Below, piece by piece: positions 1 through 64,000 of a stretch of DNA of 64,000 bases. Positions within the stretch are counted from its first letter, which is position 1. Every line of letters begins with the position of its first letter. The notes beneath the pieces are model-generated. The model saw only the letters and a list, made by a program, of their open reading frames with translations, had not been told where the DNA came from and did not search any database. Made by a program: the position numbers and the translations under genes. This DNA comes from a virus. The stretch spans positions 1 to 64,000 of IMG/VR virus record IMGVR_UViG_3300036857_000386. One strand, 5' to 3'.

Positions 1-570
1 GGCCGCCGGGTAGGCCCCTAGTTCGCATTGCGTGGCTTTTCCCTAGGTGTCCGGAGCGTTTCCAGACAGCCCAACGACAACCGGGGCGAGATGAGGCTAG
101 GCGAGAGCGCGGGCCGCAAGACGAGGTGTCACGTTGGACAGGGTTTCGGGTATGACGCGCAGGGTATCGCGCTAAGATCGGACTGGACACGGGCTGAAAG
201 GCTCTCCGCCACACGTGCGGAGTAACTCAATCGACGAGACAGCTAAGTCGCGTGGGCTCCCCTTCAGTGGGAAGCTTGGCGGTCGAAGATGGGAGCGCAA
301 ATGCTCAATGCGTGTGAAGACGGGCAGGTATCCTGCCGGGTAGCACTACTTCGAACCGGAAGACCGCCAAGCGTAGTGGCCATGACGTGTGGAATGTCAC
401 AACGGTTGAGAGGGGATGCGGCGTAACCGGACAACGACTCCGACGACACTGGCGATCCCTAATGAAGCAACACATCCACTCTCGTTATCGGCGTTATGCA
501 GAGCGAGAGCGCTTGTGTTGCACGAACGCAGTTACACATCGCTGCGCTTGTGCAACACAAGCAAATGGAC
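1..570 (+). ncRNA. Putative large structured noncoding RNA (5' end cut by window)
   Basis: No convincing protein is encoded here, but the stretch is full of perfect stems. GCTTGGCGGTC (274-284) pairs with GACCGCCAAGC (362-372) over 11 bp. Inside it sit GAGC/GCTC (293-296/303-306) and GGCAGG/CCTGCC (323-328/332-337). Upstream are CTCCGC/GCGGAG (204-209/217-222) and CCTAG/CTAGG (17-21/43-47). Downstream is a 13-bp stem (511-523/550-562) enclosing CGCAG/CTGCG. Nested, mostly perfect helices over half a kilobase without a coding frame are typical of ornate phage RNAs such as GOLLD or ROOL, but I recognise no family-specific core. The strand is inferred from the downstream genes. Boundaries are uncertain. 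Confidence 0.5.
511..562 (+). repeat. 13-bp perfect inverted repeat with nested stem
   Basis: GCTTGTGTTGCAC (511-523) and GTGCAACACAAGC (550-562) are exact reverse complements. The 26-nt loop itself folds through CGCAG (527-531) and CTGCG (542-546). There is no T-tract afterwards, so it is not a simple Rho-independent terminator. It ends 15 nt before the start codon of the small basic ORF at 578. It could close the upstream RNA or control translation of that ORF. Confidence 0.8.
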
Positions 571-577
571 ATCTACC

Positions 578-793
578 ATGGCCAAGGTCAATCGCTGTCG
601 TCGTGCCGACGCTGCCGCCAATGCGGCGCGTTGCGTGCACGTTGTCGCGGCGTCGCCGCGTCGCGGCGCGTCGGCTGCAGTCGCTCGCGCCAACGCCAAT
701 CATGGTTTCGGTTACCAGTCGGGCGTTAAGCACGCGTTGTCGCGTCAGCGCACGACGTGGGCGTCGCAATACGCCAAATCTCACGTAAAGTAG
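578..793 (+). CDS. Small basic Arg/Ala-rich protein, unknown
   Basis: This 71-aa frame starts MAKVNRCRRADAAANAARC and ends in Lys. It uses the G/C-rich third positions seen in the other phage genes and has a natural-looking composition (Arg, Ala, Ser, some Cys). No Shine-Dalgarno sequence is obvious. A 13-bp hairpin lies directly upstream. The high positive charge would suit nucleic-acid binding, but no domain is recognised. It could still be part of the structured RNA region rather than a gene. Confidence 0.45.
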   Translation: MAKVNRCRRADAAANAARCVHVVAASPRRGASAAVARANANHGFGYQSGVKHALSRQRTTWASQYAKSHVK

Positions 794-795
794 GC

Positions 796-1154
796 TAGTG
801 TCAGCTACCTCTGGTATGCAGGACACCGCTTTCGGACAGCGCAGCGCGTTTTCGGCATGCGCCAGAATCGTATTTCGTCCCTATATACTACGTATATAGG
901 GACGGCCTTAGTGCCGGCAATTTTTGGTGTCCTTATTGTCTGTAGTGTCAGGAGTCTTTTTATAAGCTTCATAGAGTCGATGCGTTTTTGCGAGAAAAAA
1001 TTCGCGCGCGAAAATGCCGACTCTAATTGGCTCTCTGCTGCAGAAATTACGCTGACACTAGGACACTAAACGCAGCAAGCGCGTTTAGCGTTGATTTCAT
1101 TGCCGTTTCAGCGACGTGCTGACACTAAACCGCATTAATGGTGTCTGACACTAA
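796..1154. repeat. Iteron-like TGACACTA repeats
   Basis: TGACACTA occurs at 1053-1060, 1120-1127 and 1145-1152 on the + strand, and as TAGTGTCA at 796-803 and 943-950. GGACACTA at 1061-1068 directly abuts the first + copy. The three + copies are followed by G, A or A, and both 1120 and 1145 extend to TGACACTAA. Such reiterated sites usually bind an initiator or repressor. No gene in the window can be named as the binder. Confidence 0.65.
876..904. repeat. 29-bp hyphenated palindrome
   Basis: CGTCCCTATATAC (876-888) is followed by the spacer TAC and by GTATATAGGGACG (892-904), a perfect 13-bp inverted repeat. It is AT-rich at its centre and GC-rich at its edges. As DNA it could be a dimeric-protein operator or extrude a cruciform. 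As RNA it would be a stable hairpin with a 3-nt loop. No T-tract follows. Confidence 0.85.
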
Positions 1155-1186
1155 GCGTAAATTCAGCCACTAAATGGACCAATCTG

Positions 1187-1780
1187 ATGTACGACCGCGA
1201 CATGCCGCGCATGCGTGCGCACGCTTTGGCGTCTCCTGAAGGCTTGACGGATGTCATTGCATTCGTGCTGTGCACGATCCAGCAGCCGCTGCAATCGGTG
1301 AAAAACCAGCTTGCCGACATCCGAGTCAACGGCGTTGACTCCAAATATCTGTTCGGTTCGAAGCGTGCCGGATACGCCTACGCGCAACAACACGCTTCCG
1401 TTCTGCATGCCGCAATCGTCGCTGCCGTGGCAAGCGACGACGTCGTTGGCGCAATCGACGTGCTCACCAACGTGCCTTCATTGGGCATCGTCAAGGCCGC
1501 GTTCGTCGCGCAGATATGCGGGCTGGATGTAGCTTGCATCGATACGCACAATTTGCGCGTGCTCAATCTGCCGGAAACGGCATTCCGTCTGGCCAAGAGC
1601 GTCAAGCCTGAAACGCGCCGCGCCAAGATCGCGCATTACGTCCAAGTCACGCGTGAAACCGGCGGAGCGCGTCACTGGTGGGAAACTTGGTGTGCATTCG
1701 TCGCGGGTTCGCGGCATAATCGCTCCTTGCCGACCGCCGACGCGGTCTCGGCTTTCCACGTGGATTGCCTACTGGCGTAG
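1187..1780 (+). CDS. HhH-GPD DNA glycosylase-like protein
   Basis: 197 aa. Residues 96-121 read VPSLGIVKAAF then CGLDVACIDTHN, a helix-hairpin-helix followed by a conserved Asp, as in the HhH-GPD base-excision glycosylases (OGG1/EndoIII group). Lys103 and Asp119 are candidate catalytic residues, although their spacing (16) is a little shorter than the usual 18-19. Such a protein would excise damaged or modified bases. The start ATG follows a GGACCAA element found before several genes here. It is the first clear gene after the repeat block and may be the first of the early operon. Family assignment rests on the motif only. Confidence 0.5.
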   Translation: MYDRDMPRMRAHALASPEGLTDVIAFVLCTIQQPLQSVKNQLADIRVNGVDSKYLFGSKRAGYAYAQQHASVLHAAIVAAVASDDVVGAIDVLTNVPSLGIVKAAFVAQICGLDVACIDTHNLRVLNLPETAFRLAKSVKPETRRAKIAHYVQVTRETGGARHWWETWCAFVAGSRHNRSLPTADAVSAFHVDCLLA

Positions 1781-1859
1781 GCAATCGCCTCGCTCTTGAG
1801 CCTGCTAGGCTGCTCGACTGCGGCCGATGCCGCGCCGATCATTGGGAGTAACCGCTATC

Positions 1860-2027
1860 ATGACGCGCTATTTCTACGCGTGCTGCTACCGCACGCTTGC
1901 CGAGGCCGAGCTTGCGCTGGTCGACTGCTTCGCCACGGGCGAGCTGGATTATGCCGACGCGCCGACAATCGAGTCGTACGTCGCTCGCAACGGCAAGCGC
2001 TATTACGGTATCAAGATCAGGGGGTGA
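1860..2027 (+). CDS. Small hypothetical protein
   Basis: 55 aa, starting MTRYFYACCYRTLAEAEL. The ATG at 1860 is chosen because GGGAG lies just upstream. It lies inside a CCGCTATCATGA element that recurs at other starts. The TGA stop is followed two bases later by the next ATG. No domain is recognised. Confidence 0.6.
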   Translation: MTRYFYACCYRTLAEAELALVDCFATGELDYADAPTIESYVARNGKRYYGIKIRG

Positions 2028-2029
2028 GA

Positions 2030-2236
2030 ATGCTCAACGTCTCTTTCCGCCGCGTCGGCGGTCTTCACTTCCTGCGCGTCGGCAGGCTGCAGATAAGCTG
2101 GTGCGTGTGCCGCGACTACCGCGACATCAACGCGCCCAATCCCCACAACGTGCTCCCTGAGCCCCAGCCCGCGCGGTTTCGGACCAGCGTGGACGGACAA
2201 CTGGTGCTCGGCTTTATCGACGAGGCCGCCATGTAA
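2030..2236 (+). CDS. Small hypothetical protein
   Basis: 68 aa, starting MLNVSFRRVGGLHFLRVG, with two Cys near the middle (WCVCRDYRD). The ATG sits just after the preceding stop, with AGGGGGTGAGA as ribosome binding site overlapping that stop, so translation is probably coupled. Function unknown. Confidence 0.6.
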   Translation: MLNVSFRRVGGLHFLRVGRLQISWCVCRDYRDINAPNPHNVLPEPQPARFRTSVDGQLVLGFIDEAAM

Positions 2237-2339
2237 CGGGATCACGCGACAGCCGGGACGCGCGGCGACCGAGGAATGCCTGAGCATGGCCAGCATGAAA
2301 CACGGCTGGCCATGAGTGGACATTCGGGGAGTTCGAGAA

Positions 2340-2555
2340 ATGAACGACGCCAAGTGCAACACCATGTTGTGGGGATACGGCCACGACGCCAAGCGTGACG
2401 CCATGCTGTGGGGTTACGGCCTCAGCAAGGGCCGCTACATGATCCTTGACGGCAACGGCGTCGTCATCTGCGGGCCGCAGCTTTCCTATGAGGCCGCGCA
2501 CCGCATCTGCCGCGAGCATAACCACATGATCGAGGACCTGCTCGACAGGGAGTAA
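2340..2555 (+). CDS. Small protein with a duplicated 13-residue unit
   Basis: 71 aa from the ATG at 2340, preceded by GGGGAGTTCGAGAA. The N-terminus holds two tandem copies of a 13-residue unit, DAKCNTMLWGYGH and DAKRDAMLWGYGL, encoded by a 39-bp direct repeat (2344-2421). The rest looks globular (GRYMILDGNG). No family recognised. The repeat suggests recent tandem duplication. Confidence 0.6.
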   Translation: MNDAKCNTMLWGYGHDAKRDAMLWGYGLSKGRYMILDGNGVVICGPQLSYEAAHRICREHNHMIEDLLDRE

Positions 2556-2560
2556 CCGCC

Positions 2561-2806
2561 ATGCCCAAATCGTTCACGCTCGACGGCAAGCGCCACAAGC
2601 TCGACCCGCGCGTGCCCGCGCGCCAGATCCAATGGCTTGTCGACCGCCTGCACGTCGCCACGCCCGACGAGGACCTGCGCGGCATCATCGCCAAGCGTGC
2701 CGCCGAAGGCTGGCCGGCGCATTGCCTGAAGCAGGCGCAGGAATTCGCGGTCTACTGCCACCGCAAGAACCAGAAGATGTATCTCTTCGTCATGAGAGGA
2801 CGTTGA
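2561..2806 (+). CDS. Small basic hypothetical protein
   Basis: 81 aa, starting MPKSFTLDGKRHKLDP. The ribosome binding site GGGAGTAACCGCC overlaps the stop of the gene before it. Positively charged with conserved-looking Cys and His, but no domain recognised. Member of the tightly spaced early operon. Confidence 0.65.
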   Translation: MPKSFTLDGKRHKLDPRVPARQIQWLVDRLHVATPDEDLRGIIAKRAAEGWPAHCLKQAQEFAVYCHRKNQKMYLFVMRGR

Positions 2807-2807
2807 C

Positions 2808-3188
2808 ATGTTCACCCAAAAGTTCGCCGCCTTCGCCTGCCTTGGCGACGTCATCACCTGCGACGTCGACGGGTTCACCGTCTACGCGCGCCTCGAATTC
2901 GACTACGACACCAAGGTCGACGACTTCGATTGCTACACGCCCGACGTGGTCGCGGCGTGGAACAACGACGACTGGCGTTTCGTCGGGGTCGTGCTCTCGG
3001 TCGAGCGTGCCGACGTGACCCTCGTCACCAACGGACCTTCGCTGTGGGGATGCGAGATGAACTTTCCGGCTGGCGACAACGCCCGCCTTGCCGAGGTGGC
3101 GAACGAGCTGCTGCCGGAAGCGCTCGATCTAGCCAAGGCCAAGCTCGCCGAGCTTTGCGCCGCAGCCAACAAGGAGAACGATCAATGA
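2808..3188 (+). CDS. Hypothetical protein
   Basis: 126 aa, acidic in its first half (FDYDTKVDDFDCYTPD), with an Ala/Leu-rich C-terminal helix. It starts one base after the preceding stop (GAGAGGACGTTGACATG) and overlaps the next gene by 4 bases (ATGA). Function not recognised. Confidence 0.65.
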   Translation: MFTQKFAAFACLGDVITCDVDGFTVYARLEFDYDTKVDDFDCYTPDVVAAWNNDDWRFVGVVLSVERADVTLVTNGPSLWGCEMNFPAGDNARLAEVANELLPEALDLAKAKLAELCAAANKENDQ

Positions 3189-3436
3189 GCTGGAAACCCG
3201 AGGTCACCACCGACAACGGCATCAATTGGGGCTCCAACGCGCTGCGCTTCGCAACGCGCGAGGAAGCCGAGCAGAACGTCCACGACCTGATGATGCGCTG
3301 GTGGTCCGTCACCGATACGCGCGTCGTCGAGTCCGACGATCCCGTCAACTACGCCTACGTGGATCACAAGCTGATCCCCGTCGACTTCTCCGGCGCGGAA
3401 GGTTTCCCCGAAGGTGGCGGCGGCATCATCGAGTAA
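3185..3436 (+). CDS. Hypothetical protein
   Basis: 83 aa, starting MSWKPEVTTDNGINWGSN and ending in a Gly-rich GGGGIIE tail. The start overlaps the preceding stop (ATGA) after AAGGAGAACGATC. No motif recognised. Confidence 0.6.
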   Translation: MSWKPEVTTDNGINWGSNALRFATREEAEQNVHDLMMRWWSVTDTRVVESDDPVNYAYVDHKLIPVDFSGAEGFPEGGGGIIE

Positions 3437-3521
3437 CACGTAGTGCCACCACGAAAGTGTGGCGGGCTCTTGGACCGTAGCCGCTGACCCACGGTCCCCA
3501 ACCAACAAGGACCAAGGACCA

Positions 3522-3719
3522 ATGAAGAACCTCGCACTCATCCTGGCATCATCCGCCTCGATCTTCTGCGCCTGCACCGTGTGGGCGCTCGACATCTACG
3601 CGCCGCGCGAGACGGTGCTCGTCGCGCAAGAGGACGACTGCCCCTACGCCTACGGCGTGCTCGCCCTCGATGCGGTTGCCCGTGTCGACGCTGGCCACGT
3701 CGCCTGCATGTACAGGTGA
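3522..3719 (+). CDS. Small exported protein
   Basis: 65 aa. The N-terminus is a signal peptide: Lys, then a hydrophobic Leu/Ala/Ser core with Cys near residues 17-19, then WALDIYAPRE. The mature part has a Cys pair. The ATG follows a doubled AAGGACCAA element. It may be periplasmic or a lipoprotein. Function unknown. Confidence 0.55.
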   Translation: MKNLALILASSASIFCACTVWALDIYAPRETVLVAQEDDCPYAYGVLALDAVARVDAGHVACMYR

Positions 3720-3722
3720 CCC

Positions 3723-3944
3723 ATGAGCAAGGCTGAAATATTTATCGGAGCACTGCTGCTTTCCATGCCATGGGGCATCGGCGCGGGTCTGACCATGGTC
3801 ATCTACGATCTGATCGTTCTCGACCGGCCGCTGTCGCAATGCGGAACATATCCCGGCGAGTTCATGCCGGGACGCCTGATCCTCGCAATCATCGGCGGCG
3901 TGGCGTTCGTCAAGCTGCTGATGCATGTCATCAGGAGAGCCTAG
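3723..3944 (+). CDS. Small membrane protein, two predicted helices
   Basis: 73 aa. Hydrophobic segments around residues 6-30 and 52-68 are separated by a polar loop (DRPLSQCGTYPGEF). It follows the exported protein by three bases, so the pair may act together at the envelope. It is far from the lysis genes, so I do not call it a holin. Confidence 0.55.
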   Translation: MSKAEIFIGALLLSMPWGIGAGLTMVIYDLIVLDRPLSQCGTYPGEFMPGRLILAIIGGVAFVKLLMHVIRRA

Positions 3945-3955
3945 ATCGCATTAAC

Positions 3956-4000
3956 TTATCCACAGCCTGACTGGCGCTGCGTAACATAACGCGCTATCAT
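3956..4000 (+). promoter_or_regulatory. DnaA-box match plus two recurrent phage motifs
   Basis: The gap before the 4033 gene holds TTATCCACA (3956-3964), a perfect match to the DnaA-box consensus, then GTAACATAA (3981-3989) and GCGCTATCAT (3991-4000). The last two belong to motif families that recur in the early region. TATCAT resembles a -10 hexamer in the alphaproteobacterial GCTAT context. This is likely the promoter of the 4033-7527 module. The DnaA box alone could be chance. Confidence 0.45.
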
Positions 4001-4032
4001 GTGCCAACTCACAGCAACAAGGACCAACCGAA

Positions 4033-4947
4033 ATGAATGCTCCCGCAACCACGCCCAACCTCTCCGCCATGCTGAGCCAAGTCGCCACCGTGGCGCGCGT
4101 CAGCACGTCCTCGCTGGGGCTGCGCCGCCTCGACAAGACCGCCTCGAAGGAATCGGACCGCGCCCACAACGCGCTGCAGGGCACCGCCAAGGTGACCGCG
4201 TCGCGCTTCTCCGGTGCCGAGGACCGCGTCAAGGAGATCAACGATATTGCAGCCGAGGTACGTGCCGGCCTGTTCTCGATGACCACGGCGTGGGGCGATT
4301 ACCGCCTGCTCGCCAACGTCAATCTGCAGAAATGGCTGGAATTCTACGCGCCGAAAAAGCAGGCCTACGACGCCAAGGTGGCGCGGCTCAGGGCCGACGC
4401 GCCTGCGCTGATCGCTCAGGCCGAGCGCAACAAGGGCAACTTCAACGTGGCGACCGTATCCGAGGACGAAATCGACGATGCGTTCTCGCTTGAGTTCGAC
4501 ATGCAGCAGATACCGGACTCCAAGAACTTCGCCGCATCCGGCGTGTCCAAGGAAGTCGAGGCGCACATGCGCCGTCACTTCGAGGCGGGCATCGAGGCGG
4601 CCTACAAGAACGCCCAGACCGATGCCATGCAGCGCGTCGCCAAGCCGCTGGGTCATCTGGTCGAGAAGCTCGCCGCCTACGACAAGGCGGCGGACGAGAA
4701 GGCGCGCGGCATCACCTCAGAGGGCAGCGTGCGCATGCATGCCTCGACGATAGGACACGTGCAGGACATCGCCAAGGTGTTCCGCTCGTTCAACCTCACC
4801 AACGATCCGCTGCTCGCAAGCGTGGCGGACAAGCTCGATGCCTTCGAAGGCATCGAGATCGAGGATATCAAGACGTCCGGCGATCTCAGGAAGGACCTGA
4901 CCAAGCGGGCCGACGAAATCCTCAACGATCTTCGCGATCTCATCTAA
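4033..4947 (+). CDS. MoxR-associated helical protein (DUF3150-like candidate)
   Basis: 304 aa, Ala/Lys/Asp/Glu-rich and probably mostly helical, with long amphipathic stretches and no catalytic motif. It starts after ACAAGGACCAACCGAA. It is the first gene of a three-part set with a MoxR-like ATPase and a VWA protein. Phage MoxR/CobS-type ATPases often sit beside a helical protein of about this size (DUF3150). That label is inference from position and size. It may be the adaptor or substrate partner of the ATPase. Confidence 0.5.
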   Translation: MNAPATTPNLSAMLSQVATVARVSTSSLGLRRLDKTASKESDRAHNALQGTAKVTASRFSGAEDRVKEINDIAAEVRAGLFSMTTAWGDYRLLANVNLQKWLEFYAPKKQAYDAKVARLRADAPALIAQAERNKGNFNVATVSEDEIDDAFSLEFDMQQIPDSKNFAASGVSKEVEAHMRRHFEAGIEAAYKNAQTDAMQRVAKPLGHLVEKLAAYDKAADEKARGITSEGSVRMHASTIGHVQDIAKVFRSFNLTNDPLLASVADKLDAFEGIEIEDIKTSGDLRKDLTKRADEILNDLRDLI

Positions 4948-4965
4948 CCAACAGGACCAACGGAA

Positions 4966-6075
4966 ATGGACAATCCCAACGTGAAGGTCCGCGACGCGGA
5001 CCTCGCAGCCTTCCTCGCGCTCGTCTTCGCGGCGGGCAAGACCCCCAAGATCAAGGGCCCGCCGGGCATCGGCAAGTCGAAAGGCGTCGAGCAGTACGCC
5101 AAGGATCAGGGCGACGACTACGGCTACTTCGAGATCGACATGTCGAAGGCCAACATCGGCGACTTTCAGGGGTTCCTGATGCCGCGCGAGGAGACCATGC
5201 TCGATGCCGACGGCAACTCGATGAGCTACATGGCGGGCCGCTACACCTACCCTTACTGGGCTTACGACAAGTTCTCGGGGCGGCCGCTGCACATGTTCAA
5301 GCGCGGCGTCGTCGTCTTCGAGGAATGGGGACAGGGCGACCCGGAGGTGAAGCGCGCGTCGGCGCCGATGATCTACGAGCGCAGGCTGGGGCTCTACCAC
5401 TTCCCCGGCTTCGACTGCGTGATGCTGTCGAACCGCCCGGAGGATCGCTCCGGCACCACCAAGGAATACGACTTCATCATCAACCGCACCACCGAGGTGA
5501 CGCTGCAGCCGACGCTGGACCACTTCCTCATGATCGGCACCAAGCTCGGCTTCACGCCGCTGACCATGGCGTTCGCGGCGCGCAACGAAGCCAAGCTGTT
5601 CACCGATCCCGAGGTGCCGAAAAGCCAAGGGCCGTGGATGACGCAGCGCTCGCTGCATGCGGCGGATGACCTGATCAAGACGGCGCTGTCCAAGGGCATG
5701 CCGCTCGAAAGCCCGCTGCTTCTGGTGGCGATGGCCGGCACCATCGGCTTTGGTAATGCCAACGCCTACATGGAGTTCGTCAAGTGCCGCACCGAAATCC
5801 CGACGCTGTCGAAGATCGTCGCGGATCCGATGAGCACGCCGGTGCCGACGCGCCTCGATCTCTTGACCTTCCTCGTCTTCGACATCGCCGCGAAGGCGAC
5901 GCACGCCAACATCGGTGCGCTCGCAACGTATGTGAAGCGCATGTCCGACGGCATGGGGGTGATGTTCTTCAACGCGGTGACGCGGCGCGATCCGACCATG
6001 GTGTCGACCGCCGAATTCTCATCCTTCGCCAAGGACAATTTGACCCTGCTCAGCGCCGTCGCGATGCGGCGCTGA
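4966..6075 (+). CDS. MoxR-like AAA+ ATPase
   Basis: 369 aa. Walker A GPPGIGKS lies at residues 31-38, Walker B VVVFEEWGQ at 115-123, and a sensor-1-like Asn at 156 (MLSNRPED), in the order expected of MoxR/CobS/RavA AAA+ ATPases. These hexameric ATPases remodel partner proteins or insert metal cofactors, usually with a VWA-domain protein, and one lies just downstream. It starts after AACAGGACCAACGGAA, the gene-leader element shared with its neighbour. The target in the infected cell is unknown. Confidence 0.85.
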   Translation: MDNPNVKVRDADLAAFLALVFAAGKTPKIKGPPGIGKSKGVEQYAKDQGDDYGYFEIDMSKANIGDFQGFLMPREETMLDADGNSMSYMAGRYTYPYWAYDKFSGRPLHMFKRGVVVFEEWGQGDPEVKRASAPMIYERRLGLYHFPGFDCVMLSNRPEDRSGTTKEYDFIINRTTEVTLQPTLDHFLMIGTKLGFTPLTMAFAARNEAKLFTDPEVPKSQGPWMTQRSLHAADDLIKTALSKGMPLESPLLLVAMAGTIGFGNANAYMEFVKCRTEIPTLSKIVADPMSTPVPTRLDLLTFLVFDIAAKATHANIGALATYVKRMSDGMGVMFFNAVTRRDPTMVSTAEFSSFAKDNLTLLSAVAMRR

Positions 6076-6091
6076 GGAAAGGAGGAAAGCA

Positions 6092-6259
6092 ATGGACGAA
6101 GACCTCGCCGAGAAGATCGCCCGCAAGCACGGCTGGACCACCATCGAGGAAGGCGGCTGGGACGGCAACCTGATCTGCCACCGCGATCACCTCGAAGACC
6201 GCGCAGGCAACGAGTACGGCTCATGGGCCGATTGCGTGAAGGAGGAAGCGCTATCATGA
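6092..6259 (+). CDS. Small acidic protein between ATPase and VWA genes
   Basis: 55 aa, starting MDEDLAEKIARKHGWTTIEE and ending CVKEEALS. It has a strong ribosome binding site (GGAGGAAAGC) and its stop overlaps the next start as ATGA, so it is very likely translated and coupled to the VWA gene. It contains a Cys-His pair (ICHRDHLEDR). No family known. Confidence 0.65.
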   Translation: MDEDLAEKIARKHGWTTIEEGGWDGNLICHRDHLEDRAGNEYGSWADCVKEEALS

Positions 6260-7527
6260 ATGTGCTGCCAAGGGAATCGACGCGCGCGGATTTGCCGACG
6301 TGCAGGGCCACGCGCGAGGAACAGAGGTTCGTCGACGACGGGCTGAGCTACCTGAACATGACCACGCCGTTCTGGTCGGGCGTGCTCTACCACTCCATGT
6401 ACATCGTCTTCACCGACGCGGTGCCGTGGGCGGCGACCGACGCGCACGTCATCTTCGTCAACGCCGCCGCCATGATCGCCGAGGGCTGGGGCATCGAGGA
6501 ATGCGCCTTCGTGCTCGCCCATGAGGTGATGCACTACCTCTACTGCGACCTGCTGCTGGCCATGGGATGGCGCGAGGCGAACAGCATCATCTGTCCGGAT
6601 GGCACCGTGCTGCCCTACGATCATCACCACATGAACCGCGCGATGGACTACCGCATCAACGCGGCGCTGGTCGACGCCAAGGTGGGGCGCATGCCCAAGA
6701 TCGGGCTCTACGACCCGTCGATATCGGCCAAGGGCATGGAGTCGTGCGTCGACATCTACGCCAAGACGTGGCGCGAGAGGAAGGACGGCGGCAAGGGCTT
6801 CGATGAGCATCTTGAGCCTTCGCCCGCCCAGCAGGAGGAAGAGAAAAAGAACGGCGACCTGAGACGCGCGGGGGCTATTGCCGCTGGGGTTCAGGCTGCC
6901 ACGGCGGCGGGCTCGGGAGCATTGCCCGCCGCCGTCAGGCAATTGATCGGCGAGATACTGGAGCCCAAGACCAGATGGCAGGACCATCTGCGCTCGTCCA
7001 TGCAGCGCGCCGCAGGCGAGCCCGCCCATGATTGGGGCAAGCTCGACAAGCGGCATATCGCGCGGCCCGAGCCGTGGGGCAAGATCGTCTTCGCCAGGCG
7101 CGCCGACTATGGCTGCGGCACGGTGGTGGTCGGCTACGACACGTCCGGCTCGTGCATCAAGCCCGAGGTGCAGCAGAAGTTCTTCTCGGAGATGGCGGCC
7201 ATCGTCGCTGACCTGAACCCGACGGAACTGATCGTCTTGTGGTGCGACACGCATGTGCAGCGCGTCGACCGCATCGAGGAGCCGAGCGATCTCGAACAGC
7301 TGAGGCTGGAGATCAACGCGGCGGGCGGCGCTCCCGGCGGCGGCGGCACGAAGTTCACGCCGGTATTCGACTGGATCAGGGACGAGCACGTCGAGCCGGA
7401 CATGGTCGTGTATCTCACGGATTGTCTCGGCTCGTTCCCCAAGAGCGAGCCTGACTACCACACGATATGGGCGAGCATCCGCCCCAACAGCAAGGTGCCG
7501 TTCGGCACGCTGGTCGAGATCGACTGA
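6256..7527 (+). CDS. HExxH metallopeptidase / VWA-like protein
   Basis: 423 aa. The N-terminal half has a zinc-protease signature HEVMH (89-93), with further His at 123-125 (YDHHHMN). After an acidic, Lys/Glu-rich linker (about 185-205) comes a VWA-like domain with DTSGS at 295-299, a MIDAS-type metal site. This pairing matches the putative metallopeptidase plus VWA-like proteins (DUF2201 type) that partner MoxR-like ATPases. The start ATG lies within GCGCTATCATGA after GGAGGAAGCG. The likely role is as effector or adaptor of the upstream ATPase. The substrate is unknown. Confidence 0.8.
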   Translation: MNVLPRESTRADLPTCRATREEQRFVDDGLSYLNMTTPFWSGVLYHSMYIVFTDAVPWAATDAHVIFVNAAAMIAEGWGIEECAFVLAHEVMHYLYCDLLLAMGWREANSIICPDGTVLPYDHHHMNRAMDYRINAALVDAKVGRMPKIGLYDPSISAKGMESCVDIYAKTWRERKDGGKGFDEHLEPSPAQQEEEKKNGDLRRAGAIAAGVQAATAAGSGALPAAVRQLIGEILEPKTRWQDHLRSSMQRAAGEPAHDWGKLDKRHIARPEPWGKIVFARRADYGCGTVVVGYDTSGSCIKPEVQQKFFSEMAAIVADLNPTELIVLWCDTHVQRVDRIEEPSDLEQLRLEINAAGGAPGGGGTKFTPVFDWIRDEHVEPDMVVYLTDCLGSFPKSEPDYHTIWASIRPNSKVPFGTLVEID

Positions 7528-7596
7528 CAGCTTCGCCTGCCGGCAAGGGGCCACCGGCACGCGTCTCCCATTCAACAGGCCACCAAGGAAACGAGC

Positions 7597-7743
7597 ATGA
7601 GAAAGTTTGCACTCACCACGCTCGCGGCGCTCGCCGCGCTGACCGTCTTCTCGACCTATCCGATGAAGGCCAGCGCCGAGAACTGCAGCACCCGCTGCTA
7701 CTGGCTGGGTGATACCCAGTACTGCGACACCACCTGCTACTGA
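7597..7743 (+). CDS. Secreted cysteine-rich mini-peptide
   Basis: 48 aa. A classical signal peptide (MRK, then an Ala/Leu core, then cleavage after KASA at about residue 27) precedes a mature peptide of about 21 residues. That peptide has four Cys (30, 34, 43, 47) in a CxxxC...CxxxC layout with several Tyr/Trp. Two disulphides in the periplasm are likely. The ribosome binding site is AAGGAAACGAGC. It follows the VWA gene by 69 bases. No homologue recognised. It resembles a small secreted effector or toxin in form only. Confidence 0.6.
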   Translation: MRKFALTTLAALAALTVFSTYPMKASAENCSTRCYWLGDTQYCDTTCY

Positions 7744-7778
7744 GGAACTGAGACCATTCCCCCGGATGGTCGAAGTAA

Positions 7779-7811
7779 GGCCGCTGCCCGCGCCCAATTC
7801 GGGCGGCGGCC
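7779..7811 (+). promoter_or_regulatory. GC-rich hairpin
   Basis: GGCCGC-T-GCCCG (7779-7790) pairs with CGGGC-G-GCGGCC (7800-7811) around a 9-nt loop, giving an 11-bp stem with a single mismatch. It lies between the Cys-rich peptide gene and 7836. No T-tract follows, so pausing, partial termination or mRNA protection is more likely than full termination. Confidence 0.55.
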
Positions 7812-7835
7812 GCAACCAACAGAAGGACCAAGCCA

Positions 7836-8033
7836 ATGGGCACCAGAACCTACGCCACCACCAATGCGCGGCTCGCCGAGGTCATCGCCATGGTCAACGA
7901 GCTGATCGACTGGGCCGAGGCCGATGCCGAGCATGCACTCGACAACGACGCGCCGGATACGGCGCGTGACGACCGGCGGCGCGCCAAGACGCTGCGCCGA
8001 GCGCGCGAGCTGCTCAAGGCCTGCGAGAGATGA
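7836..8033 (+). CDS. Small helical protein
   Basis: 65 aa, rich in Ala, Arg, Glu and Asp, predicted to be two charged helices (LAEVIAMVNELIDWAEADAE and DRRRAKTLRRARELL). It starts after AGAAGGACCAAGCCA. Function unknown. Confidence 0.6.
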   Translation: MGTRTYATTNARLAEVIAMVNELIDWAEADAEHALDNDAPDTARDDRRRAKTLRRARELLKACER

Positions 8034-8044
8034 GGAGCGCTATC

Positions 8045-8254
8045 ATGAAATTTCGTGTGCTGGTGCGCCAGTGGTTCGAGGAGGTCGCCGAGGTCGAGGT
8101 CGAGGCGGCAACCTATGGTGCTGCGATCATCAAGGTCGAGAACGGCATCGCCGACGGCGACATCGATCCGAATTGGCGCGATGGCGATCATGGCGCTTGC
8201 GAGACCGAGGCCTACGCCGTCTATGACGACAAGTATCTTCTGTGGAGCAAGTGA
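8045..8254 (+). CDS. Small acidic hypothetical protein
   Basis: 69 aa, starting MKFRVLVRQWFEEVAEVEVE. The ATG at 8045 is preferred over 8030 because GAGGAG precedes it. It lies in a GCGCTATCATGA element like the VWA gene start. The stop overlaps the next start (TGATG). It looks like a short alpha/beta domain of unknown role. Confidence 0.6.
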   Translation: MKFRVLVRQWFEEVAEVEVEAATYGAAIIKVENGIADGDIDPNWRDGDHGACETEAYAVYDDKYLLWSK

Positions 8255-8403
8255 TGAAACCGACAATCATCAGGAACGAAATGCACAAAGGCTGGGTGCA
8301 GCTGCGCATCATGTACCCCGACGGCAACGGAGGCATCGTTACGCTGCCGACCGCCATCGCCGACAAGATCGTCGCGTTTTTGGAGAGCACAGGAGACCGA
8401 TGA
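8254..8403 (+). CDS. Very small hypothetical protein
   Basis: 49 aa, starting MKPTIIRNEMHKGWVQLRIM, with a one-base stop/start overlap (TGATG) with the gene before it. The next gene begins two bases after its stop. Supported by operon coupling and codon use only. Confidence 0.55.
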   Translation: MKPTIIRNEMHKGWVQLRIMYPDGNGGIVTLPTAIADKIVAFLESTGDR

Positions 8404-8404
8404 A

Positions 8405-8623
8405 ATGCAGACCTATGAAGTGAAGTGGACGCGCTGCCCGACGGCGTACAACCCTTCCTACATGCTCTATGTCGAGGCGGTCGACGCCGAGGCGGCCAAG
8501 GTGCTGGCGCGCGACCACGTCAAGCGCAGGCTGGGCGTCGGCGACTGGGTCAAGATCGAGGTGTTCGAGTACGTCGCGCCCGATGCCAGCCTTGGCCGCA
8601 TTCTCGACGGAGCACCGCGATGA
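8405..8623 (+). CDS. Small hypothetical protein
   Basis: 72 aa, starting MQTYEVKWTRCPTAYNPSYM, then a helix (VDAEAAKVLARDHVKRRLG). It overlaps the next gene by 4 bases. No domain recognised. Confidence 0.6.
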   Translation: MQTYEVKWTRCPTAYNPSYMLYVEAVDAEAAKVLARDHVKRRLGVGDWVKIEVFEYVAPDASLGRILDGAPR

Positions 8624-8853
8624 TCGTCTTCGAGAAATGGCTGGATGAAGCCAAGCGCTACGCCGAGCACGCCTACTGCTACGGCGGCATGGTGCCCGAG
8701 TTCCCGGAGTTCTTCGCCAATGCGTTCGCGCAGGGCGACGACCCCTATAAGGCGGTCGACGATTTCGGCGACGACGGCGGGCTCGACCGGCAGGACGGCT
8801 TCTACGGCATCAACTCCGACAAGAAGTTCGTCAAGGCGGAGGGCTGCCGATGA
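8620..8853 (+). CDS. Small acidic hypothetical protein
   Basis: 77 aa, starting MIVFEKWLDEAKRYAEHAYC, acidic (DDFGDDGGLDRQD). It has ATGA overlaps at both ends with its neighbours, so it is translationally coupled. Function unknown. Confidence 0.6.
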   Translation: MIVFEKWLDEAKRYAEHAYCYGGMVPEFPEFFANAFAQGDDPYKAVDDFGDDGGLDRQDGFYGINSDKKFVKAEGCR

Positions 8854-9128
8854 GCGATTACGTGATCCAGATCGCCGGCTATGCACAGGACATTCCCTGC
8901 CCATACGTCGGGCAGTTCCTCAAAAGCTTCACGCCGAGAGAGAAGGTGAAGGGCAGCTTTACACCCGACATCGCCAAGGCGATGCGCTTCAAGGATCAGG
9001 TCGATGCCTGGGAGATGTGGCGCACCTCGATCGGCACGCGCCCGGACGGCAAGCCCGACCGGCCGCTGACCGCGTTCTCGGTCAGCATCGTGCTGATCTC
9101 CGATTCTGAAACACAGAAGGACCAGTGA
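8850..9128 (+). CDS. Hypothetical protein
   Basis: 92 aa, starting MSDYVIQIAGYAQDIPCP. It starts by a 4-base overlap with the preceding stop and ends QKDQ, where the codons of the tail form the AAGGACCA leader of the next gene. No known motif. Confidence 0.6.
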   Translation: MSDYVIQIAGYAQDIPCPYVGQFLKSFTPREKVKGSFTPDIAKAMRFKDQVDAWEMWRTSIGTRPDGKPDRPLTAFSVSIVLISDSETQKDQ

Positions 9129-9129
9129 A

Positions 9130-9321
9130 ATGAGCAACGGCCATTACCGCGTGCTCACCGAGAAGGGGCTGCGCTACATCCAGCATCACAGCAACGACCC
9201 CGCGGTGCTCGCCGACGTCAAGAAGGAGCTGCATCGTCGCGGCCTGCCGCTCGAAGGCAGGCTGGAGCCGAAGCCGAGGATCCCGGTCGCCGACTGGGAG
9301 AAGGAGCATTGGCTGCGCTAG
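9130..9321 (+). CDS. Small basic hypothetical protein
   Basis: 63 aa, starting MSNGHYRVLTEKGLRYIQHH. The leader AGAAGGACCAGTGAA overlaps the end of the preceding gene. Lys/Arg/His-rich. No family recognised. Confidence 0.6.
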   Translation: MSNGHYRVLTEKGLRYIQHHSNDPAVLADVKKELHRRGLPLEGRLEPKPRIPVADWEKEHWLR

Positions 9322-9343
9322 GGCCAGCCGAAGGGGGCTCACC

Positions 9344-9775
9344 ATGCCGATGAAGATCGAGCGCCTCAGGCAGGCGCTGCTCGTCGCCCTTGTCTCGGAC
9401 AAGGAGGGCGAGGCGCTGGCTGCGTTGAAGGTGGTCAGGAAAATACTGGCCGGCGACGGCAAGGACGCTCACTGGCTGGCGGCGAAGCTCGTCGAGGACA
9501 ACGCTGCCCCCGGCGGCATGAAGCCCGCCAGCGGGCGTTGGACGCCGCCGCATACCGGCAAGGACGACAGGTGGTGGCAGGAAGGCGCTGCCGCCAACTG
9601 GGCCGAGCAGCTCGACTTCCTCGCGCTGCACGACGACTGGCTAAGGCCACGCGAAGAGGAGTTCATCTATTCGCTGGTCAGTCAGTGGCAGGTCGGCGGC
9701 AGCGGCTGGAAGCCAACGCCCCGCCAGGGCGCGTGGCTGACCGCCATCTACTCACGCGTAAAGCTATGGGCGTGA
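9344..9775 (+). CDS. Hypothetical protein
   Basis: 143 aa. A Lys/Leu/Ala-rich N-terminal helix is followed by a Trp-rich region (WTPPH, DDRWWQEG, WKPTPRQGAWL). The pattern WKPTPRQ...WL near the C-terminus suggests a compact DNA-associated domain, but I cannot name it. Ribosome binding site AAGGGGGCTCACC. Confidence 0.55.
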   Translation: MPMKIERLRQALLVALVSDKEGEALAALKVVRKILAGDGKDAHWLAAKLVEDNAAPGGMKPASGRWTPPHTGKDDRWWQEGAAANWAEQLDFLALHDDWLRPREEEFIYSLVSQWQVGGSGWKPTPRQGAWLTAIYSRVKLWA

Positions 9776-9796
9776 AACTTCACACAGGACGATAAG

Positions 9797-10459
9797 ATGA
9801 GACTGGGCGACATGGAGGTGGTGGGCGAACTGCCGCCGAAGCTGATGAAGGCGTGCGCTATCATAAGTTCTGCGCTGCACGCCGAATTCGACCGCACCGG
9901 CTGGATCGAGCCGGGGCATTCCAAGGTGAGCTGCGTTCTGTGCGCGCTCACCGTGCGCGATTTCCTGCGCCGCATCGGCTTCCGCCGCGCCGAGGTGCGC
10001 TCCGTCTACCTGATGATCCGCTCGTTCGCGGGCAACGAGGAGACTTGGTCGATTGGGGTGGGCGATCACGAGGCGGTGGCCAGAAACCTGCCGTGGTGGG
10101 CCGAGGGCCGCAAGAACCGCACGTTCTCGGATGCCGACAGCAATGGCTGGGACGGTCATCTGGTGGCGTGGGAGCCCGACAGCAACACAATCATCGACAC
10201 CACCGTCTACCAGGCGATCCGGCCGCAGTGGAGCGAGTTCCCCGGCATGCTGGCCATCGAGCTGGCCAAGACCGAGCCGATCTACGGGCACCGCGTGCTG
10301 GCGGGGCTGACCGGCGAGCAGGACGACGGCACCGAGGTGCACGCATTCTGGCTCGATCAGAACAGCAACGACGGCTGGAGATCAGCGCCCGACCGCGAGC
10401 ACGAGCGGCGGCTCAAGACGGTGAAGCGATTGGTGGAAAGGTTCGGAAAATGGCGGTGA
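9797..10459 (+). CDS. Hypothetical protein with Cys/His papain-like layout
   Basis: 220 aa. A Cys-containing helix (SCVLCALTVRDFLRRIGF, about 45-62) is followed by a His-containing strand (GHLVAWEPDSNTIIDTT, about 120-136), an order seen in papain or transglutaminase-like folds (Cys, His, Asp). This is suggestive only. Codons at 9855-9867 (GCT ATC ATA AGT TCT) are unlike the rest of the gene because a GCGCTATCAT motif lies there. It overlaps the next gene by 10 bases. Confidence 0.55.
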   Translation: MRLGDMEVVGELPPKLMKACAIISSALHAEFDRTGWIEPGHSKVSCVLCALTVRDFLRRIGFRRAEVRSVYLMIRSFAGNEETWSIGVGDHEAVARNLPWWAEGRKNRTFSDADSNGWDGHLVAWEPDSNTIIDTTVYQAIRPQWSEFPGMLAIELAKTEPIYGHRVLAGLTGEQDDGTEVHAFWLDQNSNDGWRSAPDREHERRLKTVKRLVERFGKWR

Positions 10460-10701
10460 GGGTATTCTATCCCGACAAGGAACTGGAGAAGTGGGAGGCC
10501 GGCCCCTACACGCTGACGCTACAGCGCGGCGGCCGCCTGCAAGACGAGCCTCTCCTCTACAACGTCGTCGTGAGGCGCGGCTTCGCGTGGATCGATTCGA
10601 AGAGCTACGTCGATCTCGACAAGGCGCGTCGTAATTTCGAGATCTGCAAGGAAGAGATCGTGCTGGCCATCGCCAGGGAGGCGATGGGCCTGCTGCTTTG
10701 A
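10450..10701 (+). CDS. Small hypothetical protein
   Basis: 83 aa, starting MAVRVFYPDKELEKWEAG, a likely short alpha/beta domain. It starts inside the end of the preceding gene after GGAAAGGTTCGGAAA. Unknown function. Confidence 0.6.
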   Translation: MAVRVFYPDKELEKWEAGPYTLTLQRGGRLQDEPLLYNVVVRRGFAWIDSKSYVDLDKARRNFEICKEEIVLAIAREAMGLLL

Positions 10702-10714
10702 AGGAAGAAAGGAA

Positions 10715-10864
10715 ATGACGTTCTACACCAAGTGCCCGATCTGCGGGCTCATCAACAACACCTATGCCGGCGTCGTGCCGATCAAGATCGACGGCGCCAA
10801 GCGCTTCATGTGCGTCGCCCACAAGGCACCGCCGCCGCCTCCCGTCAAGGAAGCCGCAGAATAG
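10715..10864 (+). CDS. Small zinc-ribbon-like protein
   Basis: 49 aa, starting MTFYTKCPICGLINNTY, with a CPIC pair and a later CVAH, a CxxC...CxxH layout that could bind zinc. The tail is PPPPPVKEAAE. Strong ribosome binding site (GAAGGAAGAAAGGAA). Last gene before the convergent - strand regulator, which begins one base after its stop. Confidence 0.6.
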   Translation: MTFYTKCPICGLINNTYAGVVPIKIDGAKRFMCVAHKAPPPPPVKEAAE

Positions 10865-11047
10865 CTAGCGTTGCTTGTCTTTCAGCTCCGCCTCGCGGCG
10901 CTGCAGCTCCGTCTCTACCGCCCTGCGGATGAAGGCGGAGCGCACCTCTCCTCCATAGAGAACGCGGTCTATGCGCTCTCCCGTGCCACGGGTGAGTCGG
11001 GCGTTGACGATCTCGTCCTTGAGCACTGCGGATTCCATAAGTTTCAT
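10865..11047 (-). CDS. Ribbon-helix-helix transcriptional regulator
   Basis: 60 aa. The sequence ARLTRGTGERIDRVLYGGE followed by RSAFIRRAVETELQRRE matches a short beta strand plus two helices of the RHH/CopG type, with a charged coiled C-terminus. It is the only gene on this strand in the early half. A consensus-like promoter lies right upstream and faces the promoter region of the 11236 gene, the usual set-up for an autoregulated repressor controlling both directions. The ATG at 11050 is an alternative start. Confidence 0.7.
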   Translation of the reverse strand: MKLMESAVLKDEIVNARLTRGTGERIDRVLYGGEVRSAFIRRAVETELQRREAELKDKQR

Positions 11048-11057
11048 CATAGCTAAA

Positions 11058-11088
11058 ATTATCTAGCGGTACCCCTTGCACACGTCAA
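11058..11088 (-). promoter_or_regulatory. Sigma70-type promoter for the RHH gene
   Basis: On the - strand TTGACG (11083-11088) lies exactly 17 bases upstream of TAGATA (11060-11065), which extends to TAGATAAT. It is about 12 bases from the RHH start region. The + strand of the same interval carries TTGCAC (11076-11081) with TATGTA (11099-11104) at 17 bases, a weaker divergent promoter. Overlapping promoters fit mutual control. Confidence 0.6.
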
Positions 11089-11132
11089 TATCGTAGTATA
11101 TGTAGGCAACGTGGCATGTGTCATGTGCTGAG

Positions 11133-11152
11133 AGCAACAGGTGTTTGTTGCT
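11133..11152 (+). repeat. 7-bp inverted repeat, possible operator
   Basis: AGCAACA (11133-11139) and TGTTGCT (11146-11152) are separated by 6 bases. It lies between the divergent promoters and the 11236 start, a position suitable for a dimeric RHH operator or a leader hairpin. Confidence 0.45.
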
Positions 11153-11235
11153 GTCAGGGCATGACGCCCAACCGTGAAGCCAGACAGTCCTCTCGGACGA
11201 ATCCTCTGGCGCGGGTAAAAAGAAGGAAGTTGGAG

Positions 11236-12282
11236 ATGAGTTTCTCCGAAAACAGTGCAGAGCATGCCAGTTCAGCATCCGCCGAGGCGGTTGCCGCTGG
11301 TTCCACCTGGGAACCGAGGTTCCCATTCGACCACGAGAAGCCGAACACCAAGAAGTTCGACGACCTCGTGGACGCCTACGACGCATATAACGCGGTACAT
11401 CAGCCCGAAGGGCCGGTGCCGTTGAGCGATGGCTGGCACGTGATTACGCCGGTCATGGCCGAGGAGCTGTTGCGTCGCAATCCTCCCGGTGCCAACCGCA
11501 AGGCGTCGCTGGCCACAATCCAGTATTACGCCATGCAGATGAAGAGCGGCGCCTGGCCAAAGACCGGCCAGCCGTTGATCTTCTCCGAGAACGGCATGCT
11601 CATCGACGGTCAACACCGTCTGTGGGGTTGTCTGTTCTCAGGGGTGCCGTTCACGACCTACGTCGTGACAGGTGTGCCGGAATACCCGGAGTTGTTTGCC
11701 TACATCGACAATTGTCGTCCCCGCTCGCCGGCTGCTGCTCTGCAGACCGCCGGCTTCAACGGGGTGTCGACGCTGATCTCGCAGATCATCAAGATCAAGA
11801 ACGAGATCGGTGGCTACACGCCATCGGCCAAGACCAAGATGCCCCGGCTCACCCCGGTTGAGATGGTCCAGCTGGCAAAGGGTCTCCCCAATGCTCAGCA
11901 GGCTGCCCATCTCGCTAGTGGCGACTGGGACGATGCGGTCACCGCCGTCGGCTATAAGGATGTCGTTGCCTATCTCGGCATGGACATCCTCGACAACTAC
12001 GATCAGGCGATCGCCGACGACTTCTTCGATGCCGTCGGTGCGCCGGTCGATGCGGATACCCCGGAGCCGATCAGCAAGTTCCGCAAGCTGATGCACGACG
12101 ACATGCGCAAGGATAAGCGCATGAAGCGGCATCAGGTGCTGGGCAATCTGATCAAGGTTTTCAATGCTTGGCTGCAGGACGAAGAACTGCCCAAGCGCTG
12201 GACCATGTCGGTCGACGAGGACTTCCCGTCGCTGCTCGTGCTGGAGACTGACGACAGCGTCGCTACACCCGACGCTGTCTAA
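11236..12282 (+). CDS. ParB/sulfiredoxin-fold protein
   Basis: 348 aa from the ATG at 11236 (AGGAAGTTGGAG upstream). ENGMLIDGQHRLWGCLFSG (about 117-135) is the hallmark of the ParB/sulfiredoxin nuclease-like fold widely found in phages. It is followed by a long helical region ending in a Trp-containing tail. It pairs with a second ParB-fold gene directly downstream. Roles in the family include DNA partition, nuclease or CTP-binding switch activity. Which applies here is unknown. The N-terminal 40 codons are less GC-biased than the rest of the early block. Confidence 0.7.
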   Translation: MSFSENSAEHASSASAEAVAAGSTWEPRFPFDHEKPNTKKFDDLVDAYDAYNAVHQPEGPVPLSDGWHVITPVMAEELLRRNPPGANRKASLATIQYYAMQMKSGAWPKTGQPLIFSENGMLIDGQHRLWGCLFSGVPFTTYVVTGVPEYPELFAYIDNCRPRSPAAALQTAGFNGVSTLISQIIKIKNEIGGYTPSAKTKMPRLTPVEMVQLAKGLPNAQQAAHLASGDWDDAVTAVGYKDVVAYLGMDILDNYDQAIADDFFDAVGAPVDADTPEPISKFRKLMHDDMRKDKRMKRHQVLGNLIKVFNAWLQDEELPKRWTMSVDEDFPSLLVLETDDSVATPDAV

Positions 12283-12366
12283 GTCACCGAACCTTGTGAG
12301 CGTGGAGGGGTGGCCGAGAGGCTGCCCCTCTGCTTCCTGCACATCCCGAACATAGGAAATAGGGAA

Positions 12367-13308
12367 ATGAAATTCCATCCATTCGCAGAAGTCTGGCCGC
12401 TGCTTGAAGGGCCGAAATTCGACAAGCTCGTCGCCGACATCAAGGCGCACGGGCTGCACTACCCGATCACCACCTACCAGGGAATGATCATCGACGGTCG
12501 CAATCGCTTCCGTGCTTGTATCGAGGCTGGCATCAAGCCGCGTTTCGAGCAGTCGAAGGCGAAGAACGACCATGATGCGCTGGTGCTCAGCGCATCGCTG
12601 AACGAGCATCGCCGGCATCTTTCCGAAGCAGAACTGGCTTTCGTCGCCAGTAAACTTGCGAACTTGGAAAGCGGTTACAACGCACGTTATTCTAATGCGG
12701 CTATATCTAAAGATAGAGCCGCCCCGGAAAACAACGTCATCTCTATTGAAGAGGCCGCAAAAGCTGTTGGCGTTAGCGCCATCAGCGTTCATCGTGCTCG
12801 TGCGGTGCAGAAGCATGCCCCGGAATTGGAGAAGGAAGTGAAAGCTAAGAAGCTTTCTCTGACTGCTGCAGCTGCGGAAGCCACCGCCCGCAAGCGGGCA
12901 AAGACTGTCGCCAAGAAGACCGTTGCTGAGATCAAGGAAGCTCAGGCCAAGGAGCGTGCCGCCAAGCCGCTGCGTGCGCCGCTGACCAAGCGGGACGTCG
13001 ATCCCGAGTTCCACGGCACTGACCACCAGTTCGTGACTGAGTACGGCCACGTCTGGACACAGACCAGCCAGGAGCGCTCGACAGCGCGCTTCATGGCGTG
13101 GTCGATCGCCATGGGTTTTCTGGTCAAGACCATGAAGGGCCAGAAGCTGCCTAAGGTCAACGATGTCGTCGTGTCGTGGCTGCGCAAGCCCAAGCAGGTC
13201 GACATCGAGCGCATGGAGGCAGCATTGGCCGAGCTTGAGGAAGCGGTCGCCATCGCCCGCCGCCTGCTCGACCGGGCCAAGGACGTTCAGGCTGCCAAGG
13301 TTGCCTGA
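12367..13308 (+). CDS. ParB-like nuclease/DNA-binding protein
   Basis: 313 aa from the ATG at 12367 (AGGAAATAGGGAA upstream). The N-terminal ParB domain contains YPITTYQGMIIDGRNRFRAC (about 37-56) and LNEHRRHLSEAELAFV. A HTH-like segment follows (ISIEEAAKAVGVSAISVHRAR), then a Lys/Ala-rich coiled region. This is the classic ParB plus HTH order. Codon use around 12640-12830 is visibly more A/T-rich than its surroundings. The transcript ends at the terminator at 13503. Confidence 0.75.
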   Translation: MKFHPFAEVWPLLEGPKFDKLVADIKAHGLHYPITTYQGMIIDGRNRFRACIEAGIKPRFEQSKAKNDHDALVLSASLNEHRRHLSEAELAFVASKLANLESGYNARYSNAAISKDRAAPENNVISIEEAAKAVGVSAISVHRARAVQKHAPELEKEVKAKKLSLTAAAAEATARKRAKTVAKKTVAEIKEAQAKERAAKPLRAPLTKRDVDPEFHGTDHQFVTEYGHVWTQTSQERSTARFMAWSIAMGFLVKTMKGQKLPKVNDVVVSWLRKPKQVDIERMEAALAELEEAVAIARRLLDRAKDVQAAKVA

Positions 13309-13547
13309 TGCATTAGGGGGATGTCATTTTGAGGGCGAGCGGCCAGCCCGACAACGGAAAGTCAGCCTCCCCGTCCCCCGCTCCGTCTCCAGGCGGAGTT
13401 GTACGTAGGGGTCAAGGCTATGACGCGGCCAGGAAAATGCATGTGGTGTTTAAGGTTCATCAAGATCCTTCCACCCCGAGTTCGCAATGGTGGAGGGCAA
13501 CTGGGGGAGCGTTGGCGCTCCCCCTCTTTTCCTGTAACACAAGTGAC
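13309..13547 (+). other. 239-bp untranslated stretch with hairpins
   Basis: No credible gene. It contains CTCCG/CGGAG and TCCACC/GGTGGA stems, then the terminator at 13503-13530 and a GTAACACAAGTGAC motif (13534-13547) that touches the next start codon. It may be only a long 3' UTR, or may yield a small RNA ending at the terminator. Confidence 0.4.
13503..13530 (+). terminator. Rho-independent terminator after the ParB genes
   Basis: GGGGGAGCG (13503-13511) pairs perfectly with CGCTCCCCC (13516-13524) around TTGG and is followed by TCTTTT. This is the most textbook terminator in the early region and separates the ParB unit from 13548. Confidence 0.85.
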
Positions 13548-14045
13548 ATGACAAACCTGAAATGTCCATTCTGCGAGCGGCCGCACCGCCGCATGTTTCG
13601 CGAGATCGTCGGGCATATCGACGAGCGCGCGTTGCTGACCATCTGTCCCAACTGCGGCGAACCGCTGATCGTCGAGCGCGACGTCGGGTTCCGCAAGCCG
13701 ACGCCAGAGGAATACATGCGCATGGTCGACGATCCGCGCGTCGACTTCGCGCGGGTCGCCTTCCTGAAGAACCGGCAGGACGAGCCGGTCGTCACCAAGA
13801 TGTGGCGCATCTATTCCGAAGAGCGCCTCGGGCCGTCGCTGAAGGATGAGGTGGTCAGTGGCGAGACGCTCTACATCGCCTTTCAGGACGTGTTCTTTTC
13901 CGCCTGCGCCATGCTGATGGCCAGGTTTCAGCAGTACAGCAAGATGACCGACGAGGAGTTCCATAACGAGCTGGACCTCATCGAGGCCGAGCTAAACGCC
14001 TATGCCGCCTACACAACATCCGAGAAGAAGAGGGTTACCAGATGA
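13548..14045 (+). CDS. Zinc-finger hypothetical protein
   Basis: 165 aa from the ATG at 13548. LKCPFCERPH at the N-terminus and TICPNCGEPL some 30 residues later form a CxxC...CxxC zinc ribbon. The remainder is helical and acidic. There is almost no space between the upstream terminator and the start, and the motif GTAACACAAGTGAC ends exactly at the ATG, so the message may be leaderless or the true start lies further in. Function unknown. Confidence 0.6.
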   Translation: MTNLKCPFCERPHRRMFREIVGHIDERALLTICPNCGEPLIVERDVGFRKPTPEEYMRMVDDPRVDFARVAFLKNRQDEPVVTKMWRIYSEERLGPSLKDEVVSGETLYIAFQDVFFSACAMLMARFQQYSKMTDEEFHNELDLIEAELNAYAAYTTSEKKRVTR

Positions 14046-14374
14046 ACGCGCTTACCGATTTCGAGAAGGACCTCGGCGCCGAGCTGAGCAAGGACTTCCC
14101 CGACGCCAAGCTCAAGCACGAGCCAATGCCGCTCAAGACCACCGCGCCGGCCAAGCTCGACAACGACGCCGAGCGCTACCTCGCCCACCTCGATACGCTG
14201 ATCCACGGCCTGCGCAGGCGCATGATGGATGCCGAGACCGAGCACCTGAGGGAGCGCAGCGCGGTGATGCAGGCGACCGTCGACAAGGTCAAGGCCATGG
14301 ACCGCGAGCACAATGAGCGGCTCGGCCGTCTGCGCGGCATGCTGGCCAAGCTTGAGGCGGCCAAGGACGCATGA
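14042..14374 (+). CDS. Coiled-coil hypothetical protein
   Basis: 110 aa, strongly helical in its C-terminal two thirds (heptad-like Leu/Met with Arg/Glu). It overlaps the zinc-finger gene and the following mini-gene by ATGA. Probably oligomeric. Role unknown. Confidence 0.6.
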   Translation: MNALTDFEKDLGAELSKDFPDAKLKHEPMPLKTTAPAKLDNDAERYLAHLDTLIHGLRRRMMDAETEHLRERSAVMQATVDKVKAMDREHNERLGRLRGMLAKLEAAKDA

Positions 14375-14454
14375 TCTCGTTCTACTGGGATCTAGTGCTC
14401 GGCTGGGCGCTGCTGGTCATGCTCGCCGGGCTGGTGGTGTGGTGGAGCATATGA
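14371..14454 (+). CDS. 27-residue single-span membrane peptide
   Basis: The frame begins MISFYWDLVLGWALLVML and continues as one hydrophobic helix rich in Leu, Val and Trp. It has ATGA overlaps with the genes on both sides, which is strong support for translation of so short a frame. Resembles small phage membrane peptides that act on the host envelope. No family known. Confidence 0.55.
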   Translation: MISFYWDLVLGWALLVMLAGLVVWWSI

Positions 14455-14783
14455 GCGACAACAAGAGCCTCGAAGAGCGCATCAAGGCCGGTCACCGCCA
14501 CGAGGTGACCTTCATGGACAAGGGGCTCTATTTGTCGTTCGACGCCAGGTTCGTGCCGTCCATGGAGACCGGCAGGCTGGAGCCTTTCCGCGGCTGGATC
14601 GTCGAATACTGGGACGGCCCGACCAAGTTGCGCGAGTATCTGTTCGACGACCTCGACGAGGCGCTGACCGAGTGGAACGCGCAGCTGGAGAAGCACGCTC
14701 ACGCGATTGCTGTGAAGGCGCTCGGGCTGAAGCTGGATACGGTGAAAATGATCGCCCCGCCGAAGTTCGATAAGGAGCCGTAG
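14451..14783 (+). CDS. Hypothetical protein
   Basis: 110 aa, starting MSDNKSLEERIKAGHRHEV, mixed alpha/beta with FRGWIVEYWDGPTKLREYLF in the middle. Coupled to the membrane peptide by ATGA. No family recognised. Confidence 0.6.
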   Translation: MSDNKSLEERIKAGHRHEVTFMDKGLYLSFDARFVPSMETGRLEPFRGWIVEYWDGPTKLREYLFDDLDEALTEWNAQLEKHAHAIAVKALGLKLDTVKMIAPPKFDKEP

Positions 14784-14828
14784 CGTGTTATGTTCGCGCC
14801 GTCCTAAACTTCACCGGAGGAACTGAAC

Positions 14829-15308
14829 ATGTCTGACCAAGCAGCCACCGCCCCCGTGGTCTGGGAGCCGCCGGACGGCGACGAGGAGTTCGTGTTCGAG
14901 GACATCGGCTCGGCGCCCGGATGGGTCGACAAGGGCTGGGCGTCCTACAACCAGGGTCCTGCGCTGGCGCTGCCGGCTGGCGACGTCTACGGCTCGCCGC
15001 CCTACACTACGATCACGGCGCGCGTCGGCGACACCGTGAAGTATGTCGCCCCGACGCCGTCGCGTCCCGGCCATTTCGAGGTGATCCCCGGCGAGCCGGT
15101 TGGCGAGGCCGCCACCAAGAAGCCGCCGCAGCAGTCCGCCGCATCGCTTGAGGACATGCTCAAGACGGGTGTGATGACGCCCGACGATCTCGGCCCCGAC
15201 GCCAAGGCGCAGGTGACGGCGCGCTCGCCGCAGCTCAAGGGTCTCGTCGAGGAAGGCAAGGCCGCGCCCGACCCGATCCCGGTCTCCGATCTGGTCAAGA
15301 CCAGCTGA
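14829..15308 (+). CDS. Pro/Ala-rich acidic hypothetical protein
   Basis: 159 aa with acidic N-terminus (PPDGDEEFVFEDIG), a Gly/Pro/Thr-rich centre and a helical C-terminal domain (LEDMLKTGVMTPDDLGP). Ribosome binding site CCGGAGGAACTGAAC. It ends directly before the double terminator and is the last gene of its unit. Confidence 0.6.
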   Translation: MSDQAATAPVVWEPPDGDEEFVFEDIGSAPGWVDKGWASYNQGPALALPAGDVYGSPPYTTITARVGDTVKYVAPTPSRPGHFEVIPGEPVGEAATKKPPQQSAASLEDMLKTGVMTPDDLGPDAKAQVTARSPQLKGLVEEGKAAPDPIPVSDLVKTS

Positions 15309-15327
15309 GCACTATCATTTGCGTTAC

Positions 15328-15371
15328 GCGGGATTTTCGGTTTTTTCAAAAATTCGGAAATCCCGCTTTTT
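15328..15371 (+). terminator. Rho-independent terminator (first of a tandem pair)
   Basis: GCGGGATTT (15328-15336) pairs with AAATCCCGC (15358-15366), followed by TTTTT. The 21-nt loop has its own T-run facing an A-run. A GCACTATCAT motif (15309-15318) and a CGTAACGCAAATGAT motif on the - strand (15314-15328) directly precede it. Confidence 0.8.
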
Positions 15372-15383
15372 CAAGGGCAAAGA

Positions 15384-15424
15384 AAAACCCCGGCAGGGGG
15401 TGTGGGGGGATGCGCCGGGGTTTT
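15384..15424. terminator. Rho-independent terminator (second, bidirectional)
   Basis: AAAACCCCGGC (15384-15394) pairs with GCCGGGGTTTT (15414-15424). A- and T-tracts at the arm ends make it work in both directions. Together with the preceding hairpin it insulates the polymerase block from the early genes. Confidence 0.85.
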
Positions 15425-15439
15425 CTCTCTTGCGTGCGG

Positions 15440-15529
15440 ATCAGGGTGGCAACACCGAGAAGCCTTGTTGTCACCGAGGGAACACGATGCGCCACCCTGA
15501 TATCGGTGGTAGCAAGCGCCACCGATATC
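15440..15529 (+). promoter_or_regulatory. Two overlapping 11-bp inverted repeats before DNA polymerase
   Basis: ATCAGGGTGGC (15440-15450) pairs with GCCACCCTGAT (15491-15501). GATATCGGTGG (15499-15509) pairs with CCACCGATATC (15519-15529). The two stems share bases 15499-15501 and so cannot both form fully. CCACC (15492-15496) could also pair with GGTGG (15505-15509). This is a switch-like leader or a set of operators. GTAACATAATTGA follows at 15532. Confidence 0.6.
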
Positions 15530-15572
15530 GCGTAACATAATTGAAACCCTGTAAAAAACAAGTGACCAAGAA

Positions 15573-17453
15573 ATGCAGCTGGTTTGGGCAGACTTCGAGA
15601 CGTTCTGGGCCGACGACTTTTCACTCAGGAAAATCACACCGATCGAATATGTAAGCTCGCCCCGCTTCGAGGCGCTGGGCTGTGCCTTCGTCAGCGAAGA
15701 CAGCGCCGAGTGGGTGGATGGCCCCGATCTGCCGGATTACTTCGCCGGCATCGACTGGAGCGAGCGTTTCGTCGTTTCCCACAATGCGCTGTTCGACGCC
15801 ACCGTGCTGGCGGTGCGCTACGGCGTCGTGCCGGGCTGGTACGGCTGCACCTTGTCGATGGCGCGCAACTGGCTGTCGCACCAGTTGAAATCGTTGTCGC
15901 TCGACAGCGTCTCAAAGTTCTACGGCCTGCCGCCGAAGATGGACACGGTTCTGAAGACGAAAGGCGTCAACTTCCAGCAGCTCAGAAACACGCCCTCCCT
16001 CCACGAAGAGGTGAAGACCTATGCGATCGACGACGCCAATAAGTGCCGGACGATCTTCACCAACATGCTGAAAGAAGGCTTTCCGCAGGGCGAGCTGGAG
16101 ACCATCGACATGGTTATCCGCATGGCGACCCAGCCGAAGTTCGAGCTGGACGGCAATGTGCTCGCCGAGCACCTCGCGAAAGTAAAGTCGGACAAGCAGG
16201 GCCTGCTCGATGCCGCCAGCCTCGATCGCGAGAACCTCAGCTCGATCATGAGCGACCAGCAGCTGGCCGCCAAGCTGCTGTTCCTCGGCGTGCAGCCGCC
16301 CACCAAGATCTCCAGGACGACGGGCAAGGAGGCCTTCGCCTTCGCCAAGACCGACAAGGAATTCACAGCGCTGCTGGAGCATCCCAAGCCGATGGTGCAG
16401 GCGCTGGTCGCCGCCAGGCTCGGGCACAAATCAACGCTGGAGGAAACGCGCACCGAGCGGCTGCTGTCGATCAGCAGAAGCGTCGAGCAGATGCCGGTGC
16501 CGCTCAAATATTCCGGCGCGCATACACACAGGTTCAGCGGCGACTGGAAGATCAACTTGCAGAATTTGGTTCGCGGCTCCGAGATCCGCCGCGCCTTCAA
16601 GGCGCCGCGCGACCACGTCGTCGTGTCCGTCGACGCCAGCCAGATCGAGGCGCGCTTCAACGCCACGGTCGCCGGCCAGACCGACCTGATGGAGGCATTC
16701 CGCCAGGGGCGCGACGTCTACGCGGAATTCGCGCAGGACATCTACGGCTACGAGATTACCAAGGAGACGTTCCCCGATGAGCGCTTCGTCGGCAAGACCG
16801 GGATTCTTTCCCTTGGCTACGGCAGCTCGTGGCCGGTGTTCCAGAACATGTGCCGCGTCAAGGGCGGCGTGACGCTGCCCGATGGTGCGGCCGCGCAGGT
16901 CGTCACCGTCTATCGCGCCCGCTACCACATGATCCAGGAGCTGTGGAAAACCGCGCACCAGTCGATCATCCCGAGGCTGGCAAGCTCCCGGCAGACCGAC
17001 TTCGCCGAGCTGCTGCCGCCGGGGCAGAGCGATGGCTGGAACATGTGGGGGCCGGCGCAGGTGCTGGCCAATGCCCTGCTGCTGCCCAACGGCAACCGGC
17101 TTCGCTATATGAACCTCAGGGCCGAGAACCACGACGGCCAGTGGAACTGGCTCTACGAGCGCAGTGAGCAGACCTTCAAGCTGTACGGCGCCAAGCTGGT
17201 GGAGAACCTGATCCAGGCGCTCGCCTTCGTGCACATCATGGAGGTGGCGCTGCGCGTCAAGCACCTCACCAACGGCATGCTGATGCCGGCCCATCAGGTC
17301 CATGACGAGCTGATCTACGTGGTGCATGCCGGCATCGCCGGGATGGTCCGCGACCTGGTGGTCAAGGAGATGTCGACGCCGCCGTCGTGGCTTCCCAAGG
17401 CGCCGCTCGCGGCCGAGGGGCATATCGGCGAGAGCTATGGAAACGTTAAATGA
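15573..17453 (+). CDS. Family A DNA polymerase with 3'-5' exonuclease
   Basis: 626 aa. Exonuclease motifs: Exo I Asp7/Glu9 (ADFET), Exo II HNALFD (70-75), Exo III YAIDD (150-154). Polymerase motifs: HRFSGDWKINLQNL before the fingers, motif A DASQIEAR at 354, motif B RFVGKTGILSLGYG, motif C VHDE at about 576-579. There is no 5' nuclease domain. It replicates the phage genome in the cytoplasm with the primase-helicase at 24138. Ribosome binding site AAGTGACCAAGAA. It is preceded by a structured leader and recurrent motif GTAACATAATTGA. Confidence 0.95.
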   Translation: MQLVWADFETFWADDFSLRKITPIEYVSSPRFEALGCAFVSEDSAEWVDGPDLPDYFAGIDWSERFVVSHNALFDATVLAVRYGVVPGWYGCTLSMARNWLSHQLKSLSLDSVSKFYGLPPKMDTVLKTKGVNFQQLRNTPSLHEEVKTYAIDDANKCRTIFTNMLKEGFPQGELETIDMVIRMATQPKFELDGNVLAEHLAKVKSDKQGLLDAASLDRENLSSIMSDQQLAAKLLFLGVQPPTKISRTTGKEAFAFAKTDKEFTALLEHPKPMVQALVAARLGHKSTLEETRTERLLSISRSVEQMPVPLKYSGAHTHRFSGDWKINLQNLVRGSEIRRAFKAPRDHVVVSVDASQIEARFNATVAGQTDLMEAFRQGRDVYAEFAQDIYGYEITKETFPDERFVGKTGILSLGYGSSWPVFQNMCRVKGGVTLPDGAAAQVVTVYRARYHMIQELWKTAHQSIIPRLASSRQTDFAELLPPGQSDGWNMWGPAQVLANALLLPNGNRLRYMNLRAENHDGQWNWLYERSEQTFKLYGAKLVENLIQALAFVHIMEVALRVKHLTNGMLMPAHQVHDELIYVVHAGIAGMVRDLVVKEMSTPPSWLPKAPLAAEGHIGESYGNVK

Positions 17454-17629
17454 GTTCAGCTCCCGGAATTGGTCCACGAGCACAGCCGGGGCGGCAACGG
17501 GTGCGCGGGTTGTTCCCGCAACAAGGTCAGGTTCGGGTCCGGGAGCGGTCGCGCGATCGACCAACATTTCCCCGCGAAGCCTGGCAAGCCGTCATCAATC
17601 ATCCATCTAGAAGCGGGGATCCCCAATGA
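17450..17629 (+). CDS. Uncertain small gene with conflicting frame signals
   Basis: A 59-aa frame (MSSAPGIGPRAQPGRQ...) has ATGA overlaps with both the polymerase and the HTH gene, which argues that it is translated. Yet the G/C-rich third-position signal here lies in a different frame, the polymerase frame read past its TGA (…NGCAGCSRNKVRFGSGSGR…DQHFPAKPG). That frame has no ATG, only a TTG at 17469, and runs into the HTH gene. A frameshift or a decayed polymerase extension are both possible. Confidence 0.35.
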   Translation: MSSAPGIGPRAQPGRQRVRGLFPQQGQVRVRERSRDRPTFPREAWQAVINHPSRSGDPQ

Positions 17630-17898
17630 ACGACGATCGCAAAGTCATACCGTTACGCGCGCCGCGCAAGTCGAAGCCGCTGGTCGTGCTGCTCAACAGC
17701 GAGGCGACGCTGAAGCACATCCGCGACGACATCCTCAGATACAAGGTCACCTACAAGGAGCTGGCCGAGAAGGCGCAGCTCGCCAACAGCACCGTCTCCA
17801 ACATCGCCATCGGTCACACGCGTTTCCCCCGCCTGGAAACGATCATAAGGTTGCTGTCGGCGCTGGGCTGGACGATGCAGGCGGTGCGCGATGACTGA
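17626..17898 (+). CDS. HTH DNA-binding protein (XRE-like)
   Basis: 90 aa. A basic N-terminus (IPLRAPRKSKPL) precedes a helix-turn-helix: VTYKELAEKAQLANSTVSNI, then ETIIRLLSALGW, the layout of XRE/lambda-repressor-type domains. The start overlaps the previous frame's stop (ATGA) and GCGGGGATCCCC lies upstream. It probably regulates phage or host transcription, or recruits replication proteins. It overlaps the next gene by 8 bases. Confidence 0.7.
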   Translation: MNDDRKVIPLRAPRKSKPLVVLLNSEATLKHIRDDILRYKVTYKELAEKAQLANSTVSNIAIGHTRFPRLETIIRLLSALGWTMQAVRDD

Positions 17899-18196
17899 GC
17901 CGGTGGCGTGGCGGTGGCGATTGCCTGATGAAGATAGGTGGCAATTCACGGATGGCCCAGAAAGACCGAACCTTGGCCTGCCCAAATCAACCGAGGCAAA
18001 GGCAATCAAAGAGCCTGTCTTCGCCGCCAGCGCCCTCGCGGCCGTCGTGAAAGAACGGGACGAGGCCATAAAGCGAGGCGATCATTGGAAGGCTGATGGC
18101 TGCGCTTGGGAAGATCGCGCCAAGGCGGCCGAAGCCCGCGCCGAGAAGGCAGAAAAAGAACGGGACGAGGCGCTTGCCACCATGAAGGTGCTTTGA
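17891..18196 (+). CDS. Coiled-coil hypothetical protein
   Basis: 101 aa. The N-terminus is Trp-rich (VAWRWRLPDEDRWQF) and the C-terminal half is a charged coiled coil (Ala/Glu/Lys/Arg heptads). This looks like the short phage ead/Ea22-type modules, but the match is only by form. It overlaps both neighbours. Confidence 0.55.
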   Translation: MTEPVAWRWRLPDEDRWQFTDGPERPNLGLPKSTEAKAIKEPVFAASALAAVVKERDEAIKRGDHWKADGCAWEDRAKAAEARAEKAEKERDEALATMKVL

Positions 18197-18378
18197 TGCA
18201 GGACACCATCTGGACAACGGCGGACGGCCGCCAGGTGCCGGTGTCGCTGATGACCGACAGCCACCTTCACAATTCGATCGCCAAGATCCTGCGGTCGAAG
18301 CGTGGCTGGCGGCGTCAGTACCTCGACCGCCTGCTGCTGGAAGTGACGATCCGTTCGATCCGTGGGAGATCGACATGA
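18196..18378 (+). CDS. Small hypothetical protein
   Basis: 60 aa, starting MQDTIWTTADGRQVPVSLMT with a basic C-terminal helix. The start shares one base with the preceding stop and the end overlaps the membrane mini-gene (ATGA). Similar short proteins with an IWTTADGR-like start are frequent in phages. Function unknown. Confidence 0.6.
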   Translation: MQDTIWTTADGRQVPVSLMTDSHLHNSIAKILRSKRGWRRQYLDRLLLEVTIRSIRGRST

Positions 18379-18494
18379 TACCTGTGCAGGAAACGCCGAC
18401 GCCGGAATTCTGGAAGAGCATGGTGTGGATGGTGCCGACCAGCGTGCTGCTGTGGGCCGGCATCTGCTGGGCAATAGCGAGGTATGTGTGGTGA
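18375..18494 (+). CDS. 39-residue single-span membrane protein
   Basis: Starts MIPVQETPTPEFWKSMVWM and continues into one hydrophobic helix ending ARYVW. ATGA overlap upstream and GTGA overlap with the downstream nuclease gene support real translation. Confidence 0.55.
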   Translation: MIPVQETPTPEFWKSMVWMVPTSVLLWAGICWAIARYVW

Positions 18495-19174
18495 AGCCGT
18501 TCGCTTGGTCGTGGTCGAGGCTCAAGAATTACAGGACCTGCCCGAAGCGGCACTGGGAGATCGACCTCCAGAAGAACTACACGGAGGACGAGAGCGAGCC
18601 GATCAAGTGGGGCCATGCCGTCCACGACGCCATGGCCAAGCGTATCGCCAAGGGCACGCCGCTGCCCGCCACCATGCAGCACTACAAGGACTGGCCGGAG
18701 CGTTTCGCCAGGCTCAAGGAGATCGACGGCATCGAGGTTCTGGTCGAGAACAAGCTGGCGATGTCGTCGGAGTTCGGGCCGACCAGCTTCTTCGACGGCA
18801 AGACATGGTTCCGCGGCGTCGTCGATGCCCTGGCCCTGCTTCTCCAGCACCGCGTCGCCATCGCCGTCGACTGGAAGACCGGACAGGTGCAGCCCGACTA
18901 CGAGCAGCTCGGCCTGTTCGCGCAGCTGATCTTCGCGCGCTGGCCCGAGGTCGACCACGTCGCCACGATCTACGTATGGCTCGGCCATGACACCCACACG
19001 CTGAAGATCTATTCGCGCGACGAGATGGTGCCGCTGTGGAACAAGGTGATGCCGGAGGTGAAGACGCTCGCCGAGGCATGGCGCACCACCACCTATCCGC
19101 CGAAGCCATCCGGCCTGTGCATCAGGCATTGCCCGGTGACCTCGTGCCCGTACCATGGCAAGGGATCGCGATGA
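18491..19174 (+). CDS. RecB/Cas4-type PD-(D/E)XK nuclease with Fe-S cysteines
   Basis: 227 aa from a GTG start that overlaps the previous stop (GTGA). The active-site pattern is GHAVHD (41-46), Asp112 (GVVDAL), then AVDWKTG with Asp127 and Lys129, and YEQLGLFA after it. One Cys at 17 and three near the C-terminus (210, 214, 219; CIRHCPVTSC) reproduce the split four-Cys arrangement that binds 4Fe-4S in Cas4/AddB-type nucleases. Likely a DNA exonuclease for recombination or host DNA degradation, next to the other nuclease and helicase genes. Confidence 0.8.
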   Translation: MKPFAWSWSRLKNYRTCPKRHWEIDLQKNYTEDESEPIKWGHAVHDAMAKRIAKGTPLPATMQHYKDWPERFARLKEIDGIEVLVENKLAMSSEFGPTSFFDGKTWFRGVVDALALLLQHRVAIAVDWKTGQVQPDYEQLGLFAQLIFARWPEVDHVATIYVWLGHDTHTLKIYSRDEMVPLWNKVMPEVKTLAEAWRTTTYPPKPSGLCIRHCPVTSCPYHGKGSR

Positions 19175-19365
19175 AAAACACCTGCGCTTCATGCCGCTAC
19201 TATGAGCCCAACCACGGCGAGTGCAGGCTGCAGCCGCCAGTCAGGTTGCCACGCCGCTTCGCCGACGATGCCACCGCCGGCAACCGGGTCCGCGACGAAG
19301 AGGTGTTGTGGGGCTGGCCGAAGGTCAAGTCTAACGATTGGTGCGGACACTTTTCGCTTGAGTGA
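19171..19365 (+). CDS. Small Cys-rich protein
   Basis: 64 aa, starting MKNTCASCRYYEPNHGECRL, with a further Cys near the end (DWCGHF). The CxxC...C...C spacing suggests a small metal-binding domain, as in phage proteins of similar start. ATGA overlap with the nuclease gene. Confidence 0.6.
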   Translation: MKNTCASCRYYEPNHGECRLQPPVRLPRRFADDATAGNRVRDEEVLWGWPKVKSNDWCGHFSLE

Positions 19366-19574
19366 TGAAGCTCGTAACCGTGTGGTGGACGATTGACTGC
19401 AACATGCTGGGTGTCGAGTGTGACTGCGGCACGCGCATCGCGTGGCCGTCGCGCATCAGCACGGTGATGTGTTTCGACTGCGGCCGCCAGGAGCTGTGGC
19501 ATGACGTCTATCCACCTGGAAAACCTGGCGAAATTTTTTCTCTGCCGGTTATGCGAAACTGCTTGACCGCGTAA
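19365..19574 (+). CDS. Small zinc-ribbon protein
   Basis: 69 aa, with CDCG and CFDCG pairs forming a CxC...CxxC zinc-ribbon candidate, and a Trp-rich start (MKLVTVWWTIDCN). The stop TAA lies inside the recurrent GTAACACAAATGA motif (19571-19583). One-base overlap with the previous stop. Confidence 0.6.
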   Translation: MKLVTVWWTIDCNMLGVECDCGTRIAWPSRISTVMCFDCGRQELWHDVYPPGKPGEIFSLPVMRNCLTA

Positions 19575-19583
19575 CACAAATGA
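19571..19583 (+). promoter_or_regulatory. Recurrent GTAACACAAATGA motif
   Basis: One of the recurrent phage elements, here starting with the stop codon of the gene before and ending 16 bases before the VRR-NUC gene start. AATCATATAGG follows. It may be a promoter element or protein-binding site. Confidence 0.4.
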
Positions 19584-19599
19584 ATCATATAGGACGTCG

Positions 19600-19956
19600 A
19601 TGAAGACGCCCGAATCAAAGGTCAAGACCAAGGTTCGGAAAATTCTCGCTCGCTACCCAAGCATGTATACGTACTGGCCGGTGCCGAGCGGATTTGGGCG
19701 GACAAACATCGACGTGATCGGCTGCTACAGGCGGCGCTTCTTCGGCATCGAGATCAAGGCCGACGGCAAGAAGCCGACGCTCAAGCAGACCATCGAGCTG
19801 GCCGCCATGGCCAGGGCGATGGGCAAGACATTCGTGATCACCGGGCTTGAAGACCCGGCGATCGATGACCTCGTGCGCTGGCTCGACCAGCTGACGGAGA
19901 CCGTTGCAGATGATCCTGATATCCCACGCGACACGGTCCGTCGTCGTCCAATATAG
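19600..19956 (+). CDS. VRR-NUC family nuclease
   Basis: 118 aa. TNIDVIGCY...FFGIEIKADGKKPTLKQ gives Asp38, Glu51 and Lys53 of the PD-(D/E)XK site with the trailing Gln typical of stand-alone phage VRR-NUC proteins. These are Holliday-junction or structure-specific nucleases. The C-terminus overlaps the helicase gene start by about 47 bases, so the two are translationally linked. Confidence 0.85.
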   Translation: MKTPESKVKTKVRKILARYPSMYTYWPVPSGFGRTNIDVIGCYRRRFFGIEIKADGKKPTLKQTIELAAMARAMGKTFVITGLEDPAIDDLVRWLDQLTETVADDPDIPRDTVRRRPI

Positions 19957-21484
19957 GGCTGACATCGGGGCGCTGTTTCCGCACGGCAAGAGGTTCACCT
20001 GGAACGACAACGACATGCTGGCGCTGCCGCACGGCATCGACGAGACCCGGCTGCTCAGGAACTTCGACCTCAACGTGCCGGCGCCGATCGTCGAGCATTA
20101 CCACTTCCCCTCCGCCGATGGCGCCAAGCCATTTGCCAAGCAGGTGCTGACCGCCGCCTCGATGGTCATGAACCCGAGGAGCTACGTGCTGAACGGCATG
20201 GGCACCGGCAAGACCAAGGCCTGCATATGGTCGTTCGACTATCTGAAGCGCGAGGCGCTGGTGAACCGCATGCTGGTGGTGGCGCCGCTGTCCACCCTGG
20301 AGTTCACATGGCTCAAGGAGATCAGGCGCACCCTGCCGCACCTGCGCGTCGTGGTGCTGTCCGGCTCGGCCGACCGGAGACGACGCCTGCTCAAGGAGAA
20401 CGCTGACATCTACGTCATCAACCACGATGGCGTGAAGGTGATCTTCGACGAGCTGATGCAGCGTCTCGACATCGACGTGATCTGCTTCGACGAGGCCGCC
20501 GCCTATCGCAATGCCCGCGCCGAGCGCTCCAAGCTGGCCCGTAAATTGACGCTGCGCCGCAAGTATGTGTGGGCAATGACGGGTTCGCCGACGCCGTCGG
20601 CGCCGACCGATGCGTTCGGGCTGGCGTGGCTGGTGACGCCCGACACCGCGCCGCGCTCGTTCGTGTCGTTCCGTCACGAGACCATGCTGCAGGTCTCGCA
20701 GTTCCGCTGGATACCGCGCCGCGACTCCGTCGAGACGATCGCCGCGGTGCTGCAGCCTTCGGTGCGCTTCACGCTCGACGAGATCGTCGAGCTTCCTCCG
20801 GTCATCGAGCGCGAGATCGAGGTTGCGATCGGCCCCAGGCAGCGCGCCGCCTACGACGCGCTGCGGGACCATGCCGCAGCGCTGCTCAGAGAGGGGACCG
20901 TGACGGCAGCGAACGGCGGTGTGGTCTTCACCAAGATGCTGCAGGCCAGCATCGGCTGGGTATATGGGGACGAAGACAGGAAGATCATAGCGCTCGACAA
21001 TCAGGCGCGCCTCGACGCGCTGCTCGACGTGATCGAGTCGGCCGAGCGCAAGGTCATCGTGTTTTCCCCATTCAAGTCGGCAACCGCCGGCATCTCCGCC
21101 ACGCTGAAGAAGCACAATATCGAGTTCGCCGAGGTGACCGGCGACACGCCGGCCGGCGAGCGCAACCAGATCTTCACGGCTTTCCAGGGCACCGAGAAAT
21201 ACAAGGTGCTCAACGCCCACCCCGAATGCATGAGCCATGGGCTGACGCTGACTGCCGCCGACACCATCGTCTGGTTCGGCCCGGTCACCAAGCTGGAGGT
21301 GTTCGAGCAGGCCAACGCGCGCATCACCCGCGTCGGCCAGGCGCACAAGCAGCAGATCATCAAGCTGACCGGCACGCCCGCAGAGCGGCTGGTCTACCGC
21401 AGGCTCGCAGACAAGCACGAGCTGCAGGAGACCATCCTCGACATGCTGGCGGAGCTGGCGGGATATGGAGAGAACGGTGGCTGA
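19910..21484 (+). CDS. SNF2-like superfamily 2 DNA helicase
   Basis: 524 aa from the ATG at 19910. Motif I GMGTGKTK is near residues 95-102, motif Ia VVAPLSTLEFTW, motif II FDEAAAYRN, motif III MTGSPTP, and in the C-terminal half IVFSPFKS, LTLTAADTIVWFGP and the arginine-finger motif QANARITRVGQ. This order matches SNF2/DEAD-like phage helicases such as those linked with VRR-NUC proteins. Likely works in replication restart or recombination. Confidence 0.9.
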   Translation: MILISHATRSVVVQYRADIGALFPHGKRFTWNDNDMLALPHGIDETRLLRNFDLNVPAPIVEHYHFPSADGAKPFAKQVLTAASMVMNPRSYVLNGMGTGKTKACIWSFDYLKREALVNRMLVVAPLSTLEFTWLKEIRRTLPHLRVVVLSGSADRRRRLLKENADIYVINHDGVKVIFDELMQRLDIDVICFDEAAAYRNARAERSKLARKLTLRRKYVWAMTGSPTPSAPTDAFGLAWLVTPDTAPRSFVSFRHETMLQVSQFRWIPRRDSVETIAAVLQPSVRFTLDEIVELPPVIEREIEVAIGPRQRAAYDALRDHAAALLREGTVTAANGGVVFTKMLQASIGWVYGDEDRKIIALDNQARLDALLDVIESAERKVIVFSPFKSATAGISATLKKHNIEFAEVTGDTPAGERNQIFTAFQGTEKYKVLNAHPECMSHGLTLTAADTIVWFGPVTKLEVFEQANARITRVGQAHKQQIIKLTGTPAERLVYRRLADKHELQETILDMLAELAGYGENGG

Positions 21485-21755
21485 GATCAGGCTGACGAAC
21501 AGACGGCGGCAGTGGCTGGAGAAGCTGCTCGACGGACCGGCGACGCGCAGCAAGGCCAACACCGCCTTCTACTGCATGCAGGCCGGCTGGAGCGAGTGGA
21601 ACTACGTCGACGATGGCGGCATGCCGATCACCGTCGAGCAGGCGAGGGAGCACTTCGGCTATCAATGGTGGAGGCTGGTGCGCATCGACGGCGAGCGCAT
21701 CACCGAGCTGGGTCGGCAGGTGCTGGAGGGGGCTAAGCTTGGGCAAGCGCAGTGA
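21465..21755 (+). CDS. Hypothetical protein, paralogue of the 27479 gene
   Basis: 96 aa. Core: RRQWLEKLLDGP, AFYCMQAGWSEWNYVDDGG, VRIDGERITELGRQ. The - strand gene at 27479-27739 repeats the same blocks (YCMDVGWTEWNYVDGEGRPI, VRIKGERLTKLGRK), so the two are clearly paralogous although they lie in different transcription units. Basic and compact, possibly winged-helix DNA-binding. Function unknown. Overlaps the helicase gene end and the methyltransferase start. Confidence 0.65.
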   Translation: MERTVAEIRLTNRRRQWLEKLLDGPATRSKANTAFYCMQAGWSEWNYVDDGGMPITVEQAREHFGYQWWRLVRIDGERITELGRQVLEGAKLGQAQ

Positions 21756-22656
21756 TTTCCCGCGTCGTCCGCACGACGACTACCAGACCATCGACCCCAA
21801 GGCGCTGGCGCGGCTGCTGCCGTTCCTGAAGCGCGACGGCATCGAGAGCTTCGCCGAGCCGTGCATAGGCGAGGGGCATCTGGCGACCGCGCTGACCGAT
21901 CTCGGCTTCCACTGCGTGCTCGGCTCCGACATCAAGGGTGGCATCGACGCGCTGCTGCTGATCGATTTCAATGGCGCCGACGCGATCATCACCAACCCGC
22001 CATGGACGCGGGCCGTGCTGCACCCGATGATCGAGCACTTCCTCGCCCATGCGCCGGTCACCTGGCTGCTGTTCGACAGCGACTGGGCGCACAACGTCCA
22101 GGCCGCGCCGTACCTCAGGTACTGCTCCGACATCGTCGCCGTGGGGCGGCTCAAATGGTTCAACGGCACGGCCGGCAAGGACAACGCCAGCTGGTATCGG
22201 TTCGCTACCGACTGGCAAGGGAGTGAACCTCGGTTTCACGGTAGGGAGATAAGCATGAACGCACCAATAGAAATGAAGCCCGCGCAGCTGGTGACCGAGT
22301 TCATCCAGCTGCGCGATGCCAAGAAGCAGTTCGAGGAGCTGTGCGCCGAGAAGGCCAACGAGCTTTACGTCACCCGCATGAACGAGATCGAGGGGCAGCT
22401 GCTCGAACTGCTCAACAAGCTCGGCGTCGAATCGATCGCCGGCAAGGGCGGCATCGCCTACAAGAAAGTCTCGACCTCGGTTACCGTCGCCGACATGCGT
22501 GAGTTCAGGCGGCACGTGATCGGCACAGAGAACTGGGACCTCGCCGACTGGAAGGCCAATAAGACCGTCGTCAACGAGATGGTCGAGGCAGGCGGCGAGA
22601 TCCCGCCAGGCGTCAACCGAACAAGTTTCATCTCAGTTGGAATCAGGAGGAAATAG
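21739..22656 (+). CDS. DNA methyltransferase-like domain fused to a second domain
   Basis: 305 aa from a TTG at 21739 preceded by GGAGGGGGCTAAGC. The N-terminal part has FAEPCIGEGHLATAL (SAM-binding loop), SDIKGG and IITNPPW, the NPPY/W catalytic motif of N6-adenine methyltransferases. Such phage enzymes can protect DNA from restriction. After about residue 172 comes an unrelated helical domain (133 aa) beginning MNAPIEMKPAQLV. No stop separates them. A strong internal ribosome binding site before the ATG at 22255 suggests that the second domain is also made alone. Confidence 0.65.
   Translation: MGKRSDFPRRPHDDYQTIDPKALARLLPFLKRDGIESFAEPCIGEGHLATALTDLGFHCVLGSDIKGGIDALLLIDFNGADAIITNPPWTRAVLHPMIEHFLAHAPVTWLLFDSDWAHNVQAAPYLRYCSDIVAVGRLKWFNGTAGKDNASWYRFATDWQGSEPRFHGREISMNAPIEMKPAQLVTEFIQLRDAKKQFEELCAEKANELYVTRMNEIEGQLLELLNKLGVESIAGKGGIAYKKVSTSVTVADMREFRRHVIGTENWDLADWKANKTVVNEMVEAGGEIPPGVNRTSFISVGIRRK
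22255..22656 (+). CDS. Possible internal start producing the C-terminal domain alone
   Basis: The ATG at 22255 follows GGTAGGGAGATAAGC, a better ribosome binding site than that of the full frame. The 133-aa product is helical (LRDAKKQFEELCAEKANELY) and ends GEIPPGVNRTSFISVGIRRK. Such PPGVN...RRK tails are seen in small phage recombination-associated proteins, but I cannot name this one. It may be a separate gene that lost its upstream stop. Confidence 0.45.
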   Translation: MNAPIEMKPAQLVTEFIQLRDAKKQFEELCAEKANELYVTRMNEIEGQLLELLNKLGVESIAGKGGIAYKKVSTSVTVADMREFRRHVIGTENWDLADWKANKTVVNEMVEAGGEIPPGVNRTSFISVGIRRK

Positions 22657-22658
22657 AA

Positions 22659-24053
22659 ATGACCAATCAAATTGTCGGCCCGCTCGCCAACCGGGTCGCA
22701 CAGCTGCCTGAATCGATGCGCCGCCGCATGGCGGAGAAGGCTGGCAACAGGGCGTTCGCGTCCAACCTCGCCGCCAGCTACCCGATGCTGTCGATCATGG
22801 GCAAGGAGTTCTCCATCCGCATGCCCGACGGCAGGAAGCAGCGCATCGAGAATGAGCAGGGCTTCGCAGCCCAGTACCTCGACGTCGTGCTGGTCGATGC
22901 CTCGACGCAGCTCGCCAAGAACTACTACGAGAGCGGCTTCGACCCCAAGGCCAAGGAGTTCCTGCCGCCCGACTGCTGGTCGCTCGACGCGGTCAAGCCT
23001 GATCCGTCCTCGGCGGCGCTGCAGGCCGGCAAGACCGGACCAGTGTGCGCGACGTGCTGGGCCAATGCGTTCGGCTCGGCGATCACCGACACCGGCAAGA
23101 AGGCCAAGGCCTGCCAGGACCATCGCCGCGTCGTCATCATGTTCCCGCACCAGATCGGCGACGACCGCGTGCAGCCGCTGATGATGCGCGTGCCGCAGTC
23201 GTCGCTGAAGAACCTGCGCGGACATGCCGATCACATGGACCGCTACGGCCTCGACGTCAGGGCGATCGTGACGCGCATGTCGTTCGCCACCGAGCCGTTC
23301 CCCAAGCTGGTCTTCGACTACACCGAGAAGGTGCTCGACGAGGTCCAATACGACTGGGTGCTGGAGCTGGCGGAGTCGCAGATGGTCAAGGGCATGATCG
23401 CCACGCCCGACTTCGACAACACCGTGTCGCCCGAGCAGGACACCATGACCCGCGAGAAGCCGCGCCCGCAGCCGGTCGGCACCGCGCCGTCGGGCTTCAG
23501 CGCGCCGGTTGGCGAGGAGGAAGAGAACGAGGAGGTCGTCAAGGTGCCGCCGGTCCTGCAACGCGGTCCGGTCGAAACGCAACAAAAACCTGCCGAAACG
23601 CAACAAAAACCTGCCGAAACGCAACAGGCGTCCAACCTGATGCAGCTCGCCGACGGCAAGTGGATCGACAGGGACACCGGCCAGTATGTCGAGGCGCCGG
23701 CACCCAAGGCGCCGCCCAAGGAAAAGGTGCTCAAGGCAGGCCTGATGAAGCTCGCCGACGGCAAGTTCGTCGACATGAAGACCGGCCATTACATCGACGA
23801 TCCCTACGAGGAAGAGGCTCCGGCTGCAGAGGTGCAGGCCGAGGCTCCTGCTCCGGCACCCAAGCGGCAGCGCGCTCCCCGCAAGCCGAAGCCCGAGCAG
23901 CAGGCCGCGCAGGCACAGGCCGCCGAGCCGGAGATAATTCCTCCCGCTGCCGAGAAGCCGGCCGATAAACCGGCTGTGAAGAACGGCAACGGCAGCGTCA
24001 CCCCGGCACCGGCGGCGCTCGACGCGGTGCTGAAAGGGCTCCTCAATACGTAA
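22659..24053 (+). CDS. Putative ssDNA-binding / recombination-associated protein
   Basis: 464 aa. The N-terminal half is globular with a four-Cys-type cluster (CWSLD, CATCW, CQDH; about 108-155). The C-terminal half is low-complexity, acidic and Pro/Ala/Lys-rich, and includes AETQQKP repeated in tandem and two related blocks LMQLADGKWIDRDTG and LMKLADGKFVDMKTG. Zinc-bearing N-terminus plus disordered acidic tail, and the place between methyltransferase and primase, fit a phage SSB. This is inference. Confidence 0.45.
   Translation: MTNQIVGPLANRVAQLPESMRRRMAEKAGNRAFASNLAASYPMLSIMGKEFSIRMPDGRKQRIENEQGFAAQYLDVVLVDASTQLAKNYYESGFDPKAKEFLPPDCWSLDAVKPDPSSAALQAGKTGPVCATCWANAFGSAITDTGKKAKACQDHRRVVIMFPHQIGDDRVQPLMMRVPQSSLKNLRGHADHMDRYGLDVRAIVTRMSFATEPFPKLVFDYTEKVLDEVQYDWVLELAESQMVKGMIATPDFDNTVSPEQDTMTREKPRPQPVGTAPSGFSAPVGEEEENEEVVKVPPVLQRGPVETQQKPAETQQKPAETQQASNLMQLADGKWIDRDTGQYVEAPAPKAPPKEKVLKAGLMKLADGKFVDMKTGHYIDDPYEEEAPAAEVQAEAPAPAPKRQRAPRKPKPEQQAAQAQAAEPEIIPPAAEKPADKPAVKNGNGSVTPAPAALDAVLKGLLNT
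23574..23626 (+). repeat. 21-bp tandem repeats in coding sequence
   Basis: The unit GAAACGCAACAAAAACCTGCC occurs twice exactly (23574-23594, 23595-23615) and a third copy begins (23616-23626). It encodes ETQQKPA repeats in the disordered tail of the putative ssDNA-binding protein and is likely to vary in copy number. Confidence 0.8.
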
Positions 24054-24077
24054 CGCAACGCGATTTGCCAAAGGGTG

Positions 24078-24102
24078 GAAGGCGGGGCTATGCTCCGCCT
24101 TC
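24078..24102 (+). terminator. Terminator-like hairpin
   Basis: GAAGGCGGGGC (24078-24088) pairs with GCTCCGCCTTC (24092-24102) through 11 bp including one G-U, with a 3-nt loop. The trailing sequence ACATTTGTTAG is only weakly T-rich, so termination may be partial. It separates the ssDNA-binding-type gene from the primase-helicase. Confidence 0.5.
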
Positions 24103-24137
24103 ACATTTGTTAGATCTGATGTCACCGGGGATGACTG

Positions 24138-27074
24138 ATGTTCACGACGGAAGAACAGCAGGAAATTCAAATATTTCTGGCACTTTTATTCCCTTGGGGC
24201 ACAGCCGACAAAGACCTTTGGAAATCCGTCACATGGACGTTCGTCAACAAGGAGGGCAACGTCGGCTACGCCAGCTACGCCGCCCAGTCCTTGCAGGACC
24301 TTACCCGGCTCATCGATACACGCGCCAATAGGCCCTTCGCCAACCTCTATGTGGCGCTCGGCACACAGCGTGTGGCACTCCCCGAGACCAAGACCTCCGA
24401 CGGCTTCCCCAAGGCGAGCCGCGTCCAGAAAAACATCGTCTCGCTGAGGTCGCTGTTCATGGATATCGACGTCGGCAAGGCCGGCGCCTACGCCACCACG
24501 GCCGACGCACGCAGCGCGGTCAGGGACTTCTGCGACAAGACCGGCATGGTCGCGCCGACCATGGAGATCATGTCGGGCTCCGGCGGACTGCACGTCTACT
24601 GGTGCTTCGATCACCCGGTGCCCTACGACGACTGGAAGCCTCTTGCCGCGGCGCTGCAAGCGGCTGGGCTGCGCTACGAGCTGAAGTTCGACCCGCAGGT
24701 CACCGTCGACGGCTGCCGAATTCTACGTGTGCCTAACACCTTCAACCACAAGGGCTCGGAAAAGAAGAAGGTGGTCATGCTGCGCAACGCGGAGAACCAT
24801 TTCCCGCGTTACAGCTACGATCAGATGCGCGGCGTGCTGGCGCAGTGGACGACGATCGAGCCGCCGTCGCGTGCCGCTCAGGCGGGACCGAATCAGCAAC
24901 GCAGCAAGAACGAAAGCTTCAAGGGCGGCATGGATACCGCGCCGCCGCTGTCGATCGACGACGTGGCGGTCAACTGCCCGACCATCGACGACATCCTGCA
25001 GCGCGGCGGCAACGGCGATTCGGAGCCGCTGTGGAACCTGGCGCTGCTCGCCGCCTCGTTCACCGAGGACGCCTTCGATGCCGGCCACCGGCTCTCCAAC
25101 CGGGATCCGCGCTACACCAAGGACGGCACCAACAAGAAGCTGCACGAGAAGATCAACGCCCGTGCCAACAATCCGTCGATCGGCTGGCCGCGCTGCGCCC
25201 AGTTCGCGGCGCTGCATCCGGCCTGCAAGACCTGCCCCTTGCTCGTCCAGGACAAAACGCCGTTCCACCATGCGCAGCGCATCTACAACAAGCCCGCCGA
25301 GGAGATTATCAAGGAGTTCACCGCGACCAGCGGCGACCCGCTGATGCCGCCGCACTACTGGCGCAACAAGATCGGCCACGTGCTGACCACGATGACCGAC
25401 AAGCAGGGCCTGCCCTATACCGTCACGGTGATCAACTATCCGATCGTCGACGCCGGCCTCGACCGCGACGACCCTGCGACGATACGTTTCGAGGCGGTGA
25501 TCTCCGACGAGAAGCACTGGTGCGAGGTCGACGTCGGCGGCAACGTCCATCCCAACCAGATGGCGGCGGCGCTGATCAAGAACGGCCTGGCAATCGAGCC
25601 GACGTCACACAAAGCAGCGAGGGATTTTTTCGTGGCCTGGGTTTCGCATCTGCAGAATATCAGGCGCTACAGCAATCAGAGCGCCTATGGCTGGAGCGCC
25701 GACGGCAAGACGTTCGCCTACGACGACAAGCTGTTTAGGTCCAACGGCAAGACCGACATGGTCTTCCGCGGCCGTCATCACAACCAATATTTCACCAATG
25801 TCGGCGACCTCAAGCCCTGGCAGGACGCCATGCGGCTGATCGCCGGCAACATGCCGCTCGAAGTGCTGGTCGCCTCGGCCTTCGCGGCGCCGCTGGTCGA
25901 GCTGGTCGGCTCGTCGTCGCTGGTATTGTCGGTGTTCTCGAAGCTGTCCGGCATCGGCAAGACCACGGCGATGTCGATCGCCCAGGCAGTGTGGGGCCAT
26001 CCGCGCGCCGGCATGCACGCGCTGTTCGACACCTCCAACGCCATGATGAAGAAGCTCGGCGACCTGAAGTCCCTGCCGGTTTATTGGGACGAGCTGCGCA
26101 CCAGGGACCAGCTCGAAAAGGTCATCGAGATCATCTTCCAGGTGACGCAGGGCAAGGGCAAATCCCGCCTCAACCGAGATACAACTGCAGCCGATGTGGC
26201 GGTGTTCTCGACCATGTTCGTGATCGCCTCCAACCATGGCGTCGGCGATACCGTCTACAGTCAGACCGAGCAGACCGAGGCCGGGGGCCTGAGGCTGTTC
26301 GAGATCCAGGCGTGGGGACTGGCGGCGACGATGAGCAGCTACGATGCACAGCAGCGCATCATCGCGCTGCAGAACAACTACGGCGTCGCCGGCATGATGT
26401 ATGCCGAGAAGCTGGCGCAGAACCGCGACGCCGTGATCAAGGCGCTGAAGACGGTCTCCGAGCAACTGCAGGCACACCACAAGTTCGAATCGAAGGAGCG
26501 CTTCTGGCTGATGACGGCGACGGTGCTCTTGGTCGGCGCAGGGCTCGCCAATCACTGGGGCATCGCCAGCTTCGATCTCGACAGGCTGCGCAGCTATCTC
26601 GACGCTGCGATCGATGATCAACGTGGCGAGATGAAGACCCAGGAATTCGCCACGATGGCGGCGACCCAGGACGTGGTCTCGCTGATGCACGAGATCATGT
26701 CGGACGCCCGCCCCAGGAACCTGATCATGACCGAGACCATACCATTCAGGCAGATCGGGCAGCCGGCGCCGCTCAAGCTGGTCGACACCGACATGTCGAA
26801 GGTCGACAATCCATGCATATGGGCCGGCGAGAAGGACGGCCGCATCCGCACCAAGGTGCGCTATTTCAACGACGTGCTGCGCAAGCGGCACCTCAATCCG
26901 CGCCAGGTTCTCGACTCGCTCAGGGGCCACTACGCCATCGTGCAGTCGAAGCAGACGATCGGCGCCGGCGTGGTCGGGATCGACGCGCTGGCACGCTTCG
27001 GGCGCTCCGAATGCTACGACTTCACGCCGCTCACCCCTCCCTCTCCCAGCCCCGATTCCGATGAACAGAGCTGA
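24138..27074 (+). CDS. Primase-helicase (AEP-like primase plus P-loop ATPase)
   Basis: 978 aa. The N-terminal primase part has LFMDIDVG (DxD at about 106-108), MSGSGGLHVYW and CRILRVPNTFNHKG, the three-motif pattern of archaeo-eukaryotic-type primases in phages. A middle Cys cluster (CAQFAALHPACKTCPLL) is followed by an ATPase with Walker A SGIGKTT near 606, VYWDELRT (Walker B region) and ASNHGVGD (sensor), as in DUF927/phage replicative helicases. It probably primes and unwinds for the polymerase at 15573. Its 3' end overlaps the convergent gene by 44 bases. Confidence 0.85.
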   Translation: MFTTEEQQEIQIFLALLFPWGTADKDLWKSVTWTFVNKEGNVGYASYAAQSLQDLTRLIDTRANRPFANLYVALGTQRVALPETKTSDGFPKASRVQKNIVSLRSLFMDIDVGKAGAYATTADARSAVRDFCDKTGMVAPTMEIMSGSGGLHVYWCFDHPVPYDDWKPLAAALQAAGLRYELKFDPQVTVDGCRILRVPNTFNHKGSEKKKVVMLRNAENHFPRYSYDQMRGVLAQWTTIEPPSRAAQAGPNQQRSKNESFKGGMDTAPPLSIDDVAVNCPTIDDILQRGGNGDSEPLWNLALLAASFTEDAFDAGHRLSNRDPRYTKDGTNKKLHEKINARANNPSIGWPRCAQFAALHPACKTCPLLVQDKTPFHHAQRIYNKPAEEIIKEFTATSGDPLMPPHYWRNKIGHVLTTMTDKQGLPYTVTVINYPIVDAGLDRDDPATIRFEAVISDEKHWCEVDVGGNVHPNQMAAALIKNGLAIEPTSHKAARDFFVAWVSHLQNIRRYSNQSAYGWSADGKTFAYDDKLFRSNGKTDMVFRGRHHNQYFTNVGDLKPWQDAMRLIAGNMPLEVLVASAFAAPLVELVGSSSLVLSVFSKLSGIGKTTAMSIAQAVWGHPRAGMHALFDTSNAMMKKLGDLKSLPVYWDELRTRDQLEKVIEIIFQVTQGKGKSRLNRDTTAADVAVFSTMFVIASNHGVGDTVYSQTEQTEAGGLRLFEIQAWGLAATMSSYDAQQRIIALQNNYGVAGMMYAEKLAQNRDAVIKALKTVSEQLQAHHKFESKERFWLMTATVLLVGAGLANHWGIASFDLDRLRSYLDAAIDDQRGEMKTQEFATMAATQDVVSLMHEIMSDARPRNLIMTETIPFRQIGQPAPLKLVDTDMSKVDNPCIWAGEKDGRIRTKVRYFNDVLRKRHLNPRQVLDSLRGHYAIVQSKQTIGAGVVGIDALARFGRSECYDFTPLTPPSPSPDSDEQS

Positions 27075-27273
27075 CGGCAAGGTTCTTCTTGCCGTTGGAG
27101 CCGCCGTTTCTCAGCGCCTTCTTGTGGTGGACGTCCTTGCCGTCGAGCGCGGCCTTGCCCAGGCTCCTGGCCATCTCGGCGCGGGCCGCGTTGCGCTTGG
27201 CGCGCTTGGCGATCTCGGCGGGTTTCCCGTGAAACCTGGCATACTCGGCCTTATAGTCGCGCGGCTTAGCCAT
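27031..27273 (-). CDS. Small HNH-like basic protein
   Basis: 80 aa from MAKPRDYKAEYARFHGKPAE. The C-terminal half DVHHKKALRNGGSNGKKNL resembles a minimal HNH/beta-beta-alpha metal site (HH...N), a short protein common in phages, often near lysis or packaging genes. It is very basic. The last 44 bases run antisense into the primase-helicase gene. The activity as nuclease is unproven. Confidence 0.6.
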   Translation of the reverse strand: MAKPRDYKAEYARFHGKPAEIAKRAKRNAARAEMARSLGKAALDGKDVHHKKALRNGGSNGKKNLAVSSVHRNRGWEREG

Positions 27274-27475
27274 CGCTCTTCTCCAGCTCGCCACTGTGCT
27301 TGACCATCGCCTCGATGAGCGCCACCAGCGTATCGGCGACTTTATGCCATGCCTCTGCTGCATCGAGCGAGATGTTCTCGCCGGGCTCGTAGAGCGCACC
27401 GCGCGCGACGCTGGTGCGGGCCGCCTGCTCCAGCCTGGAGCCCAGCGCGATGACGATCTGATCCCTGTCCTTCAT
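27266..27475 (-). CDS. Small hypothetical protein
   Basis: 69 aa, starting MKDRDQIVIALGSRLEQAAR, helical and acidic at the end. It overlaps the HNH-like gene by 8 bases and follows the 27479 gene by 3 bases. Unknown function. Confidence 0.6.
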   Translation of the reverse strand: MKDRDQIVIALGSRLEQAARTSVARGALYEPGENISLDAAEAWHKVADTLVALIEAMVKHSGELEKSDG

Positions 27476-27478
27476 GGA

Positions 27479-27739
27479 TTACTCCCTGTTTGCCTCGACC
27501 AGCTTGCGACCCAGCTTGGTGAGCCTCTCGCCCTTGATGCGGACGTGTTCTTCCCATCCCTTGCCCCAGCGCTGCATGGCGTCTTGTATGCTGATCGGCC
27601 TGCCTTCGCCATCGACGTAGTTCCATTCGGTCCAGCCGACGTCCATGCAGTATGAAGACACAGGTCCCGTCACCCGGCGTGGCCTTGGATCGTCGACCAG
27701 CCGACGCAGCCATTCCAGCCGGGGCGTCGTCAGGTCCAC
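27479..27739 (-). CDS. Hypothetical protein, paralogue of the 21465 gene
   Basis: 86 aa. It shares with the 96-aa protein at 21465-21755 the blocks YCMDVGWTEWNYVD, GRPI, and VRIKGERLTKLGRK, plus LRRLVDDP near the N-terminus. Presence of one copy in the early and one in the late unit points to duplication with separate regulation. Function unknown. Confidence 0.65.
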   Translation of the reverse strand: MDLTTPRLEWLRRLVDDPRPRRVTGPVSSYCMDVGWTEWNYVDGEGRPISIQDAMQRWGKGWEEHVRIKGERLTKLGRKLVEANRE

Positions 27740-27744
27740 ATGGT

Positions 27745-27960
27745 TTAGCTTACCCTGGGCAGGGTTAGGTTGCCGCCGGTCCCGACCAGCTGCAGCAGCA
27801 CCAGCACAAGCACCAGCACGGCGATCACCACCACGACGATCTTGATGATGCGATTGATCGGCTGCGGGATTGGGATAGCGTCCAGCACCCAGTAGACCAA
27901 CGCCAGCAAAATTCCGACGATCAGAAGATATACGATCAAATTTATCAGCGCGCCGATCAT
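27745..27960 (-). CDS. Membrane protein, holin candidate
   Basis: 71 aa with two long hydrophobic segments (about 5-28 and 39-62) linked by a PIPQPINR turn. Small two-span proteins next to an endolysin are frequently holins. It lies two genes downstream of the GH25 lysozyme. The alternative is the neighbouring 108-aa protein. Confidence 0.5.
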   Translation of the reverse strand: MIGALINLIVYLLIVGILLALVYWVLDAIPIPQPINRIIKIVVVVIAVLVLVLVLLQLVGTGGNLTLPRVS

Positions 27961-28283
27961 TTAGTTGCTCCTTTGGGCTGCGGTGGAGACTGCTGCGGCG
28001 GTGGCGTCTGCGCGGTTGCCGCAGCCGTTGCGGCCGCAGCTGTGGCTGGCATCGACGAGAACGCCACCTCGATGCAGCGGTCGACGGTCTTCAACGCCAT
28101 CTGGTAGCGCTCGTTGGTCTGCCGCTGCTGCTCGTCGTAAGCCTGCTTGACAAGCTGCCCGGTGAAATAGGTGAAGACCAGAAAGGCGATGTTGACGATC
28201 GTGAGGAACAGCAGGCCGGGCTGCGAGCGCATCGCCTCGACGGTCGACGTCGCAACTTTCCCGCTTTCCTCTATGGCGCCCAT
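27957..28283 (-). CDS. Membrane protein, lysis-associated candidate
   Basis: 108 aa. One hydrophobic helix at about 24-43 follows a polar N-terminus, then a coiled segment (YDEQQRQTNERYQM) and an Ala/Pro/Gln-rich tail. Located directly after the lysozyme gene and overlapping the 71-aa membrane protein, it could be a holin, antiholin or spanin-like component. Confidence 0.5.
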   Translation of the reverse strand: MGAIEESGKVATSTVEAMRSQPGLLFLTIVNIAFLVFTYFTGQLVKQAYDEQQRQTNERYQMALKTVDRCIEVAFSSMPATAAAATAAATAQTPPPQQSPPQPKGATK

Positions 28284-28284
28284 C

Positions 28285-29022
28285 TCAACCCTCGTCGGTT
28301 ATCTCCTCGACCTGGATCGAAACGTCGCCGACCGGCGCAGTGACAGTCACCTTGTAGATGGTAGTCTGAGTTGCCGGCGGCGGCTCGGGCTCGGGTTCAG
28401 GCTCGGCGCCAACCGGGCCGAACCATTTCAGGCAGTTGCTGCGCGAACCGTTGAAAGTGTTGGTGTCGACGGCGCCTTTAATGCCGTCCACCCTGCCTTC
28501 CTGCGAGAACTGCCAAGCTGTCCATACTGGCCAGATCGCCGTGTTGATGACCGGCTCCTTGGATGAATAGCGCGCCGCCCACAGCGACGTGCCCTTGAGA
28601 ATACCGGTCGTCGAAGCTTTCGAATCGTCGGTAAGCTTGGACGCGCCATAGATAGCGATCTCAAGGTCGGGCCGGTTGTCGCATAGCCAGTCAACCGCCT
28701 GCTCCAGATCGCTGATCGTGCAGTCCGTATGTTCGTAGTCGATAACTACGCGCTCACCGACGTCGGGACCGCAGACGTCGATATAAAAGTCCATCTGCGC
28801 GGCAACGTTGCCGTGGCGCAGGAAGTGGTAGGAGGCGAACGCCAGCCCCGCGCCCAGCGCCCCGGCGCGGTTGGTCTCGTAGGTCGGGTCCTTGCTGCCG
28901 GTGCCTTCGGTACACTTGGCGATGACGCCGAGCACACCTGCTGCGGCTACCTTTTTCCAGTCAATGGGACCGGCATCGACCTGATAATGCGACACGTCGA
29001 TGAAATCGAGCCGCTGGCTCAT
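28285..29022 (-). CDS. GH25 lysozyme endolysin
   Basis: 245 aa from [22 protein letters not shown] with Asp9 and the later VVIDYEH (Asp95, Glu97) are the catalytic signatures of glycoside hydrolase 25 muramidases. VIAKCTEG and SYHFLRHG are conserved strands. The C-terminus has a Pro/Glu repeat linker (PEPEPEPPP) and a small beta domain, perhaps for wall binding. No signal peptide, so a holin is expected to release it. The start overlaps the HAD gene's stop (ATGA). Confidence 0.9.
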
Positions 29023-29396
29023 GTCTTCCTCCAGTTCCACGGCCGGAAGTTCCTGAGGATCTCCGGCGACAATACGTCCCACGAGCCCATGAAGGTCATG
29101 GCGCGGTCGTCGATGGTCAGGAACGCCTTGGGCTTTTCCGAGCAGAACTCGATCGGCACGGCGTGCTCGTCCCAGCCCTTGGAGATCAGCCAGGTTTCCA
29201 TGGCGTTGATGCCGCCGGGCTCGGCCGAGCGGCTCGAATAGACCATCAGCCGGAAATATTTCTGCGCCTGTTCGGCCCATTCGAGGAAGCCGCTTGTCAA
29301 TTCGCCGTAGATCTCGCCGTCCTGCCAGCCGCGCATGTAGTCGTGCACGACTCCGTCGAAATCAAGAACGAGTATGGGCTTGCGATCGTCCGACAC
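29019..29396 (-). CDS. HAD-like phosphatase
   Basis: 125 aa. [12 protein letters not shown] near the N-terminus is the DxD motif of the haloacid dehalogenase superfamily. MVYSSRS gives the motif II Ser, and [13 protein letters not shown] the Lys and acidic motif. Short phage HAD proteins act as nucleotide or polynucleotide phosphatases. The substrate cannot be told from sequence. Confidence 0.8.
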
Positions 29397-29724
29397 CGAG
29401 CTTCTCCCTGAGCAGGTATCCCTCCAGCTGCCACAGCTGACGGATGCAGTCCTCCTTGGCGAAGCGCTTGCCCAGCTCCTCGTCGTAGTTGGATGGGTCG
29501 GCAGGCGCGGACTTGCCGACCACCGCGAAGCCGTTCTGGGTGTGGCACACGCAGATCGTCAGCGTCGGCAGATAATTGGATTTTATATATTCGATAGTGA
29601 CGATCTTGGCCTCGATGTCGGCCAGCGACACGCGCGGATGGCCGTCCTGCTGCACGGCGCGTGCCGCGTCGTCGCCTTCCTTGAGGTAGTCCCTGGCTCC
29701 GTCAGGCGTCAGCTTACGGGTCAT
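29362..29724 (-). CDS. N4 gp49 / Sf6 gene 66 family protein
   Basis: 120 aa. The family pattern is clear: [47 protein letters not shown] and [13 protein letters not shown]. Members are widespread small phage proteins of unsettled function. The start overlaps the stop of the upstream gene by ATGA, and its end overlaps the HAD gene by 35 bases. Confidence 0.85.
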
Positions 29725-29969
29725 ATCCACACCTCCACGATCACGGGATCGTCCTCCTCTCTGCGATTTATCCTGACCAAGCCCAGCGCCGCGAAAGTCT
29801 CCCGCAGCTCCTCGATGTCGTCCGACTTCATGAGCATGTCGGTGGCAAACGCTCCGCCGGATTTGATGATCGACAGCCGCGCGCAGTAGCGTGTCTCCGG
29901 CACGTCGGAGGCACCCTTGTAGACCGTCCAGAGCTGCACGCCTCTTTCGGGCTTGGGTGCCTGTTTCAT
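29721..29969 (-). CDS. Hypothetical protein
   Basis: 82 aa from MKQAPKPERGVQLWTVYKGA. Contains RYCARLSIIKSGGAF and an acidic helix. The start overlaps the preceding stop (ATGA). No domain recognised. Confidence 0.6.
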   Translation of the reverse strand: MKQAPKPERGVQLWTVYKGASDVPETRYCARLSIIKSGGAFATDMLMKSDDIEELRETFAALGLVRINRREEDDPVIVEVWI

Positions 29970-30158
29970 GCCTTGCCCTCCATCCGGAGCTGCCCCTCGA
30001 AGCGGGCGATCATCTCCTTCATCAGCGTCACCACGTCCTGCGGTCGGCACCGTTCGACATGAAGGCGCGGCCATGTCGTTGATCCCTTCGTGCCTCATGG
30101 TGATGTTGGCGCCGCCGTCGGCCGGATGCTCGCGGCGGTACTGCTCGACGTCGCTCAT
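29966..30158 (-). pseudogene. Small gene with apparent frameshift
   Basis: The upstream part starts well (MSDVEQYRREHPADGGANIT...GINDMAA), with ATGA coupling to the 30155 gene. The downstream part reads naturally only in another frame (RLHVERCRPQDVVTLMKEMIARFE...MEGKA) and ends in an ATGA with the 29721 gene. The span of 193 bases is not a multiple of 3. One indel near 30060 would join them into one protein of about 63 residues. This could be a sequencing error, a real mutation or programmed slippage. Confidence 0.4.
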
Positions 30159-30301
30159 TTTTTCCTCTTGCCCCTGGCCTTCTTGTCCGCGGCGACGAAC
30201 TCTTTTGCCACCGCGACGGACGGACCCTTGCCGCCCTTCGGCTTCATGCCGTGCGCCACCGCGCGCATGAACTTGGCCTGCTTAGCTGACTTCGACGGCA
30301 T
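30155..30301 (-). CDS. Small basic phage protein (KQAKFMRAVAHG type)
   Basis: 48 aa. MPSKSAKQAKFMRAVAHGMK with a Lys/Arg-rich end (KKARGKRKK). Very short proteins with this FMRAVAHG core occur in many short-tailed phages near the late genes. Function is not established. ATGA overlap downstream. Confidence 0.65.
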   Translation of the reverse strand: MPSKSAKQAKFMRAVAHGMKPKGGKGPSVAVAKEFVAADKKARGKRKK

Positions 30302-30467
30302 CGTCCTTCTCCATGCAGCTGTGCCGCTTGACGTCGGGCGGCAGGTTGTTCTCGCACCCGAGCATGGTCAGCAGCGGCTTGCCCTCGTCGCGGAGCCGCG
30401 CCACCATCGGGCAGTCGGGGCGATGAGCGACCAACCGTGTCCTGCCCATCGCCAGCGTGATGTCCAT
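30282..30467 (-). CDS. Small hypothetical protein
   Basis: 61 aa, starting MDITLAMGRTRLVAHRPDCP, with three Cys. It overlaps the 48-aa gene by 20 bases and shares one base with the gene before it. Unknown function. Confidence 0.55.
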   Translation of the reverse strand: MDITLAMGRTRLVAHRPDCPMVARLRDEGKPLLTMLGCENNLPPDVKRHSCMEKDDAVEVS

Positions 30468-30646
30468 CAGCGCTTCTTCCCTTTCACCATGCCGCCCTTG
30501 GCGTACTTGGTGCGCTCGCTGTCGTCGGGCACGGCATGGATGGTGTCGAGCGGCCCCGGCGTGCGATGGCTCAGCTTCTTGTTCTTGATTTCGCGCCTGA
30601 TCGATTTCTCGACGAACTTCTCGTAGTCGTCCTTGGCGTCGGCCAT
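30467..30646 (-). CDS. Small basic hypothetical protein
   Basis: 59 aa from MADAKDDYEKFVEKSIRREI, ending in KGGMVKGKKR. Charged and likely helical. One base separates its start from the stop of the gene before. No family recognised. Confidence 0.6.
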   Translation of the reverse strand: MADAKDDYEKFVEKSIRREIKNKKLSHRTPGPLDTIHAVPDDSERTKYAKGGMVKGKKR

Positions 30647-30647
30647 G

Positions 30648-30902
30648 TCAGTGGTCCTCCCATGACGGCATGTCGTAGGCATCGAAGTTGCCAACGGCAT
30701 AGCCGATCTCTTCGGTGCCGAATTCATAATAGGCAAGCAGGTCGTAGTCGTAATCGTCGATCGGCATGTGGTCGTCGTCGAAGAAGCCGACGATCGGCAG
30801 CTGCATGCCGTTGCCCATCACCACGTAGCGCTTGGAGATGCAGATCGCCTCGACGCGCACCTCCTTCTCCTTCATGGCGACGATCCTGTAGGGGCTGGCC
30901 AT
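30648..30902 (-). CDS. Small acidic hypothetical protein
   Basis: 84 aa from MASPYRIVAMKEKEVRVEA. Very acidic and Tyr-rich second half (DDYDYDLLAYYEFGTEE). It shares one base with the stop of the giant virion protein gene. Function unknown. Confidence 0.6.
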   Translation of the reverse strand: MASPYRIVAMKEKEVRVEAICISKRYVVMGNGMQLPIVGFFDDDHMPIDDYDYDLLAYYEFGTEEIGYAVGNFDAYDMPSWEDH

Positions 30903-33900
30903 CAACTCTCCCTCTCGCGTTCGCGCTTGCGCTGCGCCGCGCTCTTCTTCGAGCGGATCAGATTGCCCATGGTGATGCGGTCTTTGGGGTTGGCGCGGTT
31001 GAACGCCTGGATGTCCTCGCGGAAGATGCGCTGCCTCTCGGACCCGCCGGCGTTGCGCCAGCGGGCCATCAGGTTCTGCCGCCTGCCCCGCATCTCGCCC
31101 TCGGCGCGGCGCTGCGTGGCGCCGCCGCCAGCCTCGAACTCCCGCGCCGCCTCGGCCGGGCGGAAGCCCAGCGCCTGACTCAACGCAGCGCCGTAGCTCG
31201 GTTCGTTGTAGACCTCGCCGGTCTTCTTGGAGACGTTGCCGTAGGTGGCCAGCTCGCGCGCCTTGATGATGTTGCCGATCAGCTTCGGCCACGGGATGGC
31301 GCCGGCAATGTCGCCGTTGACCAGCGCCGAGCCGCTGTCGATCAGCATGCCGCCCGGCGCCCCGAAGACCGCCTTGCCGAGCCATGCGTAGACGGACTCT
31401 TTCTCGAGTTTTTTCGGCTGGCCGAACATCAGCAGCGAGTCCGCGCCGAAAGTGTTCGAGGTGTCGATGCCGGCGAGCCGCGTCCAGCCGCGCGTGTTCG
31501 CCTCGGCAAGCGCATTGCCGAGCGTTTTCGAGCCCGACGCCCATGCGATCATCGAGGACAACCATTGCTGCATGTAGTTTTCCAAGTCGTCCCACTCCGG
31601 CGTGCCGAACGCCACCGAGGCGATGTTGGCGAGCATCCGCAATGGCTCGACCAGCGGCAGTCCGTAGACGCCGGCCAGCGAGATCGTCGTGCCCATCAGC
31701 CACGCCACCGTCTTGATTGCTTGTTTACGGCCCTGCGGTCCGCCGCCAAAAGCATGCGCCAGGTTGCGGTAGAACAATTGCCCGTAGCTCAGCGAGTATT
31801 TCTTGAAGGTCAGGAATGGCGACAGCCACTTGTTCTGGAAGAACGTCGGATTGTTGGCGGCGCCGTAGCCGCCCTGCGTTTCCTCGACCGTGAGCACCGC
31901 CTCGCGCTTGGCGCTCTCGTGGCTCTTGCCGGAACGCCGCGCCAGCCGGTAGGTGGCGGTCGCCGTCGCATAGCGATTGACGCCCTCGATCGATTCGGGC
32001 AGCGCCTTGGCGACGTTCATGATGCGGCCGAGGCCTTTCTCAAACCAGCTCTTGTCCAGCTCCGACACCGACGGCGCCTCGATGCCGGACTGCGCACCGA
32101 AGCCGAGCCCGGCAACCTCGTCGAAGACGTCGGCCAGCTCGGCCGCGTCGGGCTCGTTACGGATCTGGTACTTCCACCACTGGTCGTTGTCGAAGCTCGG
32201 CGGCGCCTCGCCGGGCTTCAGGCCCATCGTCTGGCGGCCCATCTCGCGGAAGCCGACGCCGAAGCCTTTACCCCCGCCGAGCGCATAGGCGCGGCCCAGC
32301 TCGCGCGATGTCGCGCCCGGCCCGTACTTGCCGTTGAGCACGGGAATGGTGGTCATGTAGGGCTGCACCGCCTGCATCACCCAGTAGTGCGGCGAGAACA
32401 GGTGGAACAGGAACAGCACCTCCTTGACCGCGTCGGCGACGCGCGACAGCTTGCCGTTGTGTGCATCGCCGTTCCAGCCACGGATCCTGTTGCGCGCCTC
32501 CGCCGCCATCGCCTGGCGTATGGCGGTCAGCCCGGTGCCGGGCGGCTCGATGTGCTGCTGGGCGCGGATGTAATCCTCGACAGCTTTATCTGCGGCGGCG
32601 AGCTGCGGCGCCATCTCCAGGTTGGCCATGTGGTGGGCGAAGTCGCGGTTATAATCGCGCGTCGAGAACACCAGGTCGCGCTGCTCGCCGAGCACGCCGG
32701 AGCGGCGCAGGCCCCTGGCCAGCGCGCCGGGCGTCGTGAGTGAACGAATATAGGCGTCGTAGAGCGCGTCCTGCATGGCCTGTTGGCCGACCGTGGTCTG
32801 ACCGAGCGTGGTCTGCTCCATGTTCTTGGCGAGCCGCGAGATCTCGGCCGGCACGATCTGGCGGATGGCGTCGTTCAAATGGGTGCGGGTGATGCCGGTA
32901 TCGGACGAGTGATGCCCCTGCGCAGCCAGCTCCCTGGCGCGGTTGACCAGCTGGGTGTGGTTGTCGCTCATCTCGACGCGCTTGTTCTGCACCGTGGCGA
33001 CGAACAGCTTCTTCGGGGTGACCAGCACGTTCGGCTTGGTCGGATGCGCGTAGGATCCCGTCGAGGTGGTTTTCTTGCCGGTCAGCGGGTCGACCCACAT
33101 GATGTTGAGCTTGACCTGGATCGGGTGTGAGTCTGCGAAAGCGCGGGCCTGCTTCTCGTCCTTGAACAGCAGGCGATTTTCGGCATCCATCACAGCCCCG
33201 GCCGGCAGGTTCTTGGGGTTGGCCATGGTGCCGAACGGCCGCTCGGTGACCGAGATGAAGTATTTGCCCTTGCGCATGAACGGCACGTAGACGCCCTGCA
33301 CGGACCTGACCTGCGGCACGTCGGCGAGGCTGGTCGCGGTCTTGCCCAGAGCGGCGTGGTAATCCTTGTCCTCCTGGGTCTGGTTGGCCGGATCGCGCGC
33401 CGCCGCGCCCGACATCACCCAGTTAACCGCGTCGTCGATGGTCTTTCCCGCCGGTAGCTTACCTCCGTACTTGTTCTGGGCGTTGACCAGCGCATTGCGG
33501 ATGATGCCGCGCGAGGTCATGTCGGCGGTGGCGCGGAAATGCCGGATGGTATCGAGCCCGACTTTCTTCGCTTCCGGCGACAGCGCCGCCCACTCTTTCG
33601 CCAGCCGGGCGTGCATGGCGCGGGCCTGCTCGTTGCGCACGCCCTTCTTGGAGATGTGCTTGTTGACCGGGTTGGACAGCGGCACCGTCGGATCGACGCG
33701 GTAACGGCTCGCCTCGTGCAGGACATCGTTGAGGCGATCGTACATGCGGCGGTTGGTGCGCCTCAGCCGCGCCTGGTCGACCTCCAGCTTCTCGGAATTG
33801 ATGTGCGGCGCCGGGTTCTTGCGATACTTGGCACGCAGCGGTTCGCGCTTGAGGTGCCACCGGTACAGCCTTTCGAGAACGTTGCCCTCGCCGCCGAACA

Positions 33901-36900
33901 GCTCGCCGGAGCGGCGGATCTGCTCGCCGGTGGTGGACAGCACGTCGCGGGCGCGGCGGCCCTCCGGCGTCGCCAAATTGTCGGCGCGGCTCTTGGCGGC
34001 GCCGGCCAGCTGGTTGAAGTTCCTGAGCAGCGCCTCGACGTCGGCGACCGGATGCTTGGGAATGGCGGGCTGGAAGCCGCCGCTCTTGTCCCTGGCCACC
34101 GCCTCGCGGGCGAGCACGCGCTGGCCAGCTTCCGAATAGGTCAGCTCGGGCAGCAGCGAGACGACCTTCTCCATGTAGGTCTGGCCGCGCTCGCCACGGA
34201 TCATGCCGATGGCGTTGGAGACGGCTGCGGTGAAGGCGCTCCACCAGCTCGGGCCGCGCCCCGGCGTCAGGCCGGGGATCTTGTGACGGATCGATGGCGG
34301 CACGTTGATCGAGGCGAGCAGCCGCTGGAAGCGCGGGTTGGAAAACGCCTCGGCGACGAACTCGGCCTCGTTGAGGAAGGCGTGACTGAATTCCTCCTGC
34401 AGCTCGGGCGTCAGCTGCGCGTGGAACGAGCGCCGCAGGCCGGCCATGATGTTGGAGGTGCCGCGCAGGTTCAGACGGATCGCCAGCGAGGTGGCGGCAT
34501 GCGTCATCTCGTGCAGCACGGTGTGCGCGTAATCGTCGGGGAAGAACTGCACTTCCTCGTTGATGAACACCTGCGGCCGCTGCCCGGCGACGCGCTGCGC
34601 CGGGGTGTAGTTGAAGTACAGGCCCTGCGGCGCGCCCGCCTTGCCGTAGAGCTTCTTGATGTCGGCGTCGGAGACGAAGTGCACGTCGATGTCGCCGACC
34701 AGCTGGGTCAGGTGGCGGACATGGGCGTTCTGCAGCATCGCCAGGAAGCCGCGCGGATTGTCGGCCTTGAGCAGCCGGTGCACGTCGCGCAGCACCGCCG
34801 AGCCCTTTTGCGTGCGGGCAGTGACGGTGACGTTGCTGCTGTCGGTCGGCCGCATCACCGTGATCTGGCGGACGTCGCGCTCGCCGGCCTTCTCGCGGCG
34901 CCGCCTGGCCGCCTCGCGCTCACGTGTTTCTACGCGGCCGGAGCGCAGCAGCGCCTGCTCGTCCGGGCTCAGCGTGGCAGCCTCGCCTTCCTCCTCGACG
35001 TGCTTGCCGGCGACGTGGGTGATGTCCTCGCTCTCGCTCCAGGCGCGCTCCGGCGTCGTGCCGTGATCGCCGCTGGCTTCCTCGTAGCCGCTGCCCATCA
35101 GCTGCTCGTTGGTGGCCAGCCCGTAGAAATCCTCGTCGGCGCCAGTCTCGGCGAACAGCTGAAGCATCATGAAGTCGTGCGGCTTGAGCCTGGCCTTGGG
35201 ATTGGTCGACACGTATTTGGCGACGATCGCCAGGTTCTCCTCCATCGACTGGTGGGTGCGGTCGATGTGGTCGGCAAGCGGGATCTTGGCGTCGCGCACC
35301 GCCTGGCGGAACGCGTTGAGATGGTCGACCATGACGTTGTTGACGGCGACGTCGGTGGCGTTCTCGGGAACTTTCGGCAGCGGATGCGCCGCAAGCACCG
35401 TCTTGACCTGGTCGCGCACGGCGGCGCGCTCGGGCTTCAGTCCGGCGCGGCCTTCCTCGGCCTCTTCGAGGGCGACGGCACGCTGTTCCTGGATCTCAGC
35501 TTTCCTGGCCTTGTGCTCGGCGCGCTTTCTCTCGACCTCTTCCAGCTCCTCGGGCGGGGGGTTCTTCTTCAGCTTGGTCTGCTTGTGGTGCTCCTGTCCC
35601 CACTCCATCAACAACTTGTCACGCTGCTCCGGTGGCTTCTTCAGCTCCTTCGCGTAAGCGCGCAGCGTCGCTTCCTCGGTCTCGTGGCGCAGCCCCTCGG
35701 CCGACTTGCCCTTCTTCTTGCCGGTCCGCTCCAGCTCCTGAGGCTTGCCCTCGCGCAGCTTCCTCTCGCGCTCGGCCTTCTTCTCGGCACGTTCGGTGGC
35801 GCGACGCGCCGAGACGTTCCTGTGCTCCTCCTCGCGGATGCGCGCCTCGTCGGCGGCTTCCTTCTTTTCGGAAAGCCGGCTCTCGACCTCCGCGGCGATC
35901 TCCGGCTCGGCCTTGGCGATGATCTCGCGCGGCGACATGCCGGGGTTGTCTTTACGCAGGCGGGCGACGACGTCGGCCGCGACGTCCTCGGCGGTGCCGT
36001 GGAACTCGGGCAGCTCGCTGACTGTCGACTTCAGCAGGCGATCGGCATCGCGGGCATGGCGGGCGGCATCACGACTTAGGTTGGTTCTTGGAGGGCCTGC
36101 CCTCGCCTCAGGCGCGGCCGCTGGCGCGATTTCCGGCCCTGGCTGGACACTCGGAGCCGCAATAACTTCGCCGCGCCGTAGCAGCTCCGTAGCCGGCGCT
36201 GCCTTCTTAGGAATAGTTACCTCGACTTTCTTCTTGCGCTTGAACTTCTCGCCCTTGGCGCCGGGTTGCGGAACGGCAACAGGCTCGACGGCTTGTGGTT
36301 CGCCGACCGTCACCGGCGCGGCTTGCGGCTGGACAGAAGGAGGCGCAGCCTCTCCTCTTACCGCCGCCGCCAGCGCCCGTTCGTCAGGGGCGGCGGGCGC
36401 CGGGGCGGCGGTGAAGGCTGCCAGAGACCCCGGTGACGGCTCGCGCGGAGCCGCCACCTGGGAAACCGTCTCGTCGGGTGCGGGGGGCCTCGCCTCCAAG
36501 CCGGCTTCCCGAGGCACAGCGGCGGTCGCCGGTTGCGCCTGTTCCATTGCGGCGGGGGTAACAGGAGGGGGAGCCGCAACAGCTGCCGGAGCCGCCTCCG
36601 GCGCCGTCACTATAGCCTCTTCAGTCGGACCTGGCTGTGACGCGATCGGAGAAATCGCCTGGCCCGTGCCTAATGTTTCCGGCTGTGCCACGGCCGCCGG
36701 TTGTGTCCTTAAGGCAGCGGCTATGTCTTCGTCTGGAGTAGATATCTTGGTAGCCGCGGCGCGCTGCTCCTGGGCGTGCTCGGCCTCCAGCTCCTCGCGG
36801 AACATGTCGCGCAGCCGCGCCTCATGCTCGCCAACCGTGGTCTCGATGTCTTCGGGCGCCAGCGTCTCGGACAGCGTCTCACGGATGTCGAACTCGCCGG

Positions 36901-38359
36901 GCTGCTCTTCTTCCTCCTCGACCGGAGCTGCGACGGGAGCGGCAGGCTGCGCCACCGGCGTTCCGGTCAGCACCGTGCCGATGTCGGGCGGCACCTGGCC
37001 GGGCTGGACCACGGTCGTGCCGGCGGCCGGCGCGACGACCGGCGCCGTCGCCGGAGACGGCGGCTTGGCCTCGGTGCGCGGATCGGTCGGCGCCACCGGC
37101 ACCTGGACCGGCGGCTGTGGCGGCTGCTTCTCCGCGCCCTCGGGCTGCTTGGGCTCGGTGATGGCGGTGTCGCCGGGCGTGGACTCGCCGGCTTCCGGGG
37201 TCACCGCGGCTGGCGTGCCCTCGGTCTCGGCGGGCGCCGCCACGTCGGGGATGTCGTCGATCTTGTCCGGCTCTTCCTCGCCCTCGTCCTTGACGGGCGC
37301 GGTGGCGATCTCGGCGCCGCCGGTGGCGGTGCGCACCGCCGGCCCGAAGATGGCGCCGACCAGGCCAGCCTGCAGCGTCTGCTCGGCCAGCTCCCACCAG
37401 TCCATGCCTTTCTGCGTGAAGGCATGCTCGCCGGAATACTGCGCCGCCTGCTGCGCGGCCTCCGTGGCGCCCTCGGTGGCCAGCGTCTTCAAAAGCTCGG
37501 CGGGCAGCTGCTTGAGTTCAGTCAGCGCCGCCTCGCCGACGCCGAGCAGCTTCTCGGTGCCGAACTTCTCCATCCACGCCGAAATAGTGGCGGCCGGCAG
37601 TGCCTTGATAATGTCGCCGAAGGTCGGCTCGGCGCGGCCCTCGTTCTTGGCACGCTCGCCGCCGATCTCGCCGGCCTGCTCGACGACATAGACCGGTGCG
37701 TTCTTGACCGCCGCGATCATGTCGGGAATCGACACCAGGCCCTGCTCGATGGCGAACGGCACAATGTTGGTGAAGGGCGCGTTCTTGACGTCCTTCCAGG
37801 TGGTGCGCGGGTCGTAACCGAAGTCGGGGTCGGTCATACCCTTCTCGACTTCAAGCAGCTTCTGTGTCAGCCAAAGCTGGCTGCTCTTGGCTTCCTCCGG
37901 CGTCTGCCTGCGCCACGAGATATTGCCGTCGGCGTCCCACACCGGCTTGCCGAGGTTCTGGTCGAGCCAGTCACCGGCACCTTCGACGATGCGTCCAATG
38001 GTGCCTGCTGTGCCACCGACCAGCTCGACGCCGCGCTCGCCGACACCCTTGGCGACGTTGGTCAGCCAGTCGTCCGGGATGTTGTCGATAGTGATCGGCT
38101 TTTCCGGCTCGGCGAACGGATCGTAGTCGAGCGGGATCAGGCCGGTGGCCGGCTTGGCCTTCTTCTCCGGCTCGCCGGCGTATTCGACGGTCGGCAGCTC
38201 CGGTGCAACCGGAATGACGTAGTCGGGTTTCTCCTGCTCAGCGGGAGCAGGTTGAGGCGGGGCTAATGCCGGTTGCGCATCCGGCTGCGACCCCGCCTCT
38301 TCCGTGGTCGTCTCCTCGTCCGCAAACGGATCGTAGTCGAGTGGGATGAGGTCGGCCAT
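30902..38359 (-). CDS. Giant internal virion protein with HExxH motif
   Basis: 2485 aa, the largest gene. LIPLDYDPFAD/E occurs twice near the N-terminus (about 4 and 74). Residues about 380-800 are Pro/Ala-rich and disordered, and about 800-1000 a charged coiled-coil region. VLHEMTHAA near 1281 is a zinc metallopeptidase signature. The C-terminal part has LSPFLTFKKYSLSYGQLFYR, resembling the PLxRFG-type end of giant phage proteins, then hydrophobic helices. Size, position last before the small late genes and order after two core-like proteins match a T7 gp16-like ejected core protein. Confidence 0.75.
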   Translation of the reverse strand: MADLIPLDYDPFADEETTTEEAGSQPDAQPALAPPQPAPAEQEKPDYVIPVAPELPTVEYAGEPEKKAKPATGLIPLDYDPFAEPEKPITIDNIPDDWLTNVAKGVGERGVELVGGTAGTIGRIVEGAGDWLDQNLGKPVWDADGNISWRRQTPEEAKSSQLWLTQKLLEVEKGMTDPDFGYDPRTTWKDVKNAPFTNIVPFAIEQGLVSIPDMIAAVKNAPVYVVEQAGEIGGERAKNEGRAEPTFGDIIKALPAATISAWMEKFGTEKLLGVGEAALTELKQLPAELLKTLATEGATEAAQQAAQYSGEHAFTQKGMDWWELAEQTLQAGLVGAIFGPAVRTATGGAEIATAPVKDEGEEEPDKIDDIPDVAAPAETEGTPAAVTPEAGESTPGDTAITEPKQPEGAEKQPPQPPVQVPVAPTDPRTEAKPPSPATAPVVAPAAGTTVVQPGQVPPDIGTVLTGTPVAQPAAPVAAPVEEEEEQPGEFDIRETLSETLAPEDIETTVGEHEARLRDMFREELEAEHAQEQRAAATKISTPDEDIAAALRTQPAAVAQPETLGTGQAISPIASQPGPTEEAIVTAPEAAPAAVAAPPPVTPAAMEQAQPATAAVPREAGLEARPPAPDETVSQVAAPREPSPGSLAAFTAAPAPAAPDERALAAAVRGEAAPPSVQPQAAPVTVGEPQAVEPVAVPQPGAKGEKFKRKKKVEVTIPKKAAPATELLRRGEVIAAPSVQPGPEIAPAAAPEARAGPPRTNLSRDAARHARDADRLLKSTVSELPEFHGTAEDVAADVVARLRKDNPGMSPREIIAKAEPEIAAEVESRLSEKKEAADEARIREEEHRNVSARRATERAEKKAERERKLREGKPQELERTGKKKGKSAEGLRHETEEATLRAYAKELKKPPEQRDKLLMEWGQEHHKQTKLKKNPPPEELEEVERKRAEHKARKAEIQEQRAVALEEAEEGRAGLKPERAAVRDQVKTVLAAHPLPKVPENATDVAVNNVMVDHLNAFRQAVRDAKIPLADHIDRTHQSMEENLAIVAKYVSTNPKARLKPHDFMMLQLFAETGADEDFYGLATNEQLMGSGYEEASGDHGTTPERAWSESEDITHVAGKHVEEEGEAATLSPDEQALLRSGRVETREREAARRRREKAGERDVRQITVMRPTDSSNVTVTARTQKGSAVLRDVHRLLKADNPRGFLAMLQNAHVRHLTQLVGDIDVHFVSDADIKKLYGKAGAPQGLYFNYTPAQRVAGQRPQVFINEEVQFFPDDYAHTVLHEMTHAATSLAIRLNLRGTSNIMAGLRRSFHAQLTPELQEEFSHAFLNEAEFVAEAFSNPRFQRLLASINVPPSIRHKIPGLTPGRGPSWWSAFTAAVSNAIGMIRGERGQTYMEKVVSLLPELTYSEAGQRVLAREAVARDKSGGFQPAIPKHPVADVEALLRNFNQLAGAAKSRADNLATPEGRRARDVLSTTGEQIRRSGELFGGEGNVLERLYRWHLKREPLRAKYRKNPAPHINSEKLEVDQARLRRTNRRMYDRLNDVLHEASRYRVDPTVPLSNPVNKHISKKGVRNEQARAMHARLAKEWAALSPEAKKVGLDTIRHFRATADMTSRGIIRNALVNAQNKYGGKLPAGKTIDDAVNWVMSGAAARDPANQTQEDKDYHAALGKTATSLADVPQVRSVQGVYVPFMRKGKYFISVTERPFGTMANPKNLPAGAVMDAENRLLFKDEKQARAFADSHPIQVKLNIMWVDPLTGKKTTSTGSYAHPTKPNVLVTPKKLFVATVQNKRVEMSDNHTQLVNRARELAAQGHHSSDTGITRTHLNDAIRQIVPAEISRLAKNMEQTTLGQTTVGQQAMQDALYDAYIRSLTTPGALARGLRRSGVLGEQRDLVFSTRDYNRDFAHHMANLEMAPQLAAADKAVEDYIRAQQHIEPPGTGLTAIRQAMAAEARNRIRGWNGDAHNGKLSRVADAVKEVLFLFHLFSPHYWVMQAVQPYMTTIPVLNGKYGPGATSRELGRAYALGGGKGFGVGFREMGRQTMGLKPGEAPPSFDNDQWWKYQIRNEPDAAELADVFDEVAGLGFGAQSGIEAPSVSELDKSWFEKGLGRIMNVAKALPESIEGVNRYATATATYRLARRSGKSHESAKREAVLTVEETQGGYGAANNPTFFQNKWLSPFLTFKKYSLSYGQLFYRNLAHAFGGGPQGRKQAIKTVAWLMGTTISLAGVYGLPLVEPLRMLANIASVAFGTPEWDDLENYMQQWLSSMIAWASGSKTLGNALAEANTRGWTRLAGIDTSNTFGADSLLMFGQPKKLEKESVYAWLGKAVFGAPGGMLIDSGSALVNGDIAGAIPWPKLIGNIIKARELATYGNVSKKTGEVYNEPSYGAALSQALGFRPAEAAREFEAGGGATQRRAEGEMRGRRQNLMARWRNAGGSERQRIFREDIQAFNRANPKDRITMGNLIRSKKSAAQRKRERERES

Positions 38360-38362
38360 CTG

Positions 38363-41300
38363 TCATTCCTGCGCCGAGATCGCGAAGTTCTCGCCGTTAC
38401 GGCTCACCACCCAGATCGGATTGCCCTGCCTGTCCTTGCCGGGCTTGACGACGTCGCCGGCCTGCTTGCCAGCGTATTCGGTCGGCGGCTTGTCGCCGAC
38501 GCGCGCCATGGCGTTGGCAGCTGGCGCCTTGTATTTGAACTGTGAAGCGTCGTAGCCGAGATCGGAAAAAGTCTTGGCGCGGTCGGCCTGCGGCAGCGCA
38601 TCCCACAGCCGCGACAGCTTGTCGTTGATCTGGTCCTGGTCCTCGCTGGCAACGGCGTCGGCGGCCGCGCCCATCAGCGGATTGACCGTGTCCCAGTTCA
38701 CGTCCTTGCGGGTCTCGGCTAGTTTCTCGGCGCGGGTGATCGCCGCATCGCGCAGACGACGGCGATCGTTCTCCTTGGATTCGCGGCCTTCCTTGGCAAG
38801 CTCGGCCTCGGCCTTGGCCTTGGCTTCGGCGATCTTGGTCTCGCTCTCGCGCTTTTCCTTTTCCAGCTCGCGCTGCGCCTTGCGCTCCTCCTCGCCGCGA
38901 GCGCGGGTCTCTTCGCGGGTCTCCTTCTCCAGGCCTTCCTTGGTCTCCAGCTCGTGGCGGCGCGTCCACTCCTCGCTCTCGGCGCCCTGGCGCTGCTTGG
39001 CGCGGTAGCCCTCGGGATCGGCAAGCTGCATGATCTGCTGCCAGTACAAGCTCTTGTTCTGCACGCCCTGGATGATACCGGGCAGCTGCTCGGCGGTGAT
39101 CGGCACGTTCTCGGTTTCGCCGTTCTCGTTGACCTTGGAGACCACCAGCTGCCTGGTCTCGGGATCGATGGCGACGTCGAGCGAGCCGCCGTCGGGGATC
39201 ATCTCGTAGGCCTTTTCGAGAAGGTGCGTGGTGTTCTCAAGATGCCTGGGATCGTTGCTTGCCAGGTACTGCTTGTAGGCAGCGGCGGCGAGCGAGCCGA
39301 GCTGCGCGGTGCGCTGCGCGCCGTACTGCATGAGCCCGGCGGCGGCAGCCTCGGCGTCGTCCTTGCGGCCGTGCGCCAGATACCACTGCACGGTCTTGGC
39401 GATGCGCTGCATCTGGCGATCGCCCTCGGCCATCTGCCGGTCGGGGTCGACCTTATCGTCGATGCCGTTGATCTCGTCGGGCGTGGTGGCGCCCTCGCCC
39501 TCGGCGAAGCGGCGGGCGCCGTCGGCCGATGCTTGGTTACCCTCGGGGGTGGCGATGGCACCATCCTGGCCGAGCCCGAAGGCGCGGGTCAGGAACCTGA
39601 CGCCGCCATCGAGCGCCTGGGCGACGTGGTCGAGCAGCAGCGGCGTCGGCTTGTAGCGGTGCTTGCGCTCGGCGTCGTCGATGCTGCCGGTGGTCTCGTC
39701 GGACACCGGCGCCGCCTGCACGCCGGGACTGCCGCCGCGCCACTGCTCGCCCATGCCGGGCTCGGGAATGACGCCGCCCTCCTGGAATCCGTAGAAGTCC
39801 TTCTGCGCTGCCTTGTCGGAGCGGTCCGGGCCGATCACCTCATAGCCGGTGATATGGCCCTGCGGGTCGAAGATCGGCCGCATCGCGCGGTCGCGCGGGA
39901 TCGGCTCGCCATTGGCATCGAGCGGCAGCGGGTTGCCGTTGGGGTCGTAGAAGCGCGCCTCGTCGCCTTTCGGCACGATGCGGCCCTGGCGGCCGGTCTG
40001 CATGTCGCGCGACACCTTCTGCGCGGCGGTCGGCTCGCCGAGCACCTTCTGCGGGTCGGTCTCGGGCACCACGGGCGGCGGCAGGTCGGGGATGACGGGC
40101 GCCGTGGTGCGGCCGCTGACGCCGAGATACGGCTCGGTCGGACCGGGCGACGGCACGGTGACGCCGGTCGCGGCCTGCGGCGTGATGGGCGACGGCTGGG
40201 TCACGCCGGTCGCCGCTTGGGGAGGTATGGGCGACGGCTGCGTGACACCAGTCGCCGCTTGCGGCGGTATCGGCGACGGCACAGTGACGCCGGTCGCCGC
40301 CTGCGGGGTGATGTCGGGCGTTGTCGAAGAGGTGGTCTCGTCGGGACGCGGCTCGGGGCGCGGCGCCTTCCTGGGCAGCTTGACGCCACCGCCGCCGCCA
40401 CTCCTCGGTTTCGGCGCGGCTCTGCGCGGCGTTTGCTTCCAGTAGTCGCCGCCATAGGCGGTCGAGGAAACGCCGCGCTCGCGGATGTTGAGACGGCGCG
40501 CCACGGCGTCACGAGCGGTGTCGCCGGTCGAACGGCCGGCGCTGCCACGCCGCTCCTCCTCGTGGACCAGGCGGTTGAACTCCTCCCTGGAGACGTGACC
40601 GCCGCGCTGGAACGACTGCGTCGGCTCGGGAATGACGCCGCCCTCCTGGAACCTACCGGGGTTGGCGTTGCGCCATGCCGACAGCTGCTGCTCGTAGTTC
40701 TGCCAGGCGGCGCTCTGATGCGGCACGCCGCTCCTGCCGCGCGTCGCATTGCCGGCGTAGTAGCCGGCTTCCGAATAGGCCGACGGCAGCTGCGGCGCTC
40801 GTGGGCGTGCCGCGGGCACCGCCGGAGCAGGCGCCGCAGCGACGGGTTTCGGCTTGGCCTGCTGCGCGGCAAGCCTGTCCTGAGCCTGCTTAAAGGCGAG
40901 CTGTGAGGGGGTCAGCCCGTTGACCAGCTGCAGGCCCGTCGCTGCGGCAGCTCCGGCCGGAGCCTGGCCGACACGCCGCGGCGTGAAGGTCGGCTTGGGG
41001 CTCGGCACGATCTGCTGGGTGTAGTTGCGGAACCGCGAATACTTATCGACGCCGCCGACATTCGAGGGATTGGCCGGATTGCCGGGCGGCACGACCGGCT
41101 GGCCGCCGGTCTGGAAGCGCTGCGGCTCGGGCAGCACGCCGCCGGTCTGCGCGAATGTCGTGCCCTGCATCCATTCCTCCTCGGGCTGCACCAGGGTCGG
41201 CGCGAATGCGACCTGCTCGGGCTCGGGAATGGCGACGCCCGCATCCGGGCTGAGCGGCGTCGCGTCGGCGCTCTGCTGGGTCTCGTCCTTGCTGGTGTCG

Positions 41301-42055
41301 AGGGTCGGCTCTTCGGTCGCCGGCTTCTCGGTGGCAGCGGCCGCCGCCGGCTTCTCCGGCATTGCCGGACCGTAGTCACGCTTGATCGGCGCAATGCCGG
41401 CGATCTTGTCGGCCCAGCTGTAGCGACCGCCGAGATTGACCTTGCCGGGTCGCAGGAAACCGGTCTTGTCGGCGGCGCTGCCGGTGAAGATGCGGGTTGC
41501 ATCGCGGATCGTCTTGGCACCGCGGAGCTGGTCGAGGATCTTGCCCTCGTCGGTGTTCTGCAGCTCGTGCTTGAGGAAGCCGTAGTTGGCGGCGTAGCTC
41601 TTCGGATCGAAGCCCTGCTCCTGCGCCCAATGGGCGAACGCCACGCGGCGCGGCCCGGTCCATTGCGCATAGCCCCAGCCGCCCTGCGTCCCTGGAATGG
41701 TCGGCGCCAGCTCCTGCAGCTGCTTGAAACCGCCGGATTCGGCGGCGAGCGAGGCGACGATGCCGCCCGCCTCGATGTCGTTGAGGCCGAAGTCGCGCAT
41801 CAGGTCGCCCTTCAGGCGGCCGGCGATCTCGCTGGTGTCGTTGTCAACGGCACCGGTCTTGGAAGGATCCGTGCCAGGGCTCGCCTCGGGGATCGCGGTC
41901 GAGCCCGGCGTAATGCCTGGATATGGATCGGTATCCTTGTCGCTCGGCGCGCCGTAGCGCTCGCGCTCCAGCTTGCGCTTTTCACGGTCGCCGATGATCT
42001 TCTCGCCGGCCTGGTAGCCTTCGATGAAGTCCTTCATTTCCCCTCGGAACGACAC
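38363..42055 (-). CDS. Internal virion protein with phage lysozyme domain
   Basis: 1230 aa. The N-terminal domain (about 75-215) matches a phage tail lysozyme: GIVASLAAESGGF with Glu106 and GYAQWTGPRR (128-137). It would cut peptidoglycan at infection. The centre is disordered with PQAATGVT repeats and GGV(I/L)PEP motifs. The C-terminal part is a long charged coiled coil (EKETREETRARGEEERKAQR). Likely a core protein injected with DNA, partner of the 2485-aa protein. Confidence 0.75.
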   Translation of the reverse strand: MSFRGEMKDFIEGYQAGEKIIGDREKRKLERERYGAPSDKDTDPYPGITPGSTAIPEASPGTDPSKTGAVDNDTSEIAGRLKGDLMRDFGLNDIEAGGIVASLAAESGGFKQLQELAPTIPGTQGGWGYAQWTGPRRVAFAHWAQEQGFDPKSYAANYGFLKHELQNTDEGKILDQLRGAKTIRDATRIFTGSAADKTGFLRPGKVNLGGRYSWADKIAGIAPIKRDYGPAMPEKPAAAAATEKPATEEPTLDTSKDETQQSADATPLSPDAGVAIPEPEQVAFAPTLVQPEEEWMQGTTFAQTGGVLPEPQRFQTGGQPVVPPGNPANPSNVGGVDKYSRFRNYTQQIVPSPKPTFTPRRVGQAPAGAAAATGLQLVNGLTPSQLAFKQAQDRLAAQQAKPKPVAAAPAPAVPAARPRAPQLPSAYSEAGYYAGNATRGRSGVPHQSAAWQNYEQQLSAWRNANPGRFQEGGVIPEPTQSFQRGGHVSREEFNRLVHEEERRGSAGRSTGDTARDAVARRLNIRERGVSSTAYGGDYWKQTPRRAAPKPRSGGGGGVKLPRKAPRPEPRPDETTSSTTPDITPQAATGVTVPSPIPPQAATGVTQPSPIPPQAATGVTQPSPITPQAATGVTVPSPGPTEPYLGVSGRTTAPVIPDLPPPVVPETDPQKVLGEPTAAQKVSRDMQTGRQGRIVPKGDEARFYDPNGNPLPLDANGEPIPRDRAMRPIFDPQGHITGYEVIGPDRSDKAAQKDFYGFQEGGVIPEPGMGEQWRGGSPGVQAAPVSDETTGSIDDAERKHRYKPTPLLLDHVAQALDGGVRFLTRAFGLGQDGAIATPEGNQASADGARRFAEGEGATTPDEINGIDDKVDPDRQMAEGDRQMQRIAKTVQWYLAHGRKDDAEAAAAGLMQYGAQRTAQLGSLAAAAYKQYLASNDPRHLENTTHLLEKAYEMIPDGGSLDVAIDPETRQLVVSKVNENGETENVPITAEQLPGIIQGVQNKSLYWQQIMQLADPEGYRAKQRQGAESEEWTRRHELETKEGLEKETREETRARGEEERKAQRELEKEKRESETKIAEAKAKAEAELAKEGRESKENDRRRLRDAAITRAEKLAETRKDVNWDTVNPLMGAAADAVASEDQDQINDKLSRLWDALPQADRAKTFSDLGYDASQFKYKAPAANAMARVGDKPPTEYAGKQAGDVVKPGKDRQGNPIWVVSRNGENFAISAQE
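40146..40320 (-). repeat. Tandem PQAATGVT(V/Q)PSP coding repeats
   Basis: Four consecutive copies of a roughly 14-residue unit PQAATGVTxPSPIx lie in the disordered centre of the 1230-aa virion protein. The DNA copies differ at silent positions, so the array is not brand new. Confidence 0.75.
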
Positions 42056-42056
42056 C

Positions 42057-42245
42057 CTACCCTCCTTTGCCCTTGCCGAGCCCTTTCAGGGTTTTCGCCA
42101 GTCGTGCCTGCTTGCCGACCTTGCCCTTCTGCTTGGCGGCCGCTTCGATCTTCGAGGACGGGATCTTCTGGCCCTCGGGGACGCCGAGACTGCGGTGTAG
42201 GCCGCCCTTGTTCTTGACCGCTCCGGCGATCCAGTTCTTAGCCAT
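42057..42245 (-). CDS. Small basic phage protein (KNKGGLHRSLGVPEG type)
   Basis: 62 aa. KNKGGLHRSLGVPEGQKIP followed by a Lys-rich helix is a short protein recurrent in phages, usually beside structural genes. Its function is unknown, but strong positive charge suggests DNA or virion association. The gene starts nine bases after the 370-aa protein's stop. Confidence 0.7.
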   Translation of the reverse strand: MAKNWIAGAVKNKGGLHRSLGVPEGQKIPSSKIEAAAKQKGKVGKQARLAKTLKGLGKGKGG

Positions 42246-42254
42246 GGTCTCCTC

Positions 42255-43367
42255 CTACGGGATGGCGCCGACGCTATCGACCGGCATTGGCGGCCCGGTC
42301 TCGGGCTGTGCCGGCCGCTCGCCATTGGCGCCGGTCATCTCCTTGCGCGCCTTCAGGATCATCTGCTGCAGGCCCTTCTCGCCCATCCACTTGGTGACGT
42401 CCTCGGGGATCACGAACTCGCCAGCGCTGAGCTGCGCCGGAGCCTGGCCATCGATCTCGGCGGGGATGTCGTCGGGGATGGCGCCGCCCGACGGCGACGC
42501 CTCCGGCGGGATCATGGTGCCGGTGTCGTCGGGAATGGCGCCGCCTTCGGCGAAACCGAACGCCTTGCCGAGCAGGCTGGCGCCCATGCCGAGCGCCGAA
42601 CCCCATCCCGACGATGAATCCTGGTCCGCCTTGAAGCGGTCCATGGCATTCGAGAAGCCGGTATTGAGGATATTGCCCCACTGGCCGATCGCCTGGTTAC
42701 CCAGGCCCTGCCATTGCGACCCGGTGCCCAGCGTCTGCGCGCCGGACGCCGTCGTCGCCAGGCCGGTATTGGCAGCCTGGTTGCCGGATTGCCCGGCGCC
42801 GGCCATCGACGCCTGGATCTGGCCGGGATAGCCGCGGCCTACGTTAATCGCCTCAGACCGGAGAGCGCGCCCGATATTCTCAGTCTGTGTGCGCGCCTGA
42901 TTACCCGCCGAAGCCTGGGCGGCAGCTTCCGCGATGCGCGTTCCGAGATCGAGCGCACCAGCGCGCGTCTGCGAAGGGTCGACCCCGAATCCCTCAAGAC
43001 GGTCCTGAGCCGTCTGGCGAGCCGCCTCGAACTGGGCAGCAACGTCGGCCTCGGCCTTGCCGGCCTCCTGCTCCATGCGTTCTGGGCTGGCGTAAGATTC
43101 CGCTTCATAGGCGAGCTGCTCCTCCAGCGGCTGGTAGATCTGCTCGTACCTGGCACGGTCGCGCGCCGCGTCGGCCTGTTGCTGGTCGAGCATGCCGAGC
43201 GCCTTGTTGACGACGACGTCGGACAGCGCCTTGTTCTCGGCGTAGGTCTTCTCGGCCCAGTCCTGCTGCCTGGTGGCGAGATTGTAGGCGTAGTTCGCGG
43301 ACTTCTCGGAGGCTGCCGCCAGCGGCCCGTAATCAGGCGCCTTGGGCGCTTTTGCCTTACCACCCAC
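42255..43367 (-). CDS. Internal virion / core protein (gp14-like position)
   Basis: 370 aa, read from a GTG start (MGGKAKAPKAPDYG). Mostly helical and Ala/Gln-rich, with a Gly/Ser-rich centre (GAGQSGNQAANTG) and AEGGAIPDD / SGGAIPDD repeats near the C-terminus. It is the first of three consecutive core-like proteins. An mRNA start GGGAGGCACTAAA precedes it. Role inferred from order only. Confidence 0.55.
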   Translation of the reverse strand: MGGKAKAPKAPDYGPLAAASEKSANYAYNLATRQQDWAEKTYAENKALSDVVVNKALGMLDQQQADAARDRARYEQIYQPLEEQLAYEAESYASPERMEQEAGKAEADVAAQFEAARQTAQDRLEGFGVDPSQTRAGALDLGTRIAEAAAQASAGNQARTQTENIGRALRSEAINVGRGYPGQIQASMAGAGQSGNQAANTGLATTASGAQTLGTGSQWQGLGNQAIGQWGNILNTGFSNAMDRFKADQDSSSGWGSALGMGASLLGKAFGFAEGGAIPDDTGTMIPPEASPSGGAIPDDIPAEIDGQAPAQLSAGEFVIPEDVTKWMGEKGLQQMILKARKEMTGANGERPAQPETGPPMPVDSVGAIP

Positions 43368-43368
43368 T

Positions 43369-43824
43369 TTAGTGCCTCCCTCGGTATAAAGGCTGGATAA
43401 ATCTGGGCTTTATGGTCAGGAACCTGCAATCCTCGCGGTCCATCCGCATGACCATGCAGGCGATGTCTCCAGGGAATACTCCTTCGACACGAGCGACGTA
43501 CCAGAAGCCAAGATTCTCGTTGAAGCTACGCGCGTGCTTGTTGTCTTCCGGCACCTGTCCGAAGATTCGTTTAACCCCAAGCTGGTTGAAGGGGTAGTCG
43601 AAAACGACGAACAGCATGTCCCGGTTGATCCAGTGCGGATCCCAGGAGCCCGAATGGATGGCGATCGACTCGCCGGTGTAGTGCGAGAAGATCACGCCGC
43701 CGAGCAAGACGTCGTTGTCCGATTTCCGGCAGATCGACATGCAGCTGACGGGATCGTAAGTGGTCCCGGCGCATGCGGCTATGGCGTAACCACAGTCGTG
43801 GTCGTTAAGGACGATGCGGCACAA
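43369..43824 (-). CDS. GNAT-family acetyltransferase
   Basis: 151 aa. The pattern VLLGGVIFSHYTG, DMLFVVFDYPFNQLGVKRIFGQV, NKHARSFNENLGFW is the GNAT fold with its acetyl-CoA-binding strand-helix and the terminal N...GF motif. GNAT genes placed between tail and core genes are known in several short-tailed phages. The substrate is unknown. It could modify host or virion proteins. Confidence 0.75.
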   Translation of the reverse strand: MCRIVLNDHDCGYAIAACAGTTYDPVSCMSICRKSDNDVLLGGVIFSHYTGESIAIHSGSWDPHWINRDMLFVVFDYPFNQLGVKRIFGQVPEDNKHARSFNENLGFWYVARVEGVFPGDIACMVMRMDREDCRFLTIKPRFIQPLYRGRH

Positions 43825-44017
43825 CTCCTGGATCTACCTGTTCGGGTTTGATCAGGCCGAGCCTGATCAGGTCGCCCCACGTCACCGCGACGTCGTCGAC
43901 TGAACCGCGCTGCCCGGCCAGCGATTCGACCAGCTCCTTGGTCGCCATCGCGGTGGCATGCAGCGAATCGAGCGTCGTGTAGGGTTCGGGGATGGTGGCC
44001 TGCGGGCGCCTAGACAT
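43805..44017 (-). CDS. Small hypothetical protein
   Basis: 70 aa, starting MSRRPQATIPEPYTTLDSLH. It overlaps the nozzle gene by 8 bases and the GNAT gene by 20. Helical (MATKELVESLAGQ). Probably a virion accessory. No homologue recognised. Confidence 0.55.
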   Translation of the reverse strand: MSRRPQATIPEPYTTLDSLHATAMATKELVESLAGQRGSVDDVAVTWGDLIRLGLIKPEQVDPGVVPHRP

Positions 44018-45785
44018 TGCGCAGCTCCTTCACGCTTGAGGCGACGTGCAGCGAATAGACGGGGGCGCGGGCGCGGATCTCGAACTGCCAGATGTCGGAC
44101 TTGAAGCCGGACGGCAGCCGCACCGGACGACCGTTGCGCGGCACCACCTGATCGTAGACGACCTGGCGGTTGGCATAGGCGCGAAACCTGACATGCTCGT
44201 TGGACGGCAACACCCCGGTGCCATAGCTGTTGTTGCTATAGCGGGCGTCGTCCCAATAGATCGCGTAGGCGCCGAAATTCTCCTCGAACTGATACTGGAA
44301 TTCCTTGGATTTCCAGATTACCGGCATAAGGTCGTCGGTCGGCGGATCCCAGCGCTGCACCATGCCTTCGAGGATGATGAACACCTCGCCCGACCAGAAG
44401 TCGTTGTTGAGCGCCTTGACGTCGGCGAACTCGCTCAACTCGGTGAGCGCCACCTTGAGCGCCGTCGGATCGAGGAAAAAGCCCGAACGCGGCTCTGGGA
44501 CCGGTGGCATGCGCGACGCCAGGTAGCCTTCCTGGTAGCGCACCGCACGCAGAAACTGTGGCGCATAACTTCGCACCCACTCGTCCTTGGTGATGAGATC
44601 CTTGGTGACGTTCTGGATACCGCTCGGCCCGACCAGCATCAGACCGTTCTGCGAGGCATAGACGACGCCGTCGGGGGTCGACACGATCGAGCCTCGGCTC
44701 AGACATGGTTCGCCAGTCGTCGCCTTGGTGAACGAGCAGGTCGCCGGCTTCACACCGGTAATCGTCGCCGGATAGCCCTGCGTGCAGACCACGCAGGTCT
44801 GGCCGAGAATGCCCAGGCCGACAATCGGCGTCTCGGTGGCCTGCTTGTACTCGGCGGGCCAGGCGTGCCAGCGGTAGGCTTCCGACATATAGACGTTGTT
44901 GCCCTTGAAACCGATCAGGAAGCCGTTGGGCATGGCGATCCAACCCTGCAGGTCGGCCGGCGGTGGTGCCCAGCTGGTACTCTCCAGGGTGAGATTGTTG
45001 ACGATCACCGCGTCGGTCGACTTCGAGCCGTCGTCGGCATAGGTGGTGGTCGCGGTGGCGACGGTGTTGACGAAATAGAACGTGGTCTGGCCGCTCGCCC
45101 CGGTGACGGTGCGGTAGAGCCGCTTCTCCTTCCAGGCCGGCTGGTTGGCGGCCGGAGCCGGCGGCACGACGATGTTGCCGATGTTCCAGATCGCGGTGGT
45201 GTTGCCGGAGCCGACCACCGGCAGCGACGGCGAGGATTCCTCGCCGAACTCGTTGACCCAGGTGTAGACGTAGGAGCGCGTCACCACTGGCGCGGCGCCG
45301 CCGGTGATCGAAGTGATGGTCGGCTTGTTGGGATTGTTGCCGGAGCCGTCATAGGCGTTCGACGGACCCGGCACGCCGAGCTTGTAGGCGGTCTGGCCGG
45401 CAAGCAGGCGGGCATAGGTGTTGAACATCGGCCCGGTGGTCGGCGAGCAGAAATAGTAGCGCTCGTAAGAATCCTCGACCAGCTGCCCCTTGAGGATGTC
45501 AGTGAACGGATCGGTGAACTGCAGCCACACGCTGTCGCCCAGATAACTGGGCGGCGGGACGACGCCGGGAAACGCCGGATCGCCGCCGGGCGTGCGCTTG
45601 GGAATACGGAAGACGCGGCGGGTGCCGACATTGATGGCGATAATGTCGACCGGCGGGCGGATGCCGCGCAGCTCCGAGCCGTACAGCCAGGTGTTAAACG
45701 CCGACGTCGCGAAATTGTCGGGCAGCGCGCGGTCGCCCTGCACAGGAACGACGCCGGAGAATTCCTGGACCCGCAACGTCGCCAT
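44010..45785 (-). CDS. Tail nozzle / tail tubular protein B-like
   Basis: 591 aa, beta-rich, starting MATLRVQEFSGVVPVQGDRALPD. Runs such as SYVYTWVNEFGEESSP, KEKRLYRT, GWIAMPNGFLIGFKGNNVYMSE and VVYASQNGLMLVGP are the repeated beta-propeller-like blades seen in short-tail nozzle proteins (T7 gp12-like). It follows the fibre genes and precedes the core genes, consistent with a tail component. Confidence 0.65.
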   Translation of the reverse strand: MATLRVQEFSGVVPVQGDRALPDNFATSAFNTWLYGSELRGIRPPVDIIAINVGTRRVFRIPKRTPGGDPAFPGVVPPPSYLGDSVWLQFTDPFTDILKGQLVEDSYERYYFCSPTTGPMFNTYARLLAGQTAYKLGVPGPSNAYDGSGNNPNKPTITSITGGAAPVVTRSYVYTWVNEFGEESSPSLPVVGSGNTTAIWNIGNIVVPPAPAANQPAWKEKRLYRTVTGASGQTTFYFVNTVATATTTYADDGSKSTDAVIVNNLTLESTSWAPPPADLQGWIAMPNGFLIGFKGNNVYMSEAYRWHAWPAEYKQATETPIVGLGILGQTCVVCTQGYPATITGVKPATCSFTKATTGEPCLSRGSIVSTPDGVVYASQNGLMLVGPSGIQNVTKDLITKDEWVRSYAPQFLRAVRYQEGYLASRMPPVPEPRSGFFLDPTALKVALTELSEFADVKALNNDFWSGEVFIILEGMVQRWDPPTDDLMPVIWKSKEFQYQFEENFGAYAIYWDDARYSNNSYGTGVLPSNEHVRFRAYANRQVVYDQVVPRNGRPVRLPSGFKSDIWQFEIRARAPVYSLHVASSVKELRNV

Positions 45786-46231
45786 CAGTCCAGCCTCGTC
45801 AGCGTAAAATTCTCGGACGTCTGGAAGAAATCGCCGTTGTTGCCGCTCGACAGCACGCCGCCGATGTAGACCATACCATCGGACGGCGCAGTGAACGTCA
45901 TCGAGATATTGCCCGACGCGCTGGTGGTGGTTTCGGCGTAGTCATTAGCGGTCAGATTGGCGGTCGACGAAACGCGGTAATAGGTGGTCAGCCCGGCGGT
46001 GCCCATGGTGTGCACGGTGTCGATCCGGTAGGTCTTGTCGGGCACCAACGCGGTGACCTGCCTGCTGATGCGCGGGTTGTCGCTGCCCAGCCGCTCGCAA
46101 CGCGCCTTGCCGGCGCTGATCGGCACCGGTGACACGGTGTTAGTGCCGGCTGCCCACGGCGCGATCATCGGTCCGATAAGCTGGCCGCCGCCCTGGATTT
46201 CCTCTTTGTGACGCTGCGAACGGGTAACCAT
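45785..46231 (-). CDS. Virion-associated beta-sandwich protein
   Basis: 148 aa. Starts MVTRSQRHKEEIQGGG. The second half (TYRIDTVHTMGTAGLTTYYR and beyond) looks like a carbohydrate-binding or Ig-like beta domain. Shares one base with the nozzle gene start. Possibly a tail decoration. Confidence 0.5.
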   Translation of the reverse strand: MVTRSQRHKEEIQGGGQLIGPMIAPWAAGTNTVSPVPISAGKARCERLGSDNPRISRQVTALVPDKTYRIDTVHTMGTAGLTTYYRVSSTANLTANDYAETTTSASGNISMTFTAPSDGMVYIGGVLSSGNNGDFFQTSENFTLTRLD

Positions 46232-46232
46232 G

Positions 46233-46823
46233 TCAGGCTCCGCTGGTCACCGTCAGCCGACCCTTGGCTTCGAGCGGCGCGGTAAGCTCGTAGGGATTGT
46301 CGACGACAATCCGATCGCCATCGATCGACAGCACCGCATAGGATCCGTTGACGCCGGTGTTGGTGGTCGCCTCGACCAGCACGGTATCGCCGACCTGGAC
46401 GTCCGTGCCGGTGGGCACGGTGAGCGCGATGCCGTCGGGATCGTCCTCGACGAGCACCAGGCTGACGGGACCGATCGGGAAGGCGCGGCCGCCTTCCGGC
46501 GGCGGCTCGGTCTCCGGCGGCGGCTCTTCTGGCTCGACCGGCGGCTCCTCGGGCGAGACCAGCTCTTCCGGGATGGCGCCGGTCAGGCTCGATCCGGCCA
46601 GCGGTCCACCGGGCTCGCCGATCGGGACTTCGACCTCGGTCAGATCAGGCGGTTCCTCGCGCTCCTGGCCACTGTTGAAAAGCGGCGACCCAACCTTCAG
46701 CACGTTAAGCGCTTCGGGATCGACCTGCATGGCAATGCCGGGCGCCACCACGCCCTCGGCATGGATCTCGCCGGCTGCCGTGGCGCCATGTTCCCAAAGC
46801 ATATGCCGTTGCGAACGTCCCAT
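46233..46823 (-). CDS. Virion protein with Pro/Glu-rich linker
   Basis: 196 aa. Two beta-rich parts are joined by a Pro/Glu low-complexity linker (EEPPVEPEEPPPETEPPPEGG, about 95-115). The C-terminal part VGDTVLVEATTNTGVNGSY looks Ig-like. Its start MGRSQRHMLWEHG is similar in form to the 148-aa neighbour (MVTRSQRHKEE), hinting at a shared N-terminal motif. Confidence 0.5.
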   Translation of the reverse strand: MGRSQRHMLWEHGATAAGEIHAEGVVAPGIAMQVDPEALNVLKVGSPLFNSGQEREEPPDLTEVEVPIGEPGGPLAGSSLTGAIPEELVSPEEPPVEPEEPPPETEPPPEGGRAFPIGPVSLVLVEDDPDGIALTVPTGTDVQVGDTVLVEATTNTGVNGSYAVLSIDGDRIVVDNPYELTAPLEAKGRLTVTSGA

Positions 46824-46833
46824 GGCTACCTCC

Positions 46834-47775
46834 TCAGAGCTTCATGATGAATGCCAATGCATAATAGGGGATCGCCTCACGCAAGGTCAGCGCGGCAATG
46901 GTGTGCGCATGATCGCCGGCGGTGACCAGCGTATGGGCGTGCGATCCGCCGCCGCCCTGGTTCGACGTCGCGCCGCTGGAAATATCGCACGAGCCTGACA
47001 CCGAATGAGCATGCGCAGCGGCGGTCGAGGTCGACGAGGTCAGCACCCAGCCGCTACCGCTCGTGCCTTGCCCGCCGGGGCCGCTGCCCTGGGTCAGGAA
47101 CGACAGGCCGTTGGCGGCGCCATGCGCGTGCGCCCCGGCCGCAGCCGCCGTGCCGCTGATCGTGCCGGCCAGCGTGCCGGAGGCATGGGCGTGCGCCGGG
47201 ATCTGCGAAATCGACAGCACCGTGCCGTTGACGGTGTGGACGTGGGCGCCCTTGGTATCGGTGGTGATCGCCGCCCCGGAAGACTTGGCGCCGACCGCCT
47301 TGTTGCCGGCGCCGATGATGAACTTGTCGCGCAGGTCCGGCGTGCCGGAGCCGCCATCGCACAGGTGCCAGCCGGCAAGGTTACCGACGCCGACATCGGC
47401 GATCGAGCCTGAATACATCATGATCATGCCGCGCGTGAAATTGAGCTGCGGCAGCGCCGACGTGATATCGGTAACAGCCGAGTTGAAGTCGGTGATCTGG
47501 CTCGCGGTATGAGTATGCACCGTCGGCGCACGCGTCTCGATCTGCACATCGGTGTAGGCGTTGGCCTGGACGACCGCGTCGTCGATATCGGCGAGCAGCG
47601 AGACGATGTCGGAAATCAGTACGGAGCCAGCCGGGTCGACCGCCGGATCGACGCCCAGCCACAGCGTCCGCGACTGCAGGTCGGCGTAGAGATCGCCGGG
47701 GTGCGCCGTGCCCAGCGCGGGCGGCGAAGCGCTGGCGCGCAGCTTCAGCGAGCTGGGCTTGACGATGGCGTTCAT
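46834..47775 (-). CDS. Tail fibre protein with phage collar domain
   Basis: 313 aa from MNAIVKPSSLKLRASA. GMIMMYSG...GWHLCDGGSGTPDLRDKFI (about 135-175) is the phage tail collar domain. After it, Ala/Gly/His-rich HAH repeats (GAHVHTV, AHAHASG, AHAHSVSG, SHAHTLV, DHAHTIA) suit metal-stabilised trimeric fibre ends. The start overlaps the 67-aa gene (ATGA). Likely receptor-binding. Confidence 0.8.
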   Translation of the reverse strand: MNAIVKPSSLKLRASASPPALGTAHPGDLYADLQSRTLWLGVDPAVDPAGSVLISDIVSLLADIDDAVVQANAYTDVQIETRAPTVHTHTASQITDFNSAVTDITSALPQLNFTRGMIMMYSGSIADVGVGNLAGWHLCDGGSGTPDLRDKFIIGAGNKAVGAKSSGAAITTDTKGAHVHTVNGTVLSISQIPAHAHASGTLAGTISGTAAAAGAHAHGAANGLSFLTQGSGPGGQGTSGSGWVLTSSTSTAAAHAHSVSGSCDISSGATSNQGGGGSHAHTLVTAGDHAHTIAALTLREAIPYYALAFIMKL

Positions 47776-47975
47776 GCTGCACCTGTGCCGGGCTCGCCGC
47801 CGGGCGGCGGCACGAACTCGCCGTCCTTGTAGGAGCAGCCGGGGCCGGCCTTCATCTCGGTGTCCTCGACCATCGTGTAGCCTTGCGGCGGCTTCCACGT
47901 CTGCTCGTTGCCGTCCCATTCGATGACGTTGACGACGATCTGCGAGCCGTCGTCGACCATTGCATAGCGTGCCAT
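47772..47975 (-). CDS. Small protein between fibre genes
   Basis: 67 aa, starting MARYAMVDDGSQIVVNVIEWD and ending PPPGGEPGTGAA. Short proteins of this type with a VxNVIxWDG core accompany fibre genes in many phages and may assist fibre folding. Overlaps both neighbours. Confidence 0.55.
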   Translation of the reverse strand: MARYAMVDDGSQIVVNVIEWDGNEQTWKPPQGYTMVEDTEMKAGPGCSYKDGEFVPPPGGEPGTGAA

Positions 47976-49438
47976 CAGTGATACTCCGTGATGATGACGC
48001 AGCCGTTCGCGCCTGCGCCGCCTGCCTTCGATCCTGCGCTGAGATTGACTGCCCCGCCACCGCCGCCGCCCGCGCCGTATGACGACGCGGCTGCATTGCC
48101 GCCGACGCCGCTGATGACTGATGCCGTCGTCGTGATGTAGCTCAGACCGCCGCCGCCGCCCAAATAGGCGGGAGCGCCACGTCCGCTGACACAGGTCATA
48201 TTAGCGCCGTTGGGGACGACCCAACTGTCGCCGCCCCGCTGGCCCTGCATCACCTGATCGAAATTCTCGGGATTGGACGAATAGCCGCCTGTCCCACCTT
48301 GGAAAATCGCGCCGGGAGAGTCCACGCCAGCCGCGCCACCGGTACCGCCGATCACTGACATCGATGGAGTGACACCGTCGCTGTAGCCGGAATTGCCGCC
48401 TGCAGTGCCGTTATTGCCAGCCGAGCCAATAGTACAGGCAGGGGTCATCCCCGGCTGACGGACGATCATTTTCTTGCCGTAGCCACCCGCGCCACCGCCT
48501 GATCCAGCCGATCCACGATTATTGGCCGATGGATTGGCGCAAGCGCCGCCGCCGCCACCCGCCGCCTGCACCTCGACCAGAAAATACGTGGTACTGGGAT
48601 CGAGCGTGATCGACCCGCTCGTGGTGTAGGTCGTCGACTTGATGAACGCCGCAGACGAAGACGGTGCCGCCAGCTTGAAATAATACTCGCGCAGGATGAC
48701 GACACCCTGAATGCCCGCGCCGCCGATCTGAGAGGGTTGGCTGGGGCCGTTGCCGCCACCGCCGACACCGGTTCCCCAATTGCTTACGAAGGGCGGTTCG
48801 CCCGGCAATCCGCCAGAATTCACGACATCTCTTTGCTTGGTGGACAGCATCGAGGTGCCGCCGGCACTGGTCATAAACGTGTTGGCGACGCCGTGGGCAT
48901 TGCGGACGGCATAGCTGGCTCCGCCGCCCCGGATATTGAGGTCCCCGCCGCTGGCAGTACCACCAGCGCCGCCGCCCACGAAGATGAAGCTCGTGCCCGC
49001 GCCGGTCGTCGCGCCAGGCGCACCACCATTGGCCGACATACCTGAGAAGGTCGACGTGCCACCAGTGCCACCGAGACCACCAGCAGCACCGACCGTGTAG
49101 GCGACCGATGCCGGGAGGTTCGCCGCCGAAAAAAGCTTGGTCGACGTGCCGCCGCCACCGCCACCGCTGTTGGCTGCGTTTGCTCCCGCGCCGGTCGCGG
49201 GAACATCGACGCCTCCGCCGCCGCCGCCGACGATGGTCACCTCCAGATAAGTCAGCGCGCCGGACTTCGTCCACGTTCCCGACGTGGTCAGCACCGACTG
49301 CACGATCTCGACATCGACCGGCGTCGAGGTGCCGAGCATGCGCCATGTGCTCGACGCGGCGTTCCAGATGTAGCTCGGCCCGCCTGCGGGGCTGAATTTC
49401 TGGCCGTCAGAGGGTGAGGCGGGGAAGTCGAACGCCAT
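47975..49438 (-). CDS. Glycine-rich tail fibre protein
   Basis: 487 aa. An N-terminal domain (FPASPSDGQKF...YIWNAASSTWRML) typical of phage fibre attachment precedes two Gly-rich domains with long (GGGGGG) runs (about 70-260 and 280-487). Each opens with a strand like TYLEVTIVGGGGG or YFLVEVQAAGGGGG. Polyglycine-II-type sandwich adhesins look like this. Likely binds the host surface. Confidence 0.75.
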   Translation of the reverse strand: MAFDFPASPSDGQKFSPAGGPSYIWNAASSTWRMLGTSTPVDVEIVQSVLTTSGTWTKSGALTYLEVTIVGGGGGGVDVPATGAGANAANSGGGGGGTSTKLFSAANLPASVAYTVGAAGGLGGTGGTSTFSGMSANGGAPGATTGAGTSFIFVGGGAGGTASGGDLNIRGGGASYAVRNAHGVANTFMTSAGGTSMLSTKQRDVVNSGGLPGEPPFVSNWGTGVGGGGNGPSQPSQIGGAGIQGVVILREYYFKLAAPSSSAAFIKSTTYTTSGSITLDPSTTYFLVEVQAAGGGGGACANPSANNRGSAGSGGGAGGYGKKMIVRQPGMTPACTIGSAGNNGTAGGNSGYSDGVTPSMSVIGGTGGAAGVDSPGAIFQGGTGGYSSNPENFDQVMQGQRGGDSWVVPNGANMTCVSGRGAPAYLGGGGGLSYITTTASVISGVGGNAAASSYGAGGGGGGAVNLSAGSKAGGAGANGCVIITEYH

Positions 49439-51744
49439 CAGAGCCTCGCGCTCGCTTTAATGTTGGAAACACTACAGCCAGTGCCGACACCAACCGTATC
49501 GCAGAACGCGGTCCAGACTGTCGCAGTGCCGGAAGAAATAGCCTGATTGGAGCCTGTGGAAATAGTCCCGGTTATGGTGGGCGCAGCCCGCATCGGAACG
49601 GGGTGCGTATCTTGGCGCTGTCGCCGCGTGAAATCCTGAACGTAGGCGTACATCAGCCTGCCGCTGTCGTCCCGCCAATAGTAGCGCTGGCAGCGGCGCA
49701 GTTCGTCGCCAATGTCCGGTGTTTCGAAGCGCGGGGCCCTGCCGGTGCTTTCCGGGTCGGCGTAGAGGCCAACCTGACCGATCCTGAAATCGTTGCCAGC
49801 GGCGCCCCAGCCATTGCTGATGCCAGCTCCCGCAAGGAAATTGCCGCTGGCCCATGCATTGGGCGACGGCGAATGGTAGGTCGAACCCATTGCGAGGGCC
49901 AAGGTGAGGTAGCCGCCTATCGAATTATCGTTAGGCCACGTCCCACCCGTGCAGGCCGGAATAGGGATTTCGATCTCGTACCACTGGTTGGCCGCAGCCA
50001 GCGTGAACGATGCGACGAACGACACGGATGGCACACTGTCGCGAAGAGCAATGAAGTAAGTGCCGGGAGCGTTGATGGTCAGCGCCGAGAAGCGCAGCAC
50101 CGCCGGGATCGCCTGCGACGTGCCCCACTGCAGGTCGGCGATCATCTGGCCTTCCAGCTTCTGGCCTATATAGAGGCTGTCGGTAGCTGCAATCGACGTA
50201 TCGGCGGTGCCGATGAGGACGCGAGCCGTCTGACGCGGGTAGGACGCCGTGATCGACTGCGAAAACGTAGCCGTGCCGCCGCCGCCTAAGCCCGCATACC
50301 ACTGATCGGCGAAGTAACCCGTCGAGGTCGAGGTCGAGGTCTGCTCCTGCGCAATCTGGAAGGCCGGATTGACGATGCGGTTGCGCGTCGTGGCGGTCTT
50401 GCTCTCGGCGATGTCGGTGACGTTCTGCTGCACCCACTGCCCCGGCGCGCCGCCGGGGTCGACGTAGTAGAGGAACGTGTTGCCGGTATCGCTTTCCCAC
50501 CAAAGCTGACCGTTCTGCAGCGCGCCGGTCGGCGCGGTGTCGGAGACGATGGCACCGCCGACGATGGTCGACCACGCGCCGTTCTTGCGACCATAGGTGA
50601 AGCCGTCGCTCGGCGCGTCGGTCAGGTAGGCCTGCGCCTTGACGAACGCCGTCGTGGCGATCGACGTGTCGTTGTCGGCAGTCGCGGGCGTCGGCGCCTT
50701 GGGATCGCCGGTGAAGGTCGGCGAGGCGATGTTGGCCTTGCCGGTCTGCAGCGCCGCGATGTCGCTACTGTTCTGGTTGATCGCGTTGGTCTGGCCGGTA
50801 TTGATATTTTCGATGCTGGTCAGCCGGCCGTCCTGCGCGGTGTTGACGCCCTCGACCGCCGTCAGCCGATTGTCCTGCGCGGTGTCCTTCGCTTCGACCG
50901 CCGTCAGCCGGCTGTCCTGCGTCGTGTTGAGCGTCTCGACCGCCGTCAGCCGATTGTTCTGCGTGGTGTTGAGACTCTCGATCGCGTCGAGCCGGCCATC
51001 CTGCGCGACGTTCTTGGTCTCGTTGGTGGTGATGCGAGTATCCTGCGCATCGTTGACCGATTCGGCTGTCGACATGCGGTCGAGCAGGTCGGCGACGTCG
51101 GCCGCCGTGCCGAAATGATCCGAGTTGAGCCCGTCGAGCAGATCGGCATCAAGGCCGCTGCCCTCGCCGTCGACGGTGATCAGCTTGGCCAGCACCTGCT
51201 CGGGCGTGTCGGTCAACGCTGTCGACGGCGCCCAGGCGCCGGACTGGCGCACATAGGCCGTGCCGTCGAGCGGCGCCTCACCGGGCGGCAAGGCATCGGC
51301 GTAAGCCTTTGTCACGGCTTCGCTTGGATCGGTCGGCGCCGCGGTTGGCAGGATCAGCGGCCCGGTCATGGTGTCGCCGGCCACGTCGACGAACTTCGCG
51401 TCAGCCTCGCTCTCGGTGTAGCCAACGGTATTGAACAGCTCCGCCATCGTCGCGGCAGTGAGCCGATTGGAAACGGTCGCGCCCAGAAGGAAATTTTGCG
51501 CAACCGTTCCCTCCTGGGCGCGCTGCACGGTCAAGATGTCGCCCGAGCGTGCCGTGCATTTCATGATCTCGATCTGCCCGGAGCGGCGATCCTCGACGGT
51601 GACGAAGAAGAAATCCGGGTCGGTCGGACTAGGAAATTTCGCGCCGTGGCCGTCCTGCACGCGGATCGTCGTCGAGGCCGACGGCGTGTCCTGGTAGAGC
51701 CGCGACGAAGCATTGTTAGCAAACAGGACGTTCATCGTGGTCAC
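49438..51744 (-). CDS. Long tail fibre protein with coiled-coil repeats
   Basis: 768 aa, from a GTG start whose codon overlaps the upstream stop (GTGA). Residues about 225-320 contain seven or more copies of a 13-residue NTxQDxRLTAVE repeat, a trimeric coiled-coil shaft. Before it is a virion-binding N-terminus and LPPGEAPLDGTAYVRQSGAW. The C-terminal 300 residues form a beta-rich domain with RNRIVNPAFQIAQEQ and ADQWYAG as in many receptor-binding heads. Confidence 0.8.
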   Translation of the reverse strand: MTTMNVLFANNASSRLYQDTPSASTTIRVQDGHGAKFPSPTDPDFFFVTVEDRRSGQIEIMKCTARSGDILTVQRAQEGTVAQNFLLGATVSNRLTAATMAELFNTVGYTESEADAKFVDVAGDTMTGPLILPTAAPTDPSEAVTKAYADALPPGEAPLDGTAYVRQSGAWAPSTALTDTPEQVLAKLITVDGEGSGLDADLLDGLNSDHFGTAADVADLLDRMSTAESVNDAQDTRITTNETKNVAQDGRLDAIESLNTTQNNRLTAVETLNTTQDSRLTAVEAKDTAQDNRLTAVEGVNTAQDGRLTSIENINTGQTNAINQNSSDIAALQTGKANIASPTFTGDPKAPTPATADNDTSIATTAFVKAQAYLTDAPSDGFTYGRKNGAWSTIVGGAIVSDTAPTGALQNGQLWWESDTGNTFLYYVDPGGAPGQWVQQNVTDIAESKTATTRNRIVNPAFQIAQEQTSTSTSTGYFADQWYAGLGGGGTATFSQSITASYPRQTARVLIGTADTSIAATDSLYIGQKLEGQMIADLQWGTSQAIPAVLRFSALTINAPGTYFIALRDSVPSVSFVASFTLAAANQWYEIEIPIPACTGGTWPNDNSIGGYLTLALAMGSTYHSPSPNAWASGNFLAGAGISNGWGAAGNDFRIGQVGLYADPESTGRAPRFETPDIGDELRRCQRYYWRDDSGRLMYAYVQDFTRRQRQDTHPVPMRAAPTITGTISTGSNQAISSGTATVWTAFCDTVGVGTGCSVSNIKASARL

Positions 51745-52037
51745 GGCAGCACCCTCAATCCCAGATCGTCGCGCTTGACCTGTCCCTGGTCGGTCCGCAC
51801 CACCATCTGCAGCGTGTAGTTGGTGTTGCCGACGCCGCCGCCGACGAACATCGCCAGCTTCTTGTTGGTGGTGTCGGTGTAGGCGACGCTCATCGAGACC
51901 GGCGCGTCTTCCGTGAATGGACTGACGGTCACCTGGAAGTCGGTCAGCACCTCTGTCTCGCCGAGCCAGCACGAATAGTCGAGATAGAGCCGACGGCGCT
52001 CGACTGTGGTCTTGCGGAAGCTCTTGATAACGCTCAT
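51741..52037 (-). CDS. Virion-associated hypothetical protein
   Basis: 98 aa from MSVIKSFRKTTVERRRLYLD. Beta-rich (LTDFQVTVSPFTEDAP). Short proteins of this type often lie before tail fibre genes in podophages. GTGA overlap with the fibre gene and ATGA overlap with the 93-aa gene. Confidence 0.55.
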   Translation of the reverse strand: MSVIKSFRKTTVERRRLYLDYSCWLGETEVLTDFQVTVSPFTEDAPVSMSVAYTDTTNKKLAMFVGGGVGNTNYTLQMVVRTDQGQVKRDDLGLRVLP

Positions 52038-52315
52038 GCCGCCTTCCTGATCACGATGGTCTCGGGCTCGGCCGGGAATACGACAGCGGTGTTCTCGCAC
52101 GGCACCACGTAGTCGGCGCAGCCGTCGAACACTTCGAGCAGCTCCTCGGTCATGATGACGATCTGCTTCGGCTCGAAGGTGTCGAACAGCATTGGCCAGA
52201 TGGGCTCGTTGACGCCCGGCCCATTCATCTCGTCACCATTGAGATCCCAAGAATCGTAACCGGCGGGCAGGATCGGCTGACCGTAATAGCTGAGCTTGGG
52301 ATCGGGGACGCTCAT
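52034..52315 (-). CDS. Virion-associated hypothetical protein
   Basis: 93 aa from MSVPDPKLSYYGQPILPAGYD. It has a Cys pair (GCADYVVPCEN). It is the first late gene after the inserted homing endonuclease gene. No family recognised. Confidence 0.55.
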   Translation of the reverse strand: MSVPDPKLSYYGQPILPAGYDSWDLNGDEMNGPGVNEPIWPMLFDTFEPKQIVIMTEELLEVFDGCADYVVPCENTAVVFPAEPETIVIRKAA

Positions 52316-52350
52316 GGACAAGCCCCCAACCAACCACTATTGTAACCACT

Positions 52351-52830
52351 ATGAAGATCAAGCCTCTGCCATCTCAAACCCGCTTGCTCGAACTCCTCGA
52401 TTACGACCCTCGTACTGGGGTTCTCCGTTGGAAAGTTCGTCGCGGCATGGCCCGCGCTGGCTCTATAGCTGGCCATAAAGACCTCCGTAGAATCCGCGTC
52501 TACATCGACAATAAACCGTACACTGCCCATGCTTTGATCTGGAAAATGGTCACTGGCCACGACCCAATTTTTATAGTCGACCACCGCAATACCGACCCGT
52601 TCGACAACCGCTGGGTCAACCTTCGTGAATCGGGTGCCACTGACAACGCCGGCAACCGAAACTGCAACAAAATCCACAGCACTGGTTTCAAAGGCGTGCG
52701 CCGCCATCGGCGTAAGTTCTACGCTCGTTGCAACGGCAAATTCCTGGGCATGTTCAACACTGCCCCGGAAGCCCATGCTGCTTATGTCGCTGCGGCTAAA
52801 CAGCATTTCGGTCCTTTCTTTAGGCCCTAA
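52351..52830 (+). mobile_element. HNH homing endonuclease gene with AP2 domain
   Basis: 159 aa. HNH core: AHALIWKMVTGH, then IVDHRNTDPFDNRWVNLR (His60, Asp77/His78, Asn86/Asn90). A C-terminal AP2 DNA-binding domain follows (TGFKGVRRHRRKFYARC...LGMFNTAPEAHAAY). It lies antisense within the late operon, with codons richer in A/T-ending triplets than the neighbours, as expected of an invading free-standing homing endonuclease. It overlaps the end of the 52820 gene by 11 bases. Its target is unknown. Confidence 0.9.
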
Positions 52831-53236
52831 ACCAGCCGCGTTGGGCGAGCCAATCCGGCTGCGCGATCAGGTCTGCCCCGTTTGGGGTAAACGGCAGTTC
52901 GAAGGCATCGTCGATGAACAGGATCAGCTCGGAATTGTCCTGCACGGCGGGATCGCGCTTGACCATCAGGAAATGCGTGATGTCGGGTCCGACCGGCACC
53001 GCAGGGATCACCACCTGGTTGGTCTGCGCCGTGCCGTCGGCGGCCGCGGTCTTCGAGGTGATGGCCAGCGACCAGCCGCTTTCCACCGCGCCGCGTGCCT
53101 TGAACTGCGACACCGTCGAATCGGTCTCGATGAACACCGGCGTGCCGGAGAAGGCGACCAGGCGGATGTCCGCGCCGATCCAGTCGAAGTTGCCGACCAG
53201 GAGATTGTAGCGCGAGATATTGAAGATCGAATTCAT
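52820..53236 (-). CDS. Tail/virion structural protein
   Basis: 138 aa from MNSIFNISRYNLLVGNFDWI. Contains DIRLVAFSGTPVF and VPVGPDITHFLMVKR, a pattern known from small phage structural proteins close to the adaptor. Four-base overlap with the 243-aa gene. The homing endonuclease gene runs in from the other side. Confidence 0.55.
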   Translation of the reverse strand: MNSIFNISRYNLLVGNFDWIGADIRLVAFSGTPVFIETDSTVSQFKARGAVESGWSLAITSKTAAADGTAQTNQVVIPAVPVGPDITHFLMVKRDPAVQDNSELILFIDDAFELPFTPNGADLIAQPDWLAQRGWFRA

Positions 53237-53964
53237 GTCCAGCCTCCGACCCTCGGGAAGCGCCAGGCCGGCACGTTGTAGACCAGGCCGCGCATCGCCT
53301 CCTGCTTGCGGAATGCCATCTTGTTGCGGAATTTCTTGAGGTGGAACTGCGCGTGGGTCGGCGACGTCCATGGCTTGGCGGGGATGCCGTACATGCGGCC
53401 GAGCACGCCGTTCAGCCAATCCTCGAAGAACAGGTCGAACATCCACTCGGGCAGGTTCCAGTCGCCGCAGTCGCACTCCAGGCAGCTCCTCGACACGGTC
53501 AGCGCCATGATGATCGCGAACGGATAGGTCGGCTGCTGCTCGGTCGGTTCGTTGATGATCTGGATGTAGTCGGGCCGGTAGACGGCGTAGCTGAAGATAT
53601 TGCTGGTATCGATATCGGTGACGGCCGGATGGAAGCTGGCGTCGCCGTCGGGGAAATACTGCTCGTAGCTCAGCCGCCCGAGCGAGGCCTGCGCCGTCGA
53701 GGTGCCGGAAGCGGACGGCACCGGCGTCGAGTTGTAGCTCGCCGACAACATACGTACGAACGCCGCCCCAGACGGCAGCACCAGGTCGTACTGGCCGGAG
53801 CCGTTAAGCTCGATGTCCTGGCTCTCCTGCCAGGTGTTGGTGCGCCGCAGGAACTCGTCGACGACGTTGAAGAGCTGCAGCTCCAGCATGTCGTCGGTAG
53901 CGCCGGGGACCTGGGTCCGCAGCGTCTGCATGAGCCGGTCGGTGGGAGCGCAGGCGTCAGCCAT
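53233..53964 (-). CDS. Tail tubular protein A-like adaptor
   Basis: 243 aa. LRTQVPGATDDMLELQLFNVVDEFLRRTNTW at its start is typical of phage head-tail adaptor/tubular proteins. A Cys-rich patch (CLECDCGDW) follows and the C-terminus is basic. It lies between the 121-aa adaptor-like gene and the fibre genes. Confidence 0.65.
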   Translation of the reverse strand: MADACAPTDRLMQTLRTQVPGATDDMLELQLFNVVDEFLRRTNTWQESQDIELNGSGQYDLVLPSGAAFVRMLSASYNSTPVPSASGTSTAQASLGRLSYEQYFPDGDASFHPAVTDIDTSNIFSYAVYRPDYIQIINEPTEQQPTYPFAIIMALTVSRSCLECDCGDWNLPEWMFDLFFEDWLNGVLGRMYGIPAKPWTSPTHAQFHLKKFRNKMAFRKQEAMRGLVYNVPAWRFPRVGGWT

Positions 53965-54151
53965 CGGCGGGCTCCTCGTCGAACATCAGGAACGCGACGA
54001 CGTCATCGCTTTCGCCGGTGTGCTCCCAGCGAAGCGACGACGCGCGGCGGCCACGGCTCTCCAGGCCGTCCCGAAAACGCACGAGCACAGTGGCATCAGG
54101 ATCGACAGGCAGGTCCTGGCTCCCATCCCATTCTCTCCAGCCCGGCATCAT
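53957..54151 (-). CDS. Small hypothetical protein
   Basis: 64 aa, starting MMPGWREWDGSQDLPVDPDA. The N-terminal WREWDGSQDLPVDP...VxVRFRDG pattern recurs in phages as a short domain of unknown role. It overlaps the 243-aa gene by 8 bases. Confidence 0.6.
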   Translation of the reverse strand: MMPGWREWDGSQDLPVDPDATVLVRFRDGLESRGRRASSLRWEHTGESDDVVAFLMFDEEPADG

Positions 54152-54158
54152 CTCCTCC

Positions 54159-54524
54159 TCACGCCGTCGTCAACAGCTGCTGCGCGAACTTCTGCAGGAG
54201 TGCGGCGGCCCGTGAATCCACGGTCGGCTCGTCGTCCCGCAGCTGCAGACGGCCGACAACGTAATAGATCAGCGCTGGCCGGTACATCGGGTCCATGGTC
54301 ACCGTGGCGGCGCGGTCGATGGTGCCGGTCGCGTCGGTCCACGGCAGCTCGAACATCGGCAGGAAGAGGTCCGCCCTGAGGCGACGGACCTCCTGCATGC
54401 CGATGTTGAGGGCGTCGACGAGATCGTCGTCGGGGTAGCGGTACGGCGCGAACTCGTCCTGCAGCAACCGACGCGATTCGTCGATGTACTGACCAAGCGT
54501 TTCGAGCGCGCTCGAAGTCGGCAT
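54159..54524 (-). CDS. Head-tail adaptor-like protein
   Basis: 121 aa from the ATG at 54524 (GGGAGAGACGCCC upstream). Helical with DEFAPYRYPDDDLVDALNIGMQEVRRLR and RPALIYYVVGRLQLRDDE, the layout of short-tailed phage adaptor proteins. Located directly after the capsid gene. A GC-rich hairpin (CCGGG/CCCGG) lies in the 66-base gap before it. Confidence 0.65.
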   Translation of the reverse strand: MPTSSALETLGQYIDESRRLLQDEFAPYRYPDDDLVDALNIGMQEVRRLRADLFLPMFELPWTDATGTIDRAATVTMDPMYRPALIYYVVGRLQLRDDEPTVDSRAAALLQKFAQQLLTTA

Positions 54525-54590
54525 GGGCGTCTCTCCCGGCGCCTGACGCGTCTCCAACCACGCCGGGCGCTGCTCCCGGTGGCGAGCCTA

Positions 54591-55604
54591 TCAGCCCGGC
54601 GTGACGATCGCCTGCGCGAGCGCCGTTCCGTCGAGCACCTTGGCACCGTAGACCTGCAGGCCGCGCAGGATCTGGCCGAAAGTCATTTCAGAGCGCAGAG
54701 TCTCAACTTTATTTATCTGACTTGCAAAAGTCAGTGCATGTTGAGTGCCCGCGTAAATAACCCATTCTCCAGCTGCTAGTCCTGCTGCAGTTCCACTTGG
54801 TAACAAGTTGCTGACATAGATGGTGAAGCGATCGACCATGCCGAGCCGTCCGTTTCTGAGGATCGACGTGCCGTCGCCGGTCAGCGAGGCGTCGCGCAGC
54901 TCCGACATCTTGATCTGCGAGGACACCCACGCCGGCAGCACGACCCAGCGGCCGGTCTCCGGGATGTTCTGCTCGTCGAGCACCTGGCCGAGGCGCACGA
55001 GCAGATCGACGATCTCAACCTTGCCGGCGGTGCCGGCCGGGTTGCGAGCGACGATCTGCAACGGCGTCCCGGTGACACCCAGATTGACGTTCTGCGAAAT
55101 CTTGCCTGCCGTGGTGCCGCGGTTCTGCGGGGCGGCTTGCCCGAGCAGACCCTTGAGCACCTCGGTGTCGACGACGATCTTGAACTGCTGGGCGGCGTCG
55201 TCCGACCACATGTTCATCATGTTGAGGTCGGACTGCACCTCGTAGACGTCGTCGAGGATCAGGTTGAAATACTTGCCCTTGTCGATCTTCAACTCGATGA
55301 TGTTCGAAGCGGGGCGCTCGATGTCGAGCAGGCCGTCGGCCTTGTAATCCTTGATGGTGATGGTCGGCTTGGTGCGGATGACGACGGTGTCGCCCTTGTT
55401 CTTGATCTCGCCTTCGTAGTCGGTGTTCGAGATCGCTGCCAGCACCGTCGAGGCGTAGAACTTCTCGATCAGCTTGGTCGACCACAGCACCGGGATGAAG
55501 GTGCCGGAATAGGCCGGAGTGGGTGTGGTTGCCCCTGTCGGGTAGATGGGTGGCGTGGTGCCGGCACCGGCTACCGGAAAGCCACCAGTGGTGGTGTATG
55601 CCAT
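54591..55604 (-). CDS. Major capsid protein
   Basis: 337 aa, HK97-fold-like by length, composition and position after a scaffold gene. Runs such as LWSTKLIEKFYASTVLAAI, GDTVVIRTKPTITIKDY, FNLILDDVYEVQSD and RWVVLPAWVSSQIKMS are characteristic of coat proteins of short-tailed phages. About 49 codons near the C-terminus (54679-54825) have sharply different, A/T-ending codons. The Pro/Thr-rich N-terminus is GFPVAGAGTTPPIYPTG. Confidence 0.85.
   Translation of the reverse strand: MAYTTTGGFPVAGAGTTPPIYPTGATTPTPAYSGTFIPVLWSTKLIEKFYASTVLAAISNTDYEGEIKNKGDTVVIRTKPTITIKDYKADGLLDIERPASNIIELKIDKGKYFNLILDDVYEVQSDLNMMNMWSDDAAQQFKIVVDTEVLKGLLGQAAPQNRGTTAGKISQNVNLGVTGTPLQIVARNPAGTAGKVEIVDLLVRLGQVLDEQNIPETGRWVVLPAWVSSQIKMSELRDASLTGDGTSILRNGRLGMVDRFTIYVSNLLPSGTAAGLAAGEWVIYAGTQHALTFASQINKVETLRSEMTFGQILRGLQVYGAKVLDGTALAQAIVTPG
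54679..54825 (-). other. AT-rich codon island inside the capsid gene
   Basis: By hand count 54701-54820 is about 44% G+C, against a GC-rich gene on both sides. The frame is intact, but codons switch to TTA, AGT, GGA, GCA, CTA, ATA, AAT and AAA, which are rare elsewhere in the gene. The borders are sharp. It looks like a short horizontally acquired or gene-converted patch. Confidence 0.7.
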
Positions 55605-55632
55605 GGCGATCCTCGCTTCTTGCTAAAGCGCG

Positions 55633-56676
55633 TTACTGGATTCGCCCTTCATGCTGTGCCTGCCAGATATCCCGCTCGATGGCCTCCGCGTCGGCTTCAC
55701 GCCCGCGATACTTGCCAGCGATCCTGTCCGCAGTGAACCTCGCAATCCAGGCGGCTGTGTAGACGGGCTTTTCGGGCGGCAATGACTGCGGCGCCGACCT
55801 GGCTCTGCCGGGTGCCGCGAAGTCTTCCAGGGAGGGCTTCCCGCTGGCGTGTCCATTGGTGTCGGACAGAGGCGGCGCTGACGGCCCTGGGCTGGAAGGC
55901 GACGGCGGGGTGCCGACAGCCTCAAGAAATCCCCGGAAAAAAGATACGACCCGATTCGCTTCGTGTCTAGTGAAGGCCTCCTGCAGCATATCGTTGCGGA
56001 TTTTTCCCGAATACTGATCCGGCTCGGCGAGCCAGTCCTTGAACTCCGGCATGCGGTTGATGTCGCGCCATGACGGGATCGCATTGGTCAGCGAGGAGTA
56101 GACATCCTGCACCTGGTTCTTGGAGATCACCGTGCCGACGCCGTCGACGCGGCCTTCGAGACGCTGCAGGCGCTTGGCCAGCTCGTCGAACTCCGGGAAG
56201 TATTCCTCCTTGGCGCGTTTTCCCACCACGTCGAGGAAGTCCTCGCCGTATTCGGAGACCTGCTGCTCGGTGACGAATTTCGGCTTGACCGCCGGCACCG
56301 CCGCGTCGGGACGCTTGTCCTCCTCGGCGCCCTTGATCTTCAGCGACGCGATCAGCCGCTCCAGCTCGTCGATGCGCTGGCCCTGCTGATTGTAGTTCTT
56401 CTGCAGCGTGTCGTAGCGACCCTGCAGCGATCGATAACGCTGGTCCTGATCCTCCTCCCCAGCCGGCTGTGGCGCTGGCTGAGGAGGAGATGCAGCCTCC
56501 GGCGAAGCGGGGGGGCTCGGGGGTGGAGGCTGTTCGGGTGACGCGCTGGCCGACGGAGCTGGCGCGTCGCCGCCGTTGTTATTAAACATCGCCTCGACGG
56601 CCGCAAGCTGATCCTGCACCTGCTTGGGCGGTTTCGGCGTATATTCGTCGACGACTTGTTTGGGCGTCTTAGCCAT
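55633..56676 (-). CDS. Scaffolding protein
   Basis: 347 aa. Acidic, with a long Pro/Ala/Ser linker (about 38-75), then a coiled coil (RYRSLQGRYDTLQKNYNQQG) and helical C-terminus. Position between portal-side small genes and the capsid gene and the helical low-complexity make-up are typical of phage scaffolds that guide procapsid assembly. Confidence 0.75.
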   Translation of the reverse strand: MAKTPKQVVDEYTPKPPKQVQDQLAAVEAMFNNNGGDAPAPSASASPEQPPPPSPPASPEAASPPQPAPQPAGEEDQDQRYRSLQGRYDTLQKNYNQQGQRIDELERLIASLKIKGAEEDKRPDAAVPAVKPKFVTEQQVSEYGEDFLDVVGKRAKEEYFPEFDELAKRLQRLEGRVDGVGTVISKNQVQDVYSSLTNAIPSWRDINRMPEFKDWLAEPDQYSGKIRNDMLQEAFTRHEANRVVSFFRGFLEAVGTPPSPSSPGPSAPPLSDTNGHASGKPSLEDFAAPGRARSAPQSLPPEKPVYTAAWIARFTADRIAGKYRGREADAEAIERDIWQAQHEGRIQ

Positions 56677-56911
56677 TGCCCTTCATCATCCTCTCGTAGA
56701 GCTTCGGCGCATTGACCAGCGCGGTGGAGATTTCGTTCACCGCCAGTGCCATGCCCTGGGCGCGCGGCAGCAGCTCCGGCTGACACTGCAGCATCTCGGT
56801 CATCTGCATAGCGGCGTATTCGCGCATCGCAACCACGAACTCGTTCCACTCGTCGCCGGCTACGGCCCTGAGCTGCATCGCCGTCTTCACGATGCGCGCC
56901 GAGGACGGCAT
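56669..56911 (-). CDS. Small head-region protein
   Basis: 80 aa, helical, starting MPSSARIVKTAMQLRAVAGD. It shares a base with the 102-aa gene and overlaps the scaffold start by 8 bases. Role unknown. Confidence 0.55.
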   Translation of the reverse strand: MPSSARIVKTAMQLRAVAGDEWNEFVVAMREYAAMQMTEMLQCQPELLPRAQGMALAVNEISTALVNAPKLYERMMKGNG

Positions 56912-57219
56912 CAGGGCATCCTTGACGCCGGAGCTGCCGCGGTCGGGCCGACACCGGGCAGCGCCGGACGCGAACCAGGCACCGGCGCCGACGGACCGCC
57001 GCCGGCGACGCGCTGCGCCATCGCCTGGCGTGCGCCGAGCTGGGCAGCGGCGGGCGACGACCCGAAGCCCATATTGACGCCGGGCCGCGCCTGGGCGCCG
57101 CCGAACTGGCCGCCGAGCCCGCCGGCCAGCGACGGCGGCGAGCGATAGCCGCTGCGCGAAGTGATGCCCGGCGTATTGAACGCCTGCGACTGCTTGAGCT
57201 GCATCGGATTGATCGCCAT
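56911..57219 (-). CDS. Gly/Ala/Pro-rich head-region protein
   Basis: 102 aa from MAINPMQLKQSQAFNTPGIT. Low-complexity, Gly/Ala/Pro-rich, probably disordered. Strong ribosome binding site (AAGGAGGTGACG) within the end of the 56-aa gene. Possibly a minor head or scaffold-associated protein. Confidence 0.6.
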   Translation of the reverse strand: MAINPMQLKQSQAFNTPGITSRSGYRSPPSLAGGLGGQFGGAQARPGVNMGFGSSPAAAQLGARQAMAQRVAGGGPSAPVPGSRPALPGVGPTAAAPASRMP

Positions 57220-57221
57220 CG

Positions 57222-57392
57222 TCACCTCCTTGGCGTTGCGAGGATCCTGATCTCGGCCGGATTGGGCTCGCTCGGCACGATCGGCGTCGCCTTGGCGTAA
57301 TCGACGATCGTCCTGCGCGACGCCTGAAGGTCGTTGAGCGCGCCGCGGTTGGGCAGCTGGCGGATCGGCTTGCCCTTGCTCACTTTCGCCAT
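57222..57392 (-). CDS. Small basic head-region protein
   Basis: 56 aa: MAKVSKGKPIRQLPNRGALN ... AEIRILATPRR. Its stop lies in the ribosome binding site of the next gene, so the two are coupled. Good codon bias. No family recognised. Confidence 0.6.
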   Translation of the reverse strand: MAKVSKGKPIRQLPNRGALNDLQASRRTIVDYAKATPIVPSEPNPAEIRILATPRR

Positions 57393-57688
57393 TGCTTGGC
57401 CTTCTGCCTGCCGAGCCCGACGCTGGCGCGCGACGGCTTGCGCGCGGCGACTGCCTCGATGTCCTTGAGATCGGTGGGGAAGTAGGTGTCGCCGTAGCTG
57501 ACGTTGAAGCTGGATTCAGGCATGTCGCCGCCGTCTTTCGAGTAGCCGCGCTTCTGGCCGCTGCCATCGGTGCCGGACGAGAATCTCGCGGTCAGCCCGC
57601 CCTTCATCCGGTAGGCCTTCTGGTAGGCAAGCCTGGAGATGCCCTGTCCGGACGTCGACGAGACCTTGGCGCGCGGCGCCCGTGCCAT
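57380..57688 (-). CDS. Small basic head-region protein
   Basis: 102 aa. It starts MARAPRAKVSSTSGQGISRLA and ends in a Lys/Arg-rich tail (GRQKAKQWRK). It shares one base with the gene before and overlaps the next by 13 bases. SSFNVSYGDTYFPTDLKD is a distinctive central segment. Unknown. Confidence 0.6.
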   Translation of the reverse strand: MARAPRAKVSSTSGQGISRLAYQKAYRMKGGLTARFSSGTDGSGQKRGYSKDGGDMPESSFNVSYGDTYFPTDLKDIEAVAARKPSRASVGLGRQKAKQWRK

Positions 57689-57921
57689 CAGCTCTGGCTC
57701 GACCGCCCGGCCTTCTGCGGCTTGACCGGCGAAAAGCCCTGCATCTTGCCGGACGGCCCGCCCTTGGCGTAGCTGGCGCCCTTACCCGAGTGCTGGGTCA
57801 CCGCGGTGACACCGGGCGCCTGCGCGCCGGCCCCGGCGAACTTATGCATTTTGTTCGAGCCGCCGGCCTGGATCTTCTGCTTGCCAGCCGATTTGGAGCT
57901 GGACTTCTTGGACGCTGCCAT
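57688..57921 (-). CDS. Small Lys/Ser/Gly-rich protein
   Basis: 77 aa, starting MAASKKSSSKSAGKQKIQAG, low-complexity and basic, possibly disordered and DNA-associated. Located right after the portal gene. Confidence 0.6.
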   Translation of the reverse strand: MAASKKSSSKSAGKQKIQAGGSNKMHKFAGAGAQAPGVTAVTQHSGKGASYAKGGPSGKMQGFSPVKPQKAGRSSQS

Positions 57922-57935
57922 CAGCTTTTCCTTTC

Positions 57936-60023
57936 CTAGCCTGGTCCCTGCGCTGGGTTGGGCGGCGTGCCGGGTCCCTGCCCGGCGGTCGGCCCGACCA
58001 CGTTGGTCTGCGGCCCCTGCGGCGCGGCCGGCGCGCCGGGTGCCGACGGCCCGCCTGGTGCTCCTCCGGGAGCGCCTGGCGGACCGCCCTGCTGCGACTG
58101 CTGCTGCGCGTTGATCTCCTCCTCCGGGGGGACGATGTCCTCGCCCGGCAGGCCGATCCCCTTCGAGACCTCGCGCAGCACCGTCGCGCGACCCTTCACC
58201 CCGGTGATCTGCACGTCGATCGGGTTGCCTGTAATTTGAAGGAACTCGAGTTGACGCTGGCGCTGCGTCTCGCGCTGCATGGCGACGTTGACGCCGAGCA
58301 CGGTAATGGCTTCGTCGCCGCGCAGGATGCCGGTCTGGTCGGTCAGCATCACCATGTCGTAGAGATCCGAGACCGACGGCTCGACGACATCGTTGTCGAT
58401 ATTCGCCGCCACCGTTTGCAGGATCTTGGCTGCATTTCCCATGAGCATAGCAAGGCCACTAGCAGTGCGGCCCGCGCCGCCCATCCTCTCGGATCCGGTG
58501 ATGTAGCGGGGTATCGCGGAGAGTTCGTCGGCGATCTGGGTGAACTTCTCGTAGACACCGAGCAGCTCCTGGGCGTTGGAATTTGGCTGGAAGAAGGTGA
58601 TCGGCTGCTGGCCGTTGTTGGCGCCTAGCGGGTCGGTCTCGACGTGCCAGCGCTTCCATGGATAAAGCTCGTCGCCGTTCTCGTTCTCGGCCACGCGATC
58701 GTCGTTGACCACGACCTGCGGACCGGACGCAATGCTCATGTTGTTGATGAGGGAGCGCAGCGCTGCGTTCGTAGCGTCCTGGATATCCTCCAGTATGTCT
58801 GGCAGCGCATTTCCAACGACGGTGCCGGGCACTTTCTCGAAGGAGGTGACATAGTAGGGCGGCCTCTTGCGCAGCGAGGGAGAGAGCTGCACCTTGAGCA
58901 CATAGCGGCCGATCTTGTAGGCGTCGACGAAGTAATCCAGCATCGGGTCGGGCACCTCGGCCGCGCCGAGCCCATAGTCCAGCAGCATCTCGCCCTGCAC
59001 GTAGCCGTGGTATTCCAGCATGTCCATCATGCCGGACTGGTTCATGCGCGGATCCTCGCGGCTTTCCATCACGGCCCGCGCGGTGTCGGCGTAGGATGCC
59101 GCCGCCTCGACGTAGCCGGAGCGGCCGTACCACCTGAGCACCTCGCGGATGGCGTCCTGGTTGTAGCCGGGCAGGCCGATCAGCTCGTTGAGATCCGAGC
59201 GGGTGACGCGGGTGCGCTCGATGACATCGGCGTCCTTGATGTCGGACACGCCGGGCGTCCACCACACGTCGAAGGGAGAAACCCGGTTCCAGAACATCTT
59301 CGGCTTGTTCTGAGTGATCGCCCTTCCGTTGACCCAGGTCACCTCGGGCACGATCCTGACCACCGGCCCCTTCAGGCACATGAAGGGAAACAGCGGAATG
59401 TCGACCAGGCAGGCGGCGAGCGCCTCGTAGAACATTCCTTCCGTCAGAATGTCGTCGAGCCTGGTGAACGCCACCTCGGCCTCGACGCGCGCTTTTTTCA
59501 GCGCGGCGCGCTTGGCCGACGCCATCAGCGAGGAGATGCGGTCCTTGATGTCGTTGGGCGCCACCGGCTGGCCGAGCCGCTGCATGGTGGCGATCTCGAC
59601 CTGGACCAGGTTGGTGACGTCGTTCAAGACGTCCTCCGGCAGCGTCGGATCGGGGGTCGGCTCCAGGCCCCACGGTTTTTCGGTGTTAAGGTAGACATCG
59701 CGCAGCAACGACGTTGCTCCGCGGCACTTGGTGGCGATCAGCCGTGCGTAAATTTCCGAACCGCCGAAGCGTCTGATCTCGCTAAGCTTTTGGCTGTCGT
59801 ACTGCCCCGAAAACACGCGCATCGCCGAGGTCAGCCGATCGGTCCAGCCGGACGCGGAGTCACGATGCCGCGCGAAGCGCTCGAACTCGCCGTCGATGAA
59901 GCCCACGAGAGACGTGGTGAAGCGATCGGAGGTGCTGTCCTCAGCTGCGGCGCGAGCCCGCGCGGCGTCAGCCTCTTGGCCGATCAGTCCTTCCGGGGTA
60001 ACTAGTCTGAGACCGGCAGCCAT
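57936..60023 (-). CDS. Portal protein
   Basis: 695 aa from MAAGLRLVTPEGLIGQEAD. Long, helical, with RWYGRSGYVEAAAS, PPYYVTSFEKVPGTVVGNALPDILEDIQDATNAALR and RYITGSERMGGAGRTASGLAMLMGNAAKILQ, the region typical of short-tailed phage portals. The C-terminus is Gly/Pro/Gln-rich. The gene diverges from the terminase genes with only 55 bases between, so both promoters must lie there. Confidence 0.85.
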   Translation of the reverse strand: MAAGLRLVTPEGLIGQEADAARARAAAEDSTSDRFTTSLVGFIDGEFERFARHRDSASGWTDRLTSAMRVFSGQYDSQKLSEIRRFGGSEIYARLIATKCRGATSLLRDVYLNTEKPWGLEPTPDPTLPEDVLNDVTNLVQVEIATMQRLGQPVAPNDIKDRISSLMASAKRAALKKARVEAEVAFTRLDDILTEGMFYEALAACLVDIPLFPFMCLKGPVVRIVPEVTWVNGRAITQNKPKMFWNRVSPFDVWWTPGVSDIKDADVIERTRVTRSDLNELIGLPGYNQDAIREVLRWYGRSGYVEAAASYADTARAVMESREDPRMNQSGMMDMLEYHGYVQGEMLLDYGLGAAEVPDPMLDYFVDAYKIGRYVLKVQLSPSLRKRPPYYVTSFEKVPGTVVGNALPDILEDIQDATNAALRSLINNMSIASGPQVVVNDDRVAENENGDELYPWKRWHVETDPLGANNGQQPITFFQPNSNAQELLGVYEKFTQIADELSAIPRYITGSERMGGAGRTASGLAMLMGNAAKILQTVAANIDNDVVEPSVSDLYDMVMLTDQTGILRGDEAITVLGVNVAMQRETQRQRQLEFLQITGNPIDVQITGVKGRATVLREVSKGIGLPGEDIVPPEEEINAQQQSQQGGPPGAPGGAPGGPSAPGAPAAPQGPQTNVVGPTAGQGPGTPPNPAQGPG

Positions 60024-60078
60024 CCTCGCTTTCCCTCGGTGCCGGCAGCAATACACCGCAAAGACGCGGATTGACAAC
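60024..60078. promoter_or_regulatory. Divergent junction between portal and terminase units
   Basis: Only 55 bases separate the two start codons. It contains CCGC/GCGG in a short hairpin and TTGACA (60071-60076) just before the terminase start. The reverse strand has TTGTCA followed 18 bases on by TATTGC. Candidate divergent promoter region for late genes. The assignment is weak. Confidence 0.35.
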
Positions 60079-60543
60079 ATGGCAGCACAGACACGCTCGG
60101 AGGTGTTCGCGATCAACTTCGCCGCACTGGCCCGCGAGATCGCCATGGATATCCTGCCGATCGGGGATATTTTGGCGCTCCACCAGATCTCCGAATCCGA
60201 CTGGGAAAAGATCCAGAAGAACAAGCTCTTCCAGGACCAGGTGGCGCAGCTCACCCGCGACTGGATGAGCGCCGCCAACACCCGCGAACGCGTAAAAATC
60301 AAGGCGGCGACGGGACTGGAATCGCAGCTGGAGACCTACATCGCCGAGATCGGCGACAACTCCGTCCCGCTCATCCAGCGCGTCGAGGCCGGCAAGTTCC
60401 TGGCCAGGTTGGGCGAACTCGACGGCGGCCGCGCCGAGGGTGCGCCAGGCGAGAAGTTCTCGATCTCGATTACGATCGGCAACGTCGAAAAGCACATCGA
60501 CGTCAAGCCGATGAAGACCATCGAGGCGATCCCCGAGCCATGA
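60079..60543 (+). CDS. Small terminase subunit (probable)
   Basis: 154 aa from MAAQTRSEVFAINFAALARE. The central segment SDWEKIQKNKLFQDQVAQLTRDW looks HTH-like, and it ends in a conserved-looking ISITIGNVEKHIDVKP. It directly precedes and overlaps the large terminase (ATGA), which is the usual place for the DNA-recognising small subunit. Confidence 0.7.
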   Translation: MAAQTRSEVFAINFAALAREIAMDILPIGDILALHQISESDWEKIQKNKLFQDQVAQLTRDWMSAANTRERVKIKAATGLESQLETYIAEIGDNSVPLIQRVEAGKFLARLGELDGGRAEGAPGEKFSISITIGNVEKHIDVKPMKTIEAIPEP

Positions 60544-61931
60544 GCATCCATTTTACCGCGCCGCCGACAATCGCGCGCTTCATGCTCTCGGAAGCCTTCA
60601 TCCGCATCATCGTCGGGCCGATCGGATCGGGGAAAACCACCGGCTGTTTGATGGAGCTGCTTAGGCGCGCCATCGAGCAGCGGCCCGGCCCGGACGGTTT
60701 GCGCAGGACGCGCTGGGCGATCGTCAGGACGACGCTGTCGCAGCTCAAGATGTCAGTCTTGCTGGACATTTTGAGCTGGTTCCGCGAGATCGCTGTCTAC
60801 AAGGTTACCGAGCAGCTCGTGACATTGAGCTTCAACGACGTGCTCGCCGAGATCTACCTGATCCCGCTGGAAGAAGAAGAGGACCAGAAGCGCCTGCTCT
60901 CCATGCAGCTGACCGGGGTGATGGTCAACGAGGGCATCGAGCTTTCGGTCGATTTGATATCGGCGATCGCCGGCCGCTGCGGAAGATTTCCCAGCGCTGC
61001 GGATGGCGGCCCGAGCTGGTTCGGCATCATCTGCGACACCAACGCGCCGGTCACCGGCAGCGATTGGTGGCGGATGATGGAGCATGACAAGCCTGCCGAC
61101 TGGGACGTGTTCTGGCAGCCGGACGGATTATCGCCAGAGGCCGAGAACGTCGAAAATCTTCCGCCCGGCTACTACCAGCGGCTGGCGCTCAATCCCAACG
61201 CGGACTGGGTCAGGCGCTATGTCAACGCCCAGTACGGCGAGGACCCCTCCGGCGTCGCCGTCTTCAAGGGCTCGTTCCGCTACAATTTCCACGTGGTCGC
61301 CTCGCTCGACCCGGTGCGCGGGCAAGTCGTCCTGGTCGGCCAGGACTTCGGACGCCATCCGTGCTCGCTGATCACCCAGGTCGACCATGCCGGCAGGCTC
61401 TTGATCCTTGAGGAGGTGCACGCCGAGAACGTCGGCCTGGAGCTGCACGTCACCAGATCGCTGAAGCCGCGGCTGTGGAGCGAGCGCTATTTCGGGTTGA
61501 TGATGGCCGCGGTCGGCGATCCCTCCGGCCGGGCCAAGGGCAACTTCCTGGAGGAAGATTCCTTCGACGTCATGCTCAGGCTCGGCGTGCCGTGCTTCCC
61601 GGCGCCGACCAACGACGTCGACGCACGCATCCGCGCCGTGGAGACGCTGCTTTTGCAACAGCGCGACGGCGGCCCCGCCGTACTGGTCGACGGCGGACGC
61701 TGCCCGATGACGGTCAGGGCGCTGAACGGGGCGTATCGCTACGGAAAAACAAGTGCCGGGGAAACACGTCCGCTGCCGGAAAAGAAACACCCATGGTCGG
61801 ATTTCGCGGATGATCTCCAATACGTGGCGCTGACCGTCAACGCCGGGCTGGTGCTGAGGATCGCGCGCAAGATCAAGCCCAAGCCGGCCAGGCGGCCGGC
61901 CTCGAAGGTCAGCGCTGCGGGCTGGACCTAG
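60540..61931 (+). CDS. terL: Large terminase subunit
   Basis: 463 aa. Walker A GPIGSGKTT (26-34), a Walker B region (VMVNEGIEL) with Asn-Glu instead of the usual Asp-Glu, and a C-terminal nuclease domain with LVGQDFGRHP (Asp near 270), a later VGDPSGRAKGNF and a last acidic region around DFADDLQY. It drives DNA packaging through the portal. It ends four bases into the convergent 61928 gene. Confidence 0.9.
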   Translation: MSIHFTAPPTIARFMLSEAFIRIIVGPIGSGKTTGCLMELLRRAIEQRPGPDGLRRTRWAIVRTTLSQLKMSVLLDILSWFREIAVYKVTEQLVTLSFNDVLAEIYLIPLEEEEDQKRLLSMQLTGVMVNEGIELSVDLISAIAGRCGRFPSAADGGPSWFGIICDTNAPVTGSDWWRMMEHDKPADWDVFWQPDGLSPEAENVENLPPGYYQRLALNPNADWVRRYVNAQYGEDPSGVAVFKGSFRYNFHVVASLDPVRGQVVLVGQDFGRHPCSLITQVDHAGRLLILEEVHAENVGLELHVTRSLKPRLWSERYFGLMMAAVGDPSGRAKGNFLEEDSFDVMLRLGVPCFPAPTNDVDARIRAVETLLLQQRDGGPAVLVDGGRCPMTVRALNGAYRYGKTSAGETRPLPEKKHPWSDFADDLQYVALTVNAGLVLRIARKIKPKPARRPASKVSAAGWT

Positions 61932-62263
61932 GGGTTGATCTCCAGCGAGAAGCCCTGGCGGTGATGCCTGCGGCGTGGGTATTGATCGCGATCGTAGAGC
62001 CCGTAGTCGCGCTCGTACCGGCGCTGCTGGGCATGGCGCCGCATCACGTAGAGCCTGCGACAGTCGCCATAGCGGTAGCACTCGCGGCGCGCCTGCCGCC
62101 AATGGTGCCTGCGCTGCCAGCGCGGCGGGCCGTAATTGTCGCCATCCCACTGCACGGGAACAGCCTCGGCAGCGGGACTGCGAAACGAGACCGTGGCCGC
62201 ATTCGCGACCTCGGGGAGCGCCACGGCAAATGCTAGCGCGGCAGCGAGAACGAACCTGTTCAT
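61928..62263 (-). CDS. Secreted Arg/Tyr-rich protein
   Basis: 111 aa from MNRFVLAAALAFAVALPEVA with cleavage likely after ANA. The mature part is rich in Arg, Tyr, His and Asp (RRHHWRQARRECYRYGDCRR) with a Cys pair, typical of small periplasmic proteins. Ribosome binding site GAAGGAGAAACGTC. Function unknown. Confidence 0.6.
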   Translation of the reverse strand: MNRFVLAAALAFAVALPEVANAATVSFRSPAAEAVPVQWDGDNYGPPRWQRRHHWRQARRECYRYGDCRRLYVMRRHAQQRRYERDYGLYDRDQYPRRRHHRQGFSLEINP

Positions 62264-62310
62264 GACGTTTCTCCTTCGAGAGGGTAAACGCCATCGGAAC
62301 CATTTATGTT

Positions 62311-62973
62311 TCACGCGGCGGCGCTGACGCCGGGGGCAACGGGCACGAACAGCTTTTCAAATTCGTTGCTCGGCCAGACCTCGATGCGCACTACCCCCGG
62401 CACGCCGGGCGCCATCAGCACCTCCTGGCGGGCGACGTAATCGCCGATCCTGCAGATCAAGACATCGTCGCTGTGCGGCACCCTGAGGCACGGCCCCGCG
62501 GCTATGCCGCGCTCGACGTCGTCGGCGTCGGCATAGCCGATCCAGTTGCGGTCGACCCACGGCGGCGCGTCCTTGAGCGATCCGGGATACCGGTAGGCCT
62601 CCAGCACGCGGATCCTGCTCTCGTAGCGGATGGGTTGGCCGGGGGACGGGCTTGCTGCGCCTGGACGGGGCGCCTGCATTGCCGTCGCCGGCTTCGCGGG
62701 CGGCACGATGTCGCGATCGGGGGCGTCGAGGGGAGGACGGTCCTCGTCTTCGTCCTCGTCGGGCGTGTAGCGATCCGGCAGCGGCACGTCCTCCTCTTCC
62801 TCGTCGGGGCCCCGTGGCTCGGGATCGCGATGGCCGGGGTTGTCCTCGTCCGGCAGGGGGCGCGGCGGACGGCCTGCCTCGGCAGGTGTGGCGGCGGAGA
62901 GCGTCGCTTCGAGGATGGTGGAAATGTCGTCGAGCTGCGTGGCTGTTCCCCTTGGGGCGGTCTTTCTCGGCAT
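62311..62973 (-). CDS. Hypothetical protein with acidic disordered centre
   Basis: 220 aa. Residues about 30-115 are acidic and Pro-rich (EEEEDVPLPD, DEDEDEDRPP). The C-terminal domain has RVLEAYRYPGSL, NWIGYADADDVE and VLMAPGVPGVVRIEVWPSN, a small beta-rich fold. Possibly a virion accessory. No family recognised. Confidence 0.6.
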   Translation of the reverse strand: MPRKTAPRGTATQLDDISTILEATLSAATPAEAGRPPRPLPDEDNPGHRDPEPRGPDEEEEDVPLPDRYTPDEDEDEDRPPLDAPDRDIVPPAKPATAMQAPRPGAASPSPGQPIRYESRIRVLEAYRYPGSLKDAPPWVDRNWIGYADADDVERGIAAGPCLRVPHSDDVLICRIGDYVARQEVLMAPGVPGVVRIEVWPSNEFEKLFVPVAPGVSAAA

Positions 62974-62983
62974 GGGCTTGTTC

Positions 62984-63322
62984 CTAGCGGAGCGTCAGCT
63001 TGGGCTTATCGGCACGCCTGTCAAGCTGGGAGGGCGGCAGCTTCTGGGTGCTGGAGAGCGGCTTGACGCCAAGCTTGAGCGGCGGCTGCATGCGATCGGG
63101 AAGGGCCGAGGGAACGCCGTCTTCGGCAGAAGGAGGACTGCGCTCGTCCTCGCGGCTGGCCTTGCGGTCGAGCAGATCCAGATAATTGTCCAGGGCGCGG
63201 CGGATGTGCTCCTGCAGCGCAATACTGTCGCGCTCGCGATGGGCGACCAGGCGATCGTACTGGCGCTGCGTGATGCGCATCGGCAGCGGACGTAAATTGG
63301 CGGGACGCTGGGAAAAAGGCAT
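62984..63322 (-). CDS. Ribbon-helix-helix-like protein
   Basis: 112 aa. LPMRITQRQYDRLVAHRERD followed by SIALQEHIRRALDNYLDL matches the strand plus two helices of the RHH fold with a C-terminal extension. Likely a DNA-binding regulator, the second of this fold in the window. GTAACACAATTGA lies 57 bases upstream. Confidence 0.6.
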   Translation of the reverse strand: MPFSQRPANLRPLPMRITQRQYDRLVAHRERDSIALQEHIRRALDNYLDLLDRKASREDERSPPSAEDGVPSALPDRMQPPLKLGVKPLSSTQKLPPSQLDRRADKPKLTLR

Positions 63323-63374
63323 GGCAGATCCTGTGCTTATCGGTAATGGGAAAATAGGCGAGGTTCGAACAATT

Positions 63375-63388
63375 TTCAATTGTGTTAC
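63375..63388 (-). promoter_or_regulatory. Recurrent GTAACACAATTGA motif
   Basis: On the - strand, GTAACACAATTGAA begins inside the stop codon of the HNH-like gene and lies upstream of the RHH gene. It matches motifs at 13534, 15532 and 19571. Confidence 0.4.
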
Positions 63389-63903
63389 GGGTTCCTGAGC
63401 GAATCGAGGTCCATCTCGAAGATGCCGCGTTCGCGCAATCTCTGCAGCCTGTGCTTGAGGCTGTCGCGCCTGACGCCAAGCAGCTCTGCTGCCTCGCGCG
63501 TCGTCAGCAGCTTGCCGTCGTCATAGATGAAGCTCAGCGAGCCCGAATGCGGCAGGGCTCTGGGCCTGCGGTTGTCAGCCTGCTCGCGCATCGTCGCCCA
63601 GCGCCAGTTGCCCGGTCCATAACCCTTGTCGTTGTCCGGTCGGTCCACCGTCAGCCCATACTGCGGAGGATTACCGACGTCCGCGTAGTAGTTCTCGAAC
63701 TCATGCCACCGCTTGTCGACGTGGATGCCGCGTCCGCCGTAGTTGTCATAGCCTGGCGCGTGCTCGTCGTAGCAGCGATCCATCATACCGCTCCAGCGCC
63801 GGTAGGCGAGCTGCCTGTCCAGCTTGACGCGCCTGACATCGGCGTTCGTCCTGGACGATACCTTCCACCTCATTCCGCGTTTTCCAACCATCGGGTTCTC
63901 CAT
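63385..63903 (-). CDS. HNH-like homing endonuclease with HTH end
   Basis: 172 aa. YRRWSGMMDRCYD, YGGRGIHVDKRW, LTVDRPDNDKGYGPGNWRWAT and EQADNRR form a compact HNH-like domain common in phage mobile genes. The C-terminus LLTTREAAELLGVRRDSLKHRL is a DNA-binding HTH. A promoter-like region lies directly upstream. It may be a mobile nuclease at the end of the late block or a domesticated nuclease. Confidence 0.75.
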   Translation of the reverse strand: MENPMVGKRGMRWKVSSRTNADVRRVKLDRQLAYRRWSGMMDRCYDEHAPGYDNYGGRGIHVDKRWHEFENYYADVGNPPQYGLTVDRPDNDKGYGPGNWRWATMREQADNRRPRALPHSGSLSFIYDDGKLLTTREAAELLGVRRDSLKHRLQRLRERGIFEMDLDSLRNP

Positions 63904-63935
63904 TCTCGATGCGTTGTGTTACATCGGTTTTTTGC

Positions 63936-63941
63936 TTTATA
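63936..63941 (-). promoter_or_regulatory. -10-like TATAAA upstream of the HNH-like gene
   Basis: On the - strand TTGGAT is followed 12 bases later by TATAAA (63936-63941), then GTAACACAACGC, then the gene start. The short spacer suits alphaproteobacterial promoters, or the -35 lies further up (TTTTTG). The remaining bases to 64000 are a G-rich run with no gene. Confidence 0.4.
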
Positions 63942-64000
63942 CAATTGGGGTACATCCAAAAAGGGCGAGGGGGGTGGGGGGCGTTGGGCGGGTGGCCGCC

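Follow-up and report, generated by a model that had tools for sequence, protein, structure and literature searches.

Introduction

Few large, ornate RNAs are known from phages, and none has a settled function. The put RNAs of phage HK022 are short (about 65-75 nt), structured RNAs found at the start of the phage early transcript, right after the promoter. GOLLD is a large, ornate, phage-encoded RNA composed of a less conserved region and a conserved core (PMC12286853). It is usually >800 nt and is encoded near tRNA islands, frequently but not universally (PMC12286853). ROOL is approximately 600 nt, occurs in phages and prophages, is dispensable, has a patchy distribution, and has no known protein partner (PMC12286853). 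The function of both GOLLD and ROOL is unsettled (PMC12286853). Two further hallmarks of ROOL are a very abundant discrete transcript and a homo-oligomeric cage.

The DNA analyzed here (the window) comprises bases 1-64000 of the 64120-base virus record IMGVR_UViG_3300036857_000386. A sequence-only reading had pointed to an ornate RNA at its left end that might represent a new phage RNA family, a proposal that is supported by the lack of an Rfam match, the lack of a codon signal, and the presence of covarying stems. The element is best read as part of a large structured phage RNA family that has yet to be named, similar in kind to GOLLD and ROOL but belonging to neither. The features of the locus are listed in Table 1.

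Table 1. Positions of the candidate RNA, its helices and adjoining features (window numbering)
Feature	Position	Strand	Basis or remark
HNH endonuclease gene beside the RNA	63385..63903	-	Precedes the promoter-like site
Promoter-like site GTTACA-N16-TACAAT	63918..63945	+	The region's single sigma-70-like site; expectation 0.4 (scored on L004 7178-7205)
G-rich leader GGGGGGTGGGGGGCGTTGGGCGGGTGGCC, running over the join into window 1-7	63959..64000	+	Conserved whether or not a relative carries the RNA
Main part of the candidate large structured RNA (63952-63993 adjoins it upstream; putative ends)	1..562	+	Same-place ORF-poor elements, covariation
CCCTAGGTGT motif	41..50	+	Conserved across many members
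Hairpin CTCCGC-CACACGT-GCGGAG, then TAACTC	204..222	+	YACAAGW-type loop search
Closing helix, 5' strand CTCAATCG	226..233	+	Pairs in the window, L007, L010, L017 and L038
11-bp helix, 5' strand GCTTGGCGGTC	274..284	+	Exhaustive stem search
GAGC-GCAAAT-GCTC hairpin, conserved GCNAAU loop	293..306	+	Loop-stem counts, covariation
11-bp helix, 3' strand GACCGCCAAGC	362..372	+	Exhaustive stem search
Closing helix, 3' strand CGGTTGAG, then AGGGGATGCGG	403..410	+	Pairs in the window, L007, L010, L017 and L038
Long 3' hairpin, 13-bp outer stem and nested stem	511..562	+	Stem 511-523/550-562; no T-run after
71-aa basic ORF immediately following the RNA	578..793	+	ORF list; no Pfam or PHROG match

Boundaries of the element

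The record sequence closes circularly to 63993 bp. Its last 127 bases (63994-64120) duplicate its first 127, such that window positions 63994-64000 repeat positions 1-7, and contig L004 crosses the record join at 100% identity. Because of the end repeat and this read-through, the start of the RNA element is not at the window edge. The 5' end had been described as cut by the window, but position 1 simply marks where a record that closes into a circle has its linear end. The promoter-like site recurs with its surroundings in >30 relatives, and transcription would start at approximately 63952. The element probably begins near 63950, ~40-50 bases before window position 1, and probably ends at ~562, just ahead of the small ORF. 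The folded RNA would be roughly 500-620 nt between these putative ends.

The conserved CCCTAGGTGT motif is possibly a second promoter -10 element or a structural motif. An CTAGGGTGTAG-type motif after the leader is present twice in some members (L116 5845-5930, L082 5055-5115 and L095 5090-5145), and may be a promoter -10 element. A gene similar to the HNH endonuclease gene lies at the equivalent place in L009, and none is found in L005. After the small ORF, a CCCTATATAC/GTATATAGGG hairpin is found at 876-904, and window positions 780-1170 also contain several GTGTC/TGACAC repeats, which look like binding sites or iterons; GTTACC/GGTAAC and GGATAATATCC are other words repeated there in relatives.

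Coding potential and known RNA families

No plausible reading frame spans the region, in agreement with the sequence-only reading. Codon-type conservation, which would argue against an RNA, was looked for in a comparison of L085 with L075 and was absent: mismatches are distributed 32/22/21 by codon position, and most gaps are one or two bases long. Decay of a protein gene was considered and rejected. At the gathering score, Rfam 15 gave no match in the window or in six relatives, and at E up to 5 only chance-type hits were obtained with the window, L132 and L085. Covariance-model matches to GOLLD and to ROOL were absent in both searches, and the failure to match a known class is in line with the proposal of a new family. 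No tRNA genes were found across the whole 64-kb window, the first 8 kb matched no phage record at the DNA level, and a literature search found no description of this element.

Helices and covariation

In an exhaustive search of positions 1-570 with spans up to 130, the stems with perfect Watson-Crick pairing were 13, 11 and 8 bp long. The two long helices noted previously are both present as described; the 13-bp helix is perfect and has a nested stem, and the 11-bp helix is perfect and encloses two hairpins, GAGC-GCAAAT-GCTC and GGCAGG-TAT-CCTGCC (323-337). The earlier count of at least six perfect helices stands only if shorter stems are included. Dinucleotide shuffles contain a mean of 0.007 stems of at least 11 bp, with two such stems in 0/300 shuffles, and two were found in 2/111 other 570-base stretches of the same genome. 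The folding energy of the whole region is mildly better than that of shuffles (z about -2). When 23 family members were compared with terL coding DNA, they showed no significant advantage in folding energy (p=0.11). Stability by itself is weak evidence and proves little; covariation carries the case for structure.

Pairing was counted in motif-anchored pieces because MAFFT alignments of the window-type cores misplace helices. Of 12 sites with the GCNAAU loop, 8 have a supporting stem of 4 bp or longer, compared to 2.3% of random positions (tail 4e-11), and hairpins with this loop number 8 on the + strand, where 0.3 are expected, and 0 on the reverse strand. The stems of these hairpins are paired in 32/32 cells with nine two-sided changes, a value as high as which was reached in 0/500 shuffles; these pieces, like those of the closing helix, were chosen by motif and joined for counting, and the shuffle figures are not selection-free. 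The closing helix (226-232/404-410) is 97% paired with nine two-sided changes among the window, L007, L010, L017 and L038. Its CTC/GAG is invariant and four more positions covary, one with all four Watson-Crick types. G-U pairs are present inside both the GCNAAU hairpin and the closing helix. Hairpins with a YACAAGW-type loop, followed by GTAAC or TAAC, were found four times (window, L005, L016 and L057), compared to 0.09 expected. The GCNAAU hexaloop (297-302 in the window, and in relatives) is closed by C-G, is conserved, and was matched to no known RNA motif.

Covariation in the 11-bp helix had been proposed as a check on the structure. A counterpart at the same GRTCGAAG anchor in L017 (GGTGATC/GGTCACC versus GGCGGTC/GACCGCC) contains two compensatory changes, which agrees with the proposed pairing in a single homologue. 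The cores of L085 and L075, which are 77% identical, keep 96/96 pairs with 13 compensatory changes and none broken, whereas shuffles have a mean of 4.6 and a maximum of 11 compensatory changes, and 0/200 reach 13. The z value of this core (-2.3) is preferred to the whole-length value (-4.8), which takes in poorly aligned flanks. Alifold on this pair does not separate the two strands, and the whole alignment of L017 and L038 is uninformative (z -0.8). Helices that covary in homologues, combined with the lack of a codon signal, are the mark of a large structured phage non-coding RNA, and both were observed here.

Distribution among relatives

Relatives were gathered via the terminase TerL (60540-61931) and leader patterns. 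With a profile built from the promoter plus the G-rich leader, this site was located in >30 loci, with many strong matches. The leader is followed by an ORF-poor stretch of ~230-650 nt in ~25 distinct contigs, two of which are cut by the contig end, and almost directly by a gene in approximately ten (L012, L015, L021, L053, L059, L063, L064, L080, L096 and L120). The elements of the L085 type and of the window type may be treated as one family on the basis of their common place, promoter and leader, rather than a shared fold. Four cultured Rhizobium phages, with TerL 52% identical, carry the element unannotated and identical among themselves; it contains the CCCTAG motif together with a hairpin of sequence CCGC-GCAAAT-GCGG. 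These phages include RHph_TM27A and TM29, which infect Rhizobium phaseoli and in which the RNA would start near record position 17,600. L046, L051, L135 and L136 were rejected as relatives, being chance coding hits of pattern scans. The last pattern scan found no further relative of L085 and L075, and a TerL search in bacterial genomes gave three distant matches only.

In several of the loci that lack the RNA, the gene following the leader encodes a member of one ~250-aa protein family. Members of this family (L132 16046-16774, L012, L050, L053, L059 and L063) are encoded distal to the RNA or in its place by the promoter. No PHROG match was obtained with the L132, L050 and L012 members, and the family was not detected in the window. 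Mutual exclusion of the RNA and the ~250-aa protein was considered and rejected; both are present in L132, L050, L071, L085 and others.

On the TerL tree the presence of the element is patchy and is not clustered relative to shuffles. Bootstrap trees give 6-8 changes, and starred branches force no fewer than three. This distribution suggests an accessory role, rather than a role in packaging or replication.

Discussion

The interpretation we favor, with slightly more confidence than doubt, is that the element encodes a stand-alone, trans-acting large structured non-coding RNA, whose transcription, ends, trans action and function are predicted from sequence comparison. The promoter at the head of the rightward gene block would drive synthesis of the RNA, which would fold into a multi-branched core, consisting of a hairpin and then the closing helix, inside which lie the 11-bp helix and the hairpin with the GCNAAU loop, with the long 3' hairpin ending the fold. 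The RNA would most likely act in trans, whether by itself, as an oligomer or together with a protein. Much like GOLLD and ROOL, it would probably confer an accessory benefit on the phage inside the infected cell.

The main rival, to which we give an appreciable but clearly smaller probability, holds that the region is a giant 5' leader controlling the small ORF and the genes behind it in cis, for example as a riboswitch, translational switch or put-like antiterminator. In nearly every member the promoter, the RNA and the small ORF follow one another, in RNA-less relatives this leader passes directly into a ~250-aa gene, and the window has no intrinsic terminator between the RNA and the small ORF. 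However, terminator-like hairpins are located 43-73 nt ahead of the small ORF in 6/19 members (0.5 expected), and the small ORFs that fill this place in most relatives differ widely in sequence. To our knowledge, leaders of the riboswitch, translational-switch or put type are far shorter than 500-600 nt. The accessory-type patchiness and the terminator-like hairpins are the reasons that a trans-acting RNA is preferred over a cis-acting leader.

It is unlikely that the conserved stems serve the DNA, as a replication origin, packaging site or regulator sites, with any RNA being incidental. The element does sit between diverging gene blocks, the dispersed GTGTC/TGACAC repeats downstream resemble binding sites, and the L085/L075 pair gives no strand distinction. 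Nonetheless, the GCNAAU-loop hairpins are confined to one strand, the conserved helices include G-U pairs, GC skew has no origin signal at the element, and relatives dispense with the RNA. The element could also be a highly diverged form of a known RNA (GOLLD, ROOL, OLE, HEARO or an intron), as its size, its occurrence in a phage and its ornate fold are similar and an HNH endonuclease gene adjoins the RNA in the window. Such an identity is highly improbable given the Rfam results for the window and its relatives, including two diverged members searched at E up to 5, the lack of tRNAs nearby, and the absence of the HNH gene beside the RNA in L005. In descending order of probability, we therefore place the trans-acting RNA, the cis-acting leader, a DNA-level function and a diverged known family.

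A more specific version of the trans-acting reading is offered only tentatively, as we doubt it somewhat more than we believe it. The RNA could be a new class with a fold unrelated to those of GOLLD, ROOL and OLE, acting at the RNA level, perhaps in oligomeric form, when Alphaproteobacteria are infected, and repeatedly gained or lost within one group of phages that share the promoter and leader. Since this promoter and leader are common to natural relatives whether or not they carry the RNA, the role of such RNAs is directly testable. The family also occurs in cultured Rhizobium phages with cultured hosts, which opens the role of the RNA to experiment.

Like the put RNAs of HK022, the present RNA is structured and located directly after its promoter-like site, but it is about 500-600 nt and is followed by terminator-like hairpins in several members. 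The element resembles GOLLD in being large, ornate and phage-encoded, whereas it is shorter, has no Rfam match, and is found in a window without tRNA. ROOL is often near tRNA islands, unlike the present RNA, which has neither an Rfam match nor a tRNA in the window. Nevertheless, like ROOL, the element is phage-borne, of comparable length at ~500-620 nt, dispensable in relatives, and patchy in distribution.
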